Below, one piece after another: positions 1 to 64,000 of a DNA stretch of 64,000 nucleotides. The translations under genes were made by a program, and so were the position numbers. The DNA is taken from contig NZ_CM001368.1 of assembly GCF_000177215.2 (NCBI RefSeq), positions 3,665,625 to 3,729,624 of the forward strand, read 5' to 3'. The notes below the pieces were generated by a model. The model was not told where the DNA came from and ran no database searches. It worked only from the letters and a program-made list of their open reading frames with translations. Position 1 is the stretch's first letter, and each line of letters starts with the position of its first letter. This DNA is from Solidesulfovibrio carbinoliphilus subsp. oakridgensis (GTDB lineage Bacteria > Desulfobacterota > Desulfovibrionia > Desulfovibrionales > Desulfovibrionaceae).

Positions 1-185
1 AGCACGGCCGAGGCCCCGAACGAGCCGATCAGCATGGACAGCCCGGCCGGATCGGCCACGGCCTGGTGCAGCCAGGCCACGGCCCCGATGCCGCCAAAGG
101 CCCCCGCGAACGACCAGACGATTTCCGACCAGCCGACCCGGGGCGGACTCTGGCCCGCGCCGCGCATCTTTTGGAAAAAGTTCAT
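1..185 (-). CDS. HPP family membrane protein, N-terminal part (runs off the window)
   Basis: Only the first 61 codons are in the window; the gene continues past base 1. The visible residues start MNFFQKMRGAG, then a Trp-rich stretch and a hydrophobic helix ending in LIGSFGASAVL, the conserved opening of HPP-family integral membrane proteins. The family is poorly characterised; some members have been linked to nitrite transport. The ATG overlaps the stop codon of the CBS gene by the 4-base ATGA, so the two are translationally coupled. In many bacteria the HPP domain and a CBS pair form one polypeptide; here they are two genes. Family call confident, function not. Confidence 0.75.
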   Translation of the reverse strand, partial: MNFFQKMRGAGQSPPRVGWSEIVWSFAGAFGGIGAVAWLHQAVADPAGLSMLIGSFGASAV

Positions 186-826
186 GCCGGACACCCCGCG
201 CTTTCGCCGGTCCCGCCGAGGATGCCCCGGCAGGACCGGACCACGTCGCCCCGGCTGACGATGCCAACGAGCCGGCCGCCGGCATCGAGGACAGGCAGCC
301 GGTTGACCTGCCGTTCGGCCATGAGGGCCGCCGCCTCGGACCGGGGCCTGTCCGGGCCGACGGTCAGGGCCGGGGCGGTCATGACCTCGGCCACCCGGGT
401 GTCGCCGCGTCCCGAAACGGCCGGAGCCTGGCAGGCGTCCGGATCGAGGAGCCGGGCGAGCAGGGCGGCCGGCCGGGCCGCGGCGTCGAGGCCGAGCAGG
501 CCGAGCAGGTCCTTGGTGGACAGGACCCCGACCACGGCCGGACCGTCCGTGACCGGCAGGCCCGACACGCCGGCCCGGGCCATGGCCCTTGCCGCCTCGA
601 GCACGGTGCGGCCGGGGCCGGTCGTCACCACGTCGCGGGTCATGATGTCGGCGACCGGCAGATCGCGGGCCAGCCGGGCCGCGGCATGGGCGTAGGCCAG
701 CCGGTAGAGGGCCAGGGCGTCGGCCGGGGACACGTCGATGTAGCCGCCGATGTGGCGCATGGCGTCGAGGATGTCCTCGACGGCGAGGGCGTCCGGGCCG
801 ACGGCCCGGGGGTGTTCGTGAGCCAT
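182..826 (-). CDS. CBS-pair domain protein, partner of the HPP membrane protein
   Basis: 214 residues. An N-terminal segment (about 10-55) contains AMRHIGGYID, the type of linker that follows the HPP domain in fused HPP-CBS proteins. Two CBS repeats follow: VADIMTRDVV with GVLSTKDLL, and VAEVMTAPAL with GIVSRGDVV. CBS pairs usually bind adenine nucleotides and act as regulatory modules, so it probably senses energy state for the HPP protein. The start at 826 is chosen because AGGAGG lies 7 bases upstream; a longer open frame to 1039 runs through terminator hairpins and is not believable. The stop overlaps the next start. Confidence 0.85.
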   Translation of the reverse strand: MAHEHPRAVGPDALAVEDILDAMRHIGGYIDVSPADALALYRLAYAHAAARLARDLPVADIMTRDVVTTGPGRTVLEAARAMARAGVSGLPVTDGPAVVGVLSTKDLLGLLGLDAAARPAALLARLLDPDACQAPAVSGRGDTRVAEVMTAPALTVGPDRPRSEAAALMAERQVNRLPVLDAGGRLVGIVSRGDVVRSCRGILGGTGESAGCPA

Positions 827-956
827 GGTCGTTCCTCCTGCGGGCAGCCTGCCCGAATCCGGACGTGCCCAGGTATGACCTAAGTCAAAAACCGAATCAT
901 GCCCATGGCGTCCCTCCCTCTCCCTCCTGCCGACAACCGCATCCGCCCCAACAAAC

Positions 957-990
957 GAAAAGGGGACGGACAATCGCCCGTCCCCTTGTT
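957..990 (-). terminator. Rho-independent terminator after glnB
   Basis: A 10-bp perfect stem (960-969 with 978-987, AAGGGGACGG) is followed on the minus strand by CCTTTTCGTTTG. It lies downstream of glnB and ends the amtB-glnB transcript. Confidence 0.75.
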
Positions 991-1002
991 TCGAAGGAGG
1001 GT

Positions 1003-1039
1003 GTGGGAGGAAACGCTTTTCAAAAGCGTTTCCTCCCAC
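1003..1039. repeat. Perfect 18-bp inverted repeat downstream of glnB
   Basis: GTGGGAGGAAACGCTTTT (1003-1020) and its exact complement (1022-1039) are separated by one base. In either direction it gives a stem with an A/T-rich tip. It precedes the terminator at 957-990 and probably makes a two-hairpin transcript end for glnB. Confidence 0.7.
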
Positions 1040-1052
1040 GTCTTTTCTTCTC

Positions 1053-1406
<354 letters not shown>

Positions 1407-2987
1407 TTATCGGTGCGTTTTCTGCAGGACGAATTCCGGGTAGGCGGACACGGCCACTTCGTGCTGGTCCAGGCCTTCGAGTTCGTGCTCGGGCTTTACA
1501 CGAAGCGGGATGACGAGGTCCAGGACCTTGAAGAAGGCGTACATGACGATGAAGACAAAGACGAAGTTGGTGCAGATGCCGAGGATCTGGGCCATGAGCT
1601 GGCCGCCGTCGCCGTAGAAGAGGCCTTTGACCGTGCCGGTCACGCCGTTTAACCCGTCGCCGTAGGTGCCGTCGGCGAAAAGGCCGACCGAGAGCACGCC
1701 GAAGGCGCCGTTGACGCCGTGGACCGAGATGGCGCCGACCGGGTCGTCAATCTTGAGCGTGCGTTCGACGAAGAAGACGCTGAGGCAAAGGAGCACGCCG
1801 GCGATGGCGCCGATGATGACGGCCGAAACGGAGTTGACGAAGGCGCAGGGGGCGGTGATGGCGACCAGACCGGCCAGCAGGCCGTTGGCGACCATGGAGA
1901 TGTCGGGCTTGCCGTAGAAGGTCCACATGTAGAGCATGGCGCTAAAGGCGCCGGCGGCCGAGGCCAGCATGGTGTTGGTGGCCACGACGCCGATGCGCAG
2001 GTCCGTGCCGGCGAGCGTCGAGCCGGCGTTGAAGCCGAACCAGCCGAAGGCCAGGATGAAGCAGCCGGCCACGGCCATGGGGATGTGGTGTCCGGGAATG
2101 GCCACCGGAGTGCCGTCCTCGCGGAACTTGCCAAGCCGGGGTCCGAGCACGATGCCGCCGGCCAGGGCGGCCACGCCGCCGGTCATGTGGACGACCGAGG
2201 AGCCGGCGAAGTCGACCACTCCGTGGCCCAGGGCGTAGAACTTGCCGAGGCAGGACAGGAAGCCGCCGCCCCAGACCCAGTTGGCGTACAGGGGATAGAC
2301 GAACATGGAGATGAAAAAGGCGTAGACGACGAAGGACTTGAAGGTCCAGCGTTCGGCCATGGTGCCGGTCGGGATGGTGGCGGTGGTGTCCATGAAGACC
2401 ATCTGGAACAGGAACACCGAGAAGACGACCGCGTCGTAGGACACGCCGGAGAGGAAAAAGCCGGTGGTGCCGAAGAGGCCGAAGTCGTTGCCGCCGATCG
2501 TGATGGTGAACTCGTTGGCCAGGACCTGGGCCCCGCCGAGGGAGGCCACGCCGCCGACGCCGCCCATCTGGAGGGCGAAGCCGCAGATCCAGTAGCCGAG
2601 CATGCCGATGCCGTAGACCATCATGTTCATGGCCATGGTGTGGCCGGCGTTCTTGGCGCGGGTGAAGCCGGTTTCGGCCAGGGCGAAACCGGCCTGCATG
2701 AACATGACCAGGAAGCCGCAGATGAGCGTCCAGACCATGTTGATGGAGATGCGGTTGTGCCCGACCACGTCGGCCAGTTTGGCGGCCAGCGGTTCTTTCG
2801 CGGACAGGGTCTCCATGTCTTCTTTGGTGGGCGCGCCGGCGGTGGCGCCGACGACGTCGGCGGCGGTGCCGATGGAGGCGCCGCTCGGATCGGGCACGGG
2901 CGCGGCGTCATCGGCCGAGGCGGCCAGGGGCACGGCCAGTATCGTCAAAAAAAGGGCCAGTAACAGAACGGAAATATTTTTTCTCAT
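1407..2987 (-). CDS. amtB: Ammonium transporter
   Basis: 526 residues: a signal peptide (MRKNISVLLLALFLTILA, cleavage near AASA), a linker of about 50 residues, then the Amt/MEP/Rh channel from about residue 80 with eleven expected helices. Family signatures include MQAGFALAETGFTRAKN, the segment GSSVVHMTGGVAALAGG, and AFGWFGFNAGS. It conducts ammonium across the inner membrane and is gated by the PII protein encoded next. The linker between signal peptide and first helix is longer than in E. coli AmtB. It starts at ATG 2987 after GGAGACCACA and has a 5' leader of about 150 bases from the sigma-54 promoter. Confidence 0.95.
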   Translation of the reverse strand: MRKNISVLLLALFLTILAVPLAASADDAAPVPDPSGASIGTAADVVGATAGAPTKEDMETLSAKEPLAAKLADVVGHNRISINMVWTLICGFLVMFMQAGFALAETGFTRAKNAGHTMAMNMMVYGIGMLGYWICGFALQMGGVGGVASLGGAQVLANEFTITIGGNDFGLFGTTGFFLSGVSYDAVVFSVFLFQMVFMDTTATIPTGTMAERWTFKSFVVYAFFISMFVYPLYANWVWGGGFLSCLGKFYALGHGVVDFAGSSVVHMTGGVAALAGGIVLGPRLGKFREDGTPVAIPGHHIPMAVAGCFILAFGWFGFNAGSTLAGTDLRIGVVATNTMLASAAGAFSAMLYMWTFYGKPDISMVANGLLAGLVAITAPCAFVNSVSAVIIGAIAGVLLCLSVFFVERTLKIDDPVGAISVHGVNGAFGVLSVGLFADGTYGDGLNGVTGTVKGLFYGDGGQLMAQILGICTNFVFVFIVMYAFFKVLDLVIPLRVKPEHELEGLDQHEVAVSAYPEFVLQKTHR

Positions 2988-3074
2988 TGTGGTCTCCGAT
3001 TCCAGGGGGTTGTCCGGGGCGCATGGCCCGGGCCTTGGGGCTGCGTCTGCCGTGTGGGCCGGGTTCGGCCGGAA

Positions 3075-3101
3075 TCACGAGGAGTCGAAGATGGCGAACA
3101 T
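3075..3101 (-). CDS. Possible 8-residue leader ORF upstream of amtB
   Basis: ATG to TGA encodes MFAIFDSS. GGAGG lies eight bases upstream of the ATG, within the transcribed leader of amtB (between the sigma-54 promoter and the amtB start). Nothing shows that it is translated; it could be a leader peptide or chance. Confidence 0.3.
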   Translation of the reverse strand: MFAIFDSS

Positions 3102-3151
3102 GCTGGTCCTCCGATGGGAAGTTTGTTTCGTCGCCGCAACGACGAGGGCAG

Positions 3152-3167
3152 TGCAAGGGGTGCGCCA
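3152..3167 (-). promoter_or_regulatory. Sigma-54 promoter of amtB-glnB
   Basis: Read on the minus strand, TGGCGCACCCCTTGCA matches TGGCACG-N4-TTGCW with exact spacing of the GG and GC elements. It ends about 165 bases before the amtB start. Sigma-54 control of amtB-glnB is common under nitrogen limitation. Confidence 0.75.
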
Positions 3168-3640
3168 AGCTTGTAACATGCTGTATTCCATGCCTATGCA
3201 TCAAAAGATTCCAACCCGGCGTCCGGCGGCGGGTTGTTTGGTAACAATTTTGTCTCTATTTTGAAAAAGGGTGACCGTAAATGTCGCAAGTGCGCCCTGG
3301 GCGGCCGGAATTTCCCATGAACTTGCCCACAGGGCATAGCCGAAAGAAACCGTTTTGTTGCATTTCAACTTTGTAATTATCTACCAGAATGTTAATTCTT
3401 GTGCTGGTGGGTCGTGCGCCGCATAATGAATGCTTGGACCCTTGGCCCGGCCTGGCCGAAGCCGCCGGGCAAGCCGCCCGAAGTACCGGCCAAGGGGCCG
3501 GAAAAGGTCCCTTTTATACTTCTGGACCGCCGGCCCGCCCCACGGCGTCCGGGGACGACATTGTTCGCGGGCCAGAGCCGGAGACGTCGGGGCCGCCATG
3601 GGCGCAGGGTGTACATTTTTGTCGCAAGGGTGCCGTTCCA
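3168..3640. other. Intergenic region upstream of the amtB promoter
   Basis: This interval separates the minus-strand amtB promoter from the ynfA relic. It is less GC-rich than its surroundings around 3240-3400. No ORF with a convincing ribosome-binding site and no clear operator was found. The long antisense frames across it have no family features. Confidence 0.4.
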
Positions 3641-3642
3641 CC

Positions 3643-3784
3643 ATGATCCTTCGGACCGTCCTCTGGTATCTGCTGGCCGCCATCGGCGAAATCGGCGGCT
3701 GTTTCGCCTTCTGGGCCTGACTGCGCTTTGGCCGGTCGCCGCTGCAAGCCGCCTTCCCTTGCCGCCGGTCCGGCCCTGCCCTAG
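3643..3784 (+). pseudogene. Truncated ynfA (UPF0060) membrane-protein relic
   Basis: From ATG 3643 the frame encodes 25 residues, MILRTVLWYLLAAIGEIGG followed by CFAFWA, and then TGA. Continuing in the same frame gives LRFGRSPLQAA. Intact UPF0060 proteins read EIGGCYxFWxWLRxGRSPLW here, so a Trp codon has become TGA. After that, similarity is lost and the next gene begins at 3794. UPF0060 proteins are small four-helix inner-membrane proteins of about 110 residues. This copy keeps only the first helix and the loop. Confidence 0.65.
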
Positions 3785-3793
3785 GATGCGGCC

Positions 3794-4678
3794 ATGCAGG
3801 CGAACGATTTTTTTCCCCTTGTCCCTTTGGCCTGGAACGGGGTGGCCCTGTCCGTGCCCGAGGACTGGCGACCGGCCCGGCTGGGGCTCGGGTATCTCTT
3901 TTTCGAGGACGCCGACGGGCCGGCCTTTGAGTGCAAATGGCGGCGCGGCGCCGGCCGCGAGGGCATGGAGGCGGCACTTCGGGCTTTGACCCCCAAGGGC
4001 CGGGCCACGGCCGGCGGCCAACTCCCGGACGACTGGCTGGCCGCCCTGGCCGATTTCGAGCTCATGCCGCTCTCCTGGGGGCAGGCCGGCCGGGCGGGCT
4101 TGGGGGCGGCCCTTTTCTGCCCCGACTGCGGCCTGGCCGCCGTGTTCCAGGGGTTTGCCGGGCCGGACGGCTTTTCCACCGGCCGGAAACGGCTCCTGGC
4201 CTCGGTCCTGCGGTCCTTTCGCCACCACGATCCCGGGCCCCCGGCCTTTCGCCTTTTCGGCCTGTCCTTTGTCGCGCCCCCGGGCTTTGCCCTGGCCGCC
4301 CACGAGTTCGTGCCGGGCCGGTTCGTCCTGTCCTTTGCCGCCGGCCGGGAACGTCTGGACGTGGTCCGGCTGGCCCCGGCCGACGTGCTCCTGGCCGCGG
4401 CCGATCTCGGGGCCGTCGCGGCCCGGGCTTTCGGCTCCACGGAGGCCGAGGCGCAGAGTCCGGGCACGGTGGCCGGCTGTCCGGCCGTGTGGCTGGCCCG
4501 GCGGCAGGGCAGTGGTTTTCTCGACGTGGCCGCCCGGCATCTGGGCCGGCAGGGGCGGCTTGCGGTCCTGCGTCACGACCGGGACGCCAACAAGCTTCTC
4601 GGCGCGGCCCTGGCCTCGGCCCGGCCCGTGGACCGGGAGTGGCTGGCGGAGACGGCGGCGGCCTGTGTTTCCCTTTAA
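3794..4678 (+). CDS. Uncharacterised protein linked to a PqqD-like protein
   Basis: 294 residues, no signal peptide or membrane helix, and I do not recognise the family. It looks like two similar halves: an N-terminal half around WNGVALSVPEDWRPARLGLG, and a second from about residue 150 (LFGLSFVAPPGFALAAHEF). In both halves a start motif of the form "LxVPxxW/GF" is followed by a Phe-rich strand, which suggests an internal duplication. The Cys pair in FCPDCGL could bind metal but is single. The stop overlaps the proposed start of the PqqD-like gene, so the two probably act together. Confidence 0.7.
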   Translation: MQANDFFPLVPLAWNGVALSVPEDWRPARLGLGYLFFEDADGPAFECKWRRGAGREGMEAALRALTPKGRATAGGQLPDDWLAALADFELMPLSWGQAGRAGLGAALFCPDCGLAAVFQGFAGPDGFSTGRKRLLASVLRSFRHHDPGPPAFRLFGLSFVAPPGFALAAHEFVPGRFVLSFAAGRERLDVVRLAPADVLLAAADLGAVAARAFGSTEAEAQSPGTVAGCPAVWLARRQGSGFLDVAARHLGRQGRLAVLRHDRDANKLLGAALASARPVDREWLAETAAACVSL

Positions 4679-5111
4679 CAAGCGGCCGCCGGCCCCGGCA
4701 TCCGGCCTGACCCGGCGGGAGGCCATGGCGCTCTCTCCGGTCAAAAGCCGCGACGTCCTGGCTGACGAGGCCCCGTCCGGGTGCGTGCGCCTGTCCCTGC
4801 CCGTGGCCGTGCGCCCGGCCCTGGCCGGGCTGGCCCGGCGGTTCGGCCTGTGGGACGGCAAGGTCCTGCGCAAGACCGTGGAGCTCGACGCCATGGGCTC
4901 GGCCGTCTGGCGGCTGATCGACGGCCGGCGGTCCCTCGGCGATATCGCCGCCGCCCTGGCCGGCCGGTTCGGCCTCGACGCCCGGGAGGCCGAGCTGGCC
5001 GTGGCCGAATTCCTGCGCCAGCTCGGCCGGCGGGGGGCCATCGCCATGGCGGGGCAGGCGAGGGCGACGGAGGGGAAGGAAGGGATGCCTCCGGCGGCCG
5101 GGAGGGGATGA
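4665..5111 (+). CDS. PqqD-like (RiPP-recognition-element fold) protein
   Basis: 148 residues from GTG 4665. The PqqD-like core is VELDAMGSAVWRLIDGRRS and a helical segment ending FLRQLGRRGAIAM. PqqD domains recognise leader peptides in RiPP pathways, but no radical-SAM enzyme or precursor is adjacent, so the role here is open. GTG 4665 is preferred because TRREAMALSPVKS upstream of the alternative ATG (4725, with GGGAGG) resembles the N-terminus of related proteins as I recall them. The last residues, MPPAAGRG, and the stop are encoded by the palindromic repeat at 5084-5138, so the C-terminus was set by repeat insertion or expansion. Confidence 0.7.
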   Translation: MFPFNKRPPAPASGLTRREAMALSPVKSRDVLADEAPSGCVRLSLPVAVRPALAGLARRFGLWDGKVLRKTVELDAMGSAVWRLIDGRRSLGDIAAALAGRFGLDAREAELAVAEFLRQLGRRGAIAMAGQARATEGKEGMPPAAGRG

Positions 5112-5138
5112 TCCCCTCCCGAACCCTCCCCGATGGGG
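5084..5138 (+). repeat. Palindromic intergenic repeat (GATGCCTCCGGCGGCCGGGA family), copy 1
   Basis: The unit is GATGCCTCCGGCGGCCGGG, then a hairpin AGGGGATGATCCCCT, then CCCGAACCCTCCCCGATGGGG. It overlaps the end of the PqqD-like gene and lies before mgtC. Confidence 0.85.
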
Positions 5139-5246
5139 CCGTTTTTGCAGTGGCGAAGGGCGGTTCGGTGGCGTAGGGAGGGAAGGGGAAGAGAGGGGGG
5201 CGCGGCGTCACACCACCATGTTTGCCTCTCGCCCGGGAGTGCGTCC

Positions 5247-5933
5247 ATGAACGAATATCCCTACGAGACGCAGCTTTTGCTGCGCATGGTGCTGGCCCTG
5301 GTCTGCGGTTCGGTCCTCGGCTACGAGCGGGAGCGCCACGGCATAAGCGCCGGCCTTCGCACCAACCTCCTCGTCTGCCTCGGTTCGGCCCTTATGATGG
5401 TCATCTCGAAATACTTCTACTACAAGGCCGGCGAGGGCATGGGCAATGTGGCCCTTGGCCTCGACCCCTCGCGCATCGCGGCCCAGATCGTCACTGGGGT
5501 CGGGTTTCTCGGGGCCGGGGTCATCATCAAGGACAAGGGTGCGATCCGGGGCCTGACCACGGCCGCCACCCTGTGGTTCAACGCCGGGGTGGGCATGGCC
5601 CTTGGGGCCGGCATGATTATCATCCCGATTTTCTGCACCGTGCTTGGCCTCGTGTCGCTCACCGTGCTCAAGCACATGCAGAAATACATCCGCCGCGAGG
5701 CCTACCGCGTCATGAGCATCACTTGCCAGGAGGCGGACGATCCGCTTGGCAAACTGGTCGCTTTTTTCACGGACCGGAAATTTACTATCGAGAACCTGAG
5801 TCTCAGCAAGATGAAGGACGGGCTCTCGACCTACCGCTTCACGCTCAAGTGCGACCGGATGTGCGTGGACACGGTGGCCTGCGTCCGGGAGCTGGCCGGC
5901 ATGGGATTCGTGCGCAAGGTCAAGGTCCTCTAG
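5247..5933 (+). CDS. mgtC: MgtC/SapB family membrane protein
   Basis: 228 residues. The N-terminal membrane domain carries the family motifs GYERERHGISAGLRTNLLVCLGS (residues about 25-47) and GVGFLGAGVIIKDKGAIRGLTTAATLW (about 90-116). A soluble C-terminal region of about 85 residues resembles an ACT-like regulatory fold. MgtC proteins are linked to growth at low Mg2+ and to ATP-synthase regulation; SapB is a general name. ATG 5247 with GGGAG upstream is used; the frame is open further 5' but that stretch is intergenic repeat. It converges with the phosphorylase gene, which ends 18 bases downstream. Confidence 0.85.
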   Translation: MNEYPYETQLLLRMVLALVCGSVLGYERERHGISAGLRTNLLVCLGSALMMVISKYFYYKAGEGMGNVALGLDPSRIAAQIVTGVGFLGAGVIIKDKGAIRGLTTAATLWFNAGVGMALGAGMIIIPIFCTVLGLVSLTVLKHMQKYIRREAYRVMSITCQEADDPLGKLVAFFTDRKFTIENLSLSKMKDGLSTYRFTLKCDRMCVDTVACVRELAGMGFVRKVKVL

Positions 5934-5951
5934 CTGCCGACCACCGGTGGC

Positions 5952-6854
5952 TCAGACGGCCGGGATGACGGCGGCCAGCAGCCTGGCCAGGTCTCCTTCG
6001 GCCCGTTTGGCCGTGGCCAGGACCGCCTCCAGGGTGGTCTCGGCCATGCAGTCCGGCAGGTTGACGTTGGTCAGGCAGGAGACGGCCAGGACCTCCATCC
6101 CCAGGTGCCGGGCCGCGATCACCTCGGTCACCGTGGACATGCCGACCGCGTCGGCCCCCAACAGGCGCAGCATCCGGGTTTCGGCCGGCGTTTCGAGGGA
6201 CGGCCCGAGCACCCCGGCGTAGACCCCGCGCTCCAGGCGAAGCCCGAGGGACAGGGCGCAGGCGTCGGCCACGGCCCCCAGACGCGGGGAATAGGCCCGG
6301 CTCATGTCCGGAAACCGAGGCCCGAGGGCGTCGTCGTTTGGCCCGACCAGCGGGTTGCGACCCGTCAGGTTGAGGTGGTCGGTCACCCGCATGAGCCCGC
6401 CGGCCGTGAAATGCGGGTCCAGGGCCCCGGCCGCGTTGGTCAGGATGAGCTGCCTGACGCCAAGGGCGGCCAGGAGCCGGACCCCGAAGGCCACGTCGCG
6501 CGGGGAATGGCCTTCGTAAAGGTGCAGCCGGCCCGAGAGGAGGGCCACCGGCCGGCTCGACCCGTCCGGCCCGGCCCCGGCCGCCGGCATCGTTTCCTCG
6601 ATACTGCCTTGCGGATCGCCCGGCGGGCAGGCGGTCCCCATGGTGCCATAGACGAGGCGGCCGGCATGGCCCGGGGCCGTTGCGGCCGGAAAACCGGGGA
6701 TGTCTCCGGTGGCCATGTCGCGGCAATGTTCCAATTTTCCGGCGATGCCGCCAAGGCCCGTGCCCGCGACCAGCCCCACGGCCCCGGCCGGCAGGGGACC
6801 GAGCCTTTCCGTCGCGGCCGCGGCCGCGCGCTTTACATCTTCGGGGTAGTGCAT
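5952..6854 (-). CDS. punA: Purine nucleoside phosphorylase, class I (trimeric type)
   Basis: 300 residues. It splits purine (deoxy)nucleosides with phosphate in the salvage pathway. Signatures: GTGLGG (31-36), GRLHLYEGHSP (108-118), LTNAAGAL, DHLNL, GPSLETPAETR and GADAVGMSTVTE. LTNVN keeps Asn where methylthioadenosine phosphorylases have Asp, so a 6-oxopurine nucleoside is the likely substrate. A stretch of about 28 residues (about 72-100, with SIEETMPAAGAG) sits between the HAGRLVYG and RPVALLSGR strands, where family members normally run straight on. ATG 6854 has GGGAGGA upstream; the longer open frame is antisense to motA. Confidence 0.85.
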   Translation of the reverse strand: MHYPEDVKRAAAAATERLGPLPAGAVGLVAGTGLGGIAGKLEHCRDMATGDIPGFPAATAPGHAGRLVYGTMGTACPPGDPQGSIEETMPAAGAGPDGSSRPVALLSGRLHLYEGHSPRDVAFGVRLLAALGVRQLILTNAAGALDPHFTAGGLMRVTDHLNLTGRNPLVGPNDDALGPRFPDMSRAYSPRLGAVADACALSLGLRLERGVYAGVLGPSLETPAETRMLRLLGADAVGMSTVTEVIAARHLGMEVLAVSCLTNVNLPDCMAETTLEAVLATAKRAEGDLARLLAAVIPAV

Positions 6855-6965
6855 ATACGTTCCTCCCATCAGTCGCCGCTTAGCATGAGGCCGGCCGGTC
6901 GGAAAGGGGGAGTCCTTTTTCGCCAGCGCCGCGTTTCGACGGACACGCCTTAACGGAACGGATGC

Positions 6966-7724
6966 ATGGACCTCGGAACCTTTCTCGGCCTGGCCTCGGG
7001 CATCGCGCTCGTGCTCGGCGCCATCTTCATGGGCGGAACGCTCATGGAATTCGTCAACGTGCCGAGCGTCATGATCGTGGTCGGCGGCACCTTGGCCTCC
7101 ATTTGCGTGGCCTATCCCCTGGAAGAGGTCTTCCAGGCCTTCTCGGCCATGATGCAGATCTTTTCCTCGCGCAAGGTCAAGGACGCCGAAGTGGTGAACA
7201 TGATGGTGCGCATCGCCGAGATCAGCCGCCGCGAGGGCCTCATTGCCCTGGAAAACATCCACACCGACAACACCATTCTCAAAAAGGCCTGCCAGCTCAT
7301 TGCCGACAATGCCGACCCGGCCCTCATCCGCGAAACCGTGCGCATCGAGATCGGGTCCATGAAGCGCCGCCATGCCGTGGGCGAGGCCGTGTTCAAGTCC
7401 CTGGCCGGCTATGCCCCGTCTTTTGGCATGATCGGCACCCTCATCGGCCTGGTCCAGATGCTGACCCGCCTGGACGACCCCAAGACGCTTGGTCCGTCCA
7501 TGGCCGTGGCCATCATCACCACCTTCTACGGCTCCATGCTCTCCACGCTTTTATTCCTGCCCGTGGCCGGCAAGCTGCGCTCCAGGACCTTAAACGAGAC
7601 CCTGCAGCTGGAGATCATTTTCGAGGGCGCCAAGTGCATCCTCGAAAACAACAACCCGCGGCTCGTCTACGAGAAGCTGTCCTCGTTCATCGCGCCCAAG
7701 GAGCGTCGCTATGAGCGGCGATGA
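6966..7724 (+). CDS. motA: Flagellar motor stator protein MotA
   Basis: 252 residues with four membrane helices in two pairs (about 5-45 and 145-195) and a cytoplasmic loop between. Signatures are PSVMIVVGGTLAS near the N-terminus and YAPSFGMIGTLIGLVQML with MAVAIITTFYGSMLS at the C-terminal pair, containing the conserved prolines. With MotB it forms the ion-driven stator that turns the flagellar rotor. It overlaps motB by 14 bases. Confidence 0.95.
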   Translation: MDLGTFLGLASGIALVLGAIFMGGTLMEFVNVPSVMIVVGGTLASICVAYPLEEVFQAFSAMMQIFSSRKVKDAEVVNMMVRIAEISRREGLIALENIHTDNTILKKACQLIADNADPALIRETVRIEIGSMKRRHAVGEAVFKSLAGYAPSFGMIGTLIGLVQMLTRLDDPKTLGPSMAVAIITTFYGSMLSTLLFLPVAGKLRSRTLNETLQLEIIFEGAKCILENNNPRLVYEKLSSFIAPKERRYERR

Positions 7725-8448
7725 AGAGTCCGGCCTCGACGACCTCGACGAGGCCGAGGCGCCGAGCGAGTGGCTGACCACGCTCGCCGACATGTCCATG
7801 CTGCTGATGACCTTTTTCATCCTGCTTTTTTCCATGTCCACCCTTGACGTCAAAAAGTTCTCGGATTCGTTCGACTCGGTCCAGAACGCCCTGGGCAGCA
7901 AAGGAAAGAGCAAGCAGGCCGCGCCCGTCTCCGGCCAGGAGATGTCCGCCCTGGTCGAACAGGCCCGCATCAAGCAGCGCATCATCGGCGAGCAGCGCCG
8001 GGTTTTCGAGAATTTCCGGTCTTTTGTGTCGCAAAAGGGCCTGGAGGGCGTCCTGGGGGCCACCCTCGAATCGGGCACGATCACCATCAGCCTGCCGACA
8101 GGGGTGCTCTTTCCCAAGGACGGCGTGGACTTGACCGACGAGGGCAAGGTCCGGCTGCGCACGCTCCATGAATTCTTGATCAAGACGGCCGGGGAGCGGA
8201 TCAACATCCGGGGGTTCACCGACGACCTGCCGCCGGCTGCGGGGAGCCGTTTCCGGGACAACTGGGAAGTCTCGTCCCTGCGGGCGGTTGCGGTCCTTCG
8301 CTACATGCTGTCCCTGGGCATGGCCCCCAACCGATTGACAGCCACCGGATTAGCTGATTTAGAACCCCTCTACCCCAACACCACGCCGGAGCACCGGGCC
8401 AGAAACCAACGTGTGGAATTTGTCCTCGAACGCTTCATCGGCGAGTAG
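7711..8448 (+). CDS. motB: Flagellar motor stator protein MotB
   Basis: 245 residues. One N-terminal helix LADMSMLLMTFFILLFSMS carries Asp27, the ion-binding residue of the family. The helix is followed by a plug/linker region and a C-terminal OmpA-like peptidoglycan-binding domain (about 130-245, with INIRGFTDD and NWEVSSLRAVAVLRYML). It anchors the stator to the cell wall. The start overlaps motA and its own stop is 10 bases from the PilZ gene, so the three form an operon. Confidence 0.95.
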   Translation: MSGDEESGLDDLDEAEAPSEWLTTLADMSMLLMTFFILLFSMSTLDVKKFSDSFDSVQNALGSKGKSKQAAPVSGQEMSALVEQARIKQRIIGEQRRVFENFRSFVSQKGLEGVLGATLESGTITISLPTGVLFPKDGVDLTDEGKVRLRTLHEFLIKTAGERINIRGFTDDLPPAAGSRFRDNWEVSSLRAVAVLRYMLSLGMAPNRLTATGLADLEPLYPNTTPEHRARNQRVEFVLERFIGE

Positions 8449-8458
8449 GGAGGCCGGC

Positions 8459-8881
8459 ATGGACTTCACGTTCAAGCTGGAGGGGGAGTCCGGGCGGCGC
8501 GCCGCCCACCGCGAGCGTGTGCGCGGCCTGACGGCGTTTCTGGAAGACCGCGGGGACGAGCCCTACGTCGTCCACGACGTCAGCGCCTCGGGACTGGCCC
8601 TGGTCGACCCCGGAGGGACGCTTGTCGCCGGCACGGCCGGCCGCCTGACCCTGCGCCTCGGCCAGAAGACGCTTGTCGCGGGCCTGCCGGTTCTGGTGGT
8701 GCGCGCCTCCGGCGGCGAACTGGCCGGCCTGGCCTTCGGGCCGCTTTCCCTGCGCCAGGAAGCCTGGCTCGACAAGATGGTCCTGGAAATACAAAAACGG
8801 CGTATCGACCTGCGCAAGGCGCGGGATGCGGCCGGAAACCCTGAGCATAAGAAGACGGATCGTGCCGACGAACAAACATAA
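8459..8881 (+). CDS. PilZ domain protein
   Basis: 140 residues. The PilZ signature is split as usual: an Arg-rich start (AAHRERVRG) and DVSASGLAL about 25 residues later, followed by the barrel strands with a Gly-rich GGELAGLAFGPL. These residues bind cyclic di-GMP in the family. Directly behind motAB, it probably tunes the stator in response to c-di-GMP, as YcgR-type proteins do, though here it lacks a YcgR N-terminal domain. ATG 8459 follows GGGAGGCCGGC. The end overlaps the biotin carboxylase start. Confidence 0.75.
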   Translation: MDFTFKLEGESGRRAAHRERVRGLTAFLEDRGDEPYVVHDVSASGLALVDPGGTLVAGTAGRLTLRLGQKTLVAGLPVLVVRASGGELAGLAFGPLSLRQEAWLDKMVLEIQKRRIDLRKARDAAGNPEHKKTDRADEQT

Positions 8882-10280
8882 AGTCCTGGTGGCCAACCGG
8901 GGCGAGATCGCCATGCGTATTATCCAGGCTTGCGTTTCGCTCGGCCTGGATTTTGTTTGTATTCACACCAAGGCCGACGAGGCGTCCGGGCACCTGGCCC
9001 TGGCCCGGTCCATCGGCGGCCCGGATTGCGCCTACCGCGTCAGTTCCTACCACGACGCCAACGAGATCCTGGCCGTGGCCGACCACGCCGGGGCCACCGC
9101 CATCCACCCGGGCTACGGCTTTTTCGCCGAGGACTTCCGCTTCGCCCGCCGCGTGGCCGAGCGGTCCCGCAGCCTCATCTTCATCGGCCCCTCCTGGCGG
9201 ATCATCCGGTCCCTCGGCGACAAGATCAACACCAAGCGCCTGGCCCGGAGCCTGTCCATCCCCACCGTGCCCGGCTCCGACCGGCCGGTCTACGACGAGC
9301 TCGAGGCCGAGGAGATCGCCGAAACCCTCTTCGCCTTCCAGGCCGAGCAGGGGATCAGCAACTCCGTGGTCCTGGTCAAGGCCTCGGCCGGCGGCGGCGG
9401 CATGGGTATCGAGGAAATCTACGACATCGACCAGTTCAAGACCGTCTACCGGCGCATCCGCAACTACGCCAAGCGCCAGTTCCACGACGAGGGCGTCCTG
9501 ATCGAGCAGCGGATTTTCGACTTCAACCACCTCGAAGTCCAGATCGTGGCCGACCGCACGGGCAAGGGCATCGTGCATTTCGGCACCCGAAACTGCACCA
9601 TCCAGTCGACCGGCCGGCAAAAGCGCGTGGAAGTGGCCCCGGGCTTCCGGCCCGGCGAGGTCGATTACGCCTTTGACGCCGAGAAGCTCCTGGACGACAT
9701 CACGGGCTATTCCCTGGCCATGGCCCGGGAGGTCGGCTACGACAACGTCGGCACCTGGGAGTGGATCGTCTCGCCGACAGGCCAGCCCTTCCTCATGGAG
9801 GTCAACACCCGCATCCAGGTGGAAAACGGGGTGTCGGCCGTCATTTCGCGCGTCAAGGGCCAGGACGGGGTCAACCTCATCGCCGAGCAGATTCGCCTTG
9901 GCCTCGGCCAACCCATGGGGTATGACCAGACGGACATCACGTTTGCGGGCGTCGGCATCGAATACCGCATCATCGCCGAGGACCCGGCCAACCGCTTCAC
10001 GCCCTGGGTCGGGCGCATCGACCAGTTCCTCGCGCCCACGCTGCCGTGGGCCAAGCTGCACACCCACATCCCCCTGGACGCGCCCTACGAAATCCCTACG
10101 GAATACGACCCCAACCTGGCCCTGGCCATCGTCTGGGGCGCGGATTTGGCCGAGGCCAAAAAGCGCGGCGTGGCCTACCTGGACGAGCTGACCTTGTCCG
10201 GCGCCGACGGCGCGGGGCTGGAGCTCAAGTCCAACGTCCGGTTCCTCAGGGACAAGACCGCCACGATCCTGCAATTCTAA
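8862..10280 (+). CDS. accC: Biotin carboxylase-like subunit (divergent)
   Basis: 472 residues. Biotin carboxylase N-terminal domain (KVLVANRGEIAMRII, about 5-110), ATP-grasp domain with the Gly-rich loop KASAGGGGMGIEEI, and C-terminal domain with YRIIAEDP. It should use ATP and bicarbonate to carboxylate biotin. Differences from E. coli AccC are clear: NCTIQSTGRQKRVEVAP for CSMQRRHQKVVEEAP, keeping the Lys, and EVNTRIQVENGVS where most have MNTRIQVEHPVT (His to Asn). GTG 8862 is the only start that keeps the N-terminal motif; it overlaps the PilZ gene by 20 bases and its ribosome-binding site is weak. The next genes supply the carboxyltransferase and biotinyl domains. Confidence 0.8.
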   Translation: MPTNKHKVLVANRGEIAMRIIQACVSLGLDFVCIHTKADEASGHLALARSIGGPDCAYRVSSYHDANEILAVADHAGATAIHPGYGFFAEDFRFARRVAERSRSLIFIGPSWRIIRSLGDKINTKRLARSLSIPTVPGSDRPVYDELEAEEIAETLFAFQAEQGISNSVVLVKASAGGGGMGIEEIYDIDQFKTVYRRIRNYAKRQFHDEGVLIEQRIFDFNHLEVQIVADRTGKGIVHFGTRNCTIQSTGRQKRVEVAPGFRPGEVDYAFDAEKLLDDITGYSLAMAREVGYDNVGTWEWIVSPTGQPFLMEVNTRIQVENGVSAVISRVKGQDGVNLIAEQIRLGLGQPMGYDQTDITFAGVGIEYRIIAEDPANRFTPWVGRIDQFLAPTLPWAKLHTHIPLDAPYEIPTEYDPNLALAIVWGADLAEAKKRGVAYLDELTLSGADGAGLELKSNVRFLRDKTATILQF

Positions 10281-10366
10281 CGTCCCGGTCCGCGCGCCGG
10301 GCCGCGTCCGGCGCAGAGCCGGCCGCCGGCCGGCTTGCGGACCGGCGTTTTCGGGAATACGCCATT

Positions 10367-12613
10367 ATGGAAATCGAAAAGCGCATCGTCGAACTGACTG
10401 ATCGCCTAAGCTACATAAAAGACGTCTTCGGCGGCCGGGAAAACGCCAACATCGCGCTCATGCAGGCCCGGCTCGGCGAATTCGCCGCCAGGGCCGAGGT
10501 TGCGCCCGGCGAAAAAGCCCAGATGCTGCGGCAGATCGAGGATCTGTTCGTCTTCCTGGAGAAAAAGCTCGACGACGAGCTCATCCCCATGGACATGGTC
10601 CGCATCGTCCGCCACCCGGCCCGCGTGAGCCTCAAGGACATCCTCGAAAACGTCTACGACAACTACACCGAGATCGGCGGCCAGGACGAATACTCCATCG
10701 ACCCGAGCATGCTGATCGCCCGGGCCTACATCACCCGCCGCCGGGGCGACAAGGTCATAAACCAGCCCGTCATGGTCATTGGCCAGGAGAAGGGCCACGG
10801 CCAGGAATTCAGAAACGGCGGCTCGGTCAAGCCCTGGGGCAACGCCAAGGCCCTGCAATACATGAAGGTGGCCGAGACCGAGCGGATTCCCATCCACACC
10901 TACGTCTTCACCCCGGGCGCCTATCCGGTGGAGGATTTCCCGGGCGCGGCCCAGCAGATCGCACGCAACCTCTACGAAATGGGCGGCCTTCGCGTGCCGG
11001 TCGTGTCCGTCATCTCCGAGGGCGGCTCGGGCGGGGCCGAGGCCATCGGCCTTTCCGACGTGCGCCTCATGCTCTCGCGCGGCTACTATTCGGTCATCTC
11101 CCCGGAAGGGGCGGCCGCCATCGAGGCCGGCATCCGCCAGGGCCAGCGCGTGGCGCCGGAGCTGATCGAGGCCTGCGCCAAGCGGCTCAACATCACCGCC
11201 GCCGACAACCTGCGCATGGGCTATATCGACAAGGTGGTGGAAGAGCCGCCCCTTGGCGCCCGGCCCCATCACTACGATTTCTTCAAGGACCTGCGCCAGG
11301 AGGTCGTCCGGGCCACGGACCAAGTCTTTCTCGGCATCGCCGGGTTCAAGCTCTTCCGGGCCATGGTCGCCTCCCGTCGCAAGGACAATGACGCCGAAAG
11401 CATGTTCGTGCGCTGGACCCTCGACGACGCCGCGGCCGACCGGCTGGTCTGGCGGCGCTACCGCAAGTACCGCCGCATGTCCGAAACGGCCTTCCGCGAC
11501 GGCCAGCCTTCGGGCGCGCGCATGGCCTCCCGGGCCCAGAGCCTGCTGTGGTCCGGCTACTCGTTTATCCGCTACGACTTTCTCGGCAAGCACGCCAAAC
11601 GGCTGGCCAAGACCGTGGGCGACCTGGAAGCCGAAGTCCGGCTCGTGGGCAACCGGCTGACCGCGCCGCTGCGAAAGGGCCGCGACAAGAACGCGCCGGT
11701 CGTCTGCGACCCGGAAAAAAGCCGCATGCTGGTCGAACTGTCCCAGCCCGAGCAGGGAGCCTGCCTGGAGGACTTCGGCTGGCGCTACGTCAGCCCCAAG
11801 GCCGCCGAGGACAAGGCCGTCACCTGCCCGGAATCCAAGACCTACGGCTGCCCGGACCTGTGGGCCCCGGACCTCTACGGCGACTTCGCCGGCGTGTGCG
11901 TCCACTGCGGCCACCACTTTCCCATGGAATACCAGTGGGTACTCGGCAACGTCTTCGACCCGGCCTCGGTGGTGGAATACGACGCCGAAATCGAGGCCGG
12001 AAACCCCCTCGACTACCCCGGCTTCGAGGACAAGCTCGACGCGGCCAAGGAGAAGACCGGCCGCAAGTCCGGCTGCGTGTCCCTTGACGCCAAGATCGAC
12101 GGGATCAAGATCGTCTCCACCGTCCTTTATTCCGCCTTTCGCGGCGGCTCGGTCGGCGCGGCCGAGGGTGAGAAGTTCATCCGGGCCCTGGCCCGGGCCC
12201 GCCGCCGCCATTTCCCGTTTCTGGCCTATGTCCACGGCACGGCCGGCATCCGCATCCAGGAGAGCCTAAACGGGCTCATCCAGATGCCCCGGGTCACCCT
12301 GGCCGTGCGCCGCTACATTGAGGCCGGCGGCCTCTACGTGGTCCTTTACGACACCAATTCCTACGCCGGCCCGGTGGCCAGTTTCCTTGGCTGTTCACCC
12401 TACCAGTTCTCGGTCCGCTCGGCCAACATCGGCTTCGCCGGGCCGGGCGTCATCAAGGAAACCACCGGCATCGACATCCCGCCCGACTACCACCGGGCCC
12501 ACAACGCCCTGGCCCGGGGCCACATCCAGGGCATCTGGGACCGCCGCGAGATCCGCAAGAACTTAAAGCAGGTTCTTTTGACGATCGGCGGCCGGAATCT
12601 GTACTACCGGTAG
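10367..12613 (+). CDS. Acetyl-CoA carboxylase carboxyltransferase, fused alpha-beta
   Basis: 748 residues. Residues about 1-300 are AccA-like: VIGQEKGHGQEFRNGGSVKP, TPGAYPVEDFPGAAQQIARNL, ISEGGSGGAEAIGLSDV and YYSVISPEGAAAIEAG. A basic linker (about 330-460) follows. Then comes an AccD-like half with a Cys cluster (CPESKTYGC and CVHCGHH, zinc-finger position), AFRGGSVGAAEGEKFIRA, YVHGTAGIRIQESLNG and FAGPGVIKETTGI. The order alpha then beta is the reverse of the DNA order of many accDA operons. The substrate is presumed to be acetyl-CoA, making malonyl-CoA for fatty-acid synthesis; another acyl-CoA is possible. ATG 10367 starts the alpha helix block. Confidence 0.85.
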   Translation: MEIEKRIVELTDRLSYIKDVFGGRENANIALMQARLGEFAARAEVAPGEKAQMLRQIEDLFVFLEKKLDDELIPMDMVRIVRHPARVSLKDILENVYDNYTEIGGQDEYSIDPSMLIARAYITRRRGDKVINQPVMVIGQEKGHGQEFRNGGSVKPWGNAKALQYMKVAETERIPIHTYVFTPGAYPVEDFPGAAQQIARNLYEMGGLRVPVVSVISEGGSGGAEAIGLSDVRLMLSRGYYSVISPEGAAAIEAGIRQGQRVAPELIEACAKRLNITAADNLRMGYIDKVVEEPPLGARPHHYDFFKDLRQEVVRATDQVFLGIAGFKLFRAMVASRRKDNDAESMFVRWTLDDAAADRLVWRRYRKYRRMSETAFRDGQPSGARMASRAQSLLWSGYSFIRYDFLGKHAKRLAKTVGDLEAEVRLVGNRLTAPLRKGRDKNAPVVCDPEKSRMLVELSQPEQGACLEDFGWRYVSPKAAEDKAVTCPESKTYGCPDLWAPDLYGDFAGVCVHCGHHFPMEYQWVLGNVFDPASVVEYDAEIEAGNPLDYPGFEDKLDAAKEKTGRKSGCVSLDAKIDGIKIVSTVLYSAFRGGSVGAAEGEKFIRALARARRRHFPFLAYVHGTAGIRIQESLNGLIQMPRVTLAVRRYIEAGGLYVVLYDTNSYAGPVASFLGCSPYQFSVRSANIGFAGPGVIKETTGIDIPPDYHRAHNALARGHIQGIWDRREIRKNLKQVLLTIGGRNLYYR

Positions 12614-12883
12614 GGGAGCAGAAGAGGGAGATGCCTCCGGCGGCCGGGGGAACCCTTTTTGAAAAAAGGGTTCCCCCGGACCCCTTCCCAAAAACTTTTG
12701 GCCGGCTTCGCGAGTTGCGCGGGGGCCTGTCGCCCCATTCGGGTGGGTCCGGGAGGGGGTGACCCCCTCCCGGCCGCCGGAGGCATCTTCCTCTTCCCTC
12801 CGGCTGGTTGCGCAACCTGCCGCAGCGATGTAACAACCCATGAAACTCCAAAGCCGCGCCAAGGCGGCCGAGGGGGGAAGATC
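12614..12883. repeat. Hairpin plus inverted copies of the palindromic repeat, copy 2
   Basis: A plus-oriented repeat start (GATGCCTCCGGCGGCCGG, 12630-12647) runs into a 15-bp perfect stem (12646-12660 with 12663-12677). A minus-oriented copy follows (about 12743-12793). The region lies inside the carboxylase gene cluster, between the carboxyltransferase and biotinyl genes. It could reduce downstream transcription. Confidence 0.8.
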
Positions 12884-13534
12884 GTGATCGACGTCAAAGC
12901 CCTGCTCGAAGACATCAAGGCCGCGCCCTACGAGGAGATCGTGGTCACGGCCCCGCACACCGGCACGGTCCGCTTCGCCGGCGTCGAGCCCGGCACCCGG
13001 GTGGCCGGGGTGTCCGGCACCTACGACGAAAAGCCGGGCACGCTTCTCGCCAAGCTGACCCGCGAACGCAACGACAAGCCCCTTTTCGCCGACGCCAAGG
13101 GGGTTGTCGGCGAGGTGCGCCGGGAGCTGGAAGGCACTTTTGTCGAAGCCGGCACGCCGCTTCTGGTCATCCGCCACTTCCTGTCCAAAGACGAGGTCAT
13201 CGCCTCGATCTTAAAAAAGGTGCTGCATCTGTTCAGCGCCCCCGAGCGGGCCAAGTACTACTTCATCCCGAGCGTGGACAAGAAGATCAAGGCCTCGGGC
13301 CCCCGCTCGGTCACGGTCAAGCCCGGCATGGAGCTTTTCATCGTCTCCCGGATGAAGCGGGAGAAGCCGCTTGTGTATGAAGGCCCGGAAGGCATCATCT
13401 ACGCGGTCTATTTCCAGTACGACCAGAACGTGGACCAGGGCGCGCCGCTCGTTGGCGTCTGTCCCGAATCCCAGACCGATCTGATCCAGGACGTGGTCAA
13501 CCGGGTGCGCACGGACTGGGAAGAAGGGGAGTAG
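12884..13534 (+). CDS. Biotinyl/lipoyl-domain protein, probable biotin carrier of the carboxylase
   Basis: 216 residues from GTG 12884 with GGGGGGA upstream. Two biotinyl-like folds are visible. The N-terminal one (about 20-97, VTAPHTGTVRFAGV to GTFVEAGTPLLVI) has no Lys at the acceptor position. The C-terminal one (about 140-193) has SRMKREKPLV followed by EGIIYAVYFQYDQNVDQGAPL. Lys158 there lies 12 residues before the Gly of EGIIYAV, the same spacing as the biotinylated Lys of an AMKM motif. So Lys158 is the likely carrier residue, in an unusual RMKR context. Position after biotin carboxylase and carboxyltransferase supports the BCCP role; biotinylation itself is inferred. Confidence 0.65.
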   Translation: MIDVKALLEDIKAAPYEEIVVTAPHTGTVRFAGVEPGTRVAGVSGTYDEKPGTLLAKLTRERNDKPLFADAKGVVGEVRRELEGTFVEAGTPLLVIRHFLSKDEVIASILKKVLHLFSAPERAKYYFIPSVDKKIKASGPRSVTVKPGMELFIVSRMKREKPLVYEGPEGIIYAVYFQYDQNVDQGAPLVGVCPESQTDLIQDVVNRVRTDWEEGE

Positions 13535-13536
13535 CC

Positions 13537-13884
13537 ATGGGCAAGTTCCTGCAAGTCCGAGTGACGGTCGCCACCTACGACGAGACTGCGGCCGAGGATC
13601 GCTACGCCAAACTCTACGCCCTGGCCTGGCCCCCGGCCGCGACCCCGGCCGGGGGGCCCAAGGGGCTCCTCCAGCTGACCGACGCCCTGGACGACCGGGT
13701 GCGCCTCGGCGACCTGCCGGGCTCGGACCGGGCGGCCCTTCTGCCCGGAGTGGAGCGGGCCATGGCTCTCAAAGCCGCCCTGGAGGCGGCCCTTGGCGAC
13801 CGCGACCCCAAGACCGCCGACCGGCTCACCTACGATCTGGAAGACGCCCTGGCCGAGCTCGAAAAGTTCGCGCCCGGCAAATAA
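13537..13884 (+). CDS. Small uncharacterised protein in the carboxylase cluster
   Basis: 115 residues, soluble, with a beta-rich N-terminus ([16 protein letters not shown]) and a helical C-terminus rich in Ala, Leu and acidic residues. No recognised family. It starts three bases after the biotinyl protein stop with GGGGAG in the overlap, so it is co-translated with the carboxylase genes and might be an accessory factor. Nothing in the sequence shows catalysis. Confidence 0.7.
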
Positions 13885-13924
13885 CTTTTTTTACCATCCC
13901 GCGCGGCGCGCGAAGGAGGCCGGC

Positions 13925-14488
13925 ATGGCCGGAAGCATCAATAAAGTCATTCTGGTCGGCCGGCTCGGCCAGGACCCCAAGCTCACCTATCTGGCCTCCG
14001 GGAGCCCGGTGGCCGAGTTCAGCGTGGCCACGGACGAGTCCTACAAGGATCGCGAAGGCAACAAGCAGGAAAAGACCGAGTGGCACCGGGTCAAGGTGTT
14101 CGGCCGCTCGGCGGAATTCTGCAACAATTACCTGACAAAGGGCCGTCTGGTCTACATCGAGGGGACGCTTCGCACCCGCAGCTGGGAAGACCAGCAAGGG
14201 CAGAAGCGCTACACCACCGAGGTGGTGGTGACCGGCCCGGGCCATACCGTCCAGGGGCTTGATTCCCGTGGCCAGGCGTCCGAGGCCCCCATGGGCGAGG
14301 AGGGCGGCTTCCAGCCCCGCCGCGCCCCCCAGCAGGGAGGTGGCGGCGGTGGTCAGGGCGGCGCGCCGCGCGGGAACTACGGCGGCCAGGGCCAGTCGGG
14401 CGGCTCCCGGCAGCAGCCCTATCCGGATGAGGACCAGGGCCCGGCCTTCCCCTCCGAAGCCTCGGGCATGGACGACGTGCCGTTTTAG
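13925..14488 (+). CDS. ssb: Single-stranded DNA-binding protein
   Basis: 187 residues. OB-fold domain about 1-110 with [36 protein letters not shown] and [16 protein letters not shown] Gly/Gln-rich disordered tail follows, ending MDDVPF, the acidic tip that docks partner proteins. It covers ssDNA in replication, repair and recombination. ATG 13925 has GAAGGAGG upstream. A terminator follows at 14511. Confidence 0.95.
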
Positions 14489-14510
14489 ACAGCCGTTTCC
14501 CGAAACGATG

Positions 14511-14556
14511 ACGGGCCGCAGGGAGTTTTTCCTTGCGGCCCGTTTTTATTTTTTAC
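14511..14556 (+). terminator. Rho-independent terminator after ssb
   Basis: ACGGGCCGCA pairs with TGCGGCCCGT, and TTTTATTTTTT follows. It ends the carboxylase-ssb transcript. Confidence 0.9.
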
Positions 14557-14584
14557 GTTGTAGGGAAGGGGCGTCTGGGCGGCG

Positions 14585-15376
14585 TCAGGCCATCATATCC
14601 ACGGAAGCGGGCGCGGACGGCGTCTGGGCGGCCTGCTGTACGGCGTAGGCCGCGCCAGGGACGTTCATTACGGCGGCCGGTGCTGCCGCCGTGGCCGCAT
14701 CGGCAGGCGTTTCGGAGGATGTCGGGGAAGGCTGCGCGGCGTTTTCCCCGGCGGTTTCGGTGGCCGGCGTCGTGGGGAATTCGGAAGATGCCGCGTCTTG
14801 GGCGCCGGCGCTTGTTCCGGCGTCGGCCGCTGCGGAGGCATCGGTCTTCCCGGTCGTGTCGGTCTGGCCGCCTTCGGTCGTTTCGTCCTGCGGCGTGGTC
14901 GCTTCTTCCGCCCGCTGTTCGATGTCTTCCTTGAGGTCGTCCAGGTTCCTGGCCGACTCGTCCGCGAATTCGTCCTCGGTCGTGCGCTTCACTCCGTCTT
15001 CCACCCGGTGCTGCATAAGGGTTGCGGCGACGTACGTTCCATCCCCGCTGGAAACCTGCGTCGTGGATTGCAGGAGGGAGTACTGGGCGGAAAGCCCGTC
15101 GAGCAGAGCCCCCATTCTGTCCCCGAAGCTGTTAGCGGTTTCGAGACTTGAAAGAGTCGCTGTTATGTATTTCGATGGGGTGGAGTCGGTTGTGACGAAG
15201 TTGTTGGCCAGCAGATGCGACGTCTTCGAGGCCGTGGTCCCCATGCTCCGCTGGTAGCCGTGGTTGTCCGCCGCGCCGGTCTGGGGCGGGGTGGTCGCGG
15301 ACGACGCTTGCTTCCAGGCCGTCCGGGCCGCGAACGAAGCGGTCGCGCTTCCGATGTCCATGCCGATCACCCGCAT
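14585..15376 (-). CDS. Uncharacterised protein with a sigma-28-like promoter
   Basis: 263 residues (or 258 if ATG 15361, MDIGSATASFAART, is used; the upstream GAGGG sits too close to the first ATG but well placed for the second). The N-terminal half is Ser/Thr/Gln-rich and helical (residues 25-140). The C-terminal half is a low-complexity Ala/Thr/Pro/Glu segment. No signal peptide or known domain. A sigma-28-like promoter at 15431-15458 suggests expression with flagellar genes, and the composition resembles small flagellum-associated or secreted cell-surface proteins. That role is inference only. Confidence 0.6.
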   Translation of the reverse strand: MRVIGMDIGSATASFAARTAWKQASSATTPPQTGAADNHGYQRSMGTTASKTSHLLANNFVTTDSTPSKYITATLSSLETANSFGDRMGALLDGLSAQYSLLQSTTQVSSGDGTYVAATLMQHRVEDGVKRTTEDEFADESARNLDDLKEDIEQRAEEATTPQDETTEGGQTDTTGKTDASAAADAGTSAGAQDAASSEFPTTPATETAGENAAQPSPTSSETPADAATAAAPAAVMNVPGAAYAVQQAAQTPSAPASVDMMA

Positions 15377-15430
15377 CCCTCATCGAATTTCATTTATTCA
15401 TGCCTATTTTCGCGTCAGTCATCACGTTTC

Positions 15431-15458
15431 CTATCGGCTGCTTGCGTGGGAAACTATA
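15431..15458 (-). promoter_or_regulatory. Candidate sigma-28 (FliA) promoter
   Basis: On the minus strand TATAGTTT, 12 bases, GCCGATAG. The enterobacterial FliA consensus is TAAAGTTT-N11-GCCGATAA, so there are two mismatches and one extra spacer base. It lies about 55 bases upstream of the 15376 start. Confidence 0.45.
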
Positions 15459-15590
15459 GGCCTTGGTCCATGGCGGGCCTGCGGCATAACGAGCGGCCGC
15501 TGGCGTCCCGATTCCGGCCCCGGCCATGTGGCGGCTTTCCACCGTCCCGCCCGGGGCGGTCAAAGAGGAGACGGGCCTGGGGCGATGCAC

Positions 15591-16340
15591 TTACGCGCAG
15601 TAGCCGCCGTCAATGTTGAGCGTGGCCCCGGTGATGTACGACGCCGCCGGGCCGGCCAAAAAGACGATGCCGGCCGCCACCTCCTCGGGGCGCCCGTAGC
15701 GCTTGAAGGCGGTCATGGCCTTCACGATGGCGGCGAAGTCGCCGGAGTCGGGATTCATGTCGGTTTCGATGGGACCGGGCTGCACCACGTTGACCGTGAT
15801 GTTCCGCTTGGCCAAGTCGTGGGCCGCGCCCCGGGCGAAGGCGGCCACCGCGCCCTTGGTGGCGGCGTAGTCGGCAAACCCCGGGAAGCCGAGCCGGACG
15901 GCCGCGGTCGAACCGACCAGCACGATGCGCCCGCCGTCGGTGATCACCCTGGCCGCGGCCCGGACGAGGGCCGCCACGCCGGTCATGTTGACCGCGTATT
16001 CCCGGTCCAGGGCGGCCAGGTCCGGCGCCTCGTCGTCCAGGGGGCTCAAGGTGCCCACGCCCGCGTTGACGACCAGGATGTCCAGCCGGCCGAACCGTTC
16101 GACCACGGCGGCGACGAGGCCGGCCGCGCCGGCGCGATCGGCCTGGTCGGCGGCAAAGGCCGCCGCGCGCACCCCAAACGCCTCCAATTCCTTGACCATC
16201 GCCTGGGCCTTATCGGCCGAGGCCACGTAGCTTATGGCCACATCCGCGCCGTGTTCGGCCAGGGCCCGGGCCGTGGCCGCGCCAATGCCGCGCGAGCCGC
16301 CGGTGACGAGGGCGATTTTTCCTGCCAGATCCTTGCACAT
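15591..16340 (-). CDS. Short-chain dehydrogenase/reductase
   Basis: 249 residues, classical SDR. NAD(P)-binding motif TGGSRGIG (about 14-21), NAG in VVNAGVG, and catalytic Ser-Tyr-Lys as VGSTAAV and YAATKGAVA. The C-terminal ITGATLNIDGGYCA is typical of FabG-like 3-oxoacyl reductases, but so many SDRs share it that the substrate cannot be named. ATG 16340 with GGGAG upstream. It stands alone, with a palindromic repeat between it and the metal ATPase. Confidence 0.9.
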   Translation of the reverse strand: MCKDLAGKIALVTGGSRGIGAATARALAEHGADVAISYVASADKAQAMVKELEAFGVRAAAFAADQADRAGAAGLVAAVVERFGRLDILVVNAGVGTLSPLDDEAPDLAALDREYAVNMTGVAALVRAAARVITDGGRIVLVGSTAAVRLGFPGFADYAATKGAVAAFARGAAHDLAKRNITVNVVQPGPIETDMNPDSGDFAAIVKAMTAFKRYGRPEEVAAGIVFLAGPAASYITGATLNIDGGYCA

Positions 16341-16448
16341 AAAACGTCTCCCTCTGTTCGGGTAAGGATTTTCGAGTCCTATCCCGGCATACGGAGACCG
16401 GCCACAGGCGTCAAACGAATTTCTGGTGACGTGCGAAGGAACATCCAC

Positions 16449-16508
16449 CCCGTTGGGGAGGGTCCGGGAGGGGGTGGAAAATCCCCTCCCGGCCGCCGGA
16501 GGCATTCT
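16449..16508 (-). repeat. Palindromic intergenic repeat, copy 3
   Basis: Minus orientation: ends in ...CCCTCCCGGCCGCCGGAGGCATTC on the plus strand, with a GGGAGGGGG/TCCCCTCCC stem. It follows the 3' end of the zntA-like gene. Confidence 0.85.
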
Positions 16509-16517
16509 TTTCTTTTC

Positions 16518-18788
16518 CTACTTCCTTAACAAACGCAGTCCATTGGCGATGACAAGCAGGCTTGTGCCCATGTCGGCGAACACGGCCAGGAGCATGGAGC
16601 CGTAGCCGAAAAAGGTCAGCACGAGGACCAGTCCCTTGAGGCCGAGGGCCAGGGCGATGTTCTGCTTGAGCGTCGTCACCGTGACCCGGGAGAGCTGGAT
16701 GAAAGCGGCCAGCTTTCGCAGGTCGTCGTCCATGATGGCCACGTCCGCCGTCTCGATGGCCGCGTCGGTGCCGGCCGCACCCATGGCGAAGCCGATGTCG
16801 GCCCGGGCGAGCGCCGGGGCGTCGTTTATGCCGTCGCCGACCATGGCCACGAGCCGCCGCCTGTCCGTCGGGCCGGCCTCTTTCCCGGTCAGCTCGTCCA
16901 CGGCGGTCGCCTTGTCGGCCGGCATCTGGTCGCCCCGGGCCGCGTCGATGCCGACTTCCCGGGCAATGGCCGCCACGGTGTGGGCGTTGTCGCCGGAAAG
17001 GAGGACCGTTTCGACGCCCAGGGCATGGAGCGCGGCCACGGCCTCCCGGCTGTGGCCGCGAAGGGCGTCGGCGGCCGCGAAAAGGGCCAGCACGCCGGTG
17101 GCGTCGGCCAAAAGGACGGTGGTTTTGCCCGTGTTTTCGAGGGCGGCCAGCCGCTCTTCCAGGGCCGGGGAGCACAGGCCGAGCTCTTCGATCAACCGGT
17201 GGTTGCCCAGGTGGTAGGTCTTGCCGTCGATGGTCCCCCGGACGCCGAGGCCGGGCAGGGCCGTGAAATCGGCCACATGACGGGGGACCACGGCGTCGTC
17301 GGTGGCGGCGGCGGCCACGGCCCGGGACACGGGATGGTCCGAGCGGCCGGCCAGGCTCGCGGCCACGGCCCGGTTGTCCGAGGCCTGGCCGGCGAGATTG
17401 ACGCAATCCGTCTGCACCGGCCGGCCGGTGGTCAGCGTGCCGGTCTTGTCGAGGACCACCGTGCCGATGGCGTGGCCCTGTTCCAGGAAAAGCCCGCCCT
17501 TGATCAGGATGCCGCGCCTTGCGGCGGCGGCCAGACCGCTGACCACGGACACGGGCGTGGAAATGACCAGGGCGCAGGGGCAGGCGATGACCAGGAGGAC
17601 CAGCCCCTTGTAGATCCAGTCGGCAAACGCGCCGCCGAACAAAAGCGGCGGCACCACGGCCACGAGCAGGGCGAAGCCGAAGACCGACGGCGTGTAGACG
17701 GCGGCGAACCTGTCCACGAACCGCTGGGTCCGGGCCTCCTTGCCCGGCGAGGCCACCACGGCCCGGGTGATGCGGGCGAGCGTCGAGTCGTCGGCCCGGG
17801 CGGTGGTGACCAGGAGCAGCTCGCCTTCCTGGTTGATGGTGCCGGCGTAAAGCGCGTCTCCGGGACTCTTTTCCACCGGCAGGCTCTCGCCGGTGATGGG
17901 CGACTGGTCGAGCGCGGAGCGGCCCTCGGCCACCACGCCGTCAAGCGGCACCCGTTCGCCGGGCCGCAGCCGCACGAAGGCTCCGACCGGCACCTCGGCC
18001 GCCGGCACGGTCGCAAACCCGCCGTCCGGGCGGCGCACGGTGGCCTGCTCCGGGGCCAGGGCGAGCAGGGCCGTGACCGCACCGTTGGCCCGGGCCAGGG
18101 AATAGGACTCGATTTCTTCGGCAATGGCGAAAAGGACCATGACCATGGCCGCTTCGGGAAACTGGCCGAGGAGCAGGGCCCCTGTGGCCGCGATGCTCAT
18201 CAGCGCGTTGATGTTCAGGTTGCGGTTTTTGAGCGCGATAAAGCCCTTTTTATAAATCGGCAGGCCGCAGGCCAGGATGGCGGCCAGGGCGCAGACAGCC
18301 GGCAGCCAGGGCCGGCCCCAGCCGAGCCATTCGGCCACCTCGGCCAGCACGGCCATGGTCAGGGCGGCGCCCTGGACCGGCGTGATCCAGGCGCCGGCCG
18401 GTTGCGCGGCCATCCGGGCGGCCGCCCCCCTGGCCGTGACCGGCACGGCCTCCATGCCGAGCGCCGCCACGGCCGCGATGATGGCGGCCGTGTCCGGCAG
18501 GTCGTGGTGCACGGTCAGCTCCCGGGCCAGCAGGTTGAACCGCAGCCCGGCCACGCCCGGCATGTCGGCCAGGACCTTGCGGATCATCCGCTCCTCCACC
18601 GGGCAGTCCATGGCCTCGATGCGAAAGGTGTCGCTGCGGGCGGCCTCGGGCGCGGGACCGTCGTCCCGGGGGGCGGCCGCCCCAGTCGGGCAGGCGCCGT
18701 CGCCGCAGCAGCAGGGAGCCGGACGGCCGGCATCAAGCGGTTCGAGCGGGACATGGCCGGAGCCATGGGAATGGTCGTGGGCGGACAT
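16518..18788 (-). CDS. zntA: Zn/Cd/Pb-translocating P-type ATPase
   Basis: 756 residues. The N-terminal tail is metal-rich (His 4, 6, 8, 12 and Cys 26-28). An HMA-like domain carries AMDCPVEE (about 59-66), the Zn/Cd variant. Then come the membrane helices, the TGES actuator motif, CPC in VIACPCALVIST, the phosphorylation motif DKTGTLT, and MVGDGINDAPALA. It exports divalent heavy metals with ATP. Its promoter and the MerR-type operator lie directly upstream at 18818-18848, shared with the divergent regulator, so induction by Cd/Pb/Zn is expected. zntA and cadA are both used for this family. Confidence 0.93.
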   Translation of the reverse strand: MSAHDHSHGSGHVPLEPLDAGRPAPCCCGDGACPTGAAAPRDDGPAPEAARSDTFRIEAMDCPVEERMIRKVLADMPGVAGLRFNLLARELTVHHDLPDTAAIIAAVAALGMEAVPVTARGAAARMAAQPAGAWITPVQGAALTMAVLAEVAEWLGWGRPWLPAVCALAAILACGLPIYKKGFIALKNRNLNINALMSIAATGALLLGQFPEAAMVMVLFAIAEEIESYSLARANGAVTALLALAPEQATVRRPDGGFATVPAAEVPVGAFVRLRPGERVPLDGVVAEGRSALDQSPITGESLPVEKSPGDALYAGTINQEGELLLVTTARADDSTLARITRAVVASPGKEARTQRFVDRFAAVYTPSVFGFALLVAVVPPLLFGGAFADWIYKGLVLLVIACPCALVISTPVSVVSGLAAAARRGILIKGGLFLEQGHAIGTVVLDKTGTLTTGRPVQTDCVNLAGQASDNRAVAASLAGRSDHPVSRAVAAAATDDAVVPRHVADFTALPGLGVRGTIDGKTYHLGNHRLIEELGLCSPALEERLAALENTGKTTVLLADATGVLALFAAADALRGHSREAVAALHALGVETVLLSGDNAHTVAAIAREVGIDAARGDQMPADKATAVDELTGKEAGPTDRRRLVAMVGDGINDAPALARADIGFAMGAAGTDAAIETADVAIMDDDLRKLAAFIQLSRVTVTTLKQNIALALGLKGLVLVLTFFGYGSMLLAVFADMGTSLLVIANGLRLLRK

Positions 18789-18817
18789 GGCAGATCCTCC
18801 TTGCCTGGGACGGCCCT

Positions 18818-18848
18818 ATGAGACACCCTGGAGCGACTACAGGGTCAA
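18818..18848 (-). promoter_or_regulatory. MerR-family operator-promoter of the metal ATPase
   Basis: On the minus strand the -35 is TTGACC (18843-18848), the spacer 19 bases and the -10 TCTCAT (18818-18823). The palindrome ACCCTG-N9-CAGGGT (18825-18845) fills the spacer. A long 19-bp spacer with a centred dyad is the hallmark of promoters twisted open by MerR/CadR/ZntR proteins. Confidence 0.85.
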
Positions 18849-18874
18849 GCCCTTTTTTCTCGGAGGGAAAAAAT

Positions 18875-19351
18875 ATGCGCATCGGCGAATTGGCCAGGCG
18901 GACCGGCTGCCGGCCGGACACCGTCCGTTTTTACGAGCGGGAGGGACTGCTCGCCGAGCCGGCCCGCACCGAAGGCAACTACCGGCTCTACGACGCCGTG
19001 CATCTGGCCCGGCTGACTTTTATTCGCAACTGCCGGGCTCTGGAGATGAACCTGGACGAGATCCGGCTGCTTCTGGCCGTCCTGGACGGCACCGGCCACG
19101 ACTGCGGCGAGGTGGTCACGGTCCTTGGGGCGCACATCGGCCACATCGCCGACCGCATCGCCCGGCTTCAGGCCCTGCAAGGCCAGTTGCTGGCCCTGCG
19201 GGAGCTGTGCACCGGGGTCACGCCCGTGGACCAGTGCGCCATCATCAAGGAGCTGACGGAGCCGGGGAGCGTGCCCCTGGAGCCGGGAGGCGGGAGTGGG
19301 GAGGAGGGTTGCGGGAAGAGGAAGATGCCTCCGGCGGCCGGGAGGGGGTGA
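18875..19351 (+). CDS. cadR: MerR-family heavy-metal regulator, CadR/PbrR type
   Basis: 158 residues. N-terminal winged helix MRIGELARRTGCRPDTVRFYERE, a dimerisation coiled coil (about 80-112), and metal ligands Cys77 (GHDCGEV), Cys112 and Cys121 (LCTGVTPVDQC), the spacing seen in CadR/PbrR. It should bind the dyad at 18825-18845 and switch on the divergent ATPase gene with Cd or Pb. ATG 18875 has GGAGGG upstream. The last residues KMPPAAGRG and the TGA come from a palindromic repeat, so the tail after about residue 135 is not conserved family sequence. Confidence 0.9.
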   Translation: MRIGELARRTGCRPDTVRFYEREGLLAEPARTEGNYRLYDAVHLARLTFIRNCRALEMNLDEIRLLLAVLDGTGHDCGEVVTVLGAHIGHIADRIARLQALQGQLLALRELCTGVTPVDQCAIIKELTEPGSVPLEPGGGSGEEGCGKRKMPPAAGRG

Positions 19352-19515
19352 CCCCCTCCCGGACCCTCCCCACCGGGGGATGGGAGGCACGGCGAAGTCG
19401 GCCACACCGACCCACGCCCGTGCGCAACCGCATTCCCACCCGCTTTCCCTATTTGAATACGCCCCTTTCGGGGGGTCCGGGGGGGATGATCCCCCCCGGC
19501 CGCCGGAGGCCTCTT
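19322..19515. repeat. Composite of two palindromic repeats in inverted orientation, copies 4 and 5
   Basis: A plus copy (19322-19380) and a minus copy (19463-19515) flank a core of about 80 bases containing GGCACGGCGAAG and GTGCGCAACC. The same arrangement recurs at 41221-41436. It lies between the converging cadR and DUF1980 genes, where paired hairpins could end both transcripts. Confidence 0.85.
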
Positions 19516-19523
19516 CCCTCTTC

Positions 19524-20324
19524 TCAAAAAGCGTACGGTTCGCTGGTCTTCCACTGGTACATGTAGACCTGCTCGGGCGGGACCGGGGCGCTTTCCAGGT
19601 GGTCGGTGGCGAAGAGGGCGGCCTGGGCGATGGAGGAGAAGGCCTGGCCGGGCAGGGTGTATTCGTTGCGTTCGTCCTGGGGCGCGTCGGCCAGGCGGCC
19701 GTAGGCCACGACCCAGCTCTTGTCTTCCGGGGGCGTGGCGCCCTGGGGCAGCCGGACGCGAAAGCCCACGGCCGTGCCGTCGGCGTAGCAGCACCAGACG
19801 GCCAGACGGTAGAGCACGAATTCGCCCTTGGCGTCGAGGGCGGCGTCGCGGTGGACGGTGCCGCGCATGGCGTAGGGTTTGTCGAAGGCCTCGGCGTGGC
19901 CTTTGGCCGCGATGTCGTAGAGTTCGCCGGTATTGATGGGGATGTACTCCCGGCCAAGCGCGACCAGGCGGGAGGGGACGGGGCCGGCGGGTTCGGGGGC
20001 GGGCAGGGTCGGGGCGACGCTAAAGGGATCGCTGTCGATCGTGCCGGAGAGGGCCTGGACGCCGCCCTGGGTCAGGACGATCATGGCCAGGAGACAGAGG
20101 TAGCAGGCGGCCCGGCCGAGGCTTGGCCGGGACACGGGCCGGATGGCGGCAAAGGCGCCGAGGATGGCCAGGACGGTGGCGGCGCCGAGAGTCAGGGGCG
20201 CGAATTTAGGGTTTAAAAACATCCAGTAGTTGCCGGCCGCAGCCAGCCAGAGGAGAAAGCCGGCCAGGGCCAGCATGGCCAGGCCGTCGAGGCGGGCGGC
20301 AAGGGCGTGGAAACGGCGGGTCAT
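19524..20324 (-). CDS. DUF1980 / TIGR03943 family protein (YcgQ-like)
   Basis: 266 residues. Two or three N-terminal membrane helices (about 14-90) are followed by an extracytoplasmic domain with the family block VWCCYADGTAVGFRV (Cys178-Cys179) and WVVAYGRL. DUF1980 proteins are nearly always encoded beside YraQ/DUF318 permeases, as here: the ATG overlaps the permease stop by four bases. The pair is thought to act in metal or small-molecule transport, substrate unknown. The vicinal Cys pair could bind a soft metal. Confidence 0.85.
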   Translation of the reverse strand: MTRRFHALAARLDGLAMLALAGFLLWLAAAGNYWMFLNPKFAPLTLGAATVLAILGAFAAIRPVSRPSLGRAACYLCLLAMIVLTQGGVQALSGTIDSDPFSVAPTLPAPEPAGPVPSRLVALGREYIPINTGELYDIAAKGHAEAFDKPYAMRGTVHRDAALDAKGEFVLYRLAVWCCYADGTAVGFRVRLPQGATPPEDKSWVVAYGRLADAPQDERNEYTLPGQAFSSIAQAALFATDHLESAPVPPEQVYMYQWKTSEPYAF

Positions 20325-21346
20325 GACGCGCCTCCGGTGGCCAGGCCCAGGGCGACGCAGACGACAAAGACGATGGCGGCCGGCACCCAGGCCAGGACGC
20401 GCACCAGCCGGGGCGTGAAGACCTGCCGCCACATGAGCACGAGTTTGAGGTCGAGCATGGGGCCAAGGGCCAGGAAGGCCAGTTTGGCCGCCTGGGGAAA
20501 GGTGGAGAAGCTGGCGGCCACGAAGGCGTCGGCCTGGGAGCAGAGCGACAGGCCGACGGCAAGCGCCATCATGCCCGGAATGGCCAGGGCTAGGTCGTTT
20601 TCCATGGCCATGATGACCGAGGCCGGGACATAGGCCTTAAACGCCGCGGCCACCATGGAGCCGAAGACCAGCACCTTGGCCATGTCGAGAAAATCGGCCA
20701 TGGCGTGGGTCAGGGCCGAGGCGGCCTGCTGCCGGCGATCGGGCCCCAGGGCGGCCACCGGCAGGGCGTCGGCCAGGGAGCCGAAGAGCGGCGCCGGGCC
20801 GTCCGCCGGAGACGCGGCCAGGGCATGGCCGTCCGCGTGGCCGTGAGCCTGTCCGGGGACGTGGTCGTGGCCGCAGCCGCAGGCCGGTTCGCGGCCGGCC
20901 AGGGGTTTTAGGAGGCTTTCGGCCTTTTGCCCGCCGGCGAACCAGCCGACGGCGAGCGCCGCCACCGAGACCACGAGACAGCGCCATACGGCCATGGTGG
21001 GGTCGCCCCGGAAGGCGACCAGGGTGGCCAGGATGGAGACCGGGTTGATGACCGGCGCGGCCAGCATGAAGGCCAGGGCCGCGCCCGGGGGCACGCCTTT
21101 GCCCATGAGCCGGCGGGCGAGATAGACCACGCCGCATTCGCAGCAGGGCGTGGCCGCGCCAAGGGCCAGGCCGAAGAAGGTGGCCGCCAGCCGCCCCTTG
21201 GGCACCAGCCGTTCCACCCGCTCGCGCGGCACATAGGCCTCCACCAGCCCCGAGGCCAGGGACCCGAGGAGCAGGAAGGGCAGGGCCTCGAAGACGATCG
21301 AGAGGGCGGCCTGGGCGAAAAGGTCGATGTTGTGGAGGGCGTTCAT
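20321..21346 (-). CDS. YraQ/DUF318 family permease
   Basis: 341 residues, about eight helices. Signature block LGAATPCCECGVV (Cys68, 69, 71) then LAFMLAAPVINPVSIL, and a second matching half with LGPMLDLKLVLMW. Between the halves is a Cys/His-rich cytoplasmic loop (about 156-174, CGCGHDHVPGQAHGHADGH) that looks like a metal-binding segment. Overlaps both neighbours by ATGA, giving the operon ABC transporter - permease - DUF1980. The nearby zntA/cadR genes and the loop suggest a metal substrate, but this is inference. Confidence 0.85.
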   Translation of the reverse strand: MNALHNIDLFAQAALSIVFEALPFLLLGSLASGLVEAYVPRERVERLVPKGRLAATFFGLALGAATPCCECGVVYLARRLMGKGVPPGAALAFMLAAPVINPVSILATLVAFRGDPTMAVWRCLVVSVAALAVGWFAGGQKAESLLKPLAGREPACGCGHDHVPGQAHGHADGHALAASPADGPAPLFGSLADALPVAALGPDRRQQAASALTHAMADFLDMAKVLVFGSMVAAAFKAYVPASVIMAMENDLALAIPGMMALAVGLSLCSQADAFVAASFSTFPQAAKLAFLALGPMLDLKLVLMWRQVFTPRLVRVLAWVPAAIVFVVCVALGLATGGAS

Positions 21347-23103
21347 GCCGGCTGGGGCTCCGGGGCTGCGGCCGGGACCGGGGCCTCGTCCAGGCGGTAG
21401 GGGGCGGCCGCGTCCGGGCCGGCCGGGGCGAAGCGGACCACCCGCTGGTGGAAGGCGGCCAGGGCCGGCCGGTGGGCGATGCTCAGGATGCCCGTGTCCG
21501 GCAGCCGGGAGACGAGCAGGGCATAGAGGGCCTTTTCCGAGGCCTCGTCCAGGGCCGAGGTGGCCTCGTCGCAGAAAAGCCAGCGCGGGGCAAGCAGGAT
21601 CGCCCGGGCGAAGCCGAGGCGCTGCTGTTCGCCGGCGGAGAGTTCCTGGGACCAGTGGCGCTCCTCGCCGAGCTGGGGCGCCAGATGCCCCAGGCCGCAG
21701 TCGGCCAGGGCCTCGGCCAGCCGCTTTTCGCCGTAGGCTTCGGGCGCGTCGGGATAGGCCAGGGCGGCGGCCAGGGTGGCGATGGGCAGGTAGGGCCGCT
21801 GGGGCAGGAAGAGGACCCGTTCCCCGGCCGGCAGGGCCAGGTCGCCGGCGGCAAAGGGCCACAGGCCGCCGATGGCCCGAAAGAGGGTCGATTTGCCGCT
21901 GCCGGCCGGGCCGGCCAGCATGACCCTGGCTCCGGGCGGCAGGGTGAGGGAGGCGTCCGTGAGCAGGACGCGGCCGTCGGGCAGGCCGAGGCGCACGCCG
22001 GCCAGGGCCAGATCCTGGCCGGCCGGAACCTCGCGCCGGGTCAGGCCGTCGTGGCGGTGAGCCTCCAGGTCGCTTAAGGCGCTCGAAAAACCGGTCAGAC
22101 GGTCGACCGTGGCCCGCCACTCGGCCAGCCGCGTGTAGGCGTCGATGAACCAGGACAGGGACGACTGGACGTGGCTGAAGGCCGAGACGGTCTGCATGAG
22201 GCCGCCGAGCTGGATGGCCCCGGAGAAGTAGCGGGGCGCGGCGACCAGAAAGGGAAAGATGACCGCCGCCTGGGAGTAGCCGGCCGAAAACCAGGTCAGG
22301 CGTTTCTGGCGGCGCATGATGGCCCACCAGTTGGTGACCACGTTGGCGAACCGGGAGCCCAGGCCCCGGGCTTCCTGCCCCTCGCCGCCGTAAAGGGCGA
22401 TGGCCTCGGCGTTTTCGCGCACGCGCACGAGGGTGTAGCGGAAATCGGCCTCGTAGCGCTGCTGGAAGAAGTTCAGGCGAATGAGGGGGTGGCCGATGTA
22501 GTGGGTGAGAAAGGAGCCAAAGCCGGCGTAGAGCACGGCGGCCCAGAGCATGGAGCCCGGGACCTGGATGTCGAGGATGTGGATGTCGCCGGAGAGGTTC
22601 CAGAGGATGACGGAAAAAGAAACCAGCGACACCACGGATTCGAGAAAACCAAGGGTCAGGGACAGGGTCTGCTGGACGAAGCCGTTGATGTCTTCGCTGA
22701 TGCGCTGGTCCGGGTTGTCGGTCAGGCCCTCTTCGAAGCGGATGCGGTAGTAGGCCTGGTTATCCAGCCACCTTTTGGCGTAGCGGGCGGTCAGCCAGCG
22801 CCGCCAGCGGATCTGCAGCATCTGGCGCAGGTAGATCTGGTAGACGGCCACGATGATGAACATGGTGGCCAGGATGGCGAACCGGCCGAAGAGCCGGAAG
22901 AAGGCGTCGGTGTCTTTTTCCTGGAGCGAGTTGTAAAAGAGGTTGTTCCACTCGTTAAAGAGCACGTTCAGGTAGACGATGCCAAGGCTCATGCCGATGA
23001 TGACGGCCAGGAGCAGGCCGGATTTGAGGCGCTCCTCGCTTTGCCAATACGGTTTGGTCAGGGTCCAGAGATCGGACAGGAAGCGCCGCTTGGTCGCGGG
23101 CAT
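21343..23103 (-). CDS. SbmA/BacA-type ABC transporter (permease fused to ATPase, YddA-like)
   Basis: 586 residues. Residues about 10-330 form the ABC_membrane_2 domain with FNEWNNLFYNSLQEKD and a six-helix layout. The ATPase is at about 365-570 with Walker A GPAGSGKST, signature LSAGEQQRLGFARA and Walker B LFCDEATSALD. The family transports peptides, cobalamin-like compounds or long-chain acyl-CoA. A Pro/Ala-rich tail of about 20 residues ends the protein. ATG 23103 follows AAGGAG. It is the first gene of the three-gene operon. Confidence 0.88.
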   Translation of the reverse strand: MPATKRRFLSDLWTLTKPYWQSEERLKSGLLLAVIIGMSLGIVYLNVLFNEWNNLFYNSLQEKDTDAFFRLFGRFAILATMFIIVAVYQIYLRQMLQIRWRRWLTARYAKRWLDNQAYYRIRFEEGLTDNPDQRISEDINGFVQQTLSLTLGFLESVVSLVSFSVILWNLSGDIHILDIQVPGSMLWAAVLYAGFGSFLTHYIGHPLIRLNFFQQRYEADFRYTLVRVRENAEAIALYGGEGQEARGLGSRFANVVTNWWAIMRRQKRLTWFSAGYSQAAVIFPFLVAAPRYFSGAIQLGGLMQTVSAFSHVQSSLSWFIDAYTRLAEWRATVDRLTGFSSALSDLEAHRHDGLTRREVPAGQDLALAGVRLGLPDGRVLLTDASLTLPPGARVMLAGPAGSGKSTLFRAIGGLWPFAAGDLALPAGERVLFLPQRPYLPIATLAAALAYPDAPEAYGEKRLAEALADCGLGHLAPQLGEERHWSQELSAGEQQRLGFARAILLAPRWLFCDEATSALDEASEKALYALLVSRLPDTGILSIAHRPALAAFHQRVVRFAPAGPDAAAPYRLDEAPVPAAAPEPQPA

Positions 23104-23318
23104 GGACACGGCTCCTTGTAGGGGGTGAACGGGACCGCCGGACGCGGGCTTTTTTTTCGCCGAGGGCGGGCCGCCCCGGCACCCGGCCGGACCGCCCGCC
23201 CTTGGACCGTCCCCCTCTAGTCCACACTGCCCACCCGAGGCAACATGTGGCCGCGTCCCCACCGTGACAAGACGTTCATCCACGGCCCGTCCGGGCCCCC
23301 GGGTGGACCGCCGGGCCC

Positions 23319-23351
23319 AAAAAAAGCGGCCGATCCCGAAAGATCGGCCGC
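23319..23351 (-). terminator. Rho-independent terminator after the porin
   Basis: The 10-bp stem GCGGCCGATC (23326-23335 with 23342-23351) is followed on the minus strand by seven T. Confidence 0.93.
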
Positions 23352-23370
23352 CCGGACGACGAACCCCGTC

Positions 23371-23403
23371 GAGGGGGTCCGGGGGGGATGATCCCCCCCG
23401 GCG
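23371..23403 (-). repeat. Partial palindromic repeat, copy 6
   Basis: GGGGGTCCGGGGGGGATGATCCCCCCCGG is present, but the GGCCGCCGGAGGCATC end is missing and replaced by a second hairpin, GGGTCCAGGGCAGAGCCCTGG. It lies between the porin stop and its terminator. Confidence 0.7.
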
Positions 23404-23449
23404 GGTCCAGGGCAGAGCCCTGGCGGGGTTCGGGGCGGAGCCCCGATCT

Positions 23450-24928
23450 TTAATACTTGTAGGTGAAGCCGACGGCCACTTTCCAGGTGTCGGCGGCCTC
23501 GGCCCGGTCGGCCAGCCGGTGGCCCCAGACGCTCTTCTGGAACTGGCCGTGGGCCCAGCCGGTTTCGATGCGGGCGGCCAGGTTTTCGTAGATCATGTAC
23601 TGGCTGTCGAAGTTGACGCCGAGGGCGTGCTCGTTGGTGGTCAGGTCGCGGCCCATGACGAAGTAGGGGTTGGACCCGAGGGCATAGTTGAGGGACCGGA
23701 TGGCCCGGGGCGAGTTGTTGCCCTGGATGTAGGTGAAGGTCAGGCGCTGGGACAGTTTTTCGACGAGGGTGATGTTGTTGAGCGAGGCGCCAAATCCCAT
23801 GGCCCCGACCGGGTCCATGCCCATGTTGGAGTTGCGGGCGAAGACCTGGCTGTCGTCGAAGAGAAACGAGCCGCCGGGGCCCCAGTTGGGCCGGGTGTGG
23901 GGCATGCGCTCGGAGCCGTTGGCCGTGGAGGCGTCCTCGCCGGTGGACCACCAGCCGAAGACCTGGGGGGTGAGCAGATCGAAGCCCGTGTACTCGGCGC
24001 CGAGGTCGATGAACCAGCCTTGCCGCTTGCTCTTCTTGCGGTCTTCCAGGGCCCCGCCGCCATTGATGACGTCGGCGTAGAACTTGACCGGGTCGAGGAC
24101 GGAGACTTCGAACGCGCCGCCCACCCAGTAGTAGGGATTCTGGTTGTTCTTCCAGCCGGTGGCGCCGACCTGGGTGCCGGCGGACAGCAGGTCCTCGGCG
24201 TAGGAGGCCTCGGCGAAGGAGGAGGCGTAGGCGGTGTAGTAGCCGGCCTTGTTGCCGGCAATGCCGAGCACCGCCCACGGCGTGACCTTGAAACCCTCGG
24301 TGGTGATGGGCAGGGTCAGGAAATACATGTCCAGTTCGTCGCCGACCTGGGTGGTGGTGGTGTCGTAGGTCCGGTTGGTGTCGATCAGGCGGGCGAAGCC
24401 GGCCGTCAGGTCCACGGTGCCGGGCACGAGGGGGGCCTTGACGATCAGGGCCGCGGCCCAGTCGGTGAAGACGATGCTGTCGTTGAAAAGGGCGCTCTGG
24501 GGGAAGGCGGTCGGTTGCAAGCCGGCGTTCACCTCGATCTCGGTGCCCGGATATTTGAACTGCAGGTAGGCCTGGTAGACCTGGATGGCCACGTCCGGGT
24601 TGGCGGCGGTGTAGGTGCCGTTGCCCCAGGTGTTGTCCACCTTGGTGGCGAGGCGGAATTTGAGGTTCTCGTTGGCGACGAAGTCGGTGCGGACCCGGAT
24701 GCGTTCCCAGATTTCAAAGGAATCTTCCGTCTTGGTCCCGGCGCTGTTCCAGGTCGGGGTGTTGGACGTCCAGGCCGGGTCGTTCCAGCCGGTGAAGTTG
24801 TGGCCCGTGAAATAGACGCCGTAGACCCGGGAATCGCCGGTGACTTTCACTTCCGTGGTCGCCCGGGCCAGGCCGGCCGCGGCCGTCAGGAACACGGCCA
24901 AGAGGACCGGCACTGTGAAACGTTTCAT
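23450..24928 (-). CDS. Outer membrane homotrimeric porin (Desulfovibrio type)
   Basis: 492 residues. Signal peptide MKRFTVPVLLAVFLTAAAG with cleavage after ARA, then a beta-barrel rich in aromatic residues with alternating polar strands, ending KVAVGFTYKY with the C-terminal aromatic residue typical of outer-membrane proteins. N-terminal EVKVTGDSRVYGVYFTGHNF and NENLKFRLATKVDN match porins abundant in Desulfovibrio outer membranes. It lets small hydrophilic solutes, including anions, diffuse in. ATG 24928 follows AAGGAG; an in-frame ATG at 24955 is upstream but would spoil the signal peptide. The gene is monocistronic. Confidence 0.9.
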   Translation of the reverse strand: MKRFTVPVLLAVFLTAAAGLARATTEVKVTGDSRVYGVYFTGHNFTGWNDPAWTSNTPTWNSAGTKTEDSFEIWERIRVRTDFVANENLKFRLATKVDNTWGNGTYTAANPDVAIQVYQAYLQFKYPGTEIEVNAGLQPTAFPQSALFNDSIVFTDWAAALIVKAPLVPGTVDLTAGFARLIDTNRTYDTTTTQVGDELDMYFLTLPITTEGFKVTPWAVLGIAGNKAGYYTAYASSFAEASYAEDLLSAGTQVGATGWKNNQNPYYWVGGAFEVSVLDPVKFYADVINGGGALEDRKKSKRQGWFIDLGAEYTGFDLLTPQVFGWWSTGEDASTANGSERMPHTRPNWGPGGSFLFDDSQVFARNSNMGMDPVGAMGFGASLNNITLVEKLSQRLTFTYIQGNNSPRAIRSLNYALGSNPYFVMGRDLTTNEHALGVNFDSQYMIYENLAARIETGWAHGQFQKSVWGHRLADRAEAADTWKVAVGFTYKY

Positions 24929-25541
24929 AACTCCTTCCTCGCGTTGCAGGTTCATGGACAATACTGTGCATCCGGAGTCCGCGGCGACGAGCCGGCTCCG
25001 GGGGGGCGCGACGGACGACGGCGGCGCCGGGCCGGACGGACCGGGGAGGCGAACCCCCGGCCGCATCCGGCGCTTGCGGTGTGCGGTCGCGCGGCCGATC
25101 CGGCGCGCGTCACGGGCATGGCGCGGACGATGCGGGCCTTTGGACCGGCGGGCGGCCTGCCGGCGAAAAGACACGGCCGTCTCCTCGGACAGCGGGCCGT
25201 TGGCGTCTCTTTTGTTGCTATTGCAACCACTTGCCGTCTGTGTTGCTGCGAAGCGGTGGCCATACTGCATTCGGGCAGGCAAGTAAAGGCAGGGTTGTGG
25301 AGGCGGCAGGGCTGGCCGTTTGGCGGGCGAAAGGCGAAGAGGCCGCCGGACCGGCCGTGGCGGGGCGCGACGGACGATTCTTTTCCCGGGGCCGGTTGCC
25401 GCCGAAGGAGCGTCGGCAACGCGCCGGGCCGGCGGCGGCAGGAAATGGACATTTTGGGGAAAAGGAGACCCCTGGAGCGGGGGAGGGAGGAAAAGGGGCC
25501 GGGGACCGGCCGGCCGGTCCCCGGGGAAAGGCGGGAAGGGA
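24929..25541. promoter_or_regulatory. Long upstream region of the porin gene
   Basis: About 610 bases without a supported gene. It contains a perfect dyad GTTGC-TATT-GCAAC (25214-25227) in a locally AT-richer stretch about 290 bases upstream of the porin start, a possible operator, and a palindromic terminator for the next gene at 25501. The porin promoter itself could not be placed. Confidence 0.35.
25496..25522 (-). terminator. Palindromic terminator after the flavoprotein gene
   Basis: A perfect 22-bp palindrome (25501-25522, GGGGACCGGCC and its complement) lies about 20 bases past the stop and is followed on the minus strand by GGCCCCTTTTCC. Confidence 0.6.
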
Positions 25542-27248
25542 CTAGACGTCGATGCCGGCGGCGGCCACGGCGGCCATGCCGCCCTCGACGCTGACCACCT
25601 GCTCGAAACCCATGTGGGCGAGGGTGGTGAGCGCCTCGTAGGAGCGGGCCCCGGTGTTGCACATGAGGACGATGCGCTTGTCCTTGGGCACCTCGGAAAG
25701 GCGGCTTCTGAGCTGGCCCTGGGGGATGTTGTGCCAGCGGCCGGGGTGCTTGGCCACCAGCGGCCCGCCTTGCGTCTCCTCGCGGCAGTCGATGATGTAG
25801 GCGTCGCCGAGGTCGTCCTGGTTCCACAGCCTGGCGAATTCCGTGACGTCGATGCCCTTGTTCTGGCCGGTCAGGATGTTGTCGGCCACGTTGCCGACGG
25901 TGTTCAGGATGTCCATGGCCGCGGCAAAAGGCGGGGAATAGGCCACTTCCACGTTGGAGACGTCGGCAACGGTCGGAATGTTCGGCAGCATGGCGGCCAC
26001 GGTGTTGACCTTGCCGATGACCGCGTCGCCGTTGACGCCGAGGGCCTGGAGGCCCAGGACCCGGCCGGTGCCGCGCTCGGCCACCAGCTCCAGGGACATG
26101 AGCCCGTGCTCCGGGTAGAAGTGGGCCCGGTCCACGGCCGTGATGTGGGTGGACACGGCGTCGAAGCCGGCCCGCTTGGCTCCGGCCAGGGTGAGACCCG
26201 TGCCGGCCGCGCCGAGGTCGAAGAGCTTGACGCACCAGGAGCCGACCACGCCCGGAAAACGCGACTGGCCGCCGGCCAGGTTGTCGCCGATGACCCGGCC
26301 CTGGCGGTTGGCCATGGAGCCGAGCGGCAGGAACATGGGCTGGCTTGTGACCAGGTTTTTGACTTCCACGCAGTCGCCGCCGGCGAAGATGTCCGGGTCG
26401 GAGGTCCGCATGGTTTCGTCGACCACGATACCGCCGCGCGGCGAGACCGCGAGGCCGGCCGCCTTGGCCAGCTCGGAGTTGGGCACAACGCCGACGGACA
26501 CGATGACGAGATCCGCTTCGATGACGCCCTTGTCCGTGACCACCCGCTCGGCCTTGTCGTCGCCCTCGATGCGGGCCACCTGCTCGCCGAGGCGAAAGGC
26601 CACGCCTTTTTCCTCCATGTGCTTCCGGGCCATGCCGGCCAGGGTCGGGCTGGTCACGCCGGGCAGGATCTGGTCGAAAAGCTCGATGACCGTGACGTCA
26701 AGGCCCCACATGTCGGCAAAGGCGACCGCCATCTCGAGGCCGATGAACCCGGAGCCGACAATGGCCACCGAGCCGACCGAACCGCCGGCCACGGCCGCCT
26801 TGATCGCCTCGGCCGCCTCCAGGCTGTTGACGGCATAGACGCCCGGCAGGTCGAGCCCGGGGATGGGCAGCCGGCGCGGCGTGCTGCCCGTGGCGATGAC
26901 CAGCTTGTCGTAGGGAAAGGTCTCCTCGCGGCCGGTCGGCAGGTGCCGGGTGGTCACGGTCTTTTTCTCGCGGTCGATGGCCACGGCCTCGGTCTCGGGC
27001 CGGGCTTCCACGTCCTTGACGTCGCGAAAGAATTCGGGCGAACGCACCATGTGGAAGGCCGTGGACTGCAGGGCCGAAACCTCGCTCACCTCGCCGGAAA
27101 CGTAGTAGGGGATGCCGCAGCCTCCGTAGGAGATGCGCGAGCCCCGGTCGAGCATGACGACCCTGCTGTCCGGGGAAAGCCGTTTGAAGCGGCAGGCGGC
27201 TTTGGGGCCAAGGGCCACGGCTCCGATGATGACGACCTGTTGTGGCAT
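25542..27248 (-). CDS. FAD-dependent CoA-disulfide-reductase-like protein with rhodanese domain
   Basis: 568 residues. Residues about 1-455 form a pyridine-nucleotide-disulfide oxidoreductase: N-terminal FAD region, YGGCGIPYYVSG with the single redox Cys44 of CoA-disulfide/NADH peroxidase enzymes, IATGSTPR, VGSGFIGLEMA for NAD(P)H, and DIFAGGDCVEV. The dimerisation domain ends near 450. Residues about 465-568 are a rhodanese with active-site loop MCNTGARS. Such fusions reduce persulfide- or CoA-linked sulfane sulfur, which suits a sulfur-metabolising bacterium. ATG 27248. The FAD loop reads GAVALG, not the usual GxGxxG. Confidence 0.88.
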   Translation of the reverse strand: MPQQVVIIGAVALGPKAACRFKRLSPDSRVVMLDRGSRISYGGCGIPYYVSGEVSEVSALQSTAFHMVRSPEFFRDVKDVEARPETEAVAIDREKKTVTTRHLPTGREETFPYDKLVIATGSTPRRLPIPGLDLPGVYAVNSLEAAEAIKAAVAGGSVGSVAIVGSGFIGLEMAVAFADMWGLDVTVIELFDQILPGVTSPTLAGMARKHMEEKGVAFRLGEQVARIEGDDKAERVVTDKGVIEADLVIVSVGVVPNSELAKAAGLAVSPRGGIVVDETMRTSDPDIFAGGDCVEVKNLVTSQPMFLPLGSMANRQGRVIGDNLAGGQSRFPGVVGSWCVKLFDLGAAGTGLTLAGAKRAGFDAVSTHITAVDRAHFYPEHGLMSLELVAERGTGRVLGLQALGVNGDAVIGKVNTVAAMLPNIPTVADVSNVEVAYSPPFAAAMDILNTVGNVADNILTGQNKGIDVTEFARLWNQDDLGDAYIIDCREETQGGPLVAKHPGRWHNIPQGQLRSRLSEVPKDKRIVLMCNTGARSYEALTTLAHMGFEQVVSVEGGMAAVAAAGIDV

Positions 27249-27462
27249 GATCTGTCCTTGCGTTTCGTGTGGTTGTCCGCTCGCCGGGCGCCGGCGGCCG
27301 GCGATCCATACTTCCGGTCTCGGAAATGCCTTACATCCCCGCGCCTTGGTGGAGGCTTCGGAGGAAACGTCGCCAAGGTAGTCCATTGCCGGTCCTTGTC
27401 AATGGCAAGGCCTTGCCGGGGCCGGGTGGTGGCTGTATCGACAGGGCGGCAAGGAGGATCTT

Positions 27463-28302
27463 GTGGAGGACACCCGCAGGGCAACGCTTTCGATCGTGGC
27501 CACGCCCCTTGGCAACGCCCTGGACCTGTCGCCGCGCGCGGCCGCGGTCCTGGCCGGGGCCGGGACGGTTCTGGCCGAGGACACCCGGCGCACGGGCACG
27601 CTGCTCAAAACGCTCGGCATCACGGCCAACCGGCTGGTCAGCTTTCACGAGCACAACGAGGAGGCCCGGCTGCCCCAGGTCCTCGGCTGGCTGGCCGCCG
27701 GCACGGACGTGGCCCTGGTGTCCGACGCCGGCACGCCGCTTCTGGCCGATCCGGGCTACCGGCTGGTGCGGGCGGCCCGGGAGGCCGGGCACGCCGTCAC
27801 GCCCGTGCCCGGACCCTCGGCGGTCCTGGCCGCGCTCTCGGCCGCCGGCATCGCCCCCTATCCGTTTTCGTTCCTGGGCTTTCCCCCGCGCGGGGCGGCG
27901 GACGGCCGGGAGCTTTTCGCCCGCTTCGGCGCGACCGGGGCCACGCTGGTTTTTTTCGAACGCAAGACGAGGCTCGGCCAGACCCTGGCCGCGGCCCTTG
28001 ACGCCCTGGGCGACCGGGAGTGCGTCATCTGCCGGGAGCTGACCAAGACCTTCGAGGAGTTCATTACCGGACGGCTGTCGGATTTCGCCGGCCGCGACCT
28101 GGAGCTCCTTGGCGAGGTGACCGTGGTTCTCGGGCCCGGGCAGGCCGCGCGGTCCTCGGAGGCGGCGGCCCGGGCCGTGGCGGCCGAGGAGGCGGCGGCC
28201 GGGGGCAAGCCCCGGGAAGCGGCGAGGCGGGCGGCGGCCCGGCTTTCGGGATGGACCGTCAAGGAGGTTTATGCCATGTTGCCGGTTCGGGAAAGCGACT
28301 GA
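27463..28302 (+). CDS. rsmI: 16S rRNA (cytidine-1402-2'-O)-methyltransferase
   Basis: 279 residues. SAM-dependent tetrapyrrole-methylase fold with LSIVATPLGNALDLSPRA, AEDTRRTGTLLKTLGI, SFHEHNEEAR, ALVSDAGTPLLADPGYRLV and PVPGPSAVLAALSAAG, the RsmI blocks in order. It methylates the ribose of C1402 in the decoding centre. GTG 27463 has AAGGAGG eight bases upstream. The C-terminal helix (KPREAARRAAARLSGWTVKEVY) is the usual tail. It diverges from the flavoprotein gene over about 210 bases holding short dyads. Confidence 0.95.
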   Translation: MEDTRRATLSIVATPLGNALDLSPRAAAVLAGAGTVLAEDTRRTGTLLKTLGITANRLVSFHEHNEEARLPQVLGWLAAGTDVALVSDAGTPLLADPGYRLVRAAREAGHAVTPVPGPSAVLAALSAAGIAPYPFSFLGFPPRGAADGRELFARFGATGATLVFFERKTRLGQTLAAALDALGDRECVICRELTKTFEEFITGRLSDFAGRDLELLGEVTVVLGPGQAARSSEAAARAVAAEEAAAGGKPREAARRAAARLSGWTVKEVYAMLPVRESD

Positions 28303-28320
28303 TTGCAAAGAGGAACCCGC

Positions 28321-29847
28321 ATGGTCGAAGGTCCGCAAGCCCCCAGGGAAGCCTCGTGCCTGCTCGACGCCGAAGAGCGGGAATATCTCGTCGGCGTGGT
28401 CGGCGGCGGACCGGGCTTCGACACCATCCTCGAAATCGTGGCCGGCGAGGAATTCCGGGAATTCCTGCCGCCCATGCGCCTGGCCGGAGTGGCCGGGCTC
28501 GACCCCGCCGACGTCAGGCCCGGGGAACCGCTTCTTCGCGGCGTGCCGCTCTATTCCTCCTATGCCGAGCTTTTCGCCCGCCATCCCGACATCAACCTGG
28601 TGGTGTCCCTGCAAGGCGGCCTGTGCTCCAAGGCCCTGACCGCGGCCATGCCGGCCGGGGCGTCTTTGATCGACAACACGGCCTCCTTTATCCTGTGCGC
28701 CCTGTCCCATGCCGTGTCGGTCGGCACCCACTGCCGCATGCGCCTGGACCACCAGAAGCTTCTGCTCGAAGCCATCGTGGACGAGGTCCAGGAGGACATC
28801 GCGCTCATTTCGGCCGCAGGCAAGGTGGTGGATCTCAACCGCAACATCCTGCGGCGCCTTGGCAAGACCAAGGAGGAGCTGGTCGGCCGGTCGTGCCTGG
28901 ACCTGCGCAGCGGCCCGGACGACCCGTCCTTTTGCGACCCCGGCGATCCGGGCTGCCCGTTCCGCCTGTCCCTGACCACGGGCAGGAAGGCCGAGCGCCT
29001 GCACACCGTCTTCGGCGCCGACGGCCGGCTGCGCTATTACCGCACCTATTCCTACCCCATCAAGGACGCGGCCGGGCAGGTCGGGCACGTGGTGGTCTTT
29101 CGCCGGGACATCACCGACCGGACGGTCGGGGAAATAAGCGCCCGGCAGGCCGAGCGGATCGAGACCGTGGGCCGGCTGTCCTCGTATCTGGCCCATGAGA
29201 TCCGAAATCCGCTCTTTGCGGCCAGCGGTTTCGCCCGCCAGCTTTCGCGCATGGAGGACCTGCCGCAAAAGGCCCGGGAAAAGGCCGGCATCGTGGTGGA
29301 GGAGCTGACCCGCATGGAGGCGCTCCTCAAGCAGTTCCTGGAATTCGCCCGGCCCGTGGGCGGGATCGTGGGCGTGGCCGACGTGGGCCGGGCCATCGGC
29401 GACGCCGTGGAGGCCTCCCGGTCCCAGGCCGAGGGCAAAAGCGTCGGCCTGGCCGTGGCCCTGGCCTCGGATCTGCCGGTCGTGACCTTCGACCCGGCCC
29501 TCCTCAAGCAGTGTCTGGTCAATCTGGTCAGAAACGCCGTGGCCGCCCTGCCGGGCGGGGGGCTCGTCACCCTTGACGCCGACCGGGACGGGGAGCGGGT
29601 CCGGCTGCGGGTGACGGACAGCGGCCGGGGGCTTAGCCGGGAGAATCTGGAGAACATGTTCAGCCCCTTTTACAAGGGCGGGCAGTGCGAGAACGGCCTG
29701 GGGCTGGCCATGGTCAAGAAGGTGGTGGAGGATTTCGGCGGCGCGGTGGAGGCCGTGGGCCAGCCGGCCGGCGGCTGCGCCCTGACTCTTTTTTTGCAGC
29801 CGGCCCTGGCCGAAGTGACCCCGGATGCGCCCGGGGTCCGGGCCTGA
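28321..29847 (+). CDS. PAS sensor histidine kinase with N-terminal Rossmann-like domain
   Basis: 508 residues. N-terminal about 18-135 has VGVVGGGPGFDTILEIV and a following strand pattern like a nucleotide-binding Rossmann domain. A PAS domain follows (about 145-265, DIALISAAGKVVDLNRNIL), with Cys194, 205 and 212 in a loop. HisKA carries His292 in YLAHEIRNPLFAASG. HATPase has NLVRNAVAALPGGG, DSGRGLS and NGLGLAMV. No membrane helix, so it senses a cytoplasmic signal. It starts 18 bases after rsmI (ATG with GAGGAAC) and the Hpt gene follows, so a phosphorelay is likely; no response regulator is adjacent. Confidence 0.88.
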   Translation: MVEGPQAPREASCLLDAEEREYLVGVVGGGPGFDTILEIVAGEEFREFLPPMRLAGVAGLDPADVRPGEPLLRGVPLYSSYAELFARHPDINLVVSLQGGLCSKALTAAMPAGASLIDNTASFILCALSHAVSVGTHCRMRLDHQKLLLEAIVDEVQEDIALISAAGKVVDLNRNILRRLGKTKEELVGRSCLDLRSGPDDPSFCDPGDPGCPFRLSLTTGRKAERLHTVFGADGRLRYYRTYSYPIKDAAGQVGHVVVFRRDITDRTVGEISARQAERIETVGRLSSYLAHEIRNPLFAASGFARQLSRMEDLPQKAREKAGIVVEELTRMEALLKQFLEFARPVGGIVGVADVGRAIGDAVEASRSQAEGKSVGLAVALASDLPVVTFDPALLKQCLVNLVRNAVAALPGGGLVTLDADRDGERVRLRVTDSGRGLSRENLENMFSPFYKGGQCENGLGLAMVKKVVEDFGGAVEAVGQPAGGCALTLFLQPALAEVTPDAPGVRA

Positions 29848-29873
29848 GGCCGGTCCGGGAAAGGAAGCCTGCC

Positions 29874-30230
29874 ATGCCCGAACCTACGGACGGAACCGGA
29901 GTATTGATCGACCTGGACAGGCTGCGGCTGCGCTTCGACGACGACCAGGAGCTTCTGGACGAAATCTTCCGGGTCTTTCTCGAGGAAGCGCCGGGGCGCC
30001 GGGCCGGCATCACCCAGGCCCGGGAGACCGGGGACATGCCCCGGCTGACCCGGCTGGCCCATTCGCTCAAGGGCGTGGCCGGAACCATGCTGGCCGAACC
30101 CCTGCGCCAGGCGGCCTACGACCTGGAGAAGGCGGCCCGGGCCGGAGACATGGCCCGGACGGCGCCGCTCGCCGGAGAGGTCCTCGACCTGCTCGACCGG
30201 ACGGCGGCCGCGCTCGGCCAGCGCTCCTGA
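29874..30230 (+). CDS. Histidine phosphotransfer (Hpt) protein
   Basis: 118 residues, all helical. LAHSLKGVAGTM carries the phosphorylated His63. By family, it shuttles phosphoryl groups between a receiver and another receiver or kinase. Encoded 26 bases after the kinase at 28321 with AAGGAAG upstream, but that kinase has no receiver, so another protein must complete the relay. Confidence 0.9.
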   Translation: MPEPTDGTGVLIDLDRLRLRFDDDQELLDEIFRVFLEEAPGRRAGITQARETGDMPRLTRLAHSLKGVAGTMLAEPLRQAAYDLEKAARAGDMARTAPLAGEVLDLLDRTAAALGQRS

Positions 30231-30378
30231 CCGCGGGGCCGCCGGCCGGCGCAAGCGGTCCCGCGCGCCTCCCGGCTGCGCTTTGCGGCGCGCCGGGCCG
30301 GGACGCGCGGCCTGCGCCCGCCGTTCTCCTTCGTTTATCACATCGGGATCACTCACCTCTTTCAATTTCAGGCCCGCT

Positions 30379-30417
30379 GGTTACGATAACGTAATCCCAT
30401 GGGCAATTTTCGTAACC
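30379..30417 (+). promoter_or_regulatory. Candidate enhancer-protein binding sites
   Basis: GGTTACGA (30379-30386) and its exact complement TCGTAACC (30410-30417) are 23 bases apart, and TTACG-ATAA-CGTAA (30381-30394) forms a dyad on the left arm. They lie 60-100 bases upstream of the sigma-54 -24 element, where bacterial enhancer-binding proteins usually bind. Confidence 0.55.
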
Positions 30418-30478
30418 GCCGACGTCTCCTGACGAAGCTTTCCACCTAACTCCCCCGCCATTGCTACCTTTTTCATCC

Positions 30479-30494
30479 TGGCACGGCAATTGCT
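30479..30494 (+). promoter_or_regulatory. Sigma-54 promoter of the glycan gene cluster
   Basis: TGGCACGGCAATTGCT is an exact match to TGGCACG-N4-TTGCW. The predicted start gives a 5' leader of about 155 bases before the ATG at 30662. Confidence 0.9.
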
Positions 30495-30661
30495 TTTCGG
30501 CCCCTGCGAGCCGGCCGCGATTCTTGGGCATGAATGCAAATGCATCAATGAAAAGAGTCTGTTGGCCAAATGGCTCAAGCCACGTGAAAAGTACGTCGCC
30601 GCACCGCCGGGCGGGCGGCCGAAAAAAGGCGAGGGATCGCCATACCAGGAGAAGGGGAGCT

Positions 30662-33388
30662 ATGTTCCAGATCGAAGATGGGCTTGCCGGCGTCGAGAGC
30701 CTTCCGCGGGTCCGGGCCAAGGGCCGTTACCTGTTTGCCGGCGAGGACAAGTTCTTCATCAAGGGCGTCACCTACGGGCCGTTTCCGGAGAATTCCCGGG
30801 GCGAGCCCCTGCCCGAGGACGCGACCGTGGACCATGACTTCGAGCTCATGCGCCGGGCCGGGGTCAACGCCATCCGCGTGTATTACGTGCCCCCGCGCCG
30901 CTTCCTGGACATCGCCGCCAGGCATGGCATCCGCGTCATGGTCGGCATCCCCTGGCCCCAGCACCTGTGCTTCCTCGACCAGTGGGAAGTCAAGGAAGAC
31001 ATCCAAAAGACCGTGCGCGAGGCCGTCGCCTCCCTGGCCGGCCATCCGGCCATCCTCGCCTGGCTGATCGGCAACGAGATCCCGAGCCACATCGTGCGCT
31101 GGCACGGCGCCGGCAAGGTCGAGAAGTTCCTGGCCAAGCTCGCGGCCATCGTGCGCGAGGAAGACCCGGAAGGCATGGTCACCTACGCCAACTATCCGTC
31201 CACCGAATACCTGCGCCTGCCGTTTCTCGATTTCCTGTCGATAAACGTCTACCTGCACGACCCCAAGGCCTTCCGGTCCTACGTCAAGCGGCTGCAGAAC
31301 GTGGCCGGCGAGCTGCCCCTGGTCCTGTCCGAATTCGGCATGGACTCCCTGCGCAATTCCGAGGAGCACGTGGCCGAGACGCTGTCCTGGCAGCTGGCCT
31401 CCGCCTTCGAGCTCGGCGTCTCCGGCACCATGGTCTTCGCCTGGACCGACGAGTGGTACACCGGCGGCCACCTGATCGAGGACTGGAAGTTCGGCATCGT
31501 CTCCGACGTCCGAAAGCCCAAGCCGGCCTACAAGGCCGTGGCCGACGTCTACCGCCAGAAGCTGCCCATGCTGCCGGCCAATGCCCCCTTTATTTCCGTC
31601 GTGGTCTGCGCCTACAACGCCGAATCCACCATGGACGGCTGCCTGAAGTCCTTTGCCAAGGTGGCCTACCCGCACTTCGAGGTCATCGTGGTGGACGACG
31701 GCTCCACCGACGCCACGGGCGAGATTTCCGACCGCCACGCCGCGGCCGCGCCCTACATCCACGTCATCCACCAGCCGAACCTGGGACTCAGTGCCGCCCG
31801 AAACGTCGGCATGAACGCGGCCCGGGGCGAGATCGTGGCCTACACCGACTCCGACTGCTACGTGGACCCGCACTGGCTCCACTACATGGCCTGGGCCTTC
31901 ACCGACGAGCGCTTCATCGCCGTCGGCGGCCCGAACCTGGCCCCGCTGGAGGACAACCGGACCGCCGCCTGCGTGGCCGTCTCTCCGGGCGCCCCGACCC
32001 ACGTCCTTTTGACCGACGAGATCGCCGAGCACATCCCGGGCTGCAACATGGCCTACCGCAAGGAATACCTGGCCGGCATCGGCGGCTTCGACGCCACCTA
32101 CCGGGCGGCCGGCGACGACGTGGACGTCTGCTGGCGGCTCCAGGACCAGGGGCATATCATCGGCTTTTCCGCGGCCATGACCGTGTGGCACCACCGCCGC
32201 AACACCGTTTCGGCCTACCTCAAACAGCAAAAGGGCTACGGCCGGGCCGAGGCGCTCTTGCTTCCCAAGCACAAGACCCGCTTCAACATGCTCGGCAATT
32301 CCCGCTGGGCCGGCCGCATCTACGGCGACATCTCGGGCGCCCTTCTGGCCGCCCGTCCCATCGTCTACCACGGGGCCTTCGGCATGGGCCTGTTCCAGAC
32401 GCTCTACGAGCCCAAGGGCAGCCTGGCCGCCTACCTGCCTTTGTCCATGGAGTGGATGGTCCTGGCCGTGGCCGCCATGCTGGCTGCGCCCCTGAGCTAC
32501 GTGGCCGGCGGCGCCGGGCTGGTCATGGCCGCCATGACGCTGGCCTTCGTGGCCTACCGGGTGAGCAAGGCCCGTCTGCCCGAGTGCCACGACACCATGG
32601 CCTCGCGCCTGACCATCGCCGGCCTGACGCTCGCCCAGCCCGTGCTTCGCGGCTGGACCCGCTACAAGACCGTGTGGGGCCTTCGAAGCGCCGCCGGCCG
32701 CAACGCCTGCCCGCTCCCCCTGGCCGACACCGCCGCCTGCGACGAGGCCGACCTGCCGCGCGTCGGCATCCTCGGCCGCCTGGCCGCCACCGGCGGCATC
32801 CTGGCCCACCGCCTGTCCTTCCACCGGTTTTTCTGGAACAACAAGGGCCTGGAGCGCGACGAGCTGCTTGGGTCCATCATCGGCCTCATGCGGACCCTGG
32901 ATGTTTCCTATGCGCTCGACAGCGGCTTTGCCGCCTCCTCGGCCACCCCGCCCTGGGACCTGTCGGTCAAGGGCGGCCGGCTGACCACCGCCCGGCTGCG
33001 GGTGACGGTCGAGAACCACGGCGGCGAGAAGCGGTTCGTGCGCATGGCCGGCTCGGTCCTGCCGTCCGGCCTGTCCACCGCCGCCCTGGCCGTCTGCCTC
33101 GGGCTGGCCGCCGGTTTCGCCCTGGTCCAGCCGGCCGTCGCCCTGGCCGCCTGCGCCCTGGCCCTCGGCCTGGCCGGCTGGATGGTGGCCGGGCTCTACC
33201 GGGCCGCCTCCCTGGTCGCCACCATCACCCAGTACGTGATGGTCACCCGCCCCGGCTGCTCCATGACCGAGCCGAAAGACGAGCGGGTGGCCCGGGTGGT
33301 CCGGCCGCAGAAGGCGGCGGACGCGGATGCCGACGCCGCCGCCGAAGCCGGTGCCGCCGAGCCGGCCGTCGAAACCGTCGCCGCCTAG
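30662..33388 (+). CDS. Bifunctional glycoside hydrolase - GT2 glycosyltransferase membrane protein
   Basis: 908 residues with three parts. About 25-300 is a TIM-barrel glycoside hydrolase of the GH5/GH2-catalytic type, with acid/base Glu139 (LIGNEIPSH) and nucleophile Glu224 (VLSEFGMD). About 308-560 is a family 2 glycosyltransferase with ISVVVCAYNAES, VVDDGSTD (Asp345-346), DxD as TDSD (396-398), the acceptor block GDDVDVCWRL and GCNMAYRKEYL. About 600-650 and 805-850 are membrane helices. The protein should polymerise sugars at the inner membrane and cut or transfer the product with its own hydrolase domain, as NdvB-type cyclic glucan synthases do with a GH17 domain. Sugar and linkage are unknown. 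ATG 30662 follows GAAGGGGAGC. Confidence 0.85.
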   Translation: MFQIEDGLAGVESLPRVRAKGRYLFAGEDKFFIKGVTYGPFPENSRGEPLPEDATVDHDFELMRRAGVNAIRVYYVPPRRFLDIAARHGIRVMVGIPWPQHLCFLDQWEVKEDIQKTVREAVASLAGHPAILAWLIGNEIPSHIVRWHGAGKVEKFLAKLAAIVREEDPEGMVTYANYPSTEYLRLPFLDFLSINVYLHDPKAFRSYVKRLQNVAGELPLVLSEFGMDSLRNSEEHVAETLSWQLASAFELGVSGTMVFAWTDEWYTGGHLIEDWKFGIVSDVRKPKPAYKAVADVYRQKLPMLPANAPFISVVVCAYNAESTMDGCLKSFAKVAYPHFEVIVVDDGSTDATGEISDRHAAAAPYIHVIHQPNLGLSAARNVGMNAARGEIVAYTDSDCYVDPHWLHYMAWAFTDERFIAVGGPNLAPLEDNRTAACVAVSPGAPTHVLLTDEIAEHIPGCNMAYRKEYLAGIGGFDATYRAAGDDVDVCWRLQDQGHIIGFSAAMTVWHHRRNTVSAYLKQQKGYGRAEALLLPKHKTRFNMLGNSRWAGRIYGDISGALLAARPIVYHGAFGMGLFQTLYEPKGSLAAYLPLSMEWMVLAVAAMLAAPLSYVAGGAGLVMAAMTLAFVAYRVSKARLPECHDTMASRLTIAGLTLAQPVLRGWTRYKTVWGLRSAAGRNACPLPLADTAACDEADLPRVGILGRLAATGGILAHRLSFHRFFWNNKGLERDELLGSIIGLMRTLDVSYALDSGFAASSATPPWDLSVKGGRLTTARLRVTVENHGGEKRFVRMAGSVLPSGLSTAALAVCLGLAAGFALVQPAVALAACALALGLAGWMVAGLYRAASLVATITQYVMVTRPGCSMTEPKDERVARVVRPQKAADADADAAAEAGAAEPAVETVAA

Positions 33389-33403
33389 AACGCATCCTTT
33401 GAG

Positions 33404-33597
33404 CCGCCGCCCCCGCGCCACGTCTTTATCGTGGCCGGGGGCGGCCGGCGTATGCCCGCCACGCCGGCCGCGACCGGCGAGCGGGCCGCAAACACCCCCG
33501 CCCGGCCGGGGGGCCGGAGGGCATGCCGCCTTCCGGCGGGTGCGGGGACCACGTCCCCGCCGGGGAGTCCGGGAAGGGGTGTATCCCCCCCTCCCGG
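33404..33597. repeat. Hairpin and diverged palindromic repeat, copy 7, before the ABC exporter
   Basis: An imperfect long stem (33404-33444: CCGCCCCCGCGCCACG with CGTGGCCGGGGGCGG) lacks a T run. About 100 bases later comes a diverged minus repeat (about 33548-33597, GGGAGTCCGGGAAGGGGTGTATCCCCCCCTCCCGG). The hairpins may process the message between the glycan synthase and the exporter. Confidence 0.6.
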
Positions 33598-33614
33598 TTG
33601 CAAGGACAATCGCC

Positions 33615-35420
33615 ATGAGCATGTTCCGCACGCTGCTGGGCTATCTCAAGCCCTACAAATTTCTCTTCTTCCTGGGCCTTTTCCTGGTCGGCCTGGCCAG
33701 CGCCATGGAGCTTTTGAAACCCTGGCCGCTCAAGCTCGCCGTGGACCAGATCATCGGCCAAAAGCCGCTTGTGGTCTTCGGCTGGACGCCCGATCTCGGG
33801 GCCATGACCCTCGGCGTGAAGCTGGCCTGCGTGGTCGGCATGCTGGTCGGCGTGCACTTCCTGGTCGGGTTCGTGCAGCTGTGCAACAACTACCTGACCA
33901 TCCGCATGGGCCAGGATATGGTCCAGGACCTGCGGTGCGACCTCTTTGACCACCTGCAGCGCCAGTCGCTCCTGTTCCACCAGAAATGGCCCACCGGCGA
34001 CCTCATCTACCGCATCATGGGCGACACCTATGCCGTGCAGACGCTGCTCATGAACGGCGTCTTCACCACCCTGACCAGTTCGGCCCTTTTGATCGGCATG
34101 CTGGCCGTCTGCCTGCAGATGGACGTGGAGCTGACGCTCTACGCCCTGTGCGTCATCCCGTTTCTGTTCCTGGCCATTTCCCGCGTCTCCCGGAAGATCG
34201 GCGACCTGACCACCGAGACCCACATGAAGGAGTCCCAGGTCTACACCACGGTGGAGCGGATATTCTCCTCCATCACCCTGGTCCAGGCCTTTGGCCGCGA
34301 GGAGGAGGAGCGCCGCAAGTTCGTGGCCGAGTCCAAGCACTCCTTTGACCGCAAGCTTTCGCTCTACGCCTTGCAGACCGTCTACGGCTGGCTGGTGTCC
34401 GGCATCACCGCCGCCGGCACGGCGCTCGTCCTGTACATCGGCGTGCGCCACGTGCTGGAGGGCCTGCTCTCTACCGGCGAACTGCTGGTTTTCATCGCCT
34501 ATCTGGCCTCGCTCTATACGCCCTTAAATAGCCTCAGCGACACGGTGGCCGGCATCCGGGCCTCGCTGGCCCGGGCCCGGCGCGTCATGGACGTCCTGGC
34601 CGTGGACGAGGCCGTGCCCGAGCGGGAAGGCGCCCCGGATCTGGCCATATCCGCGGGCGAGGTCCGCTTCGAGGACGTGAGCTTCGGCTACACGCCGGAA
34701 AAGATGGTCTTAAACGACGTCACCTTCACCTGCCGGGGCAACTCGACCGTGGCCATCGTCGGCCAGACCGGGGCCGGCAAGACCTCGCTCATCAGCCTGC
34801 TTTTGCGCTTTTACGATCCCCGCAAGGGAGCCATCGTCATCGACGGCCAGGACCTGCGCGACGTGTCGCTCAAAAGCCTGCGCCGCCACATCGCCATCGT
34901 CCTCCAGGAGACCCAGCTTTTCCCCATGACCGTGCACGACAACATCGCCTACGGGAAGAAGCAGGCCAGCCGGGAAGAGGTGGAGCGGGTGGCCATGCTC
35001 GCCAACGCCCACGACTTCATCAAGGAACTGCCCAAGGGCTACGACACCATCCTCGGCGAGAAAGGCGCCAACCTGTCCGGCGGCCAGCGCCAGCGGCTGG
35101 CCATCGCCCGGGCACTCCTCAAGGACGCGCCGCTTCTCATCCTCGACGAGCCGACCTCGGCCCTGGACGCCGAGACCGAGGCGCTCATCATGGAAGGCCT
35201 CGACCGGCTCATGCAAAACCGCACCACCTTCGTCATCGCCCACCGCCTTTCGATGATGCGCCGGGCCGACATGATCCTGGTCATCAAAAACCAGCGCATC
35301 CACGAAATGGGCTCCTACGACGAGCTCATGGCCAAAAACGGCGAATTCGCCCGGCTCCACGCCATCCAGATGGGCAAGGGCCGGCCTGAGAAGCTGCCTC
35401 CCAAGCCCCTGGTGGCCTGA
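33615..35420 (+). CDS. ABC exporter (MsbA/NdvA-like half-transporter)
   Basis: 601 residues. Six-helix membrane domain (about 1-320, starting MSMFRTLLGYLKPYKFL) fused to an ATPase with Walker A GQTGAGKTS, Q-loop VLQETQLF, signature NLSGGQRQRLAIARA, Walker B LLILDEPTSALD and the H-loop VIAHRLS. It works as a homodimer exporting a lipid, glycan or peptide. The position 226 bases after the GH-GT2 synthase resembles the ndvB-ndvA arrangement, so the substrate is probably the glycan made there. Confidence 0.88.
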   Translation: MSMFRTLLGYLKPYKFLFFLGLFLVGLASAMELLKPWPLKLAVDQIIGQKPLVVFGWTPDLGAMTLGVKLACVVGMLVGVHFLVGFVQLCNNYLTIRMGQDMVQDLRCDLFDHLQRQSLLFHQKWPTGDLIYRIMGDTYAVQTLLMNGVFTTLTSSALLIGMLAVCLQMDVELTLYALCVIPFLFLAISRVSRKIGDLTTETHMKESQVYTTVERIFSSITLVQAFGREEEERRKFVAESKHSFDRKLSLYALQTVYGWLVSGITAAGTALVLYIGVRHVLEGLLSTGELLVFIAYLASLYTPLNSLSDTVAGIRASLARARRVMDVLAVDEAVPEREGAPDLAISAGEVRFEDVSFGYTPEKMVLNDVTFTCRGNSTVAIVGQTGAGKTSLISLLLRFYDPRKGAIVIDGQDLRDVSLKSLRRHIAIVLQETQLFPMTVHDNIAYGKKQASREEVERVAMLANAHDFIKELPKGYDTILGEKGANLSGGQRQRLAIARALLKDAPLLILDEPTSALDAETEALIMEGLDRLMQNRTTFVIAHRLSMMRRADMILVIKNQRIHEMGSYDELMAKNGEFARLHAIQMGKGRPEKLPPKPLVA

Positions 35421-35559
35421 GACGAGGACGTTGGGGAAGCCTCCGGCGGCCAAAGGGCTTGGCCCTTTGGAAACCCGCTCCGGGTGAAGCCCTTTCGGAA
35501 AAACATTCCTTGCTTCGCGCCCGGCTCGGCTGGTTGCCATCCTTGGCTCATACCGGCTA

Positions 35560-35620
35560 GTGTGGCGTTCGCTAAAAAATATGTTAATATTTTTTAGAAA
35601 AAACTAATTATTTAAATATG
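35560..35620. repeat. AT-rich repeat shared with 50716-50753, copy A
   Basis: GTGTGGCGTTCGCTAA (35560-35575) and AATTATTTAAATAT (35606-35619) match the second copy. Between them an 11-bp perfect inverted repeat, CTAAAAAATAT-GTTA-ATATTTTTTAG (35572-35597), is unique to this copy. Confidence 0.7.
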
Positions 35621-35623
35621 TTA

Positions 35624-35655
35624 TTCTCGAAATTCGTATGTACGAATTTCGAGAA
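35624..35655. repeat. Perfect 32-bp palindrome
   Basis: TTCTCGAAATTCGTA, TG, TACGAATTTCGAGAA. Arms of 15 bases separated by two. It lies about 70 bases upstream of the lyase start. It could be an operator, a recombination site or a hairpin in the leader. Confidence 0.85.
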
Positions 35656-35724
35656 CGCGACATTAGACCGGGCGCATCGGCGACGCCGCCCCCCGCGTTT
35701 TTTCCATCCCGCCAAGGAGCTTTC

Positions 35725-36627
35725 ATGCGCCCTCTACGTAAGACGACGCGCTTTCGCCAACTCGTCAACGCCCCGGAAATCCTCCTGCTGCCCGTGGCCC
35801 ACGACGCCCTGTCCGCCCTGGTCATTGCCGAGGCCGGGTTTTCCGCCCTGGCCGTGGCCGGCTACGGGTCGTCGGGCAGCACGCTCGGCCTGCCGGACAT
35901 CGGCCTTATGACGGCCACCGAAATGCTCACCCACTACGGCCACATCGTCGACCGGGTCGACCTGCCGGTCATGGTCGACATCGACACCGGCTTTGGCGAC
36001 GTGAATAACGTCATCCGCACCGTGCGACAGGTGGAGCGTCTCGGCGCGGCGGCCCTGTTCCTCGAAGACCAGACCTTTCCCAAACGCTGCGGCCACATGG
36101 CCGGCAAATCGGTCGTGCCGGTCGAGGACTACCTGCCGAAGCTCAAAGCCGCCCTCTGGGCCAGGGAAGACCCCGATTTCACCATCATGGCCCGCACCGA
36201 CGCGGCCGCCGTCTACGGCATCGACGAGGCCATCCGTCGGGCCAGGCTCTACGCCGAAGCCGGGGCGGACATGGTCTTTGTCGAGGCCGTCACCTGCGCC
36301 CGCGATATGCGCCGGGTCAACGCCGAGGTTCCCGTCCCCACCATGGCCAACATGATCGAGGGCGGCCAATCGCCCTTTCTGCCGGCCGCCGAGCTCCAGG
36401 AACTCGGCTATGCCGTGGTCGCCTACCCCTGCGCCTCGGTCTTCACCGCCGTCCGGGCCTTGCGCGGCTGGGCCGGCTGCCTTAAAGCCACAGGCACCAG
36501 CGCCGGTTTCGCCGGGCCGGACACCATGATCGATTTCGAGGAATACTACCGCTTCATCGGCGCGCCCGGGATACGGGAGCGGGAGAAGTTGTTTTTCCCG
36601 CTGCAGGAAGAAAAGGCGAAGAAGTGA
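35725..36627 (+). CDS. Isocitrate lyase/PEP mutase superfamily enzyme (methylisocitrate-lyase-like)
   Basis: 300 residues, (beta/alpha)8 barrel. FPKRCGHMAGK holds the catalytic Cys of the methylisocitrate/dimethylmalate lyase branch. Metal-binding Asp are in MVDIDTGFGD, followed by LFLEDQ, IMARTDAA and MVFVEAV. It cleaves or forms a C-C bond in a 2-3-substituted malate- or isocitrate-like acid; annotation as carboxyphosphonoenolpyruvate mutase or oxaloacetate decarboxylase would also occur. Neither citrate-synthase-like nor phosphonate genes are adjacent, so its place among glycan genes is unexplained. ATG 35725 has AAGGAG; the frame extends 29 codons upstream but without a ribosome-binding site. 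Confidence 0.85.
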   Translation: MRPLRKTTRFRQLVNAPEILLLPVAHDALSALVIAEAGFSALAVAGYGSSGSTLGLPDIGLMTATEMLTHYGHIVDRVDLPVMVDIDTGFGDVNNVIRTVRQVERLGAAALFLEDQTFPKRCGHMAGKSVVPVEDYLPKLKAALWAREDPDFTIMARTDAAAVYGIDEAIRRARLYAEAGADMVFVEAVTCARDMRRVNAEVPVPTMANMIEGGQSPFLPAAELQELGYAVVAYPCASVFTAVRALRGWAGCLKATGTSAGFAGPDTMIDFEEYYRFIGAPGIREREKLFFPLQEEKAKK

Positions 36628-36628
36628 A

Positions 36629-36683
36629 GATGCCTCCGGCGGCCGGGAGGGGATGATCCCCTCCCGGACCCTCCCCAATGGGG
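36629..36683 (+). repeat. Palindromic intergenic repeat, copy 9
   Basis: A full plus copy, GATGCCTCCGGCGGCCGGG to CCCTCCCCAATGGGG, two bases after the lyase stop and before the glycosyltransferase-like gene. Confidence 0.9.
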
Positions 36684-36740
36684 TCGTGCCGGGTGGGCGG
36701 AGCATCTGAAGAAGAGCGAATGCCGGGGAGGAGTCAAAGC

Positions 36741-37925
36741 ATGAAAAAGCGCACCATCATCGTTTCGGGGCTGGCCGCCACCTATCCGCTCGGCGGCGTG
36801 GCCTGGGACTACATCCAGTACCTCCACGGCTTCCACCGGCTCGGCCATGACGTCTACTACCTGGAAGACACGGGCGGCTGGGCCTACGATCCCTTCAACG
36901 TCACCTTTGTGGACGATCTGACCTACCATACGAAGTATCTGGGCGATTTTCTGAAGGAACTGGCTCCGGGCCTGGAAAAGCGCTTTTGCGTCATCGGGCC
37001 GGACGAGCGCCACTGGGGCATGGCGGCCGAGGAGCTCGACGCCGTGGTCAAAAGGGCCGACGTCTTTTTCAATATTTCGACGACCTGCCAGCTCCGCGAG
37101 AGCTACGCCAAAATTCCGGTCAAGGTGCTGATCGACTCGGACCCGCTCTACACCCAGTCGAGTTTTCCCGACTATCTGGCCGGCACGGCCACCGACGACG
37201 AAAAGAAAAATATCGAGAACATGCGCCGCCACGACGTCTTCTTCTCCTTTGGCGAGAACGTGGGCCAGGACTTCTGCACCGTGCCCAAGGGCATCGTGGA
37301 CTGGATTCCCACCCGCCAGCCCATCGTCCTCGACAGCTGGGCCGGAGCTCCGGCCCGGCCCGGCCGCGACGCCTTCACCACGGTCCTGTCCTGGCAGCCG
37401 GCCCAGAAGGGGCCGCTCGTCGACGGGGTCCAGTACGGCGGCAAGAACCTCGAATTCGAGAAGATGCTCGACCTGCCGCAAAAGACCGCGGCCACCCTGG
37501 AACTGGCCCTCGGCGGCGGCCAGCCGCCCCGGGAACTGCTGGAGGAAAAGGGCTGGAAGCTCCGGGACGGCTTTTCCATGTCCCAGACGCCCTGGGTCTA
37601 CCGGGACTACATCTGGGACAGCCTGGCCGAATTCTCCACCGCCAAAAACGCCTACGTGGCCACCCAAAGCGGCTGGTTCTCCTGCCGCACGGCCTGCTAC
37701 CTGGCCTCGGGCCGGCCGGCCGTGGTCCAGGACACCGGCTACTCCCGGTTCATGGACGTGGGGGAGGGTGTGCTCGCCTTCAGCGACGAGGCCGGGGCCC
37801 TGGCCGGCATCGAGGCCGTGCGCGCGGACTGGGACCGCCATTCCCAGGCGGCCAAGGCCTTTGCCGCCCGCTATTTCGACAGCGACGCCGTCCTTTCGAA
37901 GCTGCTTTCCGACGCGCTGGGCTAG
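36741..37925 (+). CDS. Putative glycosyltransferase (GT-B-like)
   Basis: 394 residues, no signal peptide. The N-terminus is TIIVSGLAATYPLGGVAWDYI followed by a His-rich LHGFHRLGHDVYYLED, a Rossmann-like start seen in GT-B enzymes. The C-terminal block GWFSCRTACYLASGRPAVVQDTG is like the nucleotide-sugar end of GT4-type enzymes (E in the EX7E motif not clear). Acceptor and donor unknown. It lies between the lyase and a secreted glycoside hydrolase, suggesting a glycan-modifying role. ATG 36741 with GGGGAGGAG upstream. Confidence 0.65.
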   Translation: MKKRTIIVSGLAATYPLGGVAWDYIQYLHGFHRLGHDVYYLEDTGGWAYDPFNVTFVDDLTYHTKYLGDFLKELAPGLEKRFCVIGPDERHWGMAAEELDAVVKRADVFFNISTTCQLRESYAKIPVKVLIDSDPLYTQSSFPDYLAGTATDDEKKNIENMRRHDVFFSFGENVGQDFCTVPKGIVDWIPTRQPIVLDSWAGAPARPGRDAFTTVLSWQPAQKGPLVDGVQYGGKNLEFEKMLDLPQKTAATLELALGGGQPPRELLEEKGWKLRDGFSMSQTPWVYRDYIWDSLAEFSTAKNAYVATQSGWFSCRTACYLASGRPAVVQDTGYSRFMDVGEGVLAFSDEAGALAGIEAVRADWDRHSQAAKAFAARYFDSDAVLSKLLSDALG

Positions 37926-37951
37926 GGCCGCCAACCGCCAGCATCCAGGCT

Positions 37952-39859
37952 ATGAAACGAACTATCCTCCTGTTTTTATTGTTGTTTTTGTGCTTCGCCT
38001 TTGCCGCCTGCGCCCTGGCCGGCGGCTTCGGCGTGGCCCGGGACGGCGGCGTCTCCTGGCTGACCCTGCCCGGCGGGCCGCGCTTTTTCTCCATCGGCGC
38101 GGACACCGTCAACTGCGGCACCGAGCCCGTCCAGGCCGACGCCTATTCGTTTTCCGCCTGCTACGCCGACCGCGACGCCTGGGCCGCCGATACCGAGGCG
38201 CGGCTGCGGTCCTGGGGCTTCAACACCCGGGGCGGCTGGTCCGATCCGACCACCCGCATGTCCCTGCCGCTGGTCCCGGAGATCGACCTTGGCCGCAACA
38301 GCCGGCTCCACTGGTTCGATCCCTTTGCCCCGGACGCCCTGGCAAAGACCGTGGCCAAGGCCCGGGAGCTGACCGAACCCCACCGGAACAACCCGGCCGT
38401 GATCGGCTATTTCACGGACAACGAGGTCGGCTGGTGGAACGCGCCGCTTTTCCGCTGGTACCTCGGCAACGAATGGGCCGTCTATTCCAAGCAATTCCTG
38501 TGGCGCATGATCTTCGACCACTACCGGGGCCGGTGGGACCGGCTCCTGGCCGACTTCGTGCCCGGCCCGGACGTCCATTCCTTCGAGGACCTGAAAAAGG
38601 GCAGGGCGGTCCTCAAACTCCGTCCCGGCGGCCAGGGCATCCACCTCATCCAGAAATTCACCGCCGCCTGCGCCGGCCGCTACTACGAACTGGTCCACAA
38701 GGCCCTCAAGGCCGTGGACCCGGACCGCCTCGTCATGGGCGACCGGCTGCCGCTCTACTACAACCAGGACGCGGTCCTGGCCTCGCGCGGCCATTTGGAC
38801 GTCCTTTCCACCAACTACAACGTGGACACCCCGGACGGCTGGGTGGCCCCGTACTATTTCGAGGGCCTGGCCAAACTGACCGACGCCCCGGTCCTCATCT
38901 CGGAATTCTTCTTCGCCGCCGACGAGAACCGGTCGGGCAACATCAATAACGGCCACCTGATGCACGTCAAGACCCAGGCCGAGCGGGCGGCCGGCGCGGC
39001 GGCGGCCGTGCGCAACTTCGCCGCCTTCCCCAACGTCGTCGGCACCCACTGGTTCCAGTACTACGACGAACCCTCCGGCGGCCGCGGGGACGGCGAGAAC
39101 TTCAACATGGGGCTGGTGGACATCCGAAACGAGCCCTACGAAGGCCTTGTCGCCGCCCTGACGCGGGCCAACGCCGCCGTGCCGGCCATCCACGTCGCAA
39201 GCGCCAAGGCCGCGCCGCCGCTGCCGGCCGTCGTCCCCGTCCGCCCGGCGCGCGGTCCGGTCAACGCGACCGACGACTCCCTGGCCGACTGGCCGGACAA
39301 GGCCGCGACCCGCCTGCCCTGGTTTACGGTCCCGGCCCCCCACGTGCCCTTTGGCGACGTCCACGTTTCCTGGAGTCCGGACAGCCTCAATCTCTTCAAT
39401 CTGGCCCAGAACTACGCCGATCTCTATCTCCTCGACCACGACGGCCCCTTCCCGGTCTCGGAAACCTACCGCATCAACCTGGACGTGGACGCCGGGGCCG
39501 GGGTCCGCCACTTCGCCGCCTGCCTCGTGCCGCGCCCCCATGCCAAGTATCCGGGCCGGTTCGAACTGGCGCCCGAACTCTACGAAGTCGCCGCCGACGG
39601 CAGCCTTGTCCGTCTGGAGGAAAAGGGCGTTCTCCAGGTCCTGGACAAGCCCCTGCCGCACATCGCGGTGGAGATGGCCTTGCCGGCGAAACTTTTCGGC
39701 GTGGACCGGCTCACCGCCGGCATGCCCCTTCGCATCGGTATTTCCGTGACCACGTTCTACCGGGAAATGACCATGACCCTCGGCCAGGGGCCGCAGGGCC
39801 GGACCGGCCGCGATGGGGCAAAGGCCCTGCCCATGGCCATGGTCCTCTCTGACACGTAA
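37952..39859 (+). CDS. Secreted glycoside hydrolase, GH42/beta-galactosidase-like
   Basis: 635 residues. Signal peptide MKRTILLFLLLFLCFAFAACA with cleavage near ALA. The catalytic TIM-barrel is about 45-415: WGFNTRGGWSDP, VIGYFTDNEVGWWN (acid/base Glu) and VLISEFFFAADENRSGN (nucleophile Glu), ending THWFQYYDEPSGG. A C-terminal domain of about 200 residues resembles a carbohydrate-binding or sugar-hydrolase accessory beta-sandwich (SWSPDSLNLFNLAQNYAD). It should act on a glycan in the periplasm or outside, perhaps trimming the polymer made by the 30662 protein. The ribosome-binding site is weak, so it may be coupled to the preceding gene. Confidence 0.78.
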   Translation: MKRTILLFLLLFLCFAFAACALAGGFGVARDGGVSWLTLPGGPRFFSIGADTVNCGTEPVQADAYSFSACYADRDAWAADTEARLRSWGFNTRGGWSDPTTRMSLPLVPEIDLGRNSRLHWFDPFAPDALAKTVAKARELTEPHRNNPAVIGYFTDNEVGWWNAPLFRWYLGNEWAVYSKQFLWRMIFDHYRGRWDRLLADFVPGPDVHSFEDLKKGRAVLKLRPGGQGIHLIQKFTAACAGRYYELVHKALKAVDPDRLVMGDRLPLYYNQDAVLASRGHLDVLSTNYNVDTPDGWVAPYYFEGLAKLTDAPVLISEFFFAADENRSGNINNGHLMHVKTQAERAAGAAAAVRNFAAFPNVVGTHWFQYYDEPSGGRGDGENFNMGLVDIRNEPYEGLVAALTRANAAVPAIHVASAKAAPPLPAVVPVRPARGPVNATDDSLADWPDKAATRLPWFTVPAPHVPFGDVHVSWSPDSLNLFNLAQNYADLYLLDHDGPFPVSETYRINLDVDAGAGVRHFAACLVPRPHAKYPGRFELAPELYEVAADGSLVRLEEKGVLQVLDKPLPHIAVEMALPAKLFGVDRLTAGMPLRIGISVTTFYREMTMTLGQGPQGRTGRDGAKALPMAMVLSDT

Positions 39860-39877
39860 CCCCAAGGAAGACGACAC

Positions 39878-40891
39878 ATGGCAACGAACATCCTCGTGAC
39901 CGGCGGCGCGGGCTACATCGGCTCCCATACCTGTAAGGCCCTGAAGGCGGCCGGGTTCACCCCCGTCACCTACGACAACATGGTCTACGGCCACGACTGG
40001 GCCGTCAAATGGGGTCCGCTCGTGCGCGGCGACATCCTGAGCCGGGGCTCCCTCGACGAGGTCTTCGCGGAATACAAGCCCGCGGCCGTGCTCCACTTCG
40101 CGGCCTTCGCCTACGTCGGCGAGTCCGTCACCGATCCGGAGAAGTACTACCGCAACAACGTGGCCGGCTCCCTCTCGCTTCTCTCGGCCATGCGCAAAAG
40201 CGGCTGCAAGCACATCGTCTTTTCGAGCACCTGCGCCACCTACGGCGCGCCCGAGCGCGTCCCCCTGACCGAGGACCACCCGACCCGGCCCATGAGCCCC
40301 TACGGCACGACCAAGCTCATGATCGAGCAGATGCTCAAGGACTTCGAGGCCGCCTACGGCATCGGCTACACGGCCCTTCGCTACTTCAACGCCGCCGGAG
40401 CCGATCCCGAAGGCCTCATCGGCGAGGACCACGACCCCGAGACCCATCTCATCCCCCTGGTCATCGCCGCCGGACTCGGCCGCCGGCCCCAGGTGGAGAT
40501 CTTCGGCACCGACTATCCCACCCCGGACGGCACGGCCGTGCGCGACTACATCCACGTCACCGACCTGGCCGAGGCCCACATCCTGGCCGTCCAGAAGCTC
40601 CTGGACGGCGGGCCGAGCGCCACCTACAACCTCGGCACCGGCACGGGCAATTCCGTGCGCGAAGTCATCCGGGCCGTGGAAAAGGTCTCGGGCCAGCCCG
40701 TGCCCGTGGTCGAAGGCCCCCGCCGGGCCGGCGATTCCCCGGGCCTATACGCCGATTCCGGGGCGATTATCCGCGAACTCGGCTGGAAACCCCGGTACAT
40801 GGACCTCGATGCCATCGTGGAAACGGCCTGGCGCTGGCACCAGTCCCATGTGCCCGGCAAAATGGTTTGCAATATCCGCACGCCCGGCTAA
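39878..40891 (+). CDS. galE: UDP-glucose 4-epimerase
   Basis: 337 residues, extended SDR. NAD motif VTGGAGYIGSH (7-17), SSTCATYG with catalytic Ser/Thr, YGTTK (Tyr-x3-Lys), RYFNAAGADP and VRDYIHVTDLAEAH. It interconverts UDP-glucose and UDP-galactose (or the N-acetyl forms), feeding the glycan cluster. A start 18 bases after the hydrolase stop with AAGGAAG fits an operon. Confidence 0.93.
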   Translation: MATNILVTGGAGYIGSHTCKALKAAGFTPVTYDNMVYGHDWAVKWGPLVRGDILSRGSLDEVFAEYKPAAVLHFAAFAYVGESVTDPEKYYRNNVAGSLSLLSAMRKSGCKHIVFSSTCATYGAPERVPLTEDHPTRPMSPYGTTKLMIEQMLKDFEAAYGIGYTALRYFNAAGADPEGLIGEDHDPETHLIPLVIAAGLGRRPQVEIFGTDYPTPDGTAVRDYIHVTDLAEAHILAVQKLLDGGPSATYNLGTGTGNSVREVIRAVEKVSGQPVPVVEGPRRAGDSPGLYADSGAIIRELGWKPRYMDLDAIVETAWRWHQSHVPGKMVCNIRTPG

Positions 40892-40930
40892 CATATCCGG
40901 CACAAGACCATAAATGATCCCGGAGGGCGC

Positions 40931-41206
40931 ATGGACTACGCCGCACTCGGCCTGGATTTTCACTCGATCCGCAACAGAAACGAGAGCCGGGTCATCAACC
41001 TGATTCCCGAGGTCCTGGCCGAGTTCCCGGATTTCCGGTTCACGCGCACCGACATCGAGGACATCTACGCCCTGACGCTCAACATGCTGCCGGCCCGCTA
41101 CGTCCAGGCCGTCAGCCTCGTCATCGACGAACCCGTCACCGACGAAACCGTGCGCCTCATGCTCCGCGAAGCCATCCGCACCGTCCGCGCGCGGCCGAAT
41201 ATCTGA
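40931..41206 (+). CDS. ComFB family protein (probable c-di-GMP receptor)
   Basis: 91 residues. Matches the ComFB family by NLIPEVLAEFP, DIEDIYALTLNMLPARYVQ and the helical C-terminus. ComFB was named for competence in Bacillus; family members in cyanobacteria have been reported to bind cyclic di-GMP. It lies 39 bases after galE, the last gene of the glycan cluster, so it may couple c-di-GMP to glycan output. That role is inferred. CCGGAGG precedes ATG 40931. Confidence 0.75.
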   Translation: MDYAALGLDFHSIRNRNESRVINLIPEVLAEFPDFRFTRTDIEDIYALTLNMLPARYVQAVSLVIDEPVTDETVRLMLREAIRTVRARPNI

Positions 41207-41220
41207 GAGGAAGAGGGGGA

Positions 41221-41436
41221 AGATGCCTCCGGCGGCCGGGAGGGGATGATCCCCTCCCGGACCCTCCCCAACGGGGGATTGGGACGCGCGGAAGGCACGG
41301 CGAAGCTGGTGGAACCCTTGCGCAACATACCATCAAACTTCCGACCGCGACCACCCGCACTCCCGCTTCCCCACCTCCAGCCCCCCTTCCAGGGGGTCCG
41401 GGGGGGATGATCCCCCCGGCCGCCGGAGGCATCTTT
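41221..41436. repeat. Composite of two palindromic repeats in inverted orientation, copies 10 and 11
   Basis: Plus copy 41221-41279, core of about 110 bases, minus copy 41388-41436. The core shares GGCACGGCGAAG and TGCGCAAC with the composite at 19322-19515. It separates the glycan cluster from the ilvBN operon and is probably a transcription end. Confidence 0.85.
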
Positions 41437-41450
41437 TCCTTCCCACCCTC

Positions 41451-41480
41451 TTGACGGCCCGCCGGGCGGCGGGGTAGAGG
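41451..41480 (+). promoter_or_regulatory. Candidate sigma-70 promoter of ilvBN
   Basis: TTGACG, an 18-base spacer and TAGAGG; weak -10, but correctly placed 30 bases before the leader-peptide ATG. Confidence 0.5.
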
Positions 41481-41509
41481 GCAAGTATCGATTTGGAGGA
41501 ACCCCTGCC

Positions 41510-41593
41510 ATGACTGCCACGACCGATCGCCAGCTAGCCCTTTCCTTGCTGCCGTGCGTGGTCGTAGTAGGCGTCGCCATAGCGGCGCCTTAG
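41510..41593 (+). CDS. Branched-chain amino acid leader peptide of ilvBN
   Basis: 27 residues, MTATTDRQLALSLLPC then VVVVGVAIAAP. Nine of the residues are Leu, Val or Ile (3 Leu, 5 Val, 1 Ile), concentrated in the second half. GGAGG lies upstream and a terminator follows (41621-41651). The classical attenuator design: when charged Leu/Val/Ile tRNAs are scarce, ribosome stalling keeps transcription going into ilvB. Confidence 0.9.
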   Translation: MTATTDRQLALSLLPCVVVVGVAIAAP

Positions 41594-41620
41594 CGGGGAA
41601 TCTTTTTGTAGTCTGTTCAA

Positions 41621-41651
41621 GCCCCCGCCGGCGCGCCGGCGGGGGCTTTTT
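41621..41651 (+). terminator. Attenuator terminator of ilvBN
   Basis: A perfect 26-bp palindrome GCCCCCGCCGGCG-CGCCGGCGGGGGC is followed by TTTTT. It lies between the leader peptide and ilvB. Confidence 0.95.
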
Positions 41652-41691
41652 GCGTTCCCGCCGCACGCCCGGGGCTTCTCCGGAGGCCCAG

Positions 41692-43386
41692 ATGAGCACA
41701 ACGATTCGGATGACCGGAGCGCGCATCATTGCCGCCAGTCTTCTCCGGCACGGCATCGCCACCGTGACCGGCATTCCGGGCGGGGCCAACCTGCCCTTGT
41801 TCGACGCCATCGCCGAGACCCCGGTGCGGATCGTCCTGGCCCGCCACGAGCAGGGGGCCGGGTTCATCAGCCAGGGCATGGCCCGGGTGTCGGGCCGGCC
41901 GCAAGTCTGCCTGGCCACCTCCGGCCCCGGGGCCATGAATCTTTTGACCGCCATCGCCGACGCCAAGGCCGATTCCGTGCCCCTGGTCTGCATCACCGGC
42001 CAGGTGCCGCGCGGGCTGATCGGCACGGACGCCTTCCAGGAGGTGGACGTCTACGGCCTCACCATCCCCATCGCCAAGCACAACGTGCTGGTGCGCCGGG
42101 CCTCCGACCTGCCGCGCGTCATGGCCGAGGCCTTTGCCATCGCGGCTTCGGGCCGGCCGGGGCCGGTGGTCATCGACGTGCCGCGCGACGTGCAGACCGA
42201 GGAGACGGCTTTTGACGGCTGGCCGGAGCCGGCCCGGCCGGAGGTCCAATCCGCGCCCCATCCGGCCGAACTGGCCCGGGCGGCCGCCCTTCTGGCCCGG
42301 GCCGAGCGGCCGGTCCTCTACTGCGGTGGCGGCGCGGCCCGGTGCGGGGCCGGGCCGGCGGTCGCCGCCCTGGCCGAGGCCCTGGACGCGCCGGTGGTGA
42401 CTACGCTGATGGCCCTTGGCCTCCTGCCGCCGGACCATCCGCGTAACGCCGGCATGATCGGCATGCACGGCCGGCCGGCGGCCAACCATCTCCTTTTGGA
42501 CTGCGATCTGCTGGTGGCCGTGGGCGCCCGGTTCGACGACCGGGCCACGGGCGACGCCAAGCGGTTCTGCCCGGACGCGGCCGTGGTCCATATCGACATC
42601 GACCCGGCCGAACACCACAAGAACCGGTCCGCCCACGTGGCCCTGGCCGGGGACGCCGGACGGGTGCTTGAGGCGCTTTCGCCCCTGGTCCCGGCCCGGC
42701 CGCGCCCGGCCTGGAGCGTGCGGCGGGCGGCCCTGGAGCGGGAGCATCCCTTCGTCCTGCCGGAGACGGCCGATCCCAAAAGCCCCTACGGCTTCCTGGC
42801 CGTTGCGGCCGAGCTCCTCGGGCCGGACGCCATCGTGGCCACGGACGTGGGCCAGAACCAGATGCGGGCCGCCCAGGTCTGGCCGTGCCGGCGGCCGGGG
42901 CGGTTTCTGACGTCGGGCGGGCTTGGCACCATGGGGTTCGGCCTGCCGGCGGCCATCGGCGCGGCCCTGGCCGACCCCGGCACGCCGGTCGCCTGCGTCA
43001 CCGGCGACGGCGGGCTCCTCATGAACGTCCAGGAGCTGGCCACGGCCGTGGAGTGCGGCCTGCCGGTCAAGATCCTGCTCATGGACAACGGGGTGCTCGG
43101 CCTCGTCCGCCAGCAGCAGGCCTTTTTCGTCGGCGGCCGGTACACGGCCTCGACCTTTGCCGCCCGCCCGGACTTCCCGGGGCTCGCCGCCGCCTTCGGC
43201 CTGGCCTGCGTGGACCTCGGGGCCTGCCGCGACGCCCGGGGGGCCCTCGCCGCCGCCCTGGCCGCGCCGGGACCGGCCCTGGTGCGCCTGCCGGTCGATC
43301 CCGACGCCCACGTCTATCCCATGGTGCCGCCCGGCGCCGCCAACCATGAAATGATTCTGGAGGAACGCCATGCCCACGCCAAATGA
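41692..43386 (+). CDS. ilvB: Acetolactate synthase large subunit
   Basis: 564 residues. Three domains of a ThDP enzyme: catalytic Glu53 in ARHEQGAGF, the FAD-linked middle domain, and the ThDP/Mg motif GDGGLLMNVQELATAVECG. FAFQ-type signature FQEVDVYGLT follows GTDA. It condenses two pyruvates, or pyruvate with 2-oxobutyrate, for Val/Leu and Ile synthesis. It partners the next gene and is controlled by the attenuator. ATG 41692 with CGGAGG upstream; the gene overlaps ilvN by 17 bases. Confidence 0.95.
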   Translation: MSTTIRMTGARIIAASLLRHGIATVTGIPGGANLPLFDAIAETPVRIVLARHEQGAGFISQGMARVSGRPQVCLATSGPGAMNLLTAIADAKADSVPLVCITGQVPRGLIGTDAFQEVDVYGLTIPIAKHNVLVRRASDLPRVMAEAFAIAASGRPGPVVIDVPRDVQTEETAFDGWPEPARPEVQSAPHPAELARAAALLARAERPVLYCGGGAARCGAGPAVAALAEALDAPVVTTLMALGLLPPDHPRNAGMIGMHGRPAANHLLLDCDLLVAVGARFDDRATGDAKRFCPDAAVVHIDIDPAEHHKNRSAHVALAGDAGRVLEALSPLVPARPRPAWSVRRAALEREHPFVLPETADPKSPYGFLAVAAELLGPDAIVATDVGQNQMRAAQVWPCRRPGRFLTSGGLGTMGFGLPAAIGAALADPGTPVACVTGDGGLLMNVQELATAVECGLPVKILLMDNGVLGLVRQQQAFFVGGRYTASTFAARPDFPGLAAAFGLACVDLGACRDARGALAAALAAPGPALVRLPVDPDAHVYPMVPPGAANHEMILEERHAHAK

Positions 43387-43744
43387 AGCGACATGCATCG
43401 AGTCCGGCCGCGCCGTGCTGGAAGTGGCCACCCGCGATCCCATGGCCGCGGTGCGCCATGTGGCGGCCTGCCTGGCCAGGCGGGCCTATCCGCTCCTCGG
43501 GCTTTCCTGTGTGCCCCTCGGCCGGGGGACGGGACGCTTGGTGGTGGCCGTGGCCGACGACGGCCGGATCGCCCGGCTGCTGGCCGAGCTGGCCGGATTG
43601 CCGGAGGTGTCCGGGGCCAGGCTTTGCGCGCCGGCCGTGCCCGGCTTTCCGGGGGCGGCCACGGCCGACTTTCCGGGGGCGGCCACGGCCGGCTTTCCGG
43701 AAGCGGCCACGGCCGGCTTCCTGGACACGGCCACGGCCGTTTAG
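43370..43744 (+). CDS. ilvN: Acetolactate synthase small (regulatory) subunit
   Basis: 124 residues. ACT domain from about 15 to 85: AVLEVATRDPMAAVRHVAACLARRAYPLLGLSCVPL, as in E. coli IlvN. A single ACT domain and no long C-terminal domain put it in the short IlvN/IlvM class. The last 34 residues are four imperfect copies of GFPGAATA-like units, encoded by 24-base tandem repeats (43643-43738), foreign to the family. ACT binding of valine normally mediates feedback inhibition. Confidence 0.85.
   Translation: MPTPNEATCIESGRAVLEVATRDPMAAVRHVAACLARRAYPLLGLSCVPLGRGTGRLVVAVADDGRIARLLAELAGLPEVSGARLCAPAVPGFPGAATADFPGAATAGFPEAATAGFLDTATAV
43643..43738 (+). repeat. Four 24-base tandem repeats in the 3' end of ilvN
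   Basis: Units start at 43643, 43667, 43691 and 43715. They share GGCTTTCCGG..GCGGCCACGGCC, with the last unit the most diverged. Frame is kept, so copy-number change would lengthen or shorten the protein by eight residues. Confidence 0.9.
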
Positions 43745-43815
43745 GCGGGCCTTTACGGTCCGTATCCGGCTGGGGTATGCCTTGCGGGCATCCGATATGC
43801 CTGGAGGTAGTACGC

Positions 43816-44955
43816 ATGAACGCGCGGCTTGTTCCGTTGTTTTCGGCCGAGCGGTCTCCCAGGGAAACGGTGCTTCGGCAGGCCCGGCTTTTCGCGGAAA
43901 GTCCCGCCGCCGGGGTGCTCGACCGCCTGCCCATGGGCGTGGCCGTTTTCAACGGCACCCGTCAGATCGTCTATTCCAATGTCAAATTCCGGGATCTGGC
44001 CGGCCGGGACTGCCCGACCGAGACGCTCGTCGGCCAGCGCCTGGGCGAGGCCCTGGCCTGCCTCGGCGCGGACCTGGAGATCGGGGGCTGCGGCACGAGC
44101 GAACTGTGCCATTCGTGCGGCCTGGCCCGGTCGATGGGGGAATCCCTCCGCGGGCGGGCGGTTGTGGGCGGCGAGTGCTCCCTGGCCCGGCAGGCGGGCA
44201 AGCGGTTGGAGACACTGGATTTCAACATCTGGATCTGGGGCCTGCCCCATGATGGCGAGATTTTTCACGCCACCATCCTGACCGATGCCCGGCCCGAAAA
44301 ACGCCTGGCCCTCATGGAGCGCATCTTCTACCACGACATCCTCAACATGGTGTCCGGCATGCAGGGCATCTGCGAACTGATGCGCGAGGAGGAGGAGGGG
44401 GCCAGGAACGCGGAACTCGATCTCCTCCTCTTCGCCGCCGAGCGGATCACGGACATCATCCTGTCCCAGCGCGACTTCAGCCTGGCCGAACGCGGCGACT
44501 ACGAAGTCGCCACCAACAAGATGGGCACGCTGTCGCTTCTGACCGACATCACGGCGCTCATGCGCCGCGACCCGGCCGCCCGGGGCAAGACCCTGGCCGT
44601 GGTCCCGGACAGCGCGGACGCCTTTTTCGCCTCCGACCGCAAGCTGGTCACCCGCATCCTGGTCAATATGCAGAAAAACGCCCTGGAGGCCACGCCGCCC
44701 GGCGGCGAAGTCACCGCCGGCTGCCACCTGGAAGACGGCTTTGTCCGCTTCTGGGTCCGCAACCCCGGCGTGGTGCCCGAGGAGGCCAGGCCCCAGATCT
44801 TTCGCCGGGCCTTTTCCACCAAGGGGGCCGGCCGGGGGCTTGGCACCTACGGCATGAAGCTTTTCGCGGAAAACTATCTGGGCGGGGAGGTCGGGTTCTC
44901 GAGCGACGCGGACGCGGGCACGACGTTTTTCGTGCGCCTGCCCTGCGGCATCTGA
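43816..44955 (+). CDS. Cytoplasmic sensor histidine kinase
   Basis: 379 residues, no membrane helix. An N-terminal PAS-like region (about 35-160; VAVFNGTRQIVYSNVKFRDL) holds a Cys cluster (GCGTSELCHSCG, about 92-103) that might bind metal or a cofactor. A divergent H-box is FYHDILNMVSGMQGICELM (His about 176). The HATPase has NMQKNALEATPPGG and GRGLGTYGMKLF. No response regulator is next to it. ATG 43816 with TGGAGGTAG. Confidence 0.82.
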   Translation: MNARLVPLFSAERSPRETVLRQARLFAESPAAGVLDRLPMGVAVFNGTRQIVYSNVKFRDLAGRDCPTETLVGQRLGEALACLGADLEIGGCGTSELCHSCGLARSMGESLRGRAVVGGECSLARQAGKRLETLDFNIWIWGLPHDGEIFHATILTDARPEKRLALMERIFYHDILNMVSGMQGICELMREEEEGARNAELDLLLFAAERITDIILSQRDFSLAERGDYEVATNKMGTLSLLTDITALMRRDPAARGKTLAVVPDSADAFFASDRKLVTRILVNMQKNALEATPPGGEVTAGCHLEDGFVRFWVRNPGVVPEEARPQIFRRAFSTKGAGRGLGTYGMKLFAENYLGGEVGFSSDADAGTTFFVRLPCGI

Positions 44956-45001
44956 AAAAGGGGGGCGGCCCGGCCCCCGTCTGCCGCCGGGCCGGGCCGC
45001 C
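44955..45001 (-). terminator. Terminator between the kinase and the ABM gene
   Basis: The 13-bp stem GGCGGCCCGGCCC (44964-44976 with 44989-45001), continued on the minus strand by CCCTTTTTC, ends the ABM gene; it may also slow the converging kinase transcript. Confidence 0.7.
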
Positions 45002-45023
45002 GCTGCCTGGGCCGGAGCTTGGG

Positions 45024-45329
45024 TTAGAAACCGGGCAGTTCCGAGAAAAGTTTCACGGACATGGGTTCGGCCAAAAGCTCCGGAGCCTTGGCCTTGAAGC
45101 CGTTTAAGTGCGGGGTGTCCAGGTGTTCGGCCAGGAGCTGCCGGCTGGCCCAGGCCTCGACCAGGACGAATTCCCCGGGACGGGCGGTGGATTCGTACAG
45201 GTCGTAGGCGATGTAGCCGGGGTCTTTTTGGGTCGGGGCGACAAGGGCGGTAAGGGCGGTCTTGAGCGCCGCCTCGTTGCCGGGTTTGGCCACGAACTTG
45301 GCCACGACGTTGATGGTGCCTTCGGCCAT
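45024..45329 (-). CDS. Antibiotic biosynthesis monooxygenase (ABM) domain protein
   Basis: 101 residues. ABM/YgiN-like: INVVAKFVAKPGNEAALKTAL, DPGYIAYDLYESTARPGEFVLVEAWAS, HLDTPHLNGF. The family dimerises as a ferredoxin-like barrel and includes quinol monooxygenases; the substrate is unknown. ATG 45329 with GAAGGAGG. It diverges from the TetR-MFP-RND operon. Confidence 0.9.
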   Translation of the reverse strand: MAEGTINVVAKFVAKPGNEAALKTALTALVAPTQKDPGYIAYDLYESTARPGEFVLVEAWASRQLLAEHLDTPHLNGFKAKAPELLAEPMSVKLFSELPGF

Positions 45330-45501
45330 AGACTGGTCCTCCTTCGGATTTGGTCCAATGGTTTCAAGGGCTAGGCCCTTTTCCCCCTGAGGTCAACGGC
45401 CGGCGTCCCGCCCCGGGGGCCCCGCCCGGCCCGCCTCCCGGAAAAACCGTGGGGCGGCCCATGTCAAAGCCGTAACCTCCCCACGTCTTGCCGCGAAAGT
45501 A

Positions 45502-45560
45502 TTGACCGGTCCCGGCTTCCGCCTTAAATCCAGGGCGAACAAAGGTTTTTTTAAGGCGGA
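45502..45560 (+). promoter_or_regulatory. Promoter and inverted repeat upstream of the TetR-efflux operon
   Basis: TTGACC, 16 bases, TTAAAT (45524-45529) forms a promoter. TCCGCCTTAAA (45518-45528) and its exact complement TTTAAGGCGGA (45550-45560) are 21 bases apart; the left arm overlaps the -10 and the right arm the ribosome-binding site. Likely an autoregulatory TetR site. Confidence 0.5.
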
Positions 45561-45563
45561 CGG

Positions 45564-46244
45564 ATGACCACCAACGGTCGCGAGGACGAGACCCGGATGC
45601 GGCTGATCGAGGCCGCGGGCGAAATTTTCTCCTGCAAGGGATTTCAGGCCGCCACCGTCCGTGAGATAACCAAGCTGGCCCAGGCCAATCTGGCCGCCAT
45701 CCACTACCATTTCGGCAGCAAGGACCGCCTCTACCTGGCCGTCCTCGAACACGCCCACGCCGCGGCCAACCGCAAGTATCCCCCGGACATGGGACTCGCC
45801 GACGGGGCCCCGGCAGAGGTCCGGCTCTACGCCTACGTCCGGGCCCTGCTCCTGCGTCTGGCCGACAAGGGCCGGCATGCCTGGCTCTTTCGCCTCATGG
45901 CCCGGGAGATGGCCGAGCCTTCGCCAAGCCTGGCCGCCGTGGTCGAGCGGTGCCTGGCCCCGGCCAACGCCGTGCTGCGCGGCATCGTGGCCGAACTGCT
46001 CGGCCCGGCCGCCGAGCCCCTGATCGTGGCCCGGTGCGCCCAGAGCATCGTCGGCCAGTGCCGCCACTTTTCCCTGGACCGGCCGGTGCTCACCCGCCTC
46101 TACCCGGACTGCGATCCGGGCCAGGGGGGCGTCGAGGCCGTGGCCCTGCACGTCACGCGTTTTTCCCTGGCCGCCCTTGGCGGTCCGGGCGCCTGGGAAT
46201 TCACTCCCCCAATGCTGGAACCCATTCCTGGAGACGCCTCGTGA
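45564..46244 (+). CDS. TetR family regulator of the efflux operon
   Basis: 226 residues. N-terminal HTH with IFSCKGFQAATVREITKLAQANLAAIHYHFGSKDRLYLAVL, then a helical ligand domain with a CecR-like C-terminal part. It probably represses its own operon until a drug-like ligand binds. Its stop overlaps the GTG of the membrane-fusion gene. Confidence 0.88.
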   Translation: MTTNGREDETRMRLIEAAGEIFSCKGFQAATVREITKLAQANLAAIHYHFGSKDRLYLAVLEHAHAAANRKYPPDMGLADGAPAEVRLYAYVRALLLRLADKGRHAWLFRLMAREMAEPSPSLAAVVERCLAPANAVLRGIVAELLGPAAEPLIVARCAQSIVGQCRHFSLDRPVLTRLYPDCDPGQGGVEAVALHVTRFSLAALGGPGAWEFTPPMLEPIPGDAS

Positions 46245-47401
46245 GCCGCAAGTTTTTTTCGCGCGCCGTGGTCTTGGCGTTTTCCGTCCTTTTTTTGTGT
46301 TCCTGCGGCGGCAACGGCGAGAAAAGCGCCGCCCGCGAAGTGAGGCCCGTGCCGGTCGAGGCCGTCCCGGCCAAGGCCGCCACCCTGCCGCTCATGGTCA
46401 AGGCCGTCGGCAACGTGGAGCCCATGGCCACGGTGGCGGTCAAGCCGCAGGTCGGCGGGGCCATCACCGCCCAGCTGGTCCGCGACGGGGCCGACGTGGC
46501 CAAGGGCGATCTCCTTTTCCGCATCGATCCCAGGCCCTTCGAGCTGGCCGTCCGCGAGGCCCAGGCCAAGCTCGACCGCGACAAGGCCCTCCTCGTCAAG
46601 GCCGAGGAAGACCTCAAACGGTACGTCACCCTCAAATCCAAGGACGTGGTGGCCCAGGAGCAGTACGACCAGACCTATTCCCAGGCCAAGACCCTCGAAG
46701 GCACCATCCGCCTCGACCAGGCCACCCTGGAACGGGCCCGCCTCGACCTGGAGTACGCCGACATCCGGGCCCCCATCTCCGGCCGCATCGGCACGGTCCA
46801 GCTGACCGCCGGCAATGTGCTCAAGGCCAACGACGACCGCACCATGTGCGTCATCAACCAGATAAGTCCCATATTCATTTCCTTCTCCGTGCCCGAGCGC
46901 TACCTGCCGGCCATCATGGCCCGCCAGAAGGAAGGAGGCTTGACGGTCACCTCCGCCCCGGACGGGGAACAGGGCCGGCAGCCGCTGACGGCCAAGCTCG
47001 CCTCGGTGGACAACACCGTGGACGCCAAGACCGGGGCCATCCGGCTCAAAGCCATCTACGAAAACACCGACCACCGTCTCTGGCCCGGCCAGTTCGTGCG
47101 GGTGGACCTGACCCTTGCGACGCTGACCGACGCGGTGGTCATCCCCACCCGGGCCGTCATGGACGGCTTGAAGGGCCCCTATGTGTTCCTGATCGGCAAG
47201 GGCGGCCTGGCCGAGGTCCGCCAGATCGCCACCGGGCCCATCGTGGAGGCCCAGACCGTGGTCGAAAAGGGGCTCGTCCCCGGCGACATGGTGGTGGTCG
47301 ACGGCCAGGTACGGCTTGCCCCCGGGACCAAGGCCGAGATCAAGACCGCGGCCGCCACGGCCGACGCCGGGCCGAAAAACGGCACGGAGGCGGGGCAATG
47401 A
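46241..47401 (+). CDS. RND efflux membrane fusion protein (lipoprotein)
   Basis: 386 residues from GTG 46241. A lipoprotein signal ends in LFLCSC. Then comes the usual barrel-sandwich (VKPQVGGAITAQLVRDGADV), a coiled-coil hairpin (about 100-155) and RAPISGRIGTVQLTAGN, then the beta-barrel with LWPGQFVRVDLTLAT. It links the inner-membrane pump to an outer-membrane channel that is not encoded here. Overlaps the pump gene by ATGA. Helix lengths and the MdtA-like sequence suggest an MdtABC-type system. Confidence 0.9.
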   Translation: MSRKFFSRAVVLAFSVLFLCSCGGNGEKSAAREVRPVPVEAVPAKAATLPLMVKAVGNVEPMATVAVKPQVGGAITAQLVRDGADVAKGDLLFRIDPRPFELAVREAQAKLDRDKALLVKAEEDLKRYVTLKSKDVVAQEQYDQTYSQAKTLEGTIRLDQATLERARLDLEYADIRAPISGRIGTVQLTAGNVLKANDDRTMCVINQISPIFISFSVPERYLPAIMARQKEGGLTVTSAPDGEQGRQPLTAKLASVDNTVDAKTGAIRLKAIYENTDHRLWPGQFVRVDLTLATLTDAVVIPTRAVMDGLKGPYVFLIGKGGLAEVRQIATGPIVEAQTVVEKGLVPGDMVVVDGQVRLAPGTKAEIKTAAATADAGPKNGTEAGQ

Positions 47402-50400
47402 ACCCGGCCGCCATATTCATCCAACGGCCGGTCATGACCACCCTCGTCATGGCCGCCATCCTCATCTTCGGCATCATGGCCTACGTGAAGCTGCCGGTCT
47501 CGGACCTGCCGAACGTCGATTTTCCGACCATCGAGGTCCGGGTCTCCCTGCCCGGGGCCAGCCCCGAGACCATGGCCGCGTCGGTGGCCAACCCGCTCGA
47601 AAAGCAGTTCTCGACCATCGCCGGCCTCGACTCCATGACCTCGGTCAACACCATCGGCTCGACCCGCGTCACGTTGCAATTCGCCCTGGACCGCAACATC
47701 GACGCCGCGGCCCTGGACGTCCAGTCGGCCCTGACCACGGCCGGCAAGGACCTGCCCGACGACCTGCCGTCGCCGCCGTATTTCCGCAAGGTCAACCCGG
47801 CCGATTCGCCGATCCTCTACCTGGCCATCTCCTCCGACGTCATGCGCCTGTCGGACGTCGACGAATACGCCGAGAACATGATGGCCCAGCGGATCTCCAT
47901 GGTGGCCGGCGTGGCCCAGGTCACGGTCTACGGCTCGAAAAAGTACGCGGTGCGCATCCAGCTCGATCCCGAGGCCATGGCCGCCAAGGGCATCGGCGTG
48001 GACGAGGCCTCCACGGCCGTGAAAAACGGCAACGTCAACCTGCCGGTCGGCACGGTGTCCGGCCCGTCCAAGGAATACACCGTCCGTTCGAGCGGCAAGC
48101 TGCTCTCGGCCGACGGCTACCGGCCCTTGATCGTGGCTTGGCGCAACGGCTCGCCCGTGCGCCTGTCCGAGATCGCCAAGGTGACCGACAGCGTGGAGGA
48201 GACCCGCCGCTTCAACTGGTTTTCCGGCACCCCGGGCCTGGTCCTGGCCATCCAGCGCCAGCCCGGCACCAACACCGTGGCCGTGGTCGACGCGGTCAAG
48301 TCGCTGCTGCCCACCTTCCAGGCCCAGCTCCCGGCCTCGGTGTCGCTCCAGGTCCTCTACGACCGATCGGTCTCCATCCGCGAATCCGTGGCCGACGTGA
48401 AGTTCACCCTGGTCCTGACCGTGTGCCTGGTGGTCATGGTCATTTTCCTCTTTCTGCGCAACATCCCGGCCACGGTCATTCCGAGCCTGGCCTTGCCCAT
48501 GTCCGTGGTCGGCACGTTCGCGGCCATGTACGTGCTGGGCTTCAGCCTGGACAACATCTCGCTCATGGCGCTGACGCTTTCGGTCGGGTTCGTGGTGGAC
48601 GACGCCATCGTCATGCTCGAAAACATCGTGCGCCACCTGGAGATGGGGAAAAGCACCCTGCAGGCGGCCATGGACGGTTCCCGGGAGATCAGCTTCACCA
48701 TCGTCTCCATGACCATCTCGCTGGCGGCCGTCTTCTTGCCGGTCTTTTTCATGGGCGGCGTGGTGGGGCGGCTTTTCCACGAGTTCGCGGTGACCATCAT
48801 GGTCTCCATCCTCATCTCGGGCGTTGTCTCCATTTCGCTCACCCCGATGCTGTGCAACCTGGTGCTGAGGCCCCACGTCCCCGTGCGCCACGGCGGGGTC
48901 TACAACGCCATCGAACGGGCCTTCGACGGCCTGCGCGACCTCTACGACGCGACCTTGCAGCTGGTTCTCAAGCACCACGTGGTCACCATGCTCTTTTCCC
49001 TCTTCCTCCTTGGCGTCACGGTCTGGCTCTTCGGGGCCATCCCCAAGGGCTTTTTGCCGAGCGAGGACACGGGCCAGCTCATGGTCACCACCGAGGCCGA
49101 GGAGGGCGTGTCCTTCGATGTGATGTCCGAGCGGCAGCAGCGCCTGAACGCGCTGGTCTCCAAGGACCCGGACGTGGCCGAATACATGTCCGTGGTCGGC
49201 TCCGGCGGCCCCAACAACACCAACAACAACGGCCGGCTCATGCTGTCCCTCAAACCCCTGGACGAGCGCAAGGCCACGGCCGACCAGGTCATGCAGCGGC
49301 TGCGGGCCGAGTTCGCCCAGGTGCCGGGCCTGCGCTCCTACCTGCAAAACCCGCCGCCGATCCGCATCGGCGGCCGGGCCACCAAGGGCCAGTACCAGTA
49401 CACCTTGCAAGCCCCCAACACCGAGGAGCTCTTCCGGTCTGCGGCCGTCTTCGAACAGAAGATGCACGACATTCCGGACATCCAGGACGTGTCCTCGGAT
49501 CTGCAGATCAAAAATCCCGAGCTTCGCATCGACATCGACCGGGACAAGGCCTCGGCCCTCGGCATCTCGGCCTTCCAGATCGAGGACGCCCTGGCCACGT
49601 CCTACGGCAACCGCCAGATCTCGACCATCTACGCCCCGGACGACACCTACCAGGTCATCATGGAGCTGGCCCCGGCCTACCAGGCCAACCCCGACGCCCT
49701 GTCCATGCTCTACGTCCGCTCGGCCGGGGGCCAGCTCGTGCCGCTTGACACCCTGGTCAAGCGGGCCGTGGCCGTCGGGCCCTTGTCCATCAACCACTCG
49801 GGCCAGTCGCCCTCGGTCACCCTCTCGTTCAACCTGCGCCCGGGGGCATCCCTTGGCAATGTGGTCGCGGCCATCGAAAAGCTGGCCAGAAACGAACTGC
49901 CGGCCTCGGTCTTCACGAGCTTCCAGGGCGAGGCGCAAGCCTTCCAGAGCTCGCTTACCGGCCTGTCGCTCCTTCTGGCCATGGCCGTGCTCGTCATCTA
50001 CATCGTGCTCGGCATCCTCTACGAGAGCTTCATCCATCCCCTGACCATCCTGTCCGGCCTGCCTTCGGCCGGCGTGGGGGCGCTGGCCACGCTCATGCTT
50101 TTCGGCATGGATCTCAACATCTACGGCTTTGTCGGCATCATCATGCTGATAGGCATCGTCAAGAAAAACGCCATCATGATGATCGACTTCGCCCTGGAGG
50201 CCCAGCGCGGCCAGGGCATCCCGGCCCGTCAGGCCATCTACGAGGGGGCGCTCACGCGTTTTCGGCCGATCATGATGACCACCATGGCCGCGCTCATGGG
50301 CACGCTGCCCATCGCGCTGGGCCTTGGGGCCGGGGCCGCGGCCCGGCGGCCGCTTGGCCTGTGCGTGGTCGGCGGGTTGGTGGTGTCCCAGCTTTTGACG

Positions 50401-50526
50401 CTCTTTTTCACCCCGGTCTACTACATCTACCTGGATGGCCTGCAAAACTGGCTCAAGGGCCGGTTTGGCGGCCGCCGGGCCAAGGCCGGGGAGCCCGGTC
50501 GCGCGTCGGCCGGGGTATCGACGTAG
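47398..50526 (+). CDS. RND multidrug efflux pump, MdtB/MdtC-like
   Basis: 1042 residues, twelve helices and two large periplasmic loops. It starts MNPAAIFIQRPVMTTLVMAA. Proton-relay Asp-Asp is in VGFVVDDAIVMLENIVRH, and GIVKKNAIMMIDFALEAQR and SGLPSAGVGALATLMLFG are C-terminal landmarks. It exports drugs or other amphiphiles by proton antiport. With the membrane-fusion gene it makes a two-part operon; no TolC-type gene follows. A strong terminator lies directly after. Confidence 0.93.
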   Translation: MNPAAIFIQRPVMTTLVMAAILIFGIMAYVKLPVSDLPNVDFPTIEVRVSLPGASPETMAASVANPLEKQFSTIAGLDSMTSVNTIGSTRVTLQFALDRNIDAAALDVQSALTTAGKDLPDDLPSPPYFRKVNPADSPILYLAISSDVMRLSDVDEYAENMMAQRISMVAGVAQVTVYGSKKYAVRIQLDPEAMAAKGIGVDEASTAVKNGNVNLPVGTVSGPSKEYTVRSSGKLLSADGYRPLIVAWRNGSPVRLSEIAKVTDSVEETRRFNWFSGTPGLVLAIQRQPGTNTVAVVDAVKSLLPTFQAQLPASVSLQVLYDRSVSIRESVADVKFTLVLTVCLVVMVIFLFLRNIPATVIPSLALPMSVVGTFAAMYVLGFSLDNISLMALTLSVGFVVDDAIVMLENIVRHLEMGKSTLQAAMDGSREISFTIVSMTISLAAVFLPVFFMGGVVGRLFHEFAVTIMVSILISGVVSISLTPMLCNLVLRPHVPVRHGGVYNAIERAFDGLRDLYDATLQLVLKHHVVTMLFSLFLLGVTVWLFGAIPKGFLPSEDTGQLMVTTEAEEGVSFDVMSERQQRLNALVSKDPDVAEYMSVVGSGGPNNTNNNGRLMLSLKPLDERKATADQVMQRLRAEFAQVPGLRSYLQNPPPIRIGGRATKGQYQYTLQAPNTEELFRSAAVFEQKMHDIPDIQDVSSDLQIKNPELRIDIDRDKASALGISAFQIEDALATSYGNRQISTIYAPDDTYQVIMELAPAYQANPDALSMLYVRSAGGQLVPLDTLVKRAVAVGPLSINHSGQSPSVTLSFNLRPGASLGNVVAAIEKLARNELPASVFTSFQGEAQAFQSSLTGLSLLLAMAVLVIYIVLGILYESFIHPLTILSGLPSAGVGALATLMLFGMDLNIYGFVGIIMLIGIVKKNAIMMIDFALEAQRGQGIPARQAIYEGALTRFRPIMMTTMAALMGTLPIALGLGAGAAARRPLGLCVVGGLVVSQLLTLFFTPVYYIYLDGLQNWLKGRFGGRRAKAGEPGRASAGVST

Positions 50527-50568
50527 CAGGAGCGGCGCGCCGTCGCGGACGTGCGGCCGGGCAAGCGA

Positions 50569-50612
50569 AAAAGACCGGGGACGGCGTCATGGCCGTCCCC
50601 GGTCTTTTTTTG
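50569..50612 (+). terminator. Rho-independent terminator after the RND operon
   Basis: The stem AGACCGGGGACGGC with GCCGTCCCCGGTCT is followed by a run of T. Confidence 0.95.
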
Positions 50613-50715
50613 CGCAGGCGCGTCGCGGCCCGAGCGGCCGGGACCGCAGCGGCCTCGTTGCGTCCAGTATCGCGACCTTTAAAAAGGAGTTACTTTTTTC
50701 ATGGACGCGGCCCTG

Positions 50716-50753
50716 GTGTGGCGTTCGCTAAGAAATAATTATTTAAATATCTT
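50716..50753. repeat. AT-rich repeat shared with 35560-35620, copy B
   Basis: GTGTGGCGTTCGCTAA (50716-50731), GAAAT, then AATTATTTAAATAT and CTTACCCTCG. It lacks the inner inverted repeat of copy A. Its AT content contrasts with the region around it. Confidence 0.7.
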
Positions 50754-50769
50754 ACCCTCGGACGCCCTG

Positions 50770-51720
50770 CTAGGCCAGGGGCGGGGGCAGGAAACCCGGG
50801 GCGAAGATCGCGGCCAGGCCGGCGCAAAGGCCGGTCAGGGCCACCAGCGTGGCCAGGAAGGCGGCGGCCAGCAGTACCTTGTGGCGCAGGGCGTTCTCCT
50901 TGGGCATGACCACGCCGAGGCAGACCAGGGCCAGGAGCATGCCCGTGCCGTAGAGGCCGACGGCCACCGTCAGCCGGGAGGACAGCTCGCCCACGACCGG
51001 CAGGAGCCCGAGGCCCAGCCAGGCCATGGCCGCCACCGAGGCGAGCAGGGCCGCAAAGCCGATCCTGGCCGCAAGGCGCATGGTGAAATTATAATAATCC
51101 CGGCCGAAATCGTCCTTGTCCCGGCGCCAGACCAGCCAGGCGCCGGTGAAAACGCCGGCCAGCCCCAGGGAGAGGAGAAGGCCCTCGGCCAGAAGCCGCC
51201 AGAAAAGCGAATCCGCCGGCGGCAGCAGGAAGGCCGGGCCGGTGTCCGGCGGCAGGCCGACCTGGAGCGGCCGGGCGGCGGCCAGGGCGGCGTAGAAGGC
51301 CAGCCACAGGAGAAGGCTGGCCGACAGGCCGACCACGGCATGCCGGGCCTTTTTGGCCTTGAGCCGCTGCCACAGGCCCCGGTAGGCCAGGAAGGCGGCT
51401 CCGCCGGCCAGGAGCGGCCCGGCCCAGGCGGCCAGCGGCAGGGGCAGGCCGAGGAAAGAGGGAGCCGTGGCCGGCAGGAGGAAGTGGAGTGCGACCAGGG
51501 CGGCGCACAGCACCACGAAGACCCACAGGCCGCCGAGCAGGGCGAAGGTCGAGGCCTGCTGGCCGAACTTGTCGATGAAGATCTTCAGGCGCTTGGCCTG
51601 CCGCAGGCCCACCAGCGACGTGATGCACGGGATTGCGGCGGCGGCCAGGGCCAATCCCAGGTGCGCGGCAATAAGGACCATGGCCGCCCAGAATACGGCG
51701 ACGCGGATAGCCTCGGGCAT
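50770..51720 (-). CDS. Uncharacterised integral membrane protein
   Basis: 316 residues, about eight predicted helices, Ala/Leu-rich. Charged loops include LRQAKRLKIFIDKFGQQAS (about 40-58) and DKDDFGRDYYNFTMRL (about 210-225). No family recognised. ATG 51720 is preferred to the longer open frame: MPEAIRVAVF begins a helix, with AAGGAG 11 bases upstream. It diverges from the cpoB-like gene over about 210 bases and stands alone. Confidence 0.65.
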   Translation of the reverse strand: MPEAIRVAVFWAAMVLIAAHLGLALAAAAIPCITSLVGLRQAKRLKIFIDKFGQQASTFALLGGLWVFVVLCAALVALHFLLPATAPSFLGLPLPLAAWAGPLLAGGAAFLAYRGLWQRLKAKKARHAVVGLSASLLLWLAFYAALAAARPLQVGLPPDTGPAFLLPPADSLFWRLLAEGLLLSLGLAGVFTGAWLVWRRDKDDFGRDYYNFTMRLAARIGFAALLASVAAMAWLGLGLLPVVGELSSRLTVAVGLYGTGMLLALVCLGVVMPKENALRHKVLLAAAFLATLVALTGLCAGLAAIFAPGFLPPPLA

Positions 51721-51933
51721 GGGGAGTGTTCTCCTTGGGGCCTTCTTTGGCGCGATGGCGGATGCGGCGCGTGCGCGCGGCCCGCTTTGCAAACGGCTTT
51801 TGCCCTAAATCCGCGTGGGATGCAACAAAGGCGGCCCCTGGGCCGGGTGCGGAAGAATCGGCTTGCGCTTCACCTTCCCGTCACGTAACTCCTGGTGGAA
51901 CTTGAAAGGGTTTACAACCTCCATCCCTGCATC

Positions 51934-53145
51934 ATGCGCATGAGAGCCAGAAAGGCCCTGACCACGGGGACGGCCCTTGTCCTTACCTGCCTGCTTGCCG
52001 CATGCGGGCCGGGCAATACGTTGTCCGTCGGCGGCAAGAGCGCCGACTTTCGCCTGAAGGCCGTGGAATCCTCCCTGGAAAAAGCCCAGGAGGATCTCAA
52101 AGCCATAGATCGTCGCCAGACCCAGAACGACGCCAGACTGGCCGAGGTGCAAAAACGCCTCGGCGAGCTGTTGGCGGCGCTCAAAGCCCAGGGCGTCAAA
52201 ACCCCGGCCCAGGCCGCGGCCCAGGGCAGCGCGCTTGGCGTCGGGTTCGCCAACCCGGCCGCCGCCGGCGGGGCGGGGGGCGTCAAACCGCCGCTGTCCG
52301 GAACTCCCGGCGGCGAAGCCGGGGAGGCCCCGGCCGGCCCGCCGCCCCAGCTTTCCGCCGCCGACTCCGGGCCGCTCCCGGGCGAGCGGCCCGGGCCCGC
52401 CGCCGCCTCGGCTCCCGGGCCCGAAGCCCGGGGCCGGCACGGCCTTGGCCGGGTGGGACCGGCCGAACCGGCCCCCCCGGCCACGCCCGAGGCGGCCATC
52501 GCCGCCGACCGGACCGAGGCCGGGCCAAAGCCGGCCCCGCCGGCCGCAACGGGTGCCGGCACACCGCCCAAGGCCGGGCCGGCCGCCCCGGCCACGCCGG
52601 CCGCTCCCGCCCCGGCGCCGGCGCCCACTCCCGCCCCCGGGGCGCCAGGCGCGACACCGCCCGCGACACCGTCCGCGACACCGTCCGCGTCGGGGGCCGC
52701 GCCGGCCGCCGGAGAGCCGGCCGCCAAGCCGGCCCCGCCCGTGGCCGGCAGCGCCGAAAACGCCTCGCCCGCGGAGAAGGCCGAGTACAACCGGGCCCTC
52801 CAGATGGCGATAAACGGCAACACCGCCGGGGCCAAGGCCGCCTTTGACCAGTTCCTGGCCGCCCATCCCCGGAGTCCCTTGACGCCGAACGCCCTCTACT
52901 GGGTGGGCGAGGGCGCCTTTGCCGGCGGCGACTACCAGACCGCCATCAGCGATTTCGACAAGGTGGCCAAGGGCTGGCCCGGCCACCACAAGGCGGCCGA
53001 CGCCCTCTACAAGATGGCCATGGCCCAGGAAAAGGCCGGCGACGCGGCCGCGGCCCGGGCCAGCCTGGAGCGTTATCTGAAAGACTATCCCAGCGCGGAA
53101 CTGGCCGGCATCGTCCGCCAGAAACTGCAAGCCCTGCCCAAATGA
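51934..53145 (+). CDS. CpoB/YbgF-like TPR lipoprotein
   Basis: 403 residues from ATG 51934. A lipoprotein signal RKALTTGTALVLTCLLAAC, a coiled coil (about 35-85, LKAVESSLEKAQEDLKAID), a Pro/Ala linker of about 190 residues, and three C-terminal TPR-like repeats (SPAEKAEYNRALQMAINGN onward; TPNALYWVGEGAFAGGDYQ; ADALYKMAMAQEKAG). CpoB coordinates peptidoglycan synthesis with outer-membrane constriction. The Ala/Pro linker is much longer than in E. coli YbgF. No tol genes are nearby, and the start lacks a good ribosome-binding site (GTG 51895 is an alternative). Confidence 0.7.
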   Translation: MRMRARKALTTGTALVLTCLLAACGPGNTLSVGGKSADFRLKAVESSLEKAQEDLKAIDRRQTQNDARLAEVQKRLGELLAALKAQGVKTPAQAAAQGSALGVGFANPAAAGGAGGVKPPLSGTPGGEAGEAPAGPPPQLSAADSGPLPGERPGPAAASAPGPEARGRHGLGRVGPAEPAPPATPEAAIAADRTEAGPKPAPPAATGAGTPPKAGPAAPATPAAPAPAPAPTPAPGAPGATPPATPSATPSASGAAPAAGEPAAKPAPPVAGSAENASPAEKAEYNRALQMAINGNTAGAKAAFDQFLAAHPRSPLTPNALYWVGEGAFAGGDYQTAISDFDKVAKGWPGHHKAADALYKMAMAQEKAGDAAAARASLERYLKDYPSAELAGIVRQKLQALPK

Positions 53146-54455
53146 GCCCGGACGCCCCGTCGCCTCCGGCGTCCCTCGGGGCCCCCGCCGCCCGCGACGC
53201 CTGGACGGCGGACGACGGTTTTCTGGCCGAACTGGAAGCCTGCCTGCGCCTGCGAAACACCCCCGGCCTCGGGCCCCGCACCTGGAAACGGATTTTCGAC
53301 CGCTATCCCTCGGCCGCCGAAGCCCTGGCCGATGTCCGGGCCTTCGGCGCCCAGGGGCTTTGCGACGATGCCGTGGCCGGGACCCTGGCCCGGGGCCTGT
53401 CCATCCCGGCCGCCCGGCGGGAGATGGAGGCCGCCGCCGCCAAGGGGCTCCTGCCCATCCCCTATTTCCACGCCGCCTATCCCGCCCGCCTGCGGGAGCT
53501 GCCGGACCCGCCGGCCGTCCTCTACGTGGTCGGGGACGCCAGGCTTCTCGGCGGCCCCTCGGTGGCCATGGTCGGGGCCAGGCAGTGCTCCCGCTACGGG
53601 TTCGCCGCCGCCTTCGACATCGCCTCGGGCCTGGCCGCCTCGGGCATCACCGTGGTTTCCGGCCTGGCCTTCGGCATCGACCGGCAGGCCCATCTGGGCG
53701 GCCTGACCGGTCCGGGCCGGTCGGTGGCCGTGTGCGGCACAGGGCTCGATCTGGTCTACCCGGACGCCAACATGGACGTCTGGCGGGCCCTGGCCGAGGA
53801 CGGGGCCATTGTCAGCGAGTTTGCCCCGGGCACCCCGCCCCAGGCCCAGAATTTTCCCATCCGAAACCGCGTCATCGCCGGCCTGTCCCTTGGCGTTATG
53901 GTGGTCGAGGCCGCGTCCCGGTCCGGCAGCCTGATCACCGCCCGGCTGGCCCTGGAGCAGGGCCGCGAGGTCTTCGCCCTGCCGGGGCCCGTCAACCTTC
54001 CCACCTACGCCGGCTGCCACGCCCTTCTCTCCCAGGGAGCGAGGCTCGTGCAGACGGCCGACGACATCGTGGCCGCCCTGGCCCGGGAACTGGGCGCCTG
54101 CGTGGACGCGCCCCGGCCCGCGCCGCCGGTCCGGCCGGCCAAGGCCGTGGTCCGGGCCGTCCCCGTGGCCCGGACGGGGGAGAGGGCCCGGCCGGCCGGG
54201 CCCAAAGTCCGGCCGGCCGCGCCGCCCGCTCCGGGGAGGCGTCCGGCCCCGGCCCCGCTCCCGGACGGCCTGTCCGACCTGGAAGCGGCCATTGCCGGGC
54301 TCCTCGGCGACGGGAGCAAGCGGCACATCGACGCCCTGGCCACGGCCCTCGGGGCCCCGTCCGGCCCGGTCAGCCAGGCCCTGGTCCTCTTGGAAATGAA
54401 GGGTCTTGTGCGGAAATGGCCCGGCATGTACTACACCAGGGACGTCGAAGGATAA
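53142..54455 (+). CDS. dprA: DNA processing protein DprA
   Basis: 437 residues. An N-terminal helical domain (LRLRNTPGLGPRTWKRIF) is followed by the Rossmann-like DprA core (about 110-320: VAMVGARQCSRYG, VVSGLAFGIDRQAH, FPIRNRVIAGLS, VVEAASRSGSLITARLALEQGREVFALPGP). A Pro/Ala-rich linker and a C-terminal winged helix follow (about 375-437, HIDALATALGAPSGPVSQALVLLEMKGLV). It loads RecA on incoming ssDNA in transformation. Start ATG overlaps the cpoB stop. No com uptake genes are here, so competence is not shown. Confidence 0.93.
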   Translation: MSPDAPSPPASLGAPAARDAWTADDGFLAELEACLRLRNTPGLGPRTWKRIFDRYPSAAEALADVRAFGAQGLCDDAVAGTLARGLSIPAARREMEAAAAKGLLPIPYFHAAYPARLRELPDPPAVLYVVGDARLLGGPSVAMVGARQCSRYGFAAAFDIASGLAASGITVVSGLAFGIDRQAHLGGLTGPGRSVAVCGTGLDLVYPDANMDVWRALAEDGAIVSEFAPGTPPQAQNFPIRNRVIAGLSLGVMVVEAASRSGSLITARLALEQGREVFALPGPVNLPTYAGCHALLSQGARLVQTADDIVAALARELGACVDAPRPAPPVRPAKAVVRAVPVARTGERARPAGPKVRPAAPPAPGRRPAPAPLPDGLSDLEAAIAGLLGDGSKRHIDALATALGAPSGPVSQALVLLEMKGLVRKWPGMYYTRDVEG

Positions 54456-54463
54456 CCCGACCC

Positions 54464-54886
54464 ATGCAGAAGATTCCGCTCAACCTGGCCCGGCCCGGCA
54501 TGGTCCTGGCCAAGCCCGTGGCCCGGTCCGACGGCATTGCCGTGGCCGCGGCCGGCTCCGAACTTTCCGAAAACCTCCTGGCCCGGTTCGAGGCCATGGG
54601 GGTCAGCCATCTGGTGGTCGAGGGCGAACCGGTGGCCCTGGACGGGCCGGCCGGGTCCTCGTCCTTTGACAAGCGCCTGGAGCGGCTGGAGTACCTTTTC
54701 CGCCGGTTCCCGGACGACAAGTGGATGGGCCAGATCCGCCGGCTCCTGGACCATTATTTCCGCATGAAGGCGGCCTCCAGCGCGGCCATGGCCGAGGCGG
54801 CCCAGGCCGCCCGCGCGGCGGCGACGGCCGAGGCGGCCAAGCCCCAGGACGTGGCCGGCTCCGCCGCTGCCGGAAAGGACGCTTGA
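54464..54886 (+). CDS. PGMVL-type small protein linked to HDOD (DUF3391-like N-terminus)
   Basis: 140 residues. The N-terminus IPLNLARPGMVLAKPVA...GSELSENLLARFEAMGVSHLVVEG resembles the domain at the start of many HD-GYP/HDOD proteins. A helical middle (FDKRLERLEYLFRRFPDD) and an Ala-rich tail follow. It is separated from HDOD by two bases, so a physical partnership is likely. Function unknown. Confidence 0.7.
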   Translation: MQKIPLNLARPGMVLAKPVARSDGIAVAAAGSELSENLLARFEAMGVSHLVVEGEPVALDGPAGSSSFDKRLERLEYLFRRFPDDKWMGQIRRLLDHYFRMKAASSAAMAEAAQAARAAATAEAAKPQDVAGSAAAGKDA

Positions 54887-54888
54887 AG

Positions 54889-55728
54889 ATGGCCGAGGAC
54901 CTGCGCACCGAGCGCAAGAACCGCATTCTGGCCGTGCGCGACCTGCCGACCCTGCCCAAGGTCCTCGAACAGGTCACGAAGCTGGTCGAGCGGTCCGATT
55001 CCTCCACCGAGGAAGTGGCCCGGCTCATCAGCATGGACCAGGTCCTGTCGGCCAAGGTCCTCAAGATGGTCAATTCGCCGGTCTACGGCTTTCCCGGCCG
55101 CATAAGCTCCATCCAGCACGCCCTGGTCCTGCTCGGCTTCAACGTCCTGCGCTCGATCATCGTCTCCACCTCGGTCTTCGAGGTCATGACCGAGAACATG
55201 GTGGGCCTGTGGGAGCACAGCCTGGGGTGCGCCATGGCCTGCGGCGGGGCGGCGAGGATGCTCGGCTTCAAGGACGCCGAGGAATATTCCGTGGCCGGGC
55301 TCCTGCACGATCTCGGCAAGGTGGTGGCCACGGTCCAGCTGCCGGACCTCAAGGTCGAGATCGAACGGGTGGTGGCCGAGCGGGATCTGACCTACCTCGA
55401 GGCCGAGCGCGAGGTGCTCGGCTTCGGCCACGACCGGATCAACGCCTGGCTGGCCGACCACTGGAAGCTGCCGGCCAACATCAAGGAAGGCCTGTCCTAC
55501 CACCACAAGCCCCAGCTGGCCCGGCTCTATCCCGAGATGGCCGCCGTGGTCCACCTCGGCGACTTTCTGGTCCGGGTCTTCGAATACGGCTTTTCCGGCG
55601 ACGTCGGCGTCCCCTATCTCCAGCCCGAGGCCCTCAAGATCCTCAAGATGCGGCCGGCGGATTTCGAGAAGCTCCTGGACCACCTGTGCGGGCAGTTCGT
55701 GGAAATCGCGGACCTGCGCTTCACCTGA
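54889..55728 (+). CDS. HDOD domain signalling protein
   Basis: 279 residues. HDOD domain: LPTLPKVLEQVTKLVE, ARLISMDQVLSAKVLKMVNSPVYGF, LLHDLGKVVA and SYHHKPQLA. His-Asp are present but HDOD is generally non-catalytic in signalling. The family sits in c-di-GMP and two-component networks. The next gene encodes a REC-GGDEF protein, so it may scaffold or regulate that output. ATG 54889. Confidence 0.88.
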   Translation: MAEDLRTERKNRILAVRDLPTLPKVLEQVTKLVERSDSSTEEVARLISMDQVLSAKVLKMVNSPVYGFPGRISSIQHALVLLGFNVLRSIIVSTSVFEVMTENMVGLWEHSLGCAMACGGAARMLGFKDAEEYSVAGLLHDLGKVVATVQLPDLKVEIERVVAERDLTYLEAEREVLGFGHDRINAWLADHWKLPANIKEGLSYHHKPQLARLYPEMAAVVHLGDFLVRVFEYGFSGDVGVPYLQPEALKILKMRPADFEKLLDHLCGQFVEIADLRFT

Positions 55729-55732
55729 TCCC

Positions 55733-56692
55733 ATGGCCGCCCGAACACTCTGCCTTTTCCCCAGGCCCCAGAAGATCATGATCCTCAGCCCCGACCCCGG
55801 GCTCCGCCTCCTTTTCGACGAGGCCTTTCCCCCGGAGGAGGCCGAGGTGACGGGCCTTTCCGCCGGGCGCGGGGCCATCGAACACCTCTTTAACGATCCC
55901 CCGGACCTGCTGGTGGTGGACCAGAAGCTGGCGGACATCCCGGGCCTCGATCTCGTGGCCATGGTCAAGAGCGAAAACGTCTACCGCCAGCTGCCGGTGG
56001 CCCTGGTCATGGACGAGGCGGCCGTGGCCGCCGGCGTGGACTGGTGCACGGCCGAGGTGGACGAGCTGCTCACCCGGCCGCTGTCTCCGGCCATGCTGCG
56101 GGCCCGGGTCAGCCTGACGTTGGCCCGGGCCTCGCGGTCGCTTGACGCCAACCCGCTGACGAAACTCCCGGGCAACACCTCGATCATCGGCCGCATCCAG
56201 GAGCTTATCGACCGCCGGGAAGACTTCGCCCTGGCCTACGCCGACCTCGACTACTTCAAGTCGTTCAACGACCGGTACGGCTTTTCCCGGGGCGACGAGG
56301 TGCTCATGATGACGGCGCGCATCATCGTCAACACCGTGCGGGCGGTCGGCGGGGCCAAGGCCTTTGTCGGGCATGTCGGGGGCGACGATTTCGTCTTCAT
56401 CCTGGCTCCGGACCGGGTGGAGGAGGCGTGCAAGGGCGTGGTCGCGAGCTTTGACGCCATTGTCCCCCATTTCTACGACGCCGAGGACCGGGAGCGCGGC
56501 TACATCCAGTCCACGGACCGCGAAGGCAACCGCCGCGCCTTCCCGCTCATGGCCATCTCCATCGCCGTCATCTTCAACCGGGAAGGACGGCTCAAGCACT
56601 ACGGCGAAGCCTCGCAAACGGCCATGACGCTGAAAAAAAAGGCCAAGGAAAACCCCCGGAGCTGCTATGTCCTCGACCAGCGGCAAGGCTGA
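55733..56692 (+). CDS. REC-GGDEF diguanylate cyclase
   Basis: 319 residues. Receiver domain about 12-125 with phosphoacceptor Asp63 (DLLVVDQKL). The GGDEF domain (about 135-310) has AYADLDYFKSFNDRYG and active-site GGDDF (216-220), a permitted variant, so it probably makes c-di-GMP. No RxxD inhibitory site lies before the motif. The partner kinase is unknown; the kinases at 28321 and 43816 are candidates. It overlaps xerC by 26 bases. Confidence 0.88.
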   Translation: MAARTLCLFPRPQKIMILSPDPGLRLLFDEAFPPEEAEVTGLSAGRGAIEHLFNDPPDLLVVDQKLADIPGLDLVAMVKSENVYRQLPVALVMDEAAVAAGVDWCTAEVDELLTRPLSPAMLRARVSLTLARASRSLDANPLTKLPGNTSIIGRIQELIDRREDFALAYADLDYFKSFNDRYGFSRGDEVLMMTARIIVNTVRAVGGAKAFVGHVGGDDFVFILAPDRVEEACKGVVASFDAIVPHFYDAEDRERGYIQSTDREGNRRAFPLMAISIAVIFNREGRLKHYGEASQTAMTLKKKAKENPRSCYVLDQRQG

Positions 56693-57626
56693 GGCCCGAA
56701 AGCCGCTCCCGGAACCGGCGGCCGCCTACCTCGACCACCTGCGGGTGGAGAAGGGCTATTCCCCGGCCACCCTGGCCGCCTATGCCGAGGACCTGGCCCA
56801 GTTCGAGGAGTCGCTCGCCGGCCGGGGCCTGACCCTGGCCGCGCCCGGGGCCGTCACCCTGGAGGCGGCCCGGGGATTTCTGGCCGAACTCCACCGCCGG
56901 CGGGTGGCCAAGTCGTCCATGGGCCGCAAGCTGTCGGCCCTGCGCGGGCTTTTCACCTTTCTGCGCCGCAAAAAGCGCGTGACCGGCGATCCCCTGGCCG
57001 GGCTCAAAAATCCCAAGACGGACAAGCGCCAGCCCAAGGCCCTCAATGTCGACGAAGCCGTGGCCCTGGTCACGCCCGGGCCCGAGAGCCCGGCTGCGGA
57101 CGGCTCGCGCGAGGCCTGCCGCGACCTGGCCCTGGCCGAACTCCTCTACGGTTCCGGCCTTCGGGTCAGCGAGGCCATGACCCTCGACGTGGACGACCTG
57201 GACCTGTCCCAGGGCATCGTCCGGGTCATGGGCAAGGGCGGCAAGGAACGGCTGGCCCCCTTAAGCGACGCGGCCCGGGTGCGCCTTGGCGAATACGCCC
57301 GGCGGCGGGCCGAATTCGCGCCCGCGCCCCGGGAGCCGGCCTTTTTCCTTGGCGCGCGCGGCGGCCGGCTGGACCGGCGGCAGGCGGCCCGGATCATCGA
57401 CGCCCTGGCCCGGGGGGCCGGCCTCGCCCGGCACGCCCACCCCCACATGCTGCGCCACAGCTTCGCCACCCACCTGCTCGAATCCGGGGCGGACATGCGC
57501 AGCGTCCAGGAACTCCTCGGCCACGCCCGGCTCTCCACCACCCAGCGCTACACCCACCTGGACCTGGCCCGGCTCATGCAGGTCTACGACCAGGCCCATC
57601 CCCGTTCCGACGAATCCAAATCCTAG
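56667..57626 (+). CDS. xerC: Tyrosine recombinase XerC
   Basis: 319 residues. SAM-like core-binding domain about 15-105 and catalytic domain with Arg166, Lys190, His260, Arg263, His286 and Tyr295 (YGSGLRVSEA, HMLRHSFATHLL, LGHARLSTTQRYTH). It resolves chromosome dimers at dif with XerD, or alone if XerH-like. The final Pro/Ser/Asp tail is short. A chromosome-biology gene in a signalling operon is unusual; the coupling may be genomic chance. Confidence 0.93.
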   Translation: MSSTSGKAEARKPLPEPAAAYLDHLRVEKGYSPATLAAYAEDLAQFEESLAGRGLTLAAPGAVTLEAARGFLAELHRRRVAKSSMGRKLSALRGLFTFLRRKKRVTGDPLAGLKNPKTDKRQPKALNVDEAVALVTPGPESPAADGSREACRDLALAELLYGSGLRVSEAMTLDVDDLDLSQGIVRVMGKGGKERLAPLSDAARVRLGEYARRRAEFAPAPREPAFFLGARGGRLDRRQAARIIDALARGAGLARHAHPHMLRHSFATHLLESGADMRSVQELLGHARLSTTQRYTHLDLARLMQVYDQAHPRSDESKS

Positions 57627-57717
57627 TTCCGTCCATTGTTGTGTGCCGACGGCGACCTCCTCTTGTTGTTGCTTTCTTACCCACTACAGGAAAGTTTCGG
57701 CCTGGGGCTTTTTCGCA

Positions 57718-57746
57718 TTGCCGGCGCTATGGAAACACGCTAATCC
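57718..57746 (+). promoter_or_regulatory. Candidate sigma-70 promoter of the TetR-like gene
   Basis: TTGCCG (57718-57723), a 17-base spacer and TAATCC (57741-57746) 57 bases before ATG 57803. Confidence 0.4.
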
Positions 57747-57802
57747 GTATATGGGTGGAAAAGGCCAAAAGCGCGAGGGACCATCGTACATGGAGCGATA
57801 AC

Positions 57803-58399
57803 ATGGATGTCTTGTGGAACAGGCTGGTCGAGGCGGCGGTGGAACGGTTTGCCGTGGACGGGCGCGGCGGGGTCATGCCCCACGACCTGGTCAAGCGGCT
57901 GGGGGTGCCGGCCGAAACGGTCTTCCGGCACTTCCCGGACCGGGACCGGCTTTTCGTGGCCGTCCTCGGGCAGGTCCAGCAGGAGCTTTTCGCCCATATC
58001 GAGGTGAGTTGCCCGGTCATCCCGGGCGAATCCGGCCTGTCCATGATTCTGCGGCTGGCCGAGGCCTACCGCCGTTTCCTGGAGGAACGGCCGGCGGGCT
58101 ATCTCGACATCCTGCCGCACGGGGAAAAGGGAGCGGGCCAGGCCGAAACCCAAAGCGACCGCGAGCTGGGGCGGCTTGCGGCCCGCATCGCCAAGCAGTT
58201 CGAGGTGCTTCTGCTGCTTGGCCGCCTGGACGGTTCGGTCCGGGCCGAGGCCGCGACCGACACGGCCTGGCGCATCCTCCACGTGGTGGTCGGCACGGTG
58301 CGGCTGGCGCTCACGTCGCAAAAGGCCCGGGCCCGAAACCTGCGCGTCATGCTGGCCGCCCTGGCCGGCGGGCATCCGGCCGCAGCCCGGGCGGCCTGA
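57803..58399 (+). CDS. TetR-like regulator
   Basis: 198 residues. N-terminal HTH with LVKRLGVPAETVFRHFPDRDRLFVAVLG, a TetR recognition-helix pattern, and a helical C-terminal domain. Ligand and targets are unknown; no transporter adjoins it. The next genes encode secreted proteins. ATG 57803, GGAGCG upstream. Confidence 0.78.
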   Translation: MDVLWNRLVEAAVERFAVDGRGGVMPHDLVKRLGVPAETVFRHFPDRDRLFVAVLGQVQQELFAHIEVSCPVIPGESGLSMILRLAEAYRRFLEERPAGYLDILPHGEKGAGQAETQSDRELGRLAARIAKQFEVLLLLGRLDGSVRAEAATDTAWRILHVVVGTVRLALTSQKARARNLRVMLAALAGGHPAAARAA

Positions 58400-58501
58400 C
58401 CCCTGCCGCATCTCCGGTTCTCCGGACGCGCCTCGCGCCGGGGCTTCGGGCCCCGGCCACGTCTTGGCGCGCCGCTTGCCGTTTCCTGGCCCATTGCTTA
58501 T

Positions 58502-58534
58502 AGGAAGGCATCTGTTCCAGGTGCCTTCTTTTCG
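58502..58534 (+). terminator. Rho-independent terminator after the TetR-like gene
   Basis: GAAGGCA (58504-58510) with TGCCTTC (58522-58528), then TTTT. Confidence 0.85.
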
Positions 58535-58572
58535 TATCCTATTCTACTGCACCGTGTTGCCCAGGAGGAATT

Positions 58573-59076
58573 ATGCTGCGTCGCGTGATGCTTCTGCTGT
58601 GTTTCCTTTCCCTGTCCCTGGCGGCAAGCGCCCTGGCCGGCGGATTCGACTGCGCCAAACCGCCCTATGGCACGCCGATTGCCGACATCAACGACAATGG
58701 CTATTTCGTCAAGTTCCAGGAAAAAGACGGCGTCGCCTATTACAATTACACCGGCCCGTGCAAGCTCGGCATCCACGAGCGGCTGGCCCCGGTCATCGTC
58801 TACGGTGCGGTGGACGGCAAACTCTACAGCCGCATCATGAAAACGGAGAATGACAACCTTGAAGTCATCAAGAGCGTGACCACCAAGCTGGCCGGTACGC
58901 CCCAGACCACGACGGAAGGCGACTGGCTGGTCATGCGCTGGAATTTTCCGGAGAAAAACGTCAAGATGAAGCTTAAATACAACAACGTCACCCACGCCAC
59001 CAAGTCGGCCACCTATTACGAGCCGCTGCGTCCCCAGGCCGATGACGCCGCTCCCGAGGAATACCTCGGCAAGTAA
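58573..59076 (+). CDS. Secreted protein, paralogue 1
   Basis: 167 residues. Signal peptide MLRRVMLLLCFLSLSLAASA with cleavage near ALA. Mature start GGFDCAKPPYGTPIADI, later GVAYYNYTGPCKLGIHE and YNNVTHATKSATYYEPLRP. Two Cys (Cys27 and Cys63 by position from the start) might form a disulfide in the periplasm. No family recognised. It closely matches the protein at 59271 (same length, same landmarks), so the pair is a tandem duplication. AGGAGGAATT precedes ATG 58573. Confidence 0.8.
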   Translation: MLRRVMLLLCFLSLSLAASALAGGFDCAKPPYGTPIADINDNGYFVKFQEKDGVAYYNYTGPCKLGIHERLAPVIVYGAVDGKLYSRIMKTENDNLEVIKSVTTKLAGTPQTTTEGDWLVMRWNFPEKNVKMKLKYNNVTHATKSATYYEPLRPQADDAAPEEYLGK

Positions 59077-59094
59077 GGATGGCTTCCGACAGGG

Positions 59095-59150
59095 GGCGGA
59101 GAAAGGAAGCGAGGGGGGAAGCCCCCTGCGGCGGCCGGGAGGGGGCTGGG
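59095..59150 (+). repeat. Diverged palindromic repeat, copy 12
   Basis: GGGGGGAAGCCCCC, then TGCGGCGGCCGGGAGGGGGCTGGG. Only the GCGGCCGGGAGGGG core of the family is kept. It lies between the two secreted-protein genes. Confidence 0.55.
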
Positions 59151-59270
59151 CCGTCTCCTATCCCGCGTTTTCTCCCCGAAACGAGTCTTGCGGTTTTTCA
59201 ACGGGTTGCGTATGAAAAACCGCATTCGCCAGCGTCCTTTCGTATGTTGTCGTGCCGCCAAGGGGGGAAT

Positions 59271-59774
59271 ATGCCGCGTCGCGCCGTGTTCGGGCTGTGC
59301 CTTTTTTTTCTGCTCCAGGCGGCAAGCGTCCTGGCCGGCGGCTTCGATTGCACGAGGCCCCCGTACGGGACCCCGCTCAAGGACATCAACGACCACGATT
59401 ACTTCGTGAAGTTCGACGAACGGGGCGGGATCGCCTATTACAACTATACCGGTCCCTGTCGGCTCATCCTGCATGAGCAGACGGCCCCCATCATCGTGTA
59501 CGGGGTGGTGGCCGGCAAACTCTACAACCGCATCGTGCGGACCGATCACGACGACCTGGGCATCATCACGAGCATGGCCACCAAGGTGGCCGGCCCGCCC
59601 AAGGAGACGACCGAAGGCGACTGGACGATCCGGCGCTGGGATTTTCCGGACAAGAACGTCAAGATGAAGGTCAAGTACAATAACGTGACCCAGGCCTCCA
59701 AGTCGACCACCTACTACGAGCCGCTGCGGCCCAAGACCGACGAGGCCGTCGCGGAAAAGTTCCTCGACAAGTAG
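59271..59774 (+). CDS. Secreted protein, paralogue 2
   Basis: 167 residues. Signal peptide MPRRAVFGLCLFFLLQAASV, then GGFDCTRPPYGTPLKDIND and IAYYNYTGPCRLILHE, with the same domain as the gene at 58573. Charge is similar and several loops differ, so the copies have diverged. The ribosome-binding site is AAGGGGGG. No partner gene is evident. Both could be envelope or extracellular proteins; role unknown. Confidence 0.8.
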   Translation: MPRRAVFGLCLFFLLQAASVLAGGFDCTRPPYGTPLKDINDHDYFVKFDERGGIAYYNYTGPCRLILHEQTAPIIVYGVVAGKLYNRIVRTDHDDLGIITSMATKVAGPPKETTEGDWTIRRWDFPDKNVKMKVKYNNVTQASKSTTYYEPLRPKTDEAVAEKFLDK

Positions 59775-59838
59775 CCCCGCACCCGCGGTCTCTCCCCCGT
59801 TCCGCTCCCTTTTCCGTCCCGCCATCCCGTTTTTCCCT

Positions 59839-59857
59839 TCCAGGGGGTCCGGGGGGG
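59839..59857 (-). repeat. Left part of palindromic repeat copy 13, split by the IS
   Basis: CCAGGGGGTCCGGGGGGG ends at the IS boundary. The remainder, GGGATGATCCCCCCCGGCCGCCGGAGGCATC, resumes at 61161. Confidence 0.85.
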
Positions 59858-61158
59858 TGTGCAACCGGGAACATCGTTGACAGTTTGGACCGGGTACATC
59901 CCTGACACTTTTTAGCTGATCAGGGATCGAACCGGAACCACCCGTTTGGGGTCTTTGGGGCAAAACCCGCCGAGCAGGTGCTCTCCAAGATAAACCAGCC
60001 AACGATCATCATAATTTCTGGTCAGGCCGATGCGACATTTCGCAAATGCCTCGCCGAGAAAAATCTGCCTGCCTTCCCAGTTGAACATCCCATCCCGGCG
60101 AACCGTCCGACTTTCGAAAGAGGAGGGATACTCAAAGCATGGTTCGTTTCGAGGCAGCCGCCGGGACGAAGGCCGGTAGATTGAAGCCGGCGTGGCCTGA
60201 TCAAGTGCTTCATGGGGACGATGGCTATTAAATCGCTCCCGCCAGGACTCCAATCGTTCTTGTTGCTCCCGCAGATTCGCCGAAGGCGGGATAGTGGCTT
60301 CCAGTTTCAAGGTCCGATGCATTCTTTCGTGGCAGCCATTTTGCTCGGGCTTTCCAGGCGCGATGAAGTCCACGACAATACCCAGCTGGAGCCACCAGAC
60401 GCTTAAGCCGGTCAAACCTGCGATCCCGGTCGAACCAAACGGAGTCCCATTGTCCACGCGGATGGCGCGTGGCAGGCCGTATCGCATAAACACCCGCCGC
60501 ATCGCCTCTTTTGTTCGTTCAAGCGTCTGCGTAGGAAAGACGTAACACCCTAAGACATAGCGGCTAAAGATGTCACTGATTGTCAAAGGATGGCAAATGC
60601 TCCTGTCCTCCAGGCGAAACCAGCCCTTGTAATCCGCACTCCAAACATCATTTGCCTGTTTGGGCTGCCGGAGATCCTCTCGCCGCAACCGGCCTCCTGA
60701 CTGACGGCGCTTTGCTTTTGTGGCGGTGATCAATCCGTGCCGTTTCAAAATGTCGCCGGCTGTACTTTTGGCCGGTGGGTACTCTATGCCGTGCACATCT
60801 TGCAGAAGCCTGACGAGCTTTTTGGGACCCCAGTAGGGATTCTCCTGTCGCAATGCGAGTAATAACGTGACGACTGCATCAGGTGTTTTGTGCGGGCAAT
60901 GCCGGGCAACGCGGCTTCGTTCCCCAAGCCCTTCCCCTGCCTGATAGCGGCGCAGCCACTTGTAACCCGTTTCGCGACTGATCCCATACTTGCGGCACAA
61001 GGCTGCAAATGATTCCCGTCGCTGCGACAACTCCACAATGAACCGGGCGCGTTCTTCCATCGGATTGACCTTTTTCCAGGGCATTGGAGCTTCCTCCTCT
61101 GCCCAAAAGTGTCAACCATGTACCCGGTCCGTTCTGTCAATCATGTACCCGGTTCATA
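59858..61158. mobile_element. IS481-family insertion sequence
   Basis: About 1.3 kb with one transposase gene. Ends are imperfect inverted repeats with the motif ACCGGGTACAT-N3-TGACA duplicated near each end (59893-59911 and the complementary right-hand motifs near 61108-61156). Exact ends are uncertain by a few bases; left starts TGTGCAACCGGG, right ends in the complement of TATGAACCGGG. It inserted into a palindromic repeat; three G on both sides suggest a short target duplication. The lower GC content of the coding region supports recent arrival. Confidence 0.85.
59912..61084 (-). CDS. IS481-type transposase
   Basis: 390 residues, intact. N-terminal HTH (ALCRKYGISRETGYKWLRRYQAG) and rve core with the DDE triad: first Asp in VWSADYKGWF, second in RVDNGTPFGST, and Glu in QNGCHERMHRTLK. 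A C-terminal integrase tail of about 100 residues follows. The element should be able to transpose; the host promoter is not needed because its own promoter lies in the right end. Confidence 0.93.
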   Translation of the reverse strand: MPWKKVNPMEERARFIVELSQRRESFAALCRKYGISRETGYKWLRRYQAGEGLGERSRVARHCPHKTPDAVVTLLLALRQENPYWGPKKLVRLLQDVHGIEYPPAKSTAGDILKRHGLITATKAKRRQSGGRLRREDLRQPKQANDVWSADYKGWFRLEDRSICHPLTISDIFSRYVLGCYVFPTQTLERTKEAMRRVFMRYGLPRAIRVDNGTPFGSTGIAGLTGLSVWWLQLGIVVDFIAPGKPEQNGCHERMHRTLKLEATIPPSANLREQQERLESWRERFNSHRPHEALDQATPASIYRPSSRRLPRNEPCFEYPSSFESRTVRRDGMFNWEGRQIFLGEAFAKCRIGLTRNYDDRWLVYLGEHLLGGFCPKDPKRVVPVRSLIS

Positions 61159-61160
61159 CC

Positions 61161-61194
61161 GGGATGATCCCCCCCGGCCGCCGGAGGCATCTTC
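61161..61194 (-). repeat. Right part of palindromic repeat copy 13
   Basis: GGGATGATCCCCCCCGGCCGCCGGAGGCATCTTC, the other half of the unit interrupted by the IS. It lies 25 bases past the stop of the nuclease gene. Confidence 0.85.
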
Positions 61195-61219
61195 CGTCTT
61201 CCCCTCTCCTCTCCTTTCC

Positions 61220-64000
61220 CTATCGACACACCGCGCCGCAGGCCGGGCGGAAGTCGCAGTAGGGACAGCGGCGGTCGTCGGGGCGGGGGGGGAAGGCCTG
61301 GGCCGTGGCCAGGTGGCGCAGGAGGAAGGCCAGCAGATCCGGGGTCTGGCGCACGATGGCGTCCTCGCGGCCGGCCGGGTCCAGGCGCGGGCCGAAGAGC
61401 GGCTTTTCCGCGCCCGCGTCGCGCAGCTCCACGAAAGCGGCGTCGGCCGGGGTCTCGCCTTTGGACGCGGCGTAGAGCCAGCAATAGAGCGGCAGCTGGA
61501 CGCTGCCGATGCGCCGGGCCGCTTCCTCGAACAGGCCCGGATCGTCGGCCGGCCCGCGCCAGCGGGCGATGCGGCTCCAGAACCCTTCGTCGCCCCAGAC
61601 GGCGACGGGCAGGGAGGGGACCGAGCCGGTCTTGTAGTCGAGGATGACGAGCCCCTCCTCGCGGCGGTCGAGACGGTCGGCCCGGCCGGCCAGCAGATAG
61701 GTCCGGCCGGCGGTTTCGAGGCTGGCGCCGAGTTCGGTTTCCAGCGCCAGGGGGGTGGTGCGCGGCATGGAGGCGGCCATGTGCATGAGCCGGGTCCGGC
61801 CGGCCCGCAGGAGCAGGAGCTGGCCGTCGGGCGGCAGGGCCTGGCAGGCCGGGCTCTGCCGCATCCGGGTTTCGTAGAGGTCGGCCAGGGCGGCGGCGTT
61901 TATGTCGGCCGCGTCGATATCCCGGCCGAGGGAGGCCGCGAAAAACTCCCGCAACACTTCGTGGACCACCTCGCCCACGGCCGCCCGGTCGCCTTCCTCG
62001 GCCACCTCGGCCAGGGGGGCCAGCGGCGAGAGGTAGCGGTAGAAAAACCGGAGCGGACAGGCGAGGTAGGTGTCGAAAAAGGTGGCCGAGAGCTTTTTGG
62101 TGGAGAGGTAGCTGTCGAGCCGTTCGGCCACGGCCGGGGACCGGGGCAGGGAGGCGTCGGCCGGGGGGATGGGGCAAAGGGGCAGGGTGATGAGCGACAC
62201 CGGCGGCTCGCCCGGGGTCAGCACCCGGCCGAGGCGTTTTTCCTCCTCCCACAGAAGCTGCTCCACGTACCGGCTGCGCACGGGCTTGCTGTCCTCGAAG
62301 AGCCCGGCCCCGGGGGCCCCGGTCCGGTAGAAGACGGTTATTTCCTCGGCCCCGAAAAAGAGGCGATAGATGTTGTAGGCCGCGACCAGGTCGCGCTCCC
62401 GGGAATCGGGCAGGGCCAAAAGGCGGCGCAGGGTGTCCGGCAGCAGCGGCTCGTAGGGGGCCGAGCCCGGGAGCTTGTCCTCCACGGCGTCGAGGACGAA
62501 GACCCGGCGGAAGGAGAGGAGCCGGGTTTCGAGGACGCCCATGACCTGCAGGCCCGTCAACGGCTCGGCCTCGAAAGGCACGCGCTCGTCGGCCAGAAGA
62601 CGCCGCAGGAGGGCGAAGAGCGTGGCCTGGGGCAGGACCGCGTCGGCCAGCCGGCCGCTGGTCAGGGCCGGGACCACGCCTGTGGCCAGCCGAAAGAGGC
62701 ATTCGGCGTCGATCAGAAACCGCTCCCAGGCGTCGCCGGCATGGTCCGGGTCGAGGAGCAGCTCGCACAGCCCGGCCAGGGCGTTGCCGAGTGTCCGGGG
62801 CGTGTCCACGTCCGAAAAGCCCGTCAGGCAGGTGTGAAGGACCTGGCGGCACAGGGCCAGGGCCTCCGGATCGGGCGGCCCGTCCTCGCCCCCGATTTCC
62901 AGGGCCAGGGGATCGGCAAAGGCCCCGCCCTGGCGGAGTCCCGCCTCCAGGGTGTGAAAGAGGGCCCGCAAGGGCTCCTCCTCGCCGACGCGCAGCATCT
63001 TCAGGTAGGGGTGGCGCAGGAGGGCGACCAGGGTGCGCCAGTGGTAGCGGCCCGAGGCCAGCCGCGTCTCCTGGAGGGCCAGGATGGTTTCGAGGAGCCG
63101 GGCCAGGGATGAGCGGGCCAGGGGATAGCCCATGGAGATGTTCACGTCCTTTCGGGGCAGGATGTGGAGCACCGGGGACAGCAGGCCCGTGTCCGGCAGG
63201 ACGATGGCCGTGTCTTCCAGGTCCTCGGCCTCGGCCAGACAGGTCTCCAGGGCTTTGAGTTGGGCGTGGAGGTCGTGGCCCTCGAAAAAGCGCAGCCGTT
63301 TGGAGGACAGGTTGGCGGTGGTGGCGTCGAGCATCAACGTCGGCCGGTCCGGGTCGCCCTTTTGCCGGCTGCGCCGCCGGCGGCCGCCCTGGAGGACCAC
63401 GGCCCGGGCGTTCCAGTCCCCGAGCCAGCGTTTCTGCTCCAGGCAGGCGAAGTGGACCCGGCCGCCGGGATCGGCCAGGGCCGGGTCGCCGTGCCAGAGC
63501 ATCTCCAGGCTGCCGCTGCGCCACAGGGCCTTGAAAAGGGCCTTTTCCGCGCCCGAGAGGACCGAGAAGCCGCAGGCGAAGACCCGGCGGCCGGCCAGGC
63601 GCTCGACCGCCACCTGGGCCTTCCCGGCGGCCAGGGACAGGCACAGGCCGGGCGTGGCCAGGCCCTCGGCCAGGAGGCGTTCTCGGTAGCGGGCGTGGAT
63701 GGCCCCCAGGCGCGAGAGCAGGGCCGCGGCCGGCGGCAGGACCTGCCCTTCCAGGTAGTCCAGGTCCTTGCCCGGGATGTTGTGGCGGAAAAGCGCCTCC
63801 ATGAGCTCGGCCAGTTCCAGGCCCCAGGGGAAAAACCGCGTCATGTCCAGGGGGAATTCCCCGGTCGCCTCGGCCTCGGGCGCGATCTCGCGCACGATGT
63901 CGTGGAGGAGCGACACCCGGTCGAGGACGTCGAGCATGACCGGCGGCGTCGGGGCGAGCGACGCGCCAAGGCTCGTCGCCCAGTCGCCGACGGCCGTTAT
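61220..64000 (-). CDS. AddB-like helicase/nuclease subunit, partial (runs off the window)
   Basis: At least 926 residues; the frame is open to base 64000, so the N-terminal Walker A region is outside. The C-terminal nuclease has LAGRADRLDRREEGLVILDYKTGS with the D..DxK motif of PD-(D/E)XK enzymes. FFDTYLACPLRFFYRYL gives one Cys, and CPYCDFRPAC the rest, the Fe-S-cluster pattern of AddB/RexB. In AddAB it trims double-strand break ends for RecA. An addA gene would be expected next, beyond the window. The family call rests on the nuclease; MLDVLDRVSL at 63937 is internal. Confidence 0.82.
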   Translation of the reverse strand: MTAVGDWATSLGASLAPTPPVMLDVLDRVSLLHDIVREIAPEAEATGEFPLDMTRFFPWGLELAELMEALFRHNIPGKDLDYLEGQVLPPAAALLSRLGAIHARYRERLLAEGLATPGLCLSLAAGKAQVAVERLAGRRVFACGFSVLSGAEKALFKALWRSGSLEMLWHGDPALADPGGRVHFACLEQKRWLGDWNARAVVLQGGRRRRSRQKGDPDRPTLMLDATTANLSSKRLRFFEGHDLHAQLKALETCLAEAEDLEDTAIVLPDTGLLSPVLHILPRKDVNISMGYPLARSSLARLLETILALQETRLASGRYHWRTLVALLRHPYLKMLRVGEEEPLRALFHTLEAGLRQGGAFADPLALEIGGEDGPPDPEALALCRQVLHTCLTGFSDVDTPRTLGNALAGLCELLLDPDHAGDAWERFLIDAECLFRLATGVVPALTSGRLADAVLPQATLFALLRRLLADERVPFEAEPLTGLQVMGVLETRLLSFRRVFVLDAVEDKLPGSAPYEPLLPDTLRRLLALPDSRERDLVAAYNIYRLFFGAEEITVFYRTGAPGAGLFEDSKPVRSRYVEQLLWEEEKRLGRVLTPGEPPVSLITLPLCPIPPADASLPRSPAVAERLDSYLSTKKLSATFFDTYLACPLRFFYRYLSPLAPLAEVAEEGDRAAVGEVVHEVLREFFAASLGRDIDAADINAAALADLYETRMRQSPACQALPPDGQLLLLRAGRTRLMHMAASMPRTTPLALETELGASLETAGRTYLLAGRADRLDRREEGLVILDYKTGSVPSLPVAVWGDEGFWSRIARWRGPADDPGLFEEAARRIGSVQLPLYCWLYAASKGETPADAAFVELRDAGAEKPLFGPRLDPAGREDAIVRQTPDLLAFLLRHLATAQAFPPRPDDRRCPYCDFRPACGAVCR

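Follow-up and report, generated by a model that had tools for sequence, protein, structure and literature searches.

A ComFB-family gene is a stable member of a putative glycan cassette in two genera of sulfate reducers, and a lyase gene an optional guest

Several exopolysaccharide systems are controlled by c-di-GMP, among them Pel (PelD), alginate (Alg44), and cellulose (BcsA). The cassette described here resembles these in encoding a second-messenger receptor (in our case a predicted one) together with genes of glycan synthesis and export, but differs in that the receptor is of the ComFB type and one MsbA-like ABC protein serves for export. The ComFB literature available to us ties the family to competence, pili, and cell size, and our search of titles and abstract openings found no link of ComFB to a glycan cassette. 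According to the portions of the papers available to us, cyanobacterial ComFB binds c-di-AMP (KD 2.6 µM) and c-di-GMP (1.7 µM), and its loss alters pilus and surface proteins (PMC12313861); cyanobacterial CdgR acts via DevH, a CRP-family regulator (PMC13075795); and Bacillus subtilis ComFB has dimer residues N4, E7, D33, N40, and Y46 as well as a four-Cys zinc site at C25, C27, C30, and C88 (PMC4381287).

The ComFB considered here shares with cyanobacterial CdgR/ComFB (8hja; Slr1970, Alr3277) the PF10719 domain, the N, E, D, N, and Y dimer residues, and, as predicted by its model, probably the core helices, and its own genome has synthase domains for the candidate ligands; but it consists of the core only (91 residues compared with a chain of 179), is 16-18% identical to CdgR over the aligned core, does not have R20, R56, and Q59 in common with it, and is linked to a glycan cassette where CdgR is linked to hfq. 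B. subtilis ComFB (4wai) is the best fold match, albeit with a weak E value, and has the same five dimer residues at identical spacing, but our protein contains zero Cys in its 91 residues, and hence no Bacillus-type zinc site, and has neither comFA nor comFC as an immediate neighbor.

The window, by which we mean the whole stretch of DNA analyzed, comprises 64,000 nucleotides of Solidesulfovibrio carbinoliphilus subsp. oakridgensis (NZ_CM001368.1), and all coordinates are window positions. The features discussed are:

30662-33388, plus strand: core gene 1, GH/GT2 fusion (908 aa; clan-A glycoside hydrolase-like domain and GT2 glycosyltransferase, C-terminal TM-like segments)
33615-35420, plus strand: core gene 2, MsbA/HepA/ChvA-type ABC exporter (601 aa; Pfam ABC_membrane and ABC_tran)
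35557-35666, no strand assigned: 110-bp MITE-like dispersed repeat between exporter and lyase (flanks shared, ends inverted)
35725-36627, plus strand: lyase, guest in the variable slot (300 aa; PEP mutase/isocitrate lyase superfamily, Cys loop KRCGH)
36632-36675, plus strand: dispersed GC-rich intergenic repeat in the lyase-GT-B gap (identical copy at 41225-41268)
36741-37925, plus strand: core gene 3, GT-B fold glycosyltransferase (394 aa; AlphaFold pLDDT 92.2)
37952-39859, plus strand: core gene 4, secreted agarase-like glycoside hydrolase (635 aa; hydrophobic N-terminus)
39878-40891, plus strand: galE, UDP-glucose 4-epimerase (337 aa; TIGR01179)
40931-41206, plus strand: comFB, last cassette gene (91 aa; ComFB/CdgR-family small protein, PF10719)

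The original prediction described a mostly closely spaced run of five genes on one strand (lyase, glycosyltransferase-like, secreted glycoside hydrolase, galE, comFB). All five are indeed present at 35725-41206, as plus-strand open reading frames with coding-type codon composition, and the intergenic gaps are, in order, 113, 26, 18, and 39 bp; thus the close spacing holds from the GT-B gene through comFB but not for the lyase, which has 304 bp before it and 113 bp after. A start at 35725 moreover omits two conserved cassette genes at 30662-35420, and the conserved cassette spans 30662-41206 in the order GH/GT2 fusion, ABC exporter, slot, GT-B, agarase-like hydrolase, galE, comFB. Comparison with relatives divides the five-gene run in two: comFB is a stable member of the cassette, whereas the slot may or may not hold the lyase, an optional guest. 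ORF calling in the relatives was rough, with wrong-strand frames in low-GC loci and in lyase loci L142, L144, L149, L155, and L138, and genomes G010 and G007 were therefore rechecked by tblastn.

Judged by its protein families, the gene set at 30662-41206 probably makes and exports a sugar polymer. The GH/GT2 fusion, which precedes the ABC gene in the relatives as well, scores 112.2 bits for Pfam Glycos_transf_2, 40.6 for Glyco_hydro_2_C, and 36.5 for Glyco_hydro_72, and carries catalytic-type Glu residues in LIGNEIP (E139) and LSEFG (E224) which we take to be catalytic; the top NCBIfam matches of the exporter are MsbA-type, though below their cut-offs. The GT-B gene product falls just under the Pfam cut-off (23 vs 25), and its model adopts the GT-B fold, giving 206 PDB matches at E≤0.001 in Foldseek, with 7fga the best among the matches listed (E 2.8e-10, prob 1.00); the protein is 89-91% identical within the genus. 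Neither Pfam nor NCBIfam has a match for the secreted hydrolase, yet it contains catalytic-type Glu residues in NE and SEF and resembles the catalytic region of beta-agarase 4bq2 over residues 74-410 (phmmer E 2.4e-22). It differs from the beta-agarases of this type, presumably members of GH50, in lying inside a synthesis and export cassette, in its low similarity, and in an additional, unassigned C-terminal part. GalE is well above its equivalog cut-off (TIGR01179, 444.8 vs 262.3 bits) and scores 209.1 bits for Pfam Epimerase.

The position of comFB was compared within and beyond the genus. Specifically, i) comFB directly follows galE in all 14 genomes of the genus, our own included; ii) in a second genus, it lies 0.2-4.3 kb after galE in each of the 6 genomes found with the cassette; and iii) of the 8 genomes in which at least 600 bases follow comFB, our own shares none of the DNA 3′ of comFB with the 7 others, just three genome pairs share large parts of it (0.49-0.96), and the remaining overlaps are ≤0.12. 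Because the downstream DNA varies while comFB stays, the link between galE and comFB is not mere regional synteny. The proposed tie of comFB to glycan genes thus stands in two genera where adjacency is kept, but not in other genera, where parts of the cassette occur without comFB, or comFB is elsewhere (on another contig in G018 and G182). Five genomes (G068, G074, G210, G214, and G293) carry the cassette, whole or in part, but have no ComFB match, which implies that the cassette does not require ComFB to work. In 15 of 30 comFB-bearing genomes there was no cassette ortholog near comFB, and the 16 stretches of 6-13 kb yielded weak superfamily matches only. In genome G039, comFB sits among CheX-like, CheB, CheD, and HDOD genes, homologs of several of which adjoin comFB in G045 and G053; this is a signaling setting. 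Elsewhere in the order comFB also accompanies PHP-domain genes, and relative G033 has a Cys-bearing, Bacillus-type ComFB beside a second ComFB of the present type.

A less probable reading is that comFB shares a transcript with the cassette while its product works elsewhere (on pili, motility, competence, or global transcription), so that the position of the gene sets its expression only. Such a role would agree with cyanobacterial ComFB/CdgR, which in the available portions of the reports works on pili (PMC12313861) and via a CRP-family regulator (PMC13075795), with the company of chemotaxis-type or PHP-domain genes in other genera of the order, and with the existence of cassettes that lack comFB; but the retention of comFB after galE in two genera despite changing downstream DNA favors a functional tie. 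Our best reading remains that the cassette comFB encodes a cyclic-dinucleotide receptor tied to the cassette, with binding and target both predicted.

The lyase behaves quite differently from comFB, and the suggestion that a C-C lyase belongs to the locus was not supported by comparison: it occupies the slot in 7 of the 12 genus genomes with a readable slot and is absent from the slot in the other 5; it was not found in the 6 second-genus cassettes, nor in cassette stretches of other genera (the slot being outside the stretches in G210 and G018); and in G022, which matches Fundidesulfovibrio agrisoli, it lies outside the cassette, next to a gene resembling carbonic anhydrase (97 bits, below cut-off). 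In two genomes the slot holds another guest, of 995-1038 aa, which in each case is oriented like the cassette genes. We considered whether the lyase might nevertheless act in the glycan pathway, for example by producing or removing the small-acid precursor for a substituent that is not a carbohydrate, since it takes the same slot in all 7 genus genomes scored as carrying it and the lyase tree partly follows the cassette tree. This appears improbable given the empty slots and the cassette stretches of other genera without it, the different gene settings of its homologs in G022 and in Desulfonema magnum (52% identical, with tautomerase/PrpF-like and LeuCD-like neighbors), and the two dispersed repeats that flank it. 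The MITE-like repeat before it contains a perfect 32-bp palindrome at 35624-35655 and has 16 copies in the genome (≤3 mismatches); the core of the GC-rich repeat after it has 30 copies (≤2 mismatches). We also rejected the palindrome as a lyase operator: it belongs to the 16-copy repeat, and the 5 relatives inspected showed no such palindrome upstream of their lyase genes. As the slot is variable, the lyase is no fixed part of the locus but an optional passenger between exporter and GT-B gene, outside the proposed regulatory mechanism.

The lyase belongs to its superfamily, with 174.9 bits for Pfam PEP_mutase and a KRCGH motif at residues 120-124, invariant in 11 aligned lyase sequences, which we take to be the catalytic Cys loop of the superfamily. 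It had been described as methylisocitrate-lyase-like. That it is a true PrpB, or else a phosphonopyruvate hydrolase, seems to us highly improbable: prpB is the top NCBIfam match (273.8 bits over residues 7-279), KRCGH is present, and methylisocitrate lyases rank third to seventh among PDB matches; but the prpB cut-off of 354.4 is missed, as are those for phosphonopyruvate hydrolase (105.6 vs 374.4) and PEP mutase (119.4 vs 319.55), no MmgE/PrpD (2-methylcitrate dehydratase) match was found in our genome by a search that covered the PrpD route and was positive in 7 of 14 control genomes, and among solved structures petal death protein 1zlp comes first (E 1.6e-61), with E. coli PrpB 1mum behind it (E 1.2e-52). 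We accordingly dropped both labels. Like the lyase, petal death protein 1zlp has a Pro before the K-R/K-C-G-H loop, as does 4iqd; the present lyase differs from the petal death protein group in being bacterial and in occupying the variable slot of a glycan cassette, and dimethylmalate lyase 3fa3 ranks only eighth (E 1.4e-46). Our best guess is a metabolic gene for a 2-alkylmalate type lyase that would yield pyruvate.

ComFB scores 38.8 bits for PF10719, above the gathering cut-off of 25. Its N15, E18, D44, N51, and Y57 correspond at a constant offset of +11 to the B. subtilis dimer residues and are invariant across 27 aligned ComFBs, from which we infer a dimeric ComFB/CdgR-type receptor. Also invariant in the 27 are N17, R20, R56, and Q59, where c-di-GMP-bound 8hja has M, M, L, and T, and 4wai has K, V, S, and T. 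Nine loci outside this alignment were compared with its profile: six are matched along their whole length; L013 is matched at residues 19-90, and just in a single frame; L004, which has a CTCSVC stretch and lacks R20 and R56, is of the Bacillus type; and L002 has no match to the profile. The invariance thus characterizes this subfamily and does not extend to all ComFBs of the order. A phmmer search of PDB with the single sequence returned no ComFB, a profile being required. The best five of 26 Foldseek PDB matches are 4wai and 8hja, at weak E values (0.025-0.14), and the Z scores of 8.6 and 8.2 are of a size that chance matches between helical folds also reach (model pLDDT 80.5).

The original prediction of a c-di-GMP receptor candidate, through which the locus may be controlled after synthesis, is too narrow as to the ligand, as cyanobacterial ComFB also binds c-di-AMP in the available part of the report (PMC12313861). 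In our genome GGDEF is matched 27 times and DAC once, and since cyanobacterial ComFB binds both nucleotides, both are candidate ligands; the protein would bind a cyclic dinucleotide, most likely c-di-GMP.

We propose that the cassette makes, trims, and exports an exopolysaccharide or oligosaccharide; that GalE would supply it with UDP-galactose; that ComFB would bind a cyclic dinucleotide; and that in one ligand state ComFB might engage either a transcription regulator or one of the cassette proteins and so tune glycan output. We give this model as a whole, a synthesis, trimming, and export cassette tuned by a dimeric ComFB/CdgR-type receptor, an even chance of being right. More tentatively, Desulfovibrionales ComFB may be a portable second-messenger module, a distinct subfamily wired genus by genus to a glycan cassette, a CheX/CheB/CheD/HDOD cluster, or a PHP-domain protein. 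Its ligand site would then be built on R20, R56, and Q59 and be unlike that of CdgR or zinc-type ComFB.

We wish to stress that the lyase cautions against reading a gene as part of a pathway from its position. If the portable-module reading is true, a glycan cassette would be controlled by a receptor class for which we found no published link to an exopolysaccharide cluster. Because two genera of sulfate reducers keep a ComFB with their glycan cassette, the system offers a small protein with a defined candidate target, and a direct test of the role of the family outside cyanobacteria and Bacillus.

The five genes of the original prediction, a lyase, a glycosyltransferase-like gene, a secreted hydrolase, galE, and comFB at 35725-41206, were borne out in position and on the + strand, and Pfam and NCBIfam place the lyase in the PEP mutase/isocitrate lyase superfamily, identify GalE and ComFB (Pfam score 38.8 bits), and match the glycosyltransferase only below threshold, the hydrolase having no family match in either collection. 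Two further genes are conserved upstream of this span:

30662-33388, + strand, hydrolase/GT2 fusion
33615-35420, + strand, MsbA-like exporter

The predicted model of the glycosyltransferase (pLDDT 92.2) has a GT-B fold, with 7fga as best match (E 2.8e-10), and the hydrolase resembles beta-agarases over residues 74-410 (4bq2, E 2.4e-22) and keeps two catalytic-type glutamates. A GT-B paralogue, 41% identical, lies elsewhere in the genome near another ABC-transporter-like gene (G000:C1:237741-238871, in locus L117), and most relatives possessing the GT-B gene likewise have second copies.

ComFB is present at 31 places in 30 of 59 genomes (our own, G000, and 58 relatives, numbered with G), and loci around 30 of these places were fetched with about 1.5 kb on either side. 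Within that range, i) each of the 14 genomes of the genus (G000 to G013), and also G022, from a second genus, g10, has galE immediately 5′ of comFB; ii) no galE was found near comFB in the remaining 15 comFB-bearing genomes, from which 16 stretches of 6-13 kb gave only weak superfamily matches to cassette proteins; and iii) wider stretches from 12 congeners and G022 reveal, wherever the contig permits, the single order fusion, exporter, GT-B, hydrolase, galE, comFB. DNA 3′ of comFB was compared in the 8 genomes with at least 600 bases there, a set leaving out G001, G011, G012, and G013 (too little sequence) as well as G002 and G007. None of this DNA in our own genome recurs in the remaining 7, among which three pairs (G003/G010, G009/G005, and G008/G006) have large parts in common; all other overlaps are 0.12 or less. 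ComFB is therefore retained while its far-side neighbor changes.

Across the class, the GT-B protein is matched in 27 of 297 genomes (9 of 53 genera), 2 of which (G065 and G204) have no full ortholog, and stretches from 13 of the 27 were scanned for the cassette outside the genus. The full cassette with comFB occurs in 6 g10 genomes (five scanned and G022), that is, in every g10 genome with a GT-B match, comFB lying 0.2-4.3 kb 3′ of galE (4.3 kb in G162, 2.5 kb in G178). The cassette extends as far as galE in G068 and G074, where a genome search gave no ComFB match; G210, G214, and G293 (82% complete) have cassette parts and no ComFB was found. The proposed synteny of comFB with glycan genes therefore holds in two genera but fails in G182 (fusion, exporter, and GT-B) and G018 (GT-B and hydrolase), where ComFB is on a separate contig. 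We conclude that comFB does lie within a glycan cassette and that this placement is conserved across two genera.

The lyase (35725-36627), counted by the original prediction as part of the glycan locus, is instead a guest of the cassette. It occupies the slot between exporter and GT-B in G000, G001, G003, G008, G011, and G013, and is missing from it in G004, G005, G006, G009, and G012. G010 is counted as positive, with lyase, exporter, and fusion together at the start of a second contig, the first stopping just past GT-B; the count leaves out G002 (69% complete, slot not read) and G007, which has both arrangements on two contigs and a lyase clustering tightly in the tree with that of G003, suggesting a mixed bin. 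Alternative guests are a 553-aa protein in G004 and G011, for which NCBIfam gave nothing, and, on the same strand as the cassette in G012 and G007, a membrane protein of 995-1038 aa that is weakly like Agl23-type proteins and whose G012 copy matches TIGR03663 weakly and below threshold. (The former, SGNH-looking by eye, lies at L040 7846-9507 and L046 9855-11516; the latter at L047 4749-7736 and L048 375-3491.) By our count the lyase distribution requires about 3 losses or 3 gains on the cassette tree, with which the lyase tree agrees in part, the conflict being the placement of G000 with G008/G013.

Repeats and one further element in the window are:

35557-35666, MITE-like element, 110 bp, with inverted ends (12/14 bases match) and a perfect 32-bp inner palindrome
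5087-5130, 19327-19370, 36632-36675, and 41225-41268, GC-rich dispersed repeat (4 window copies vs 0 expected; 30 genome copies of the core)
52267-52349, tRNA-like gene (ARAGORN) with an unassignable four-base anticodon (tcgc), beside tRNA-Pro

The palindrome has 16 genome copies with 3 or fewer mismatches, 14 of them outside any called frame, and is found in 4 of 12 congeners searched.

A strict methylisocitrate-lyase label is unlikely: the lyase retains the Cys loop KRCGH but scores below the prpB cut-off (273.8 vs 354.4), and PrpD was not found in the genome. Petal death protein 1zlp ranks first in PDB (E 1.6e-61), ahead of 4iqd and then methylisocitrate lyases, with dimethylmalate lyase 3fa3 eighth. 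A 52% identical homologue in Desulfonema magnum, likewise under the prpB cut-off (295.4), is followed by a tautomerase/PrpF-like gene (under both cut-offs) and then LeuC/LeuD-like genes, a layout we take to be reminiscent of dimethylmalate metabolism. Our best guess is a 2-alkylmalate-type lyase.

Five residues located in the dimer interface of Bacillus subtilis ComFB, as described in PMC4381287, are present at a constant offset in the 91-residue ComFB and invariant in 27 aligned sequences; the zinc cysteines are absent. A profile of 11 relatives matches c-di-GMP-bound CdgR (8hja, E 0.0048) and ComFB (4wai, E 0.034), and entries of these same two structures are the top five Foldseek matches of the model, with weak E-values; the structural Z of 8.6 and 8.2 is suggestive only, since the protein is helical. 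N17, R20, R56, and Q59 are invariant in all 27 but are M, M, L, and T, respectively, in 8hja, so this subfamily may differ from CdgR in how it holds its ligand or in the ligand itself. According to PMC12313861, cyanobacterial ComFB binds both c-di-AMP (KD 2.6 µM) and c-di-GMP (1.7 µM); in our genome 27 matches to GGDEF stand beside a single DAC match, and either messenger is therefore possible for this candidate receptor.

Nine ComFB loci outside the alignment were compared with its profile: 6 match fully and 1 partially, L002 not at all, and L004 (G033) encodes a Cys-bearing Bacillus-type ComFB with a CTCSVC stretch; the order therefore contains at least two ComFB subfamilies. (G033 itself encodes both, its L074 protein being a member of the subfamily studied here.) The settings of comFB elsewhere in the order also vary. 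In G039 (L078 4632-9554) the order is CheX-like (under cut-off), CheB, comFB, HDOD, CheD, HDOD, and homologues of several of these genes adjoin comFB in G045 and G053 (L075 and L076); in four genera (G016, G024, G030, and G032; L080, L081, L082, and L084) a related gene adjoins comFB, encoding a PHP-domain protein in both genomes tested (G030 and G032). These chemotaxis-type and PHP-domain settings support a general signalling role for ComFB.
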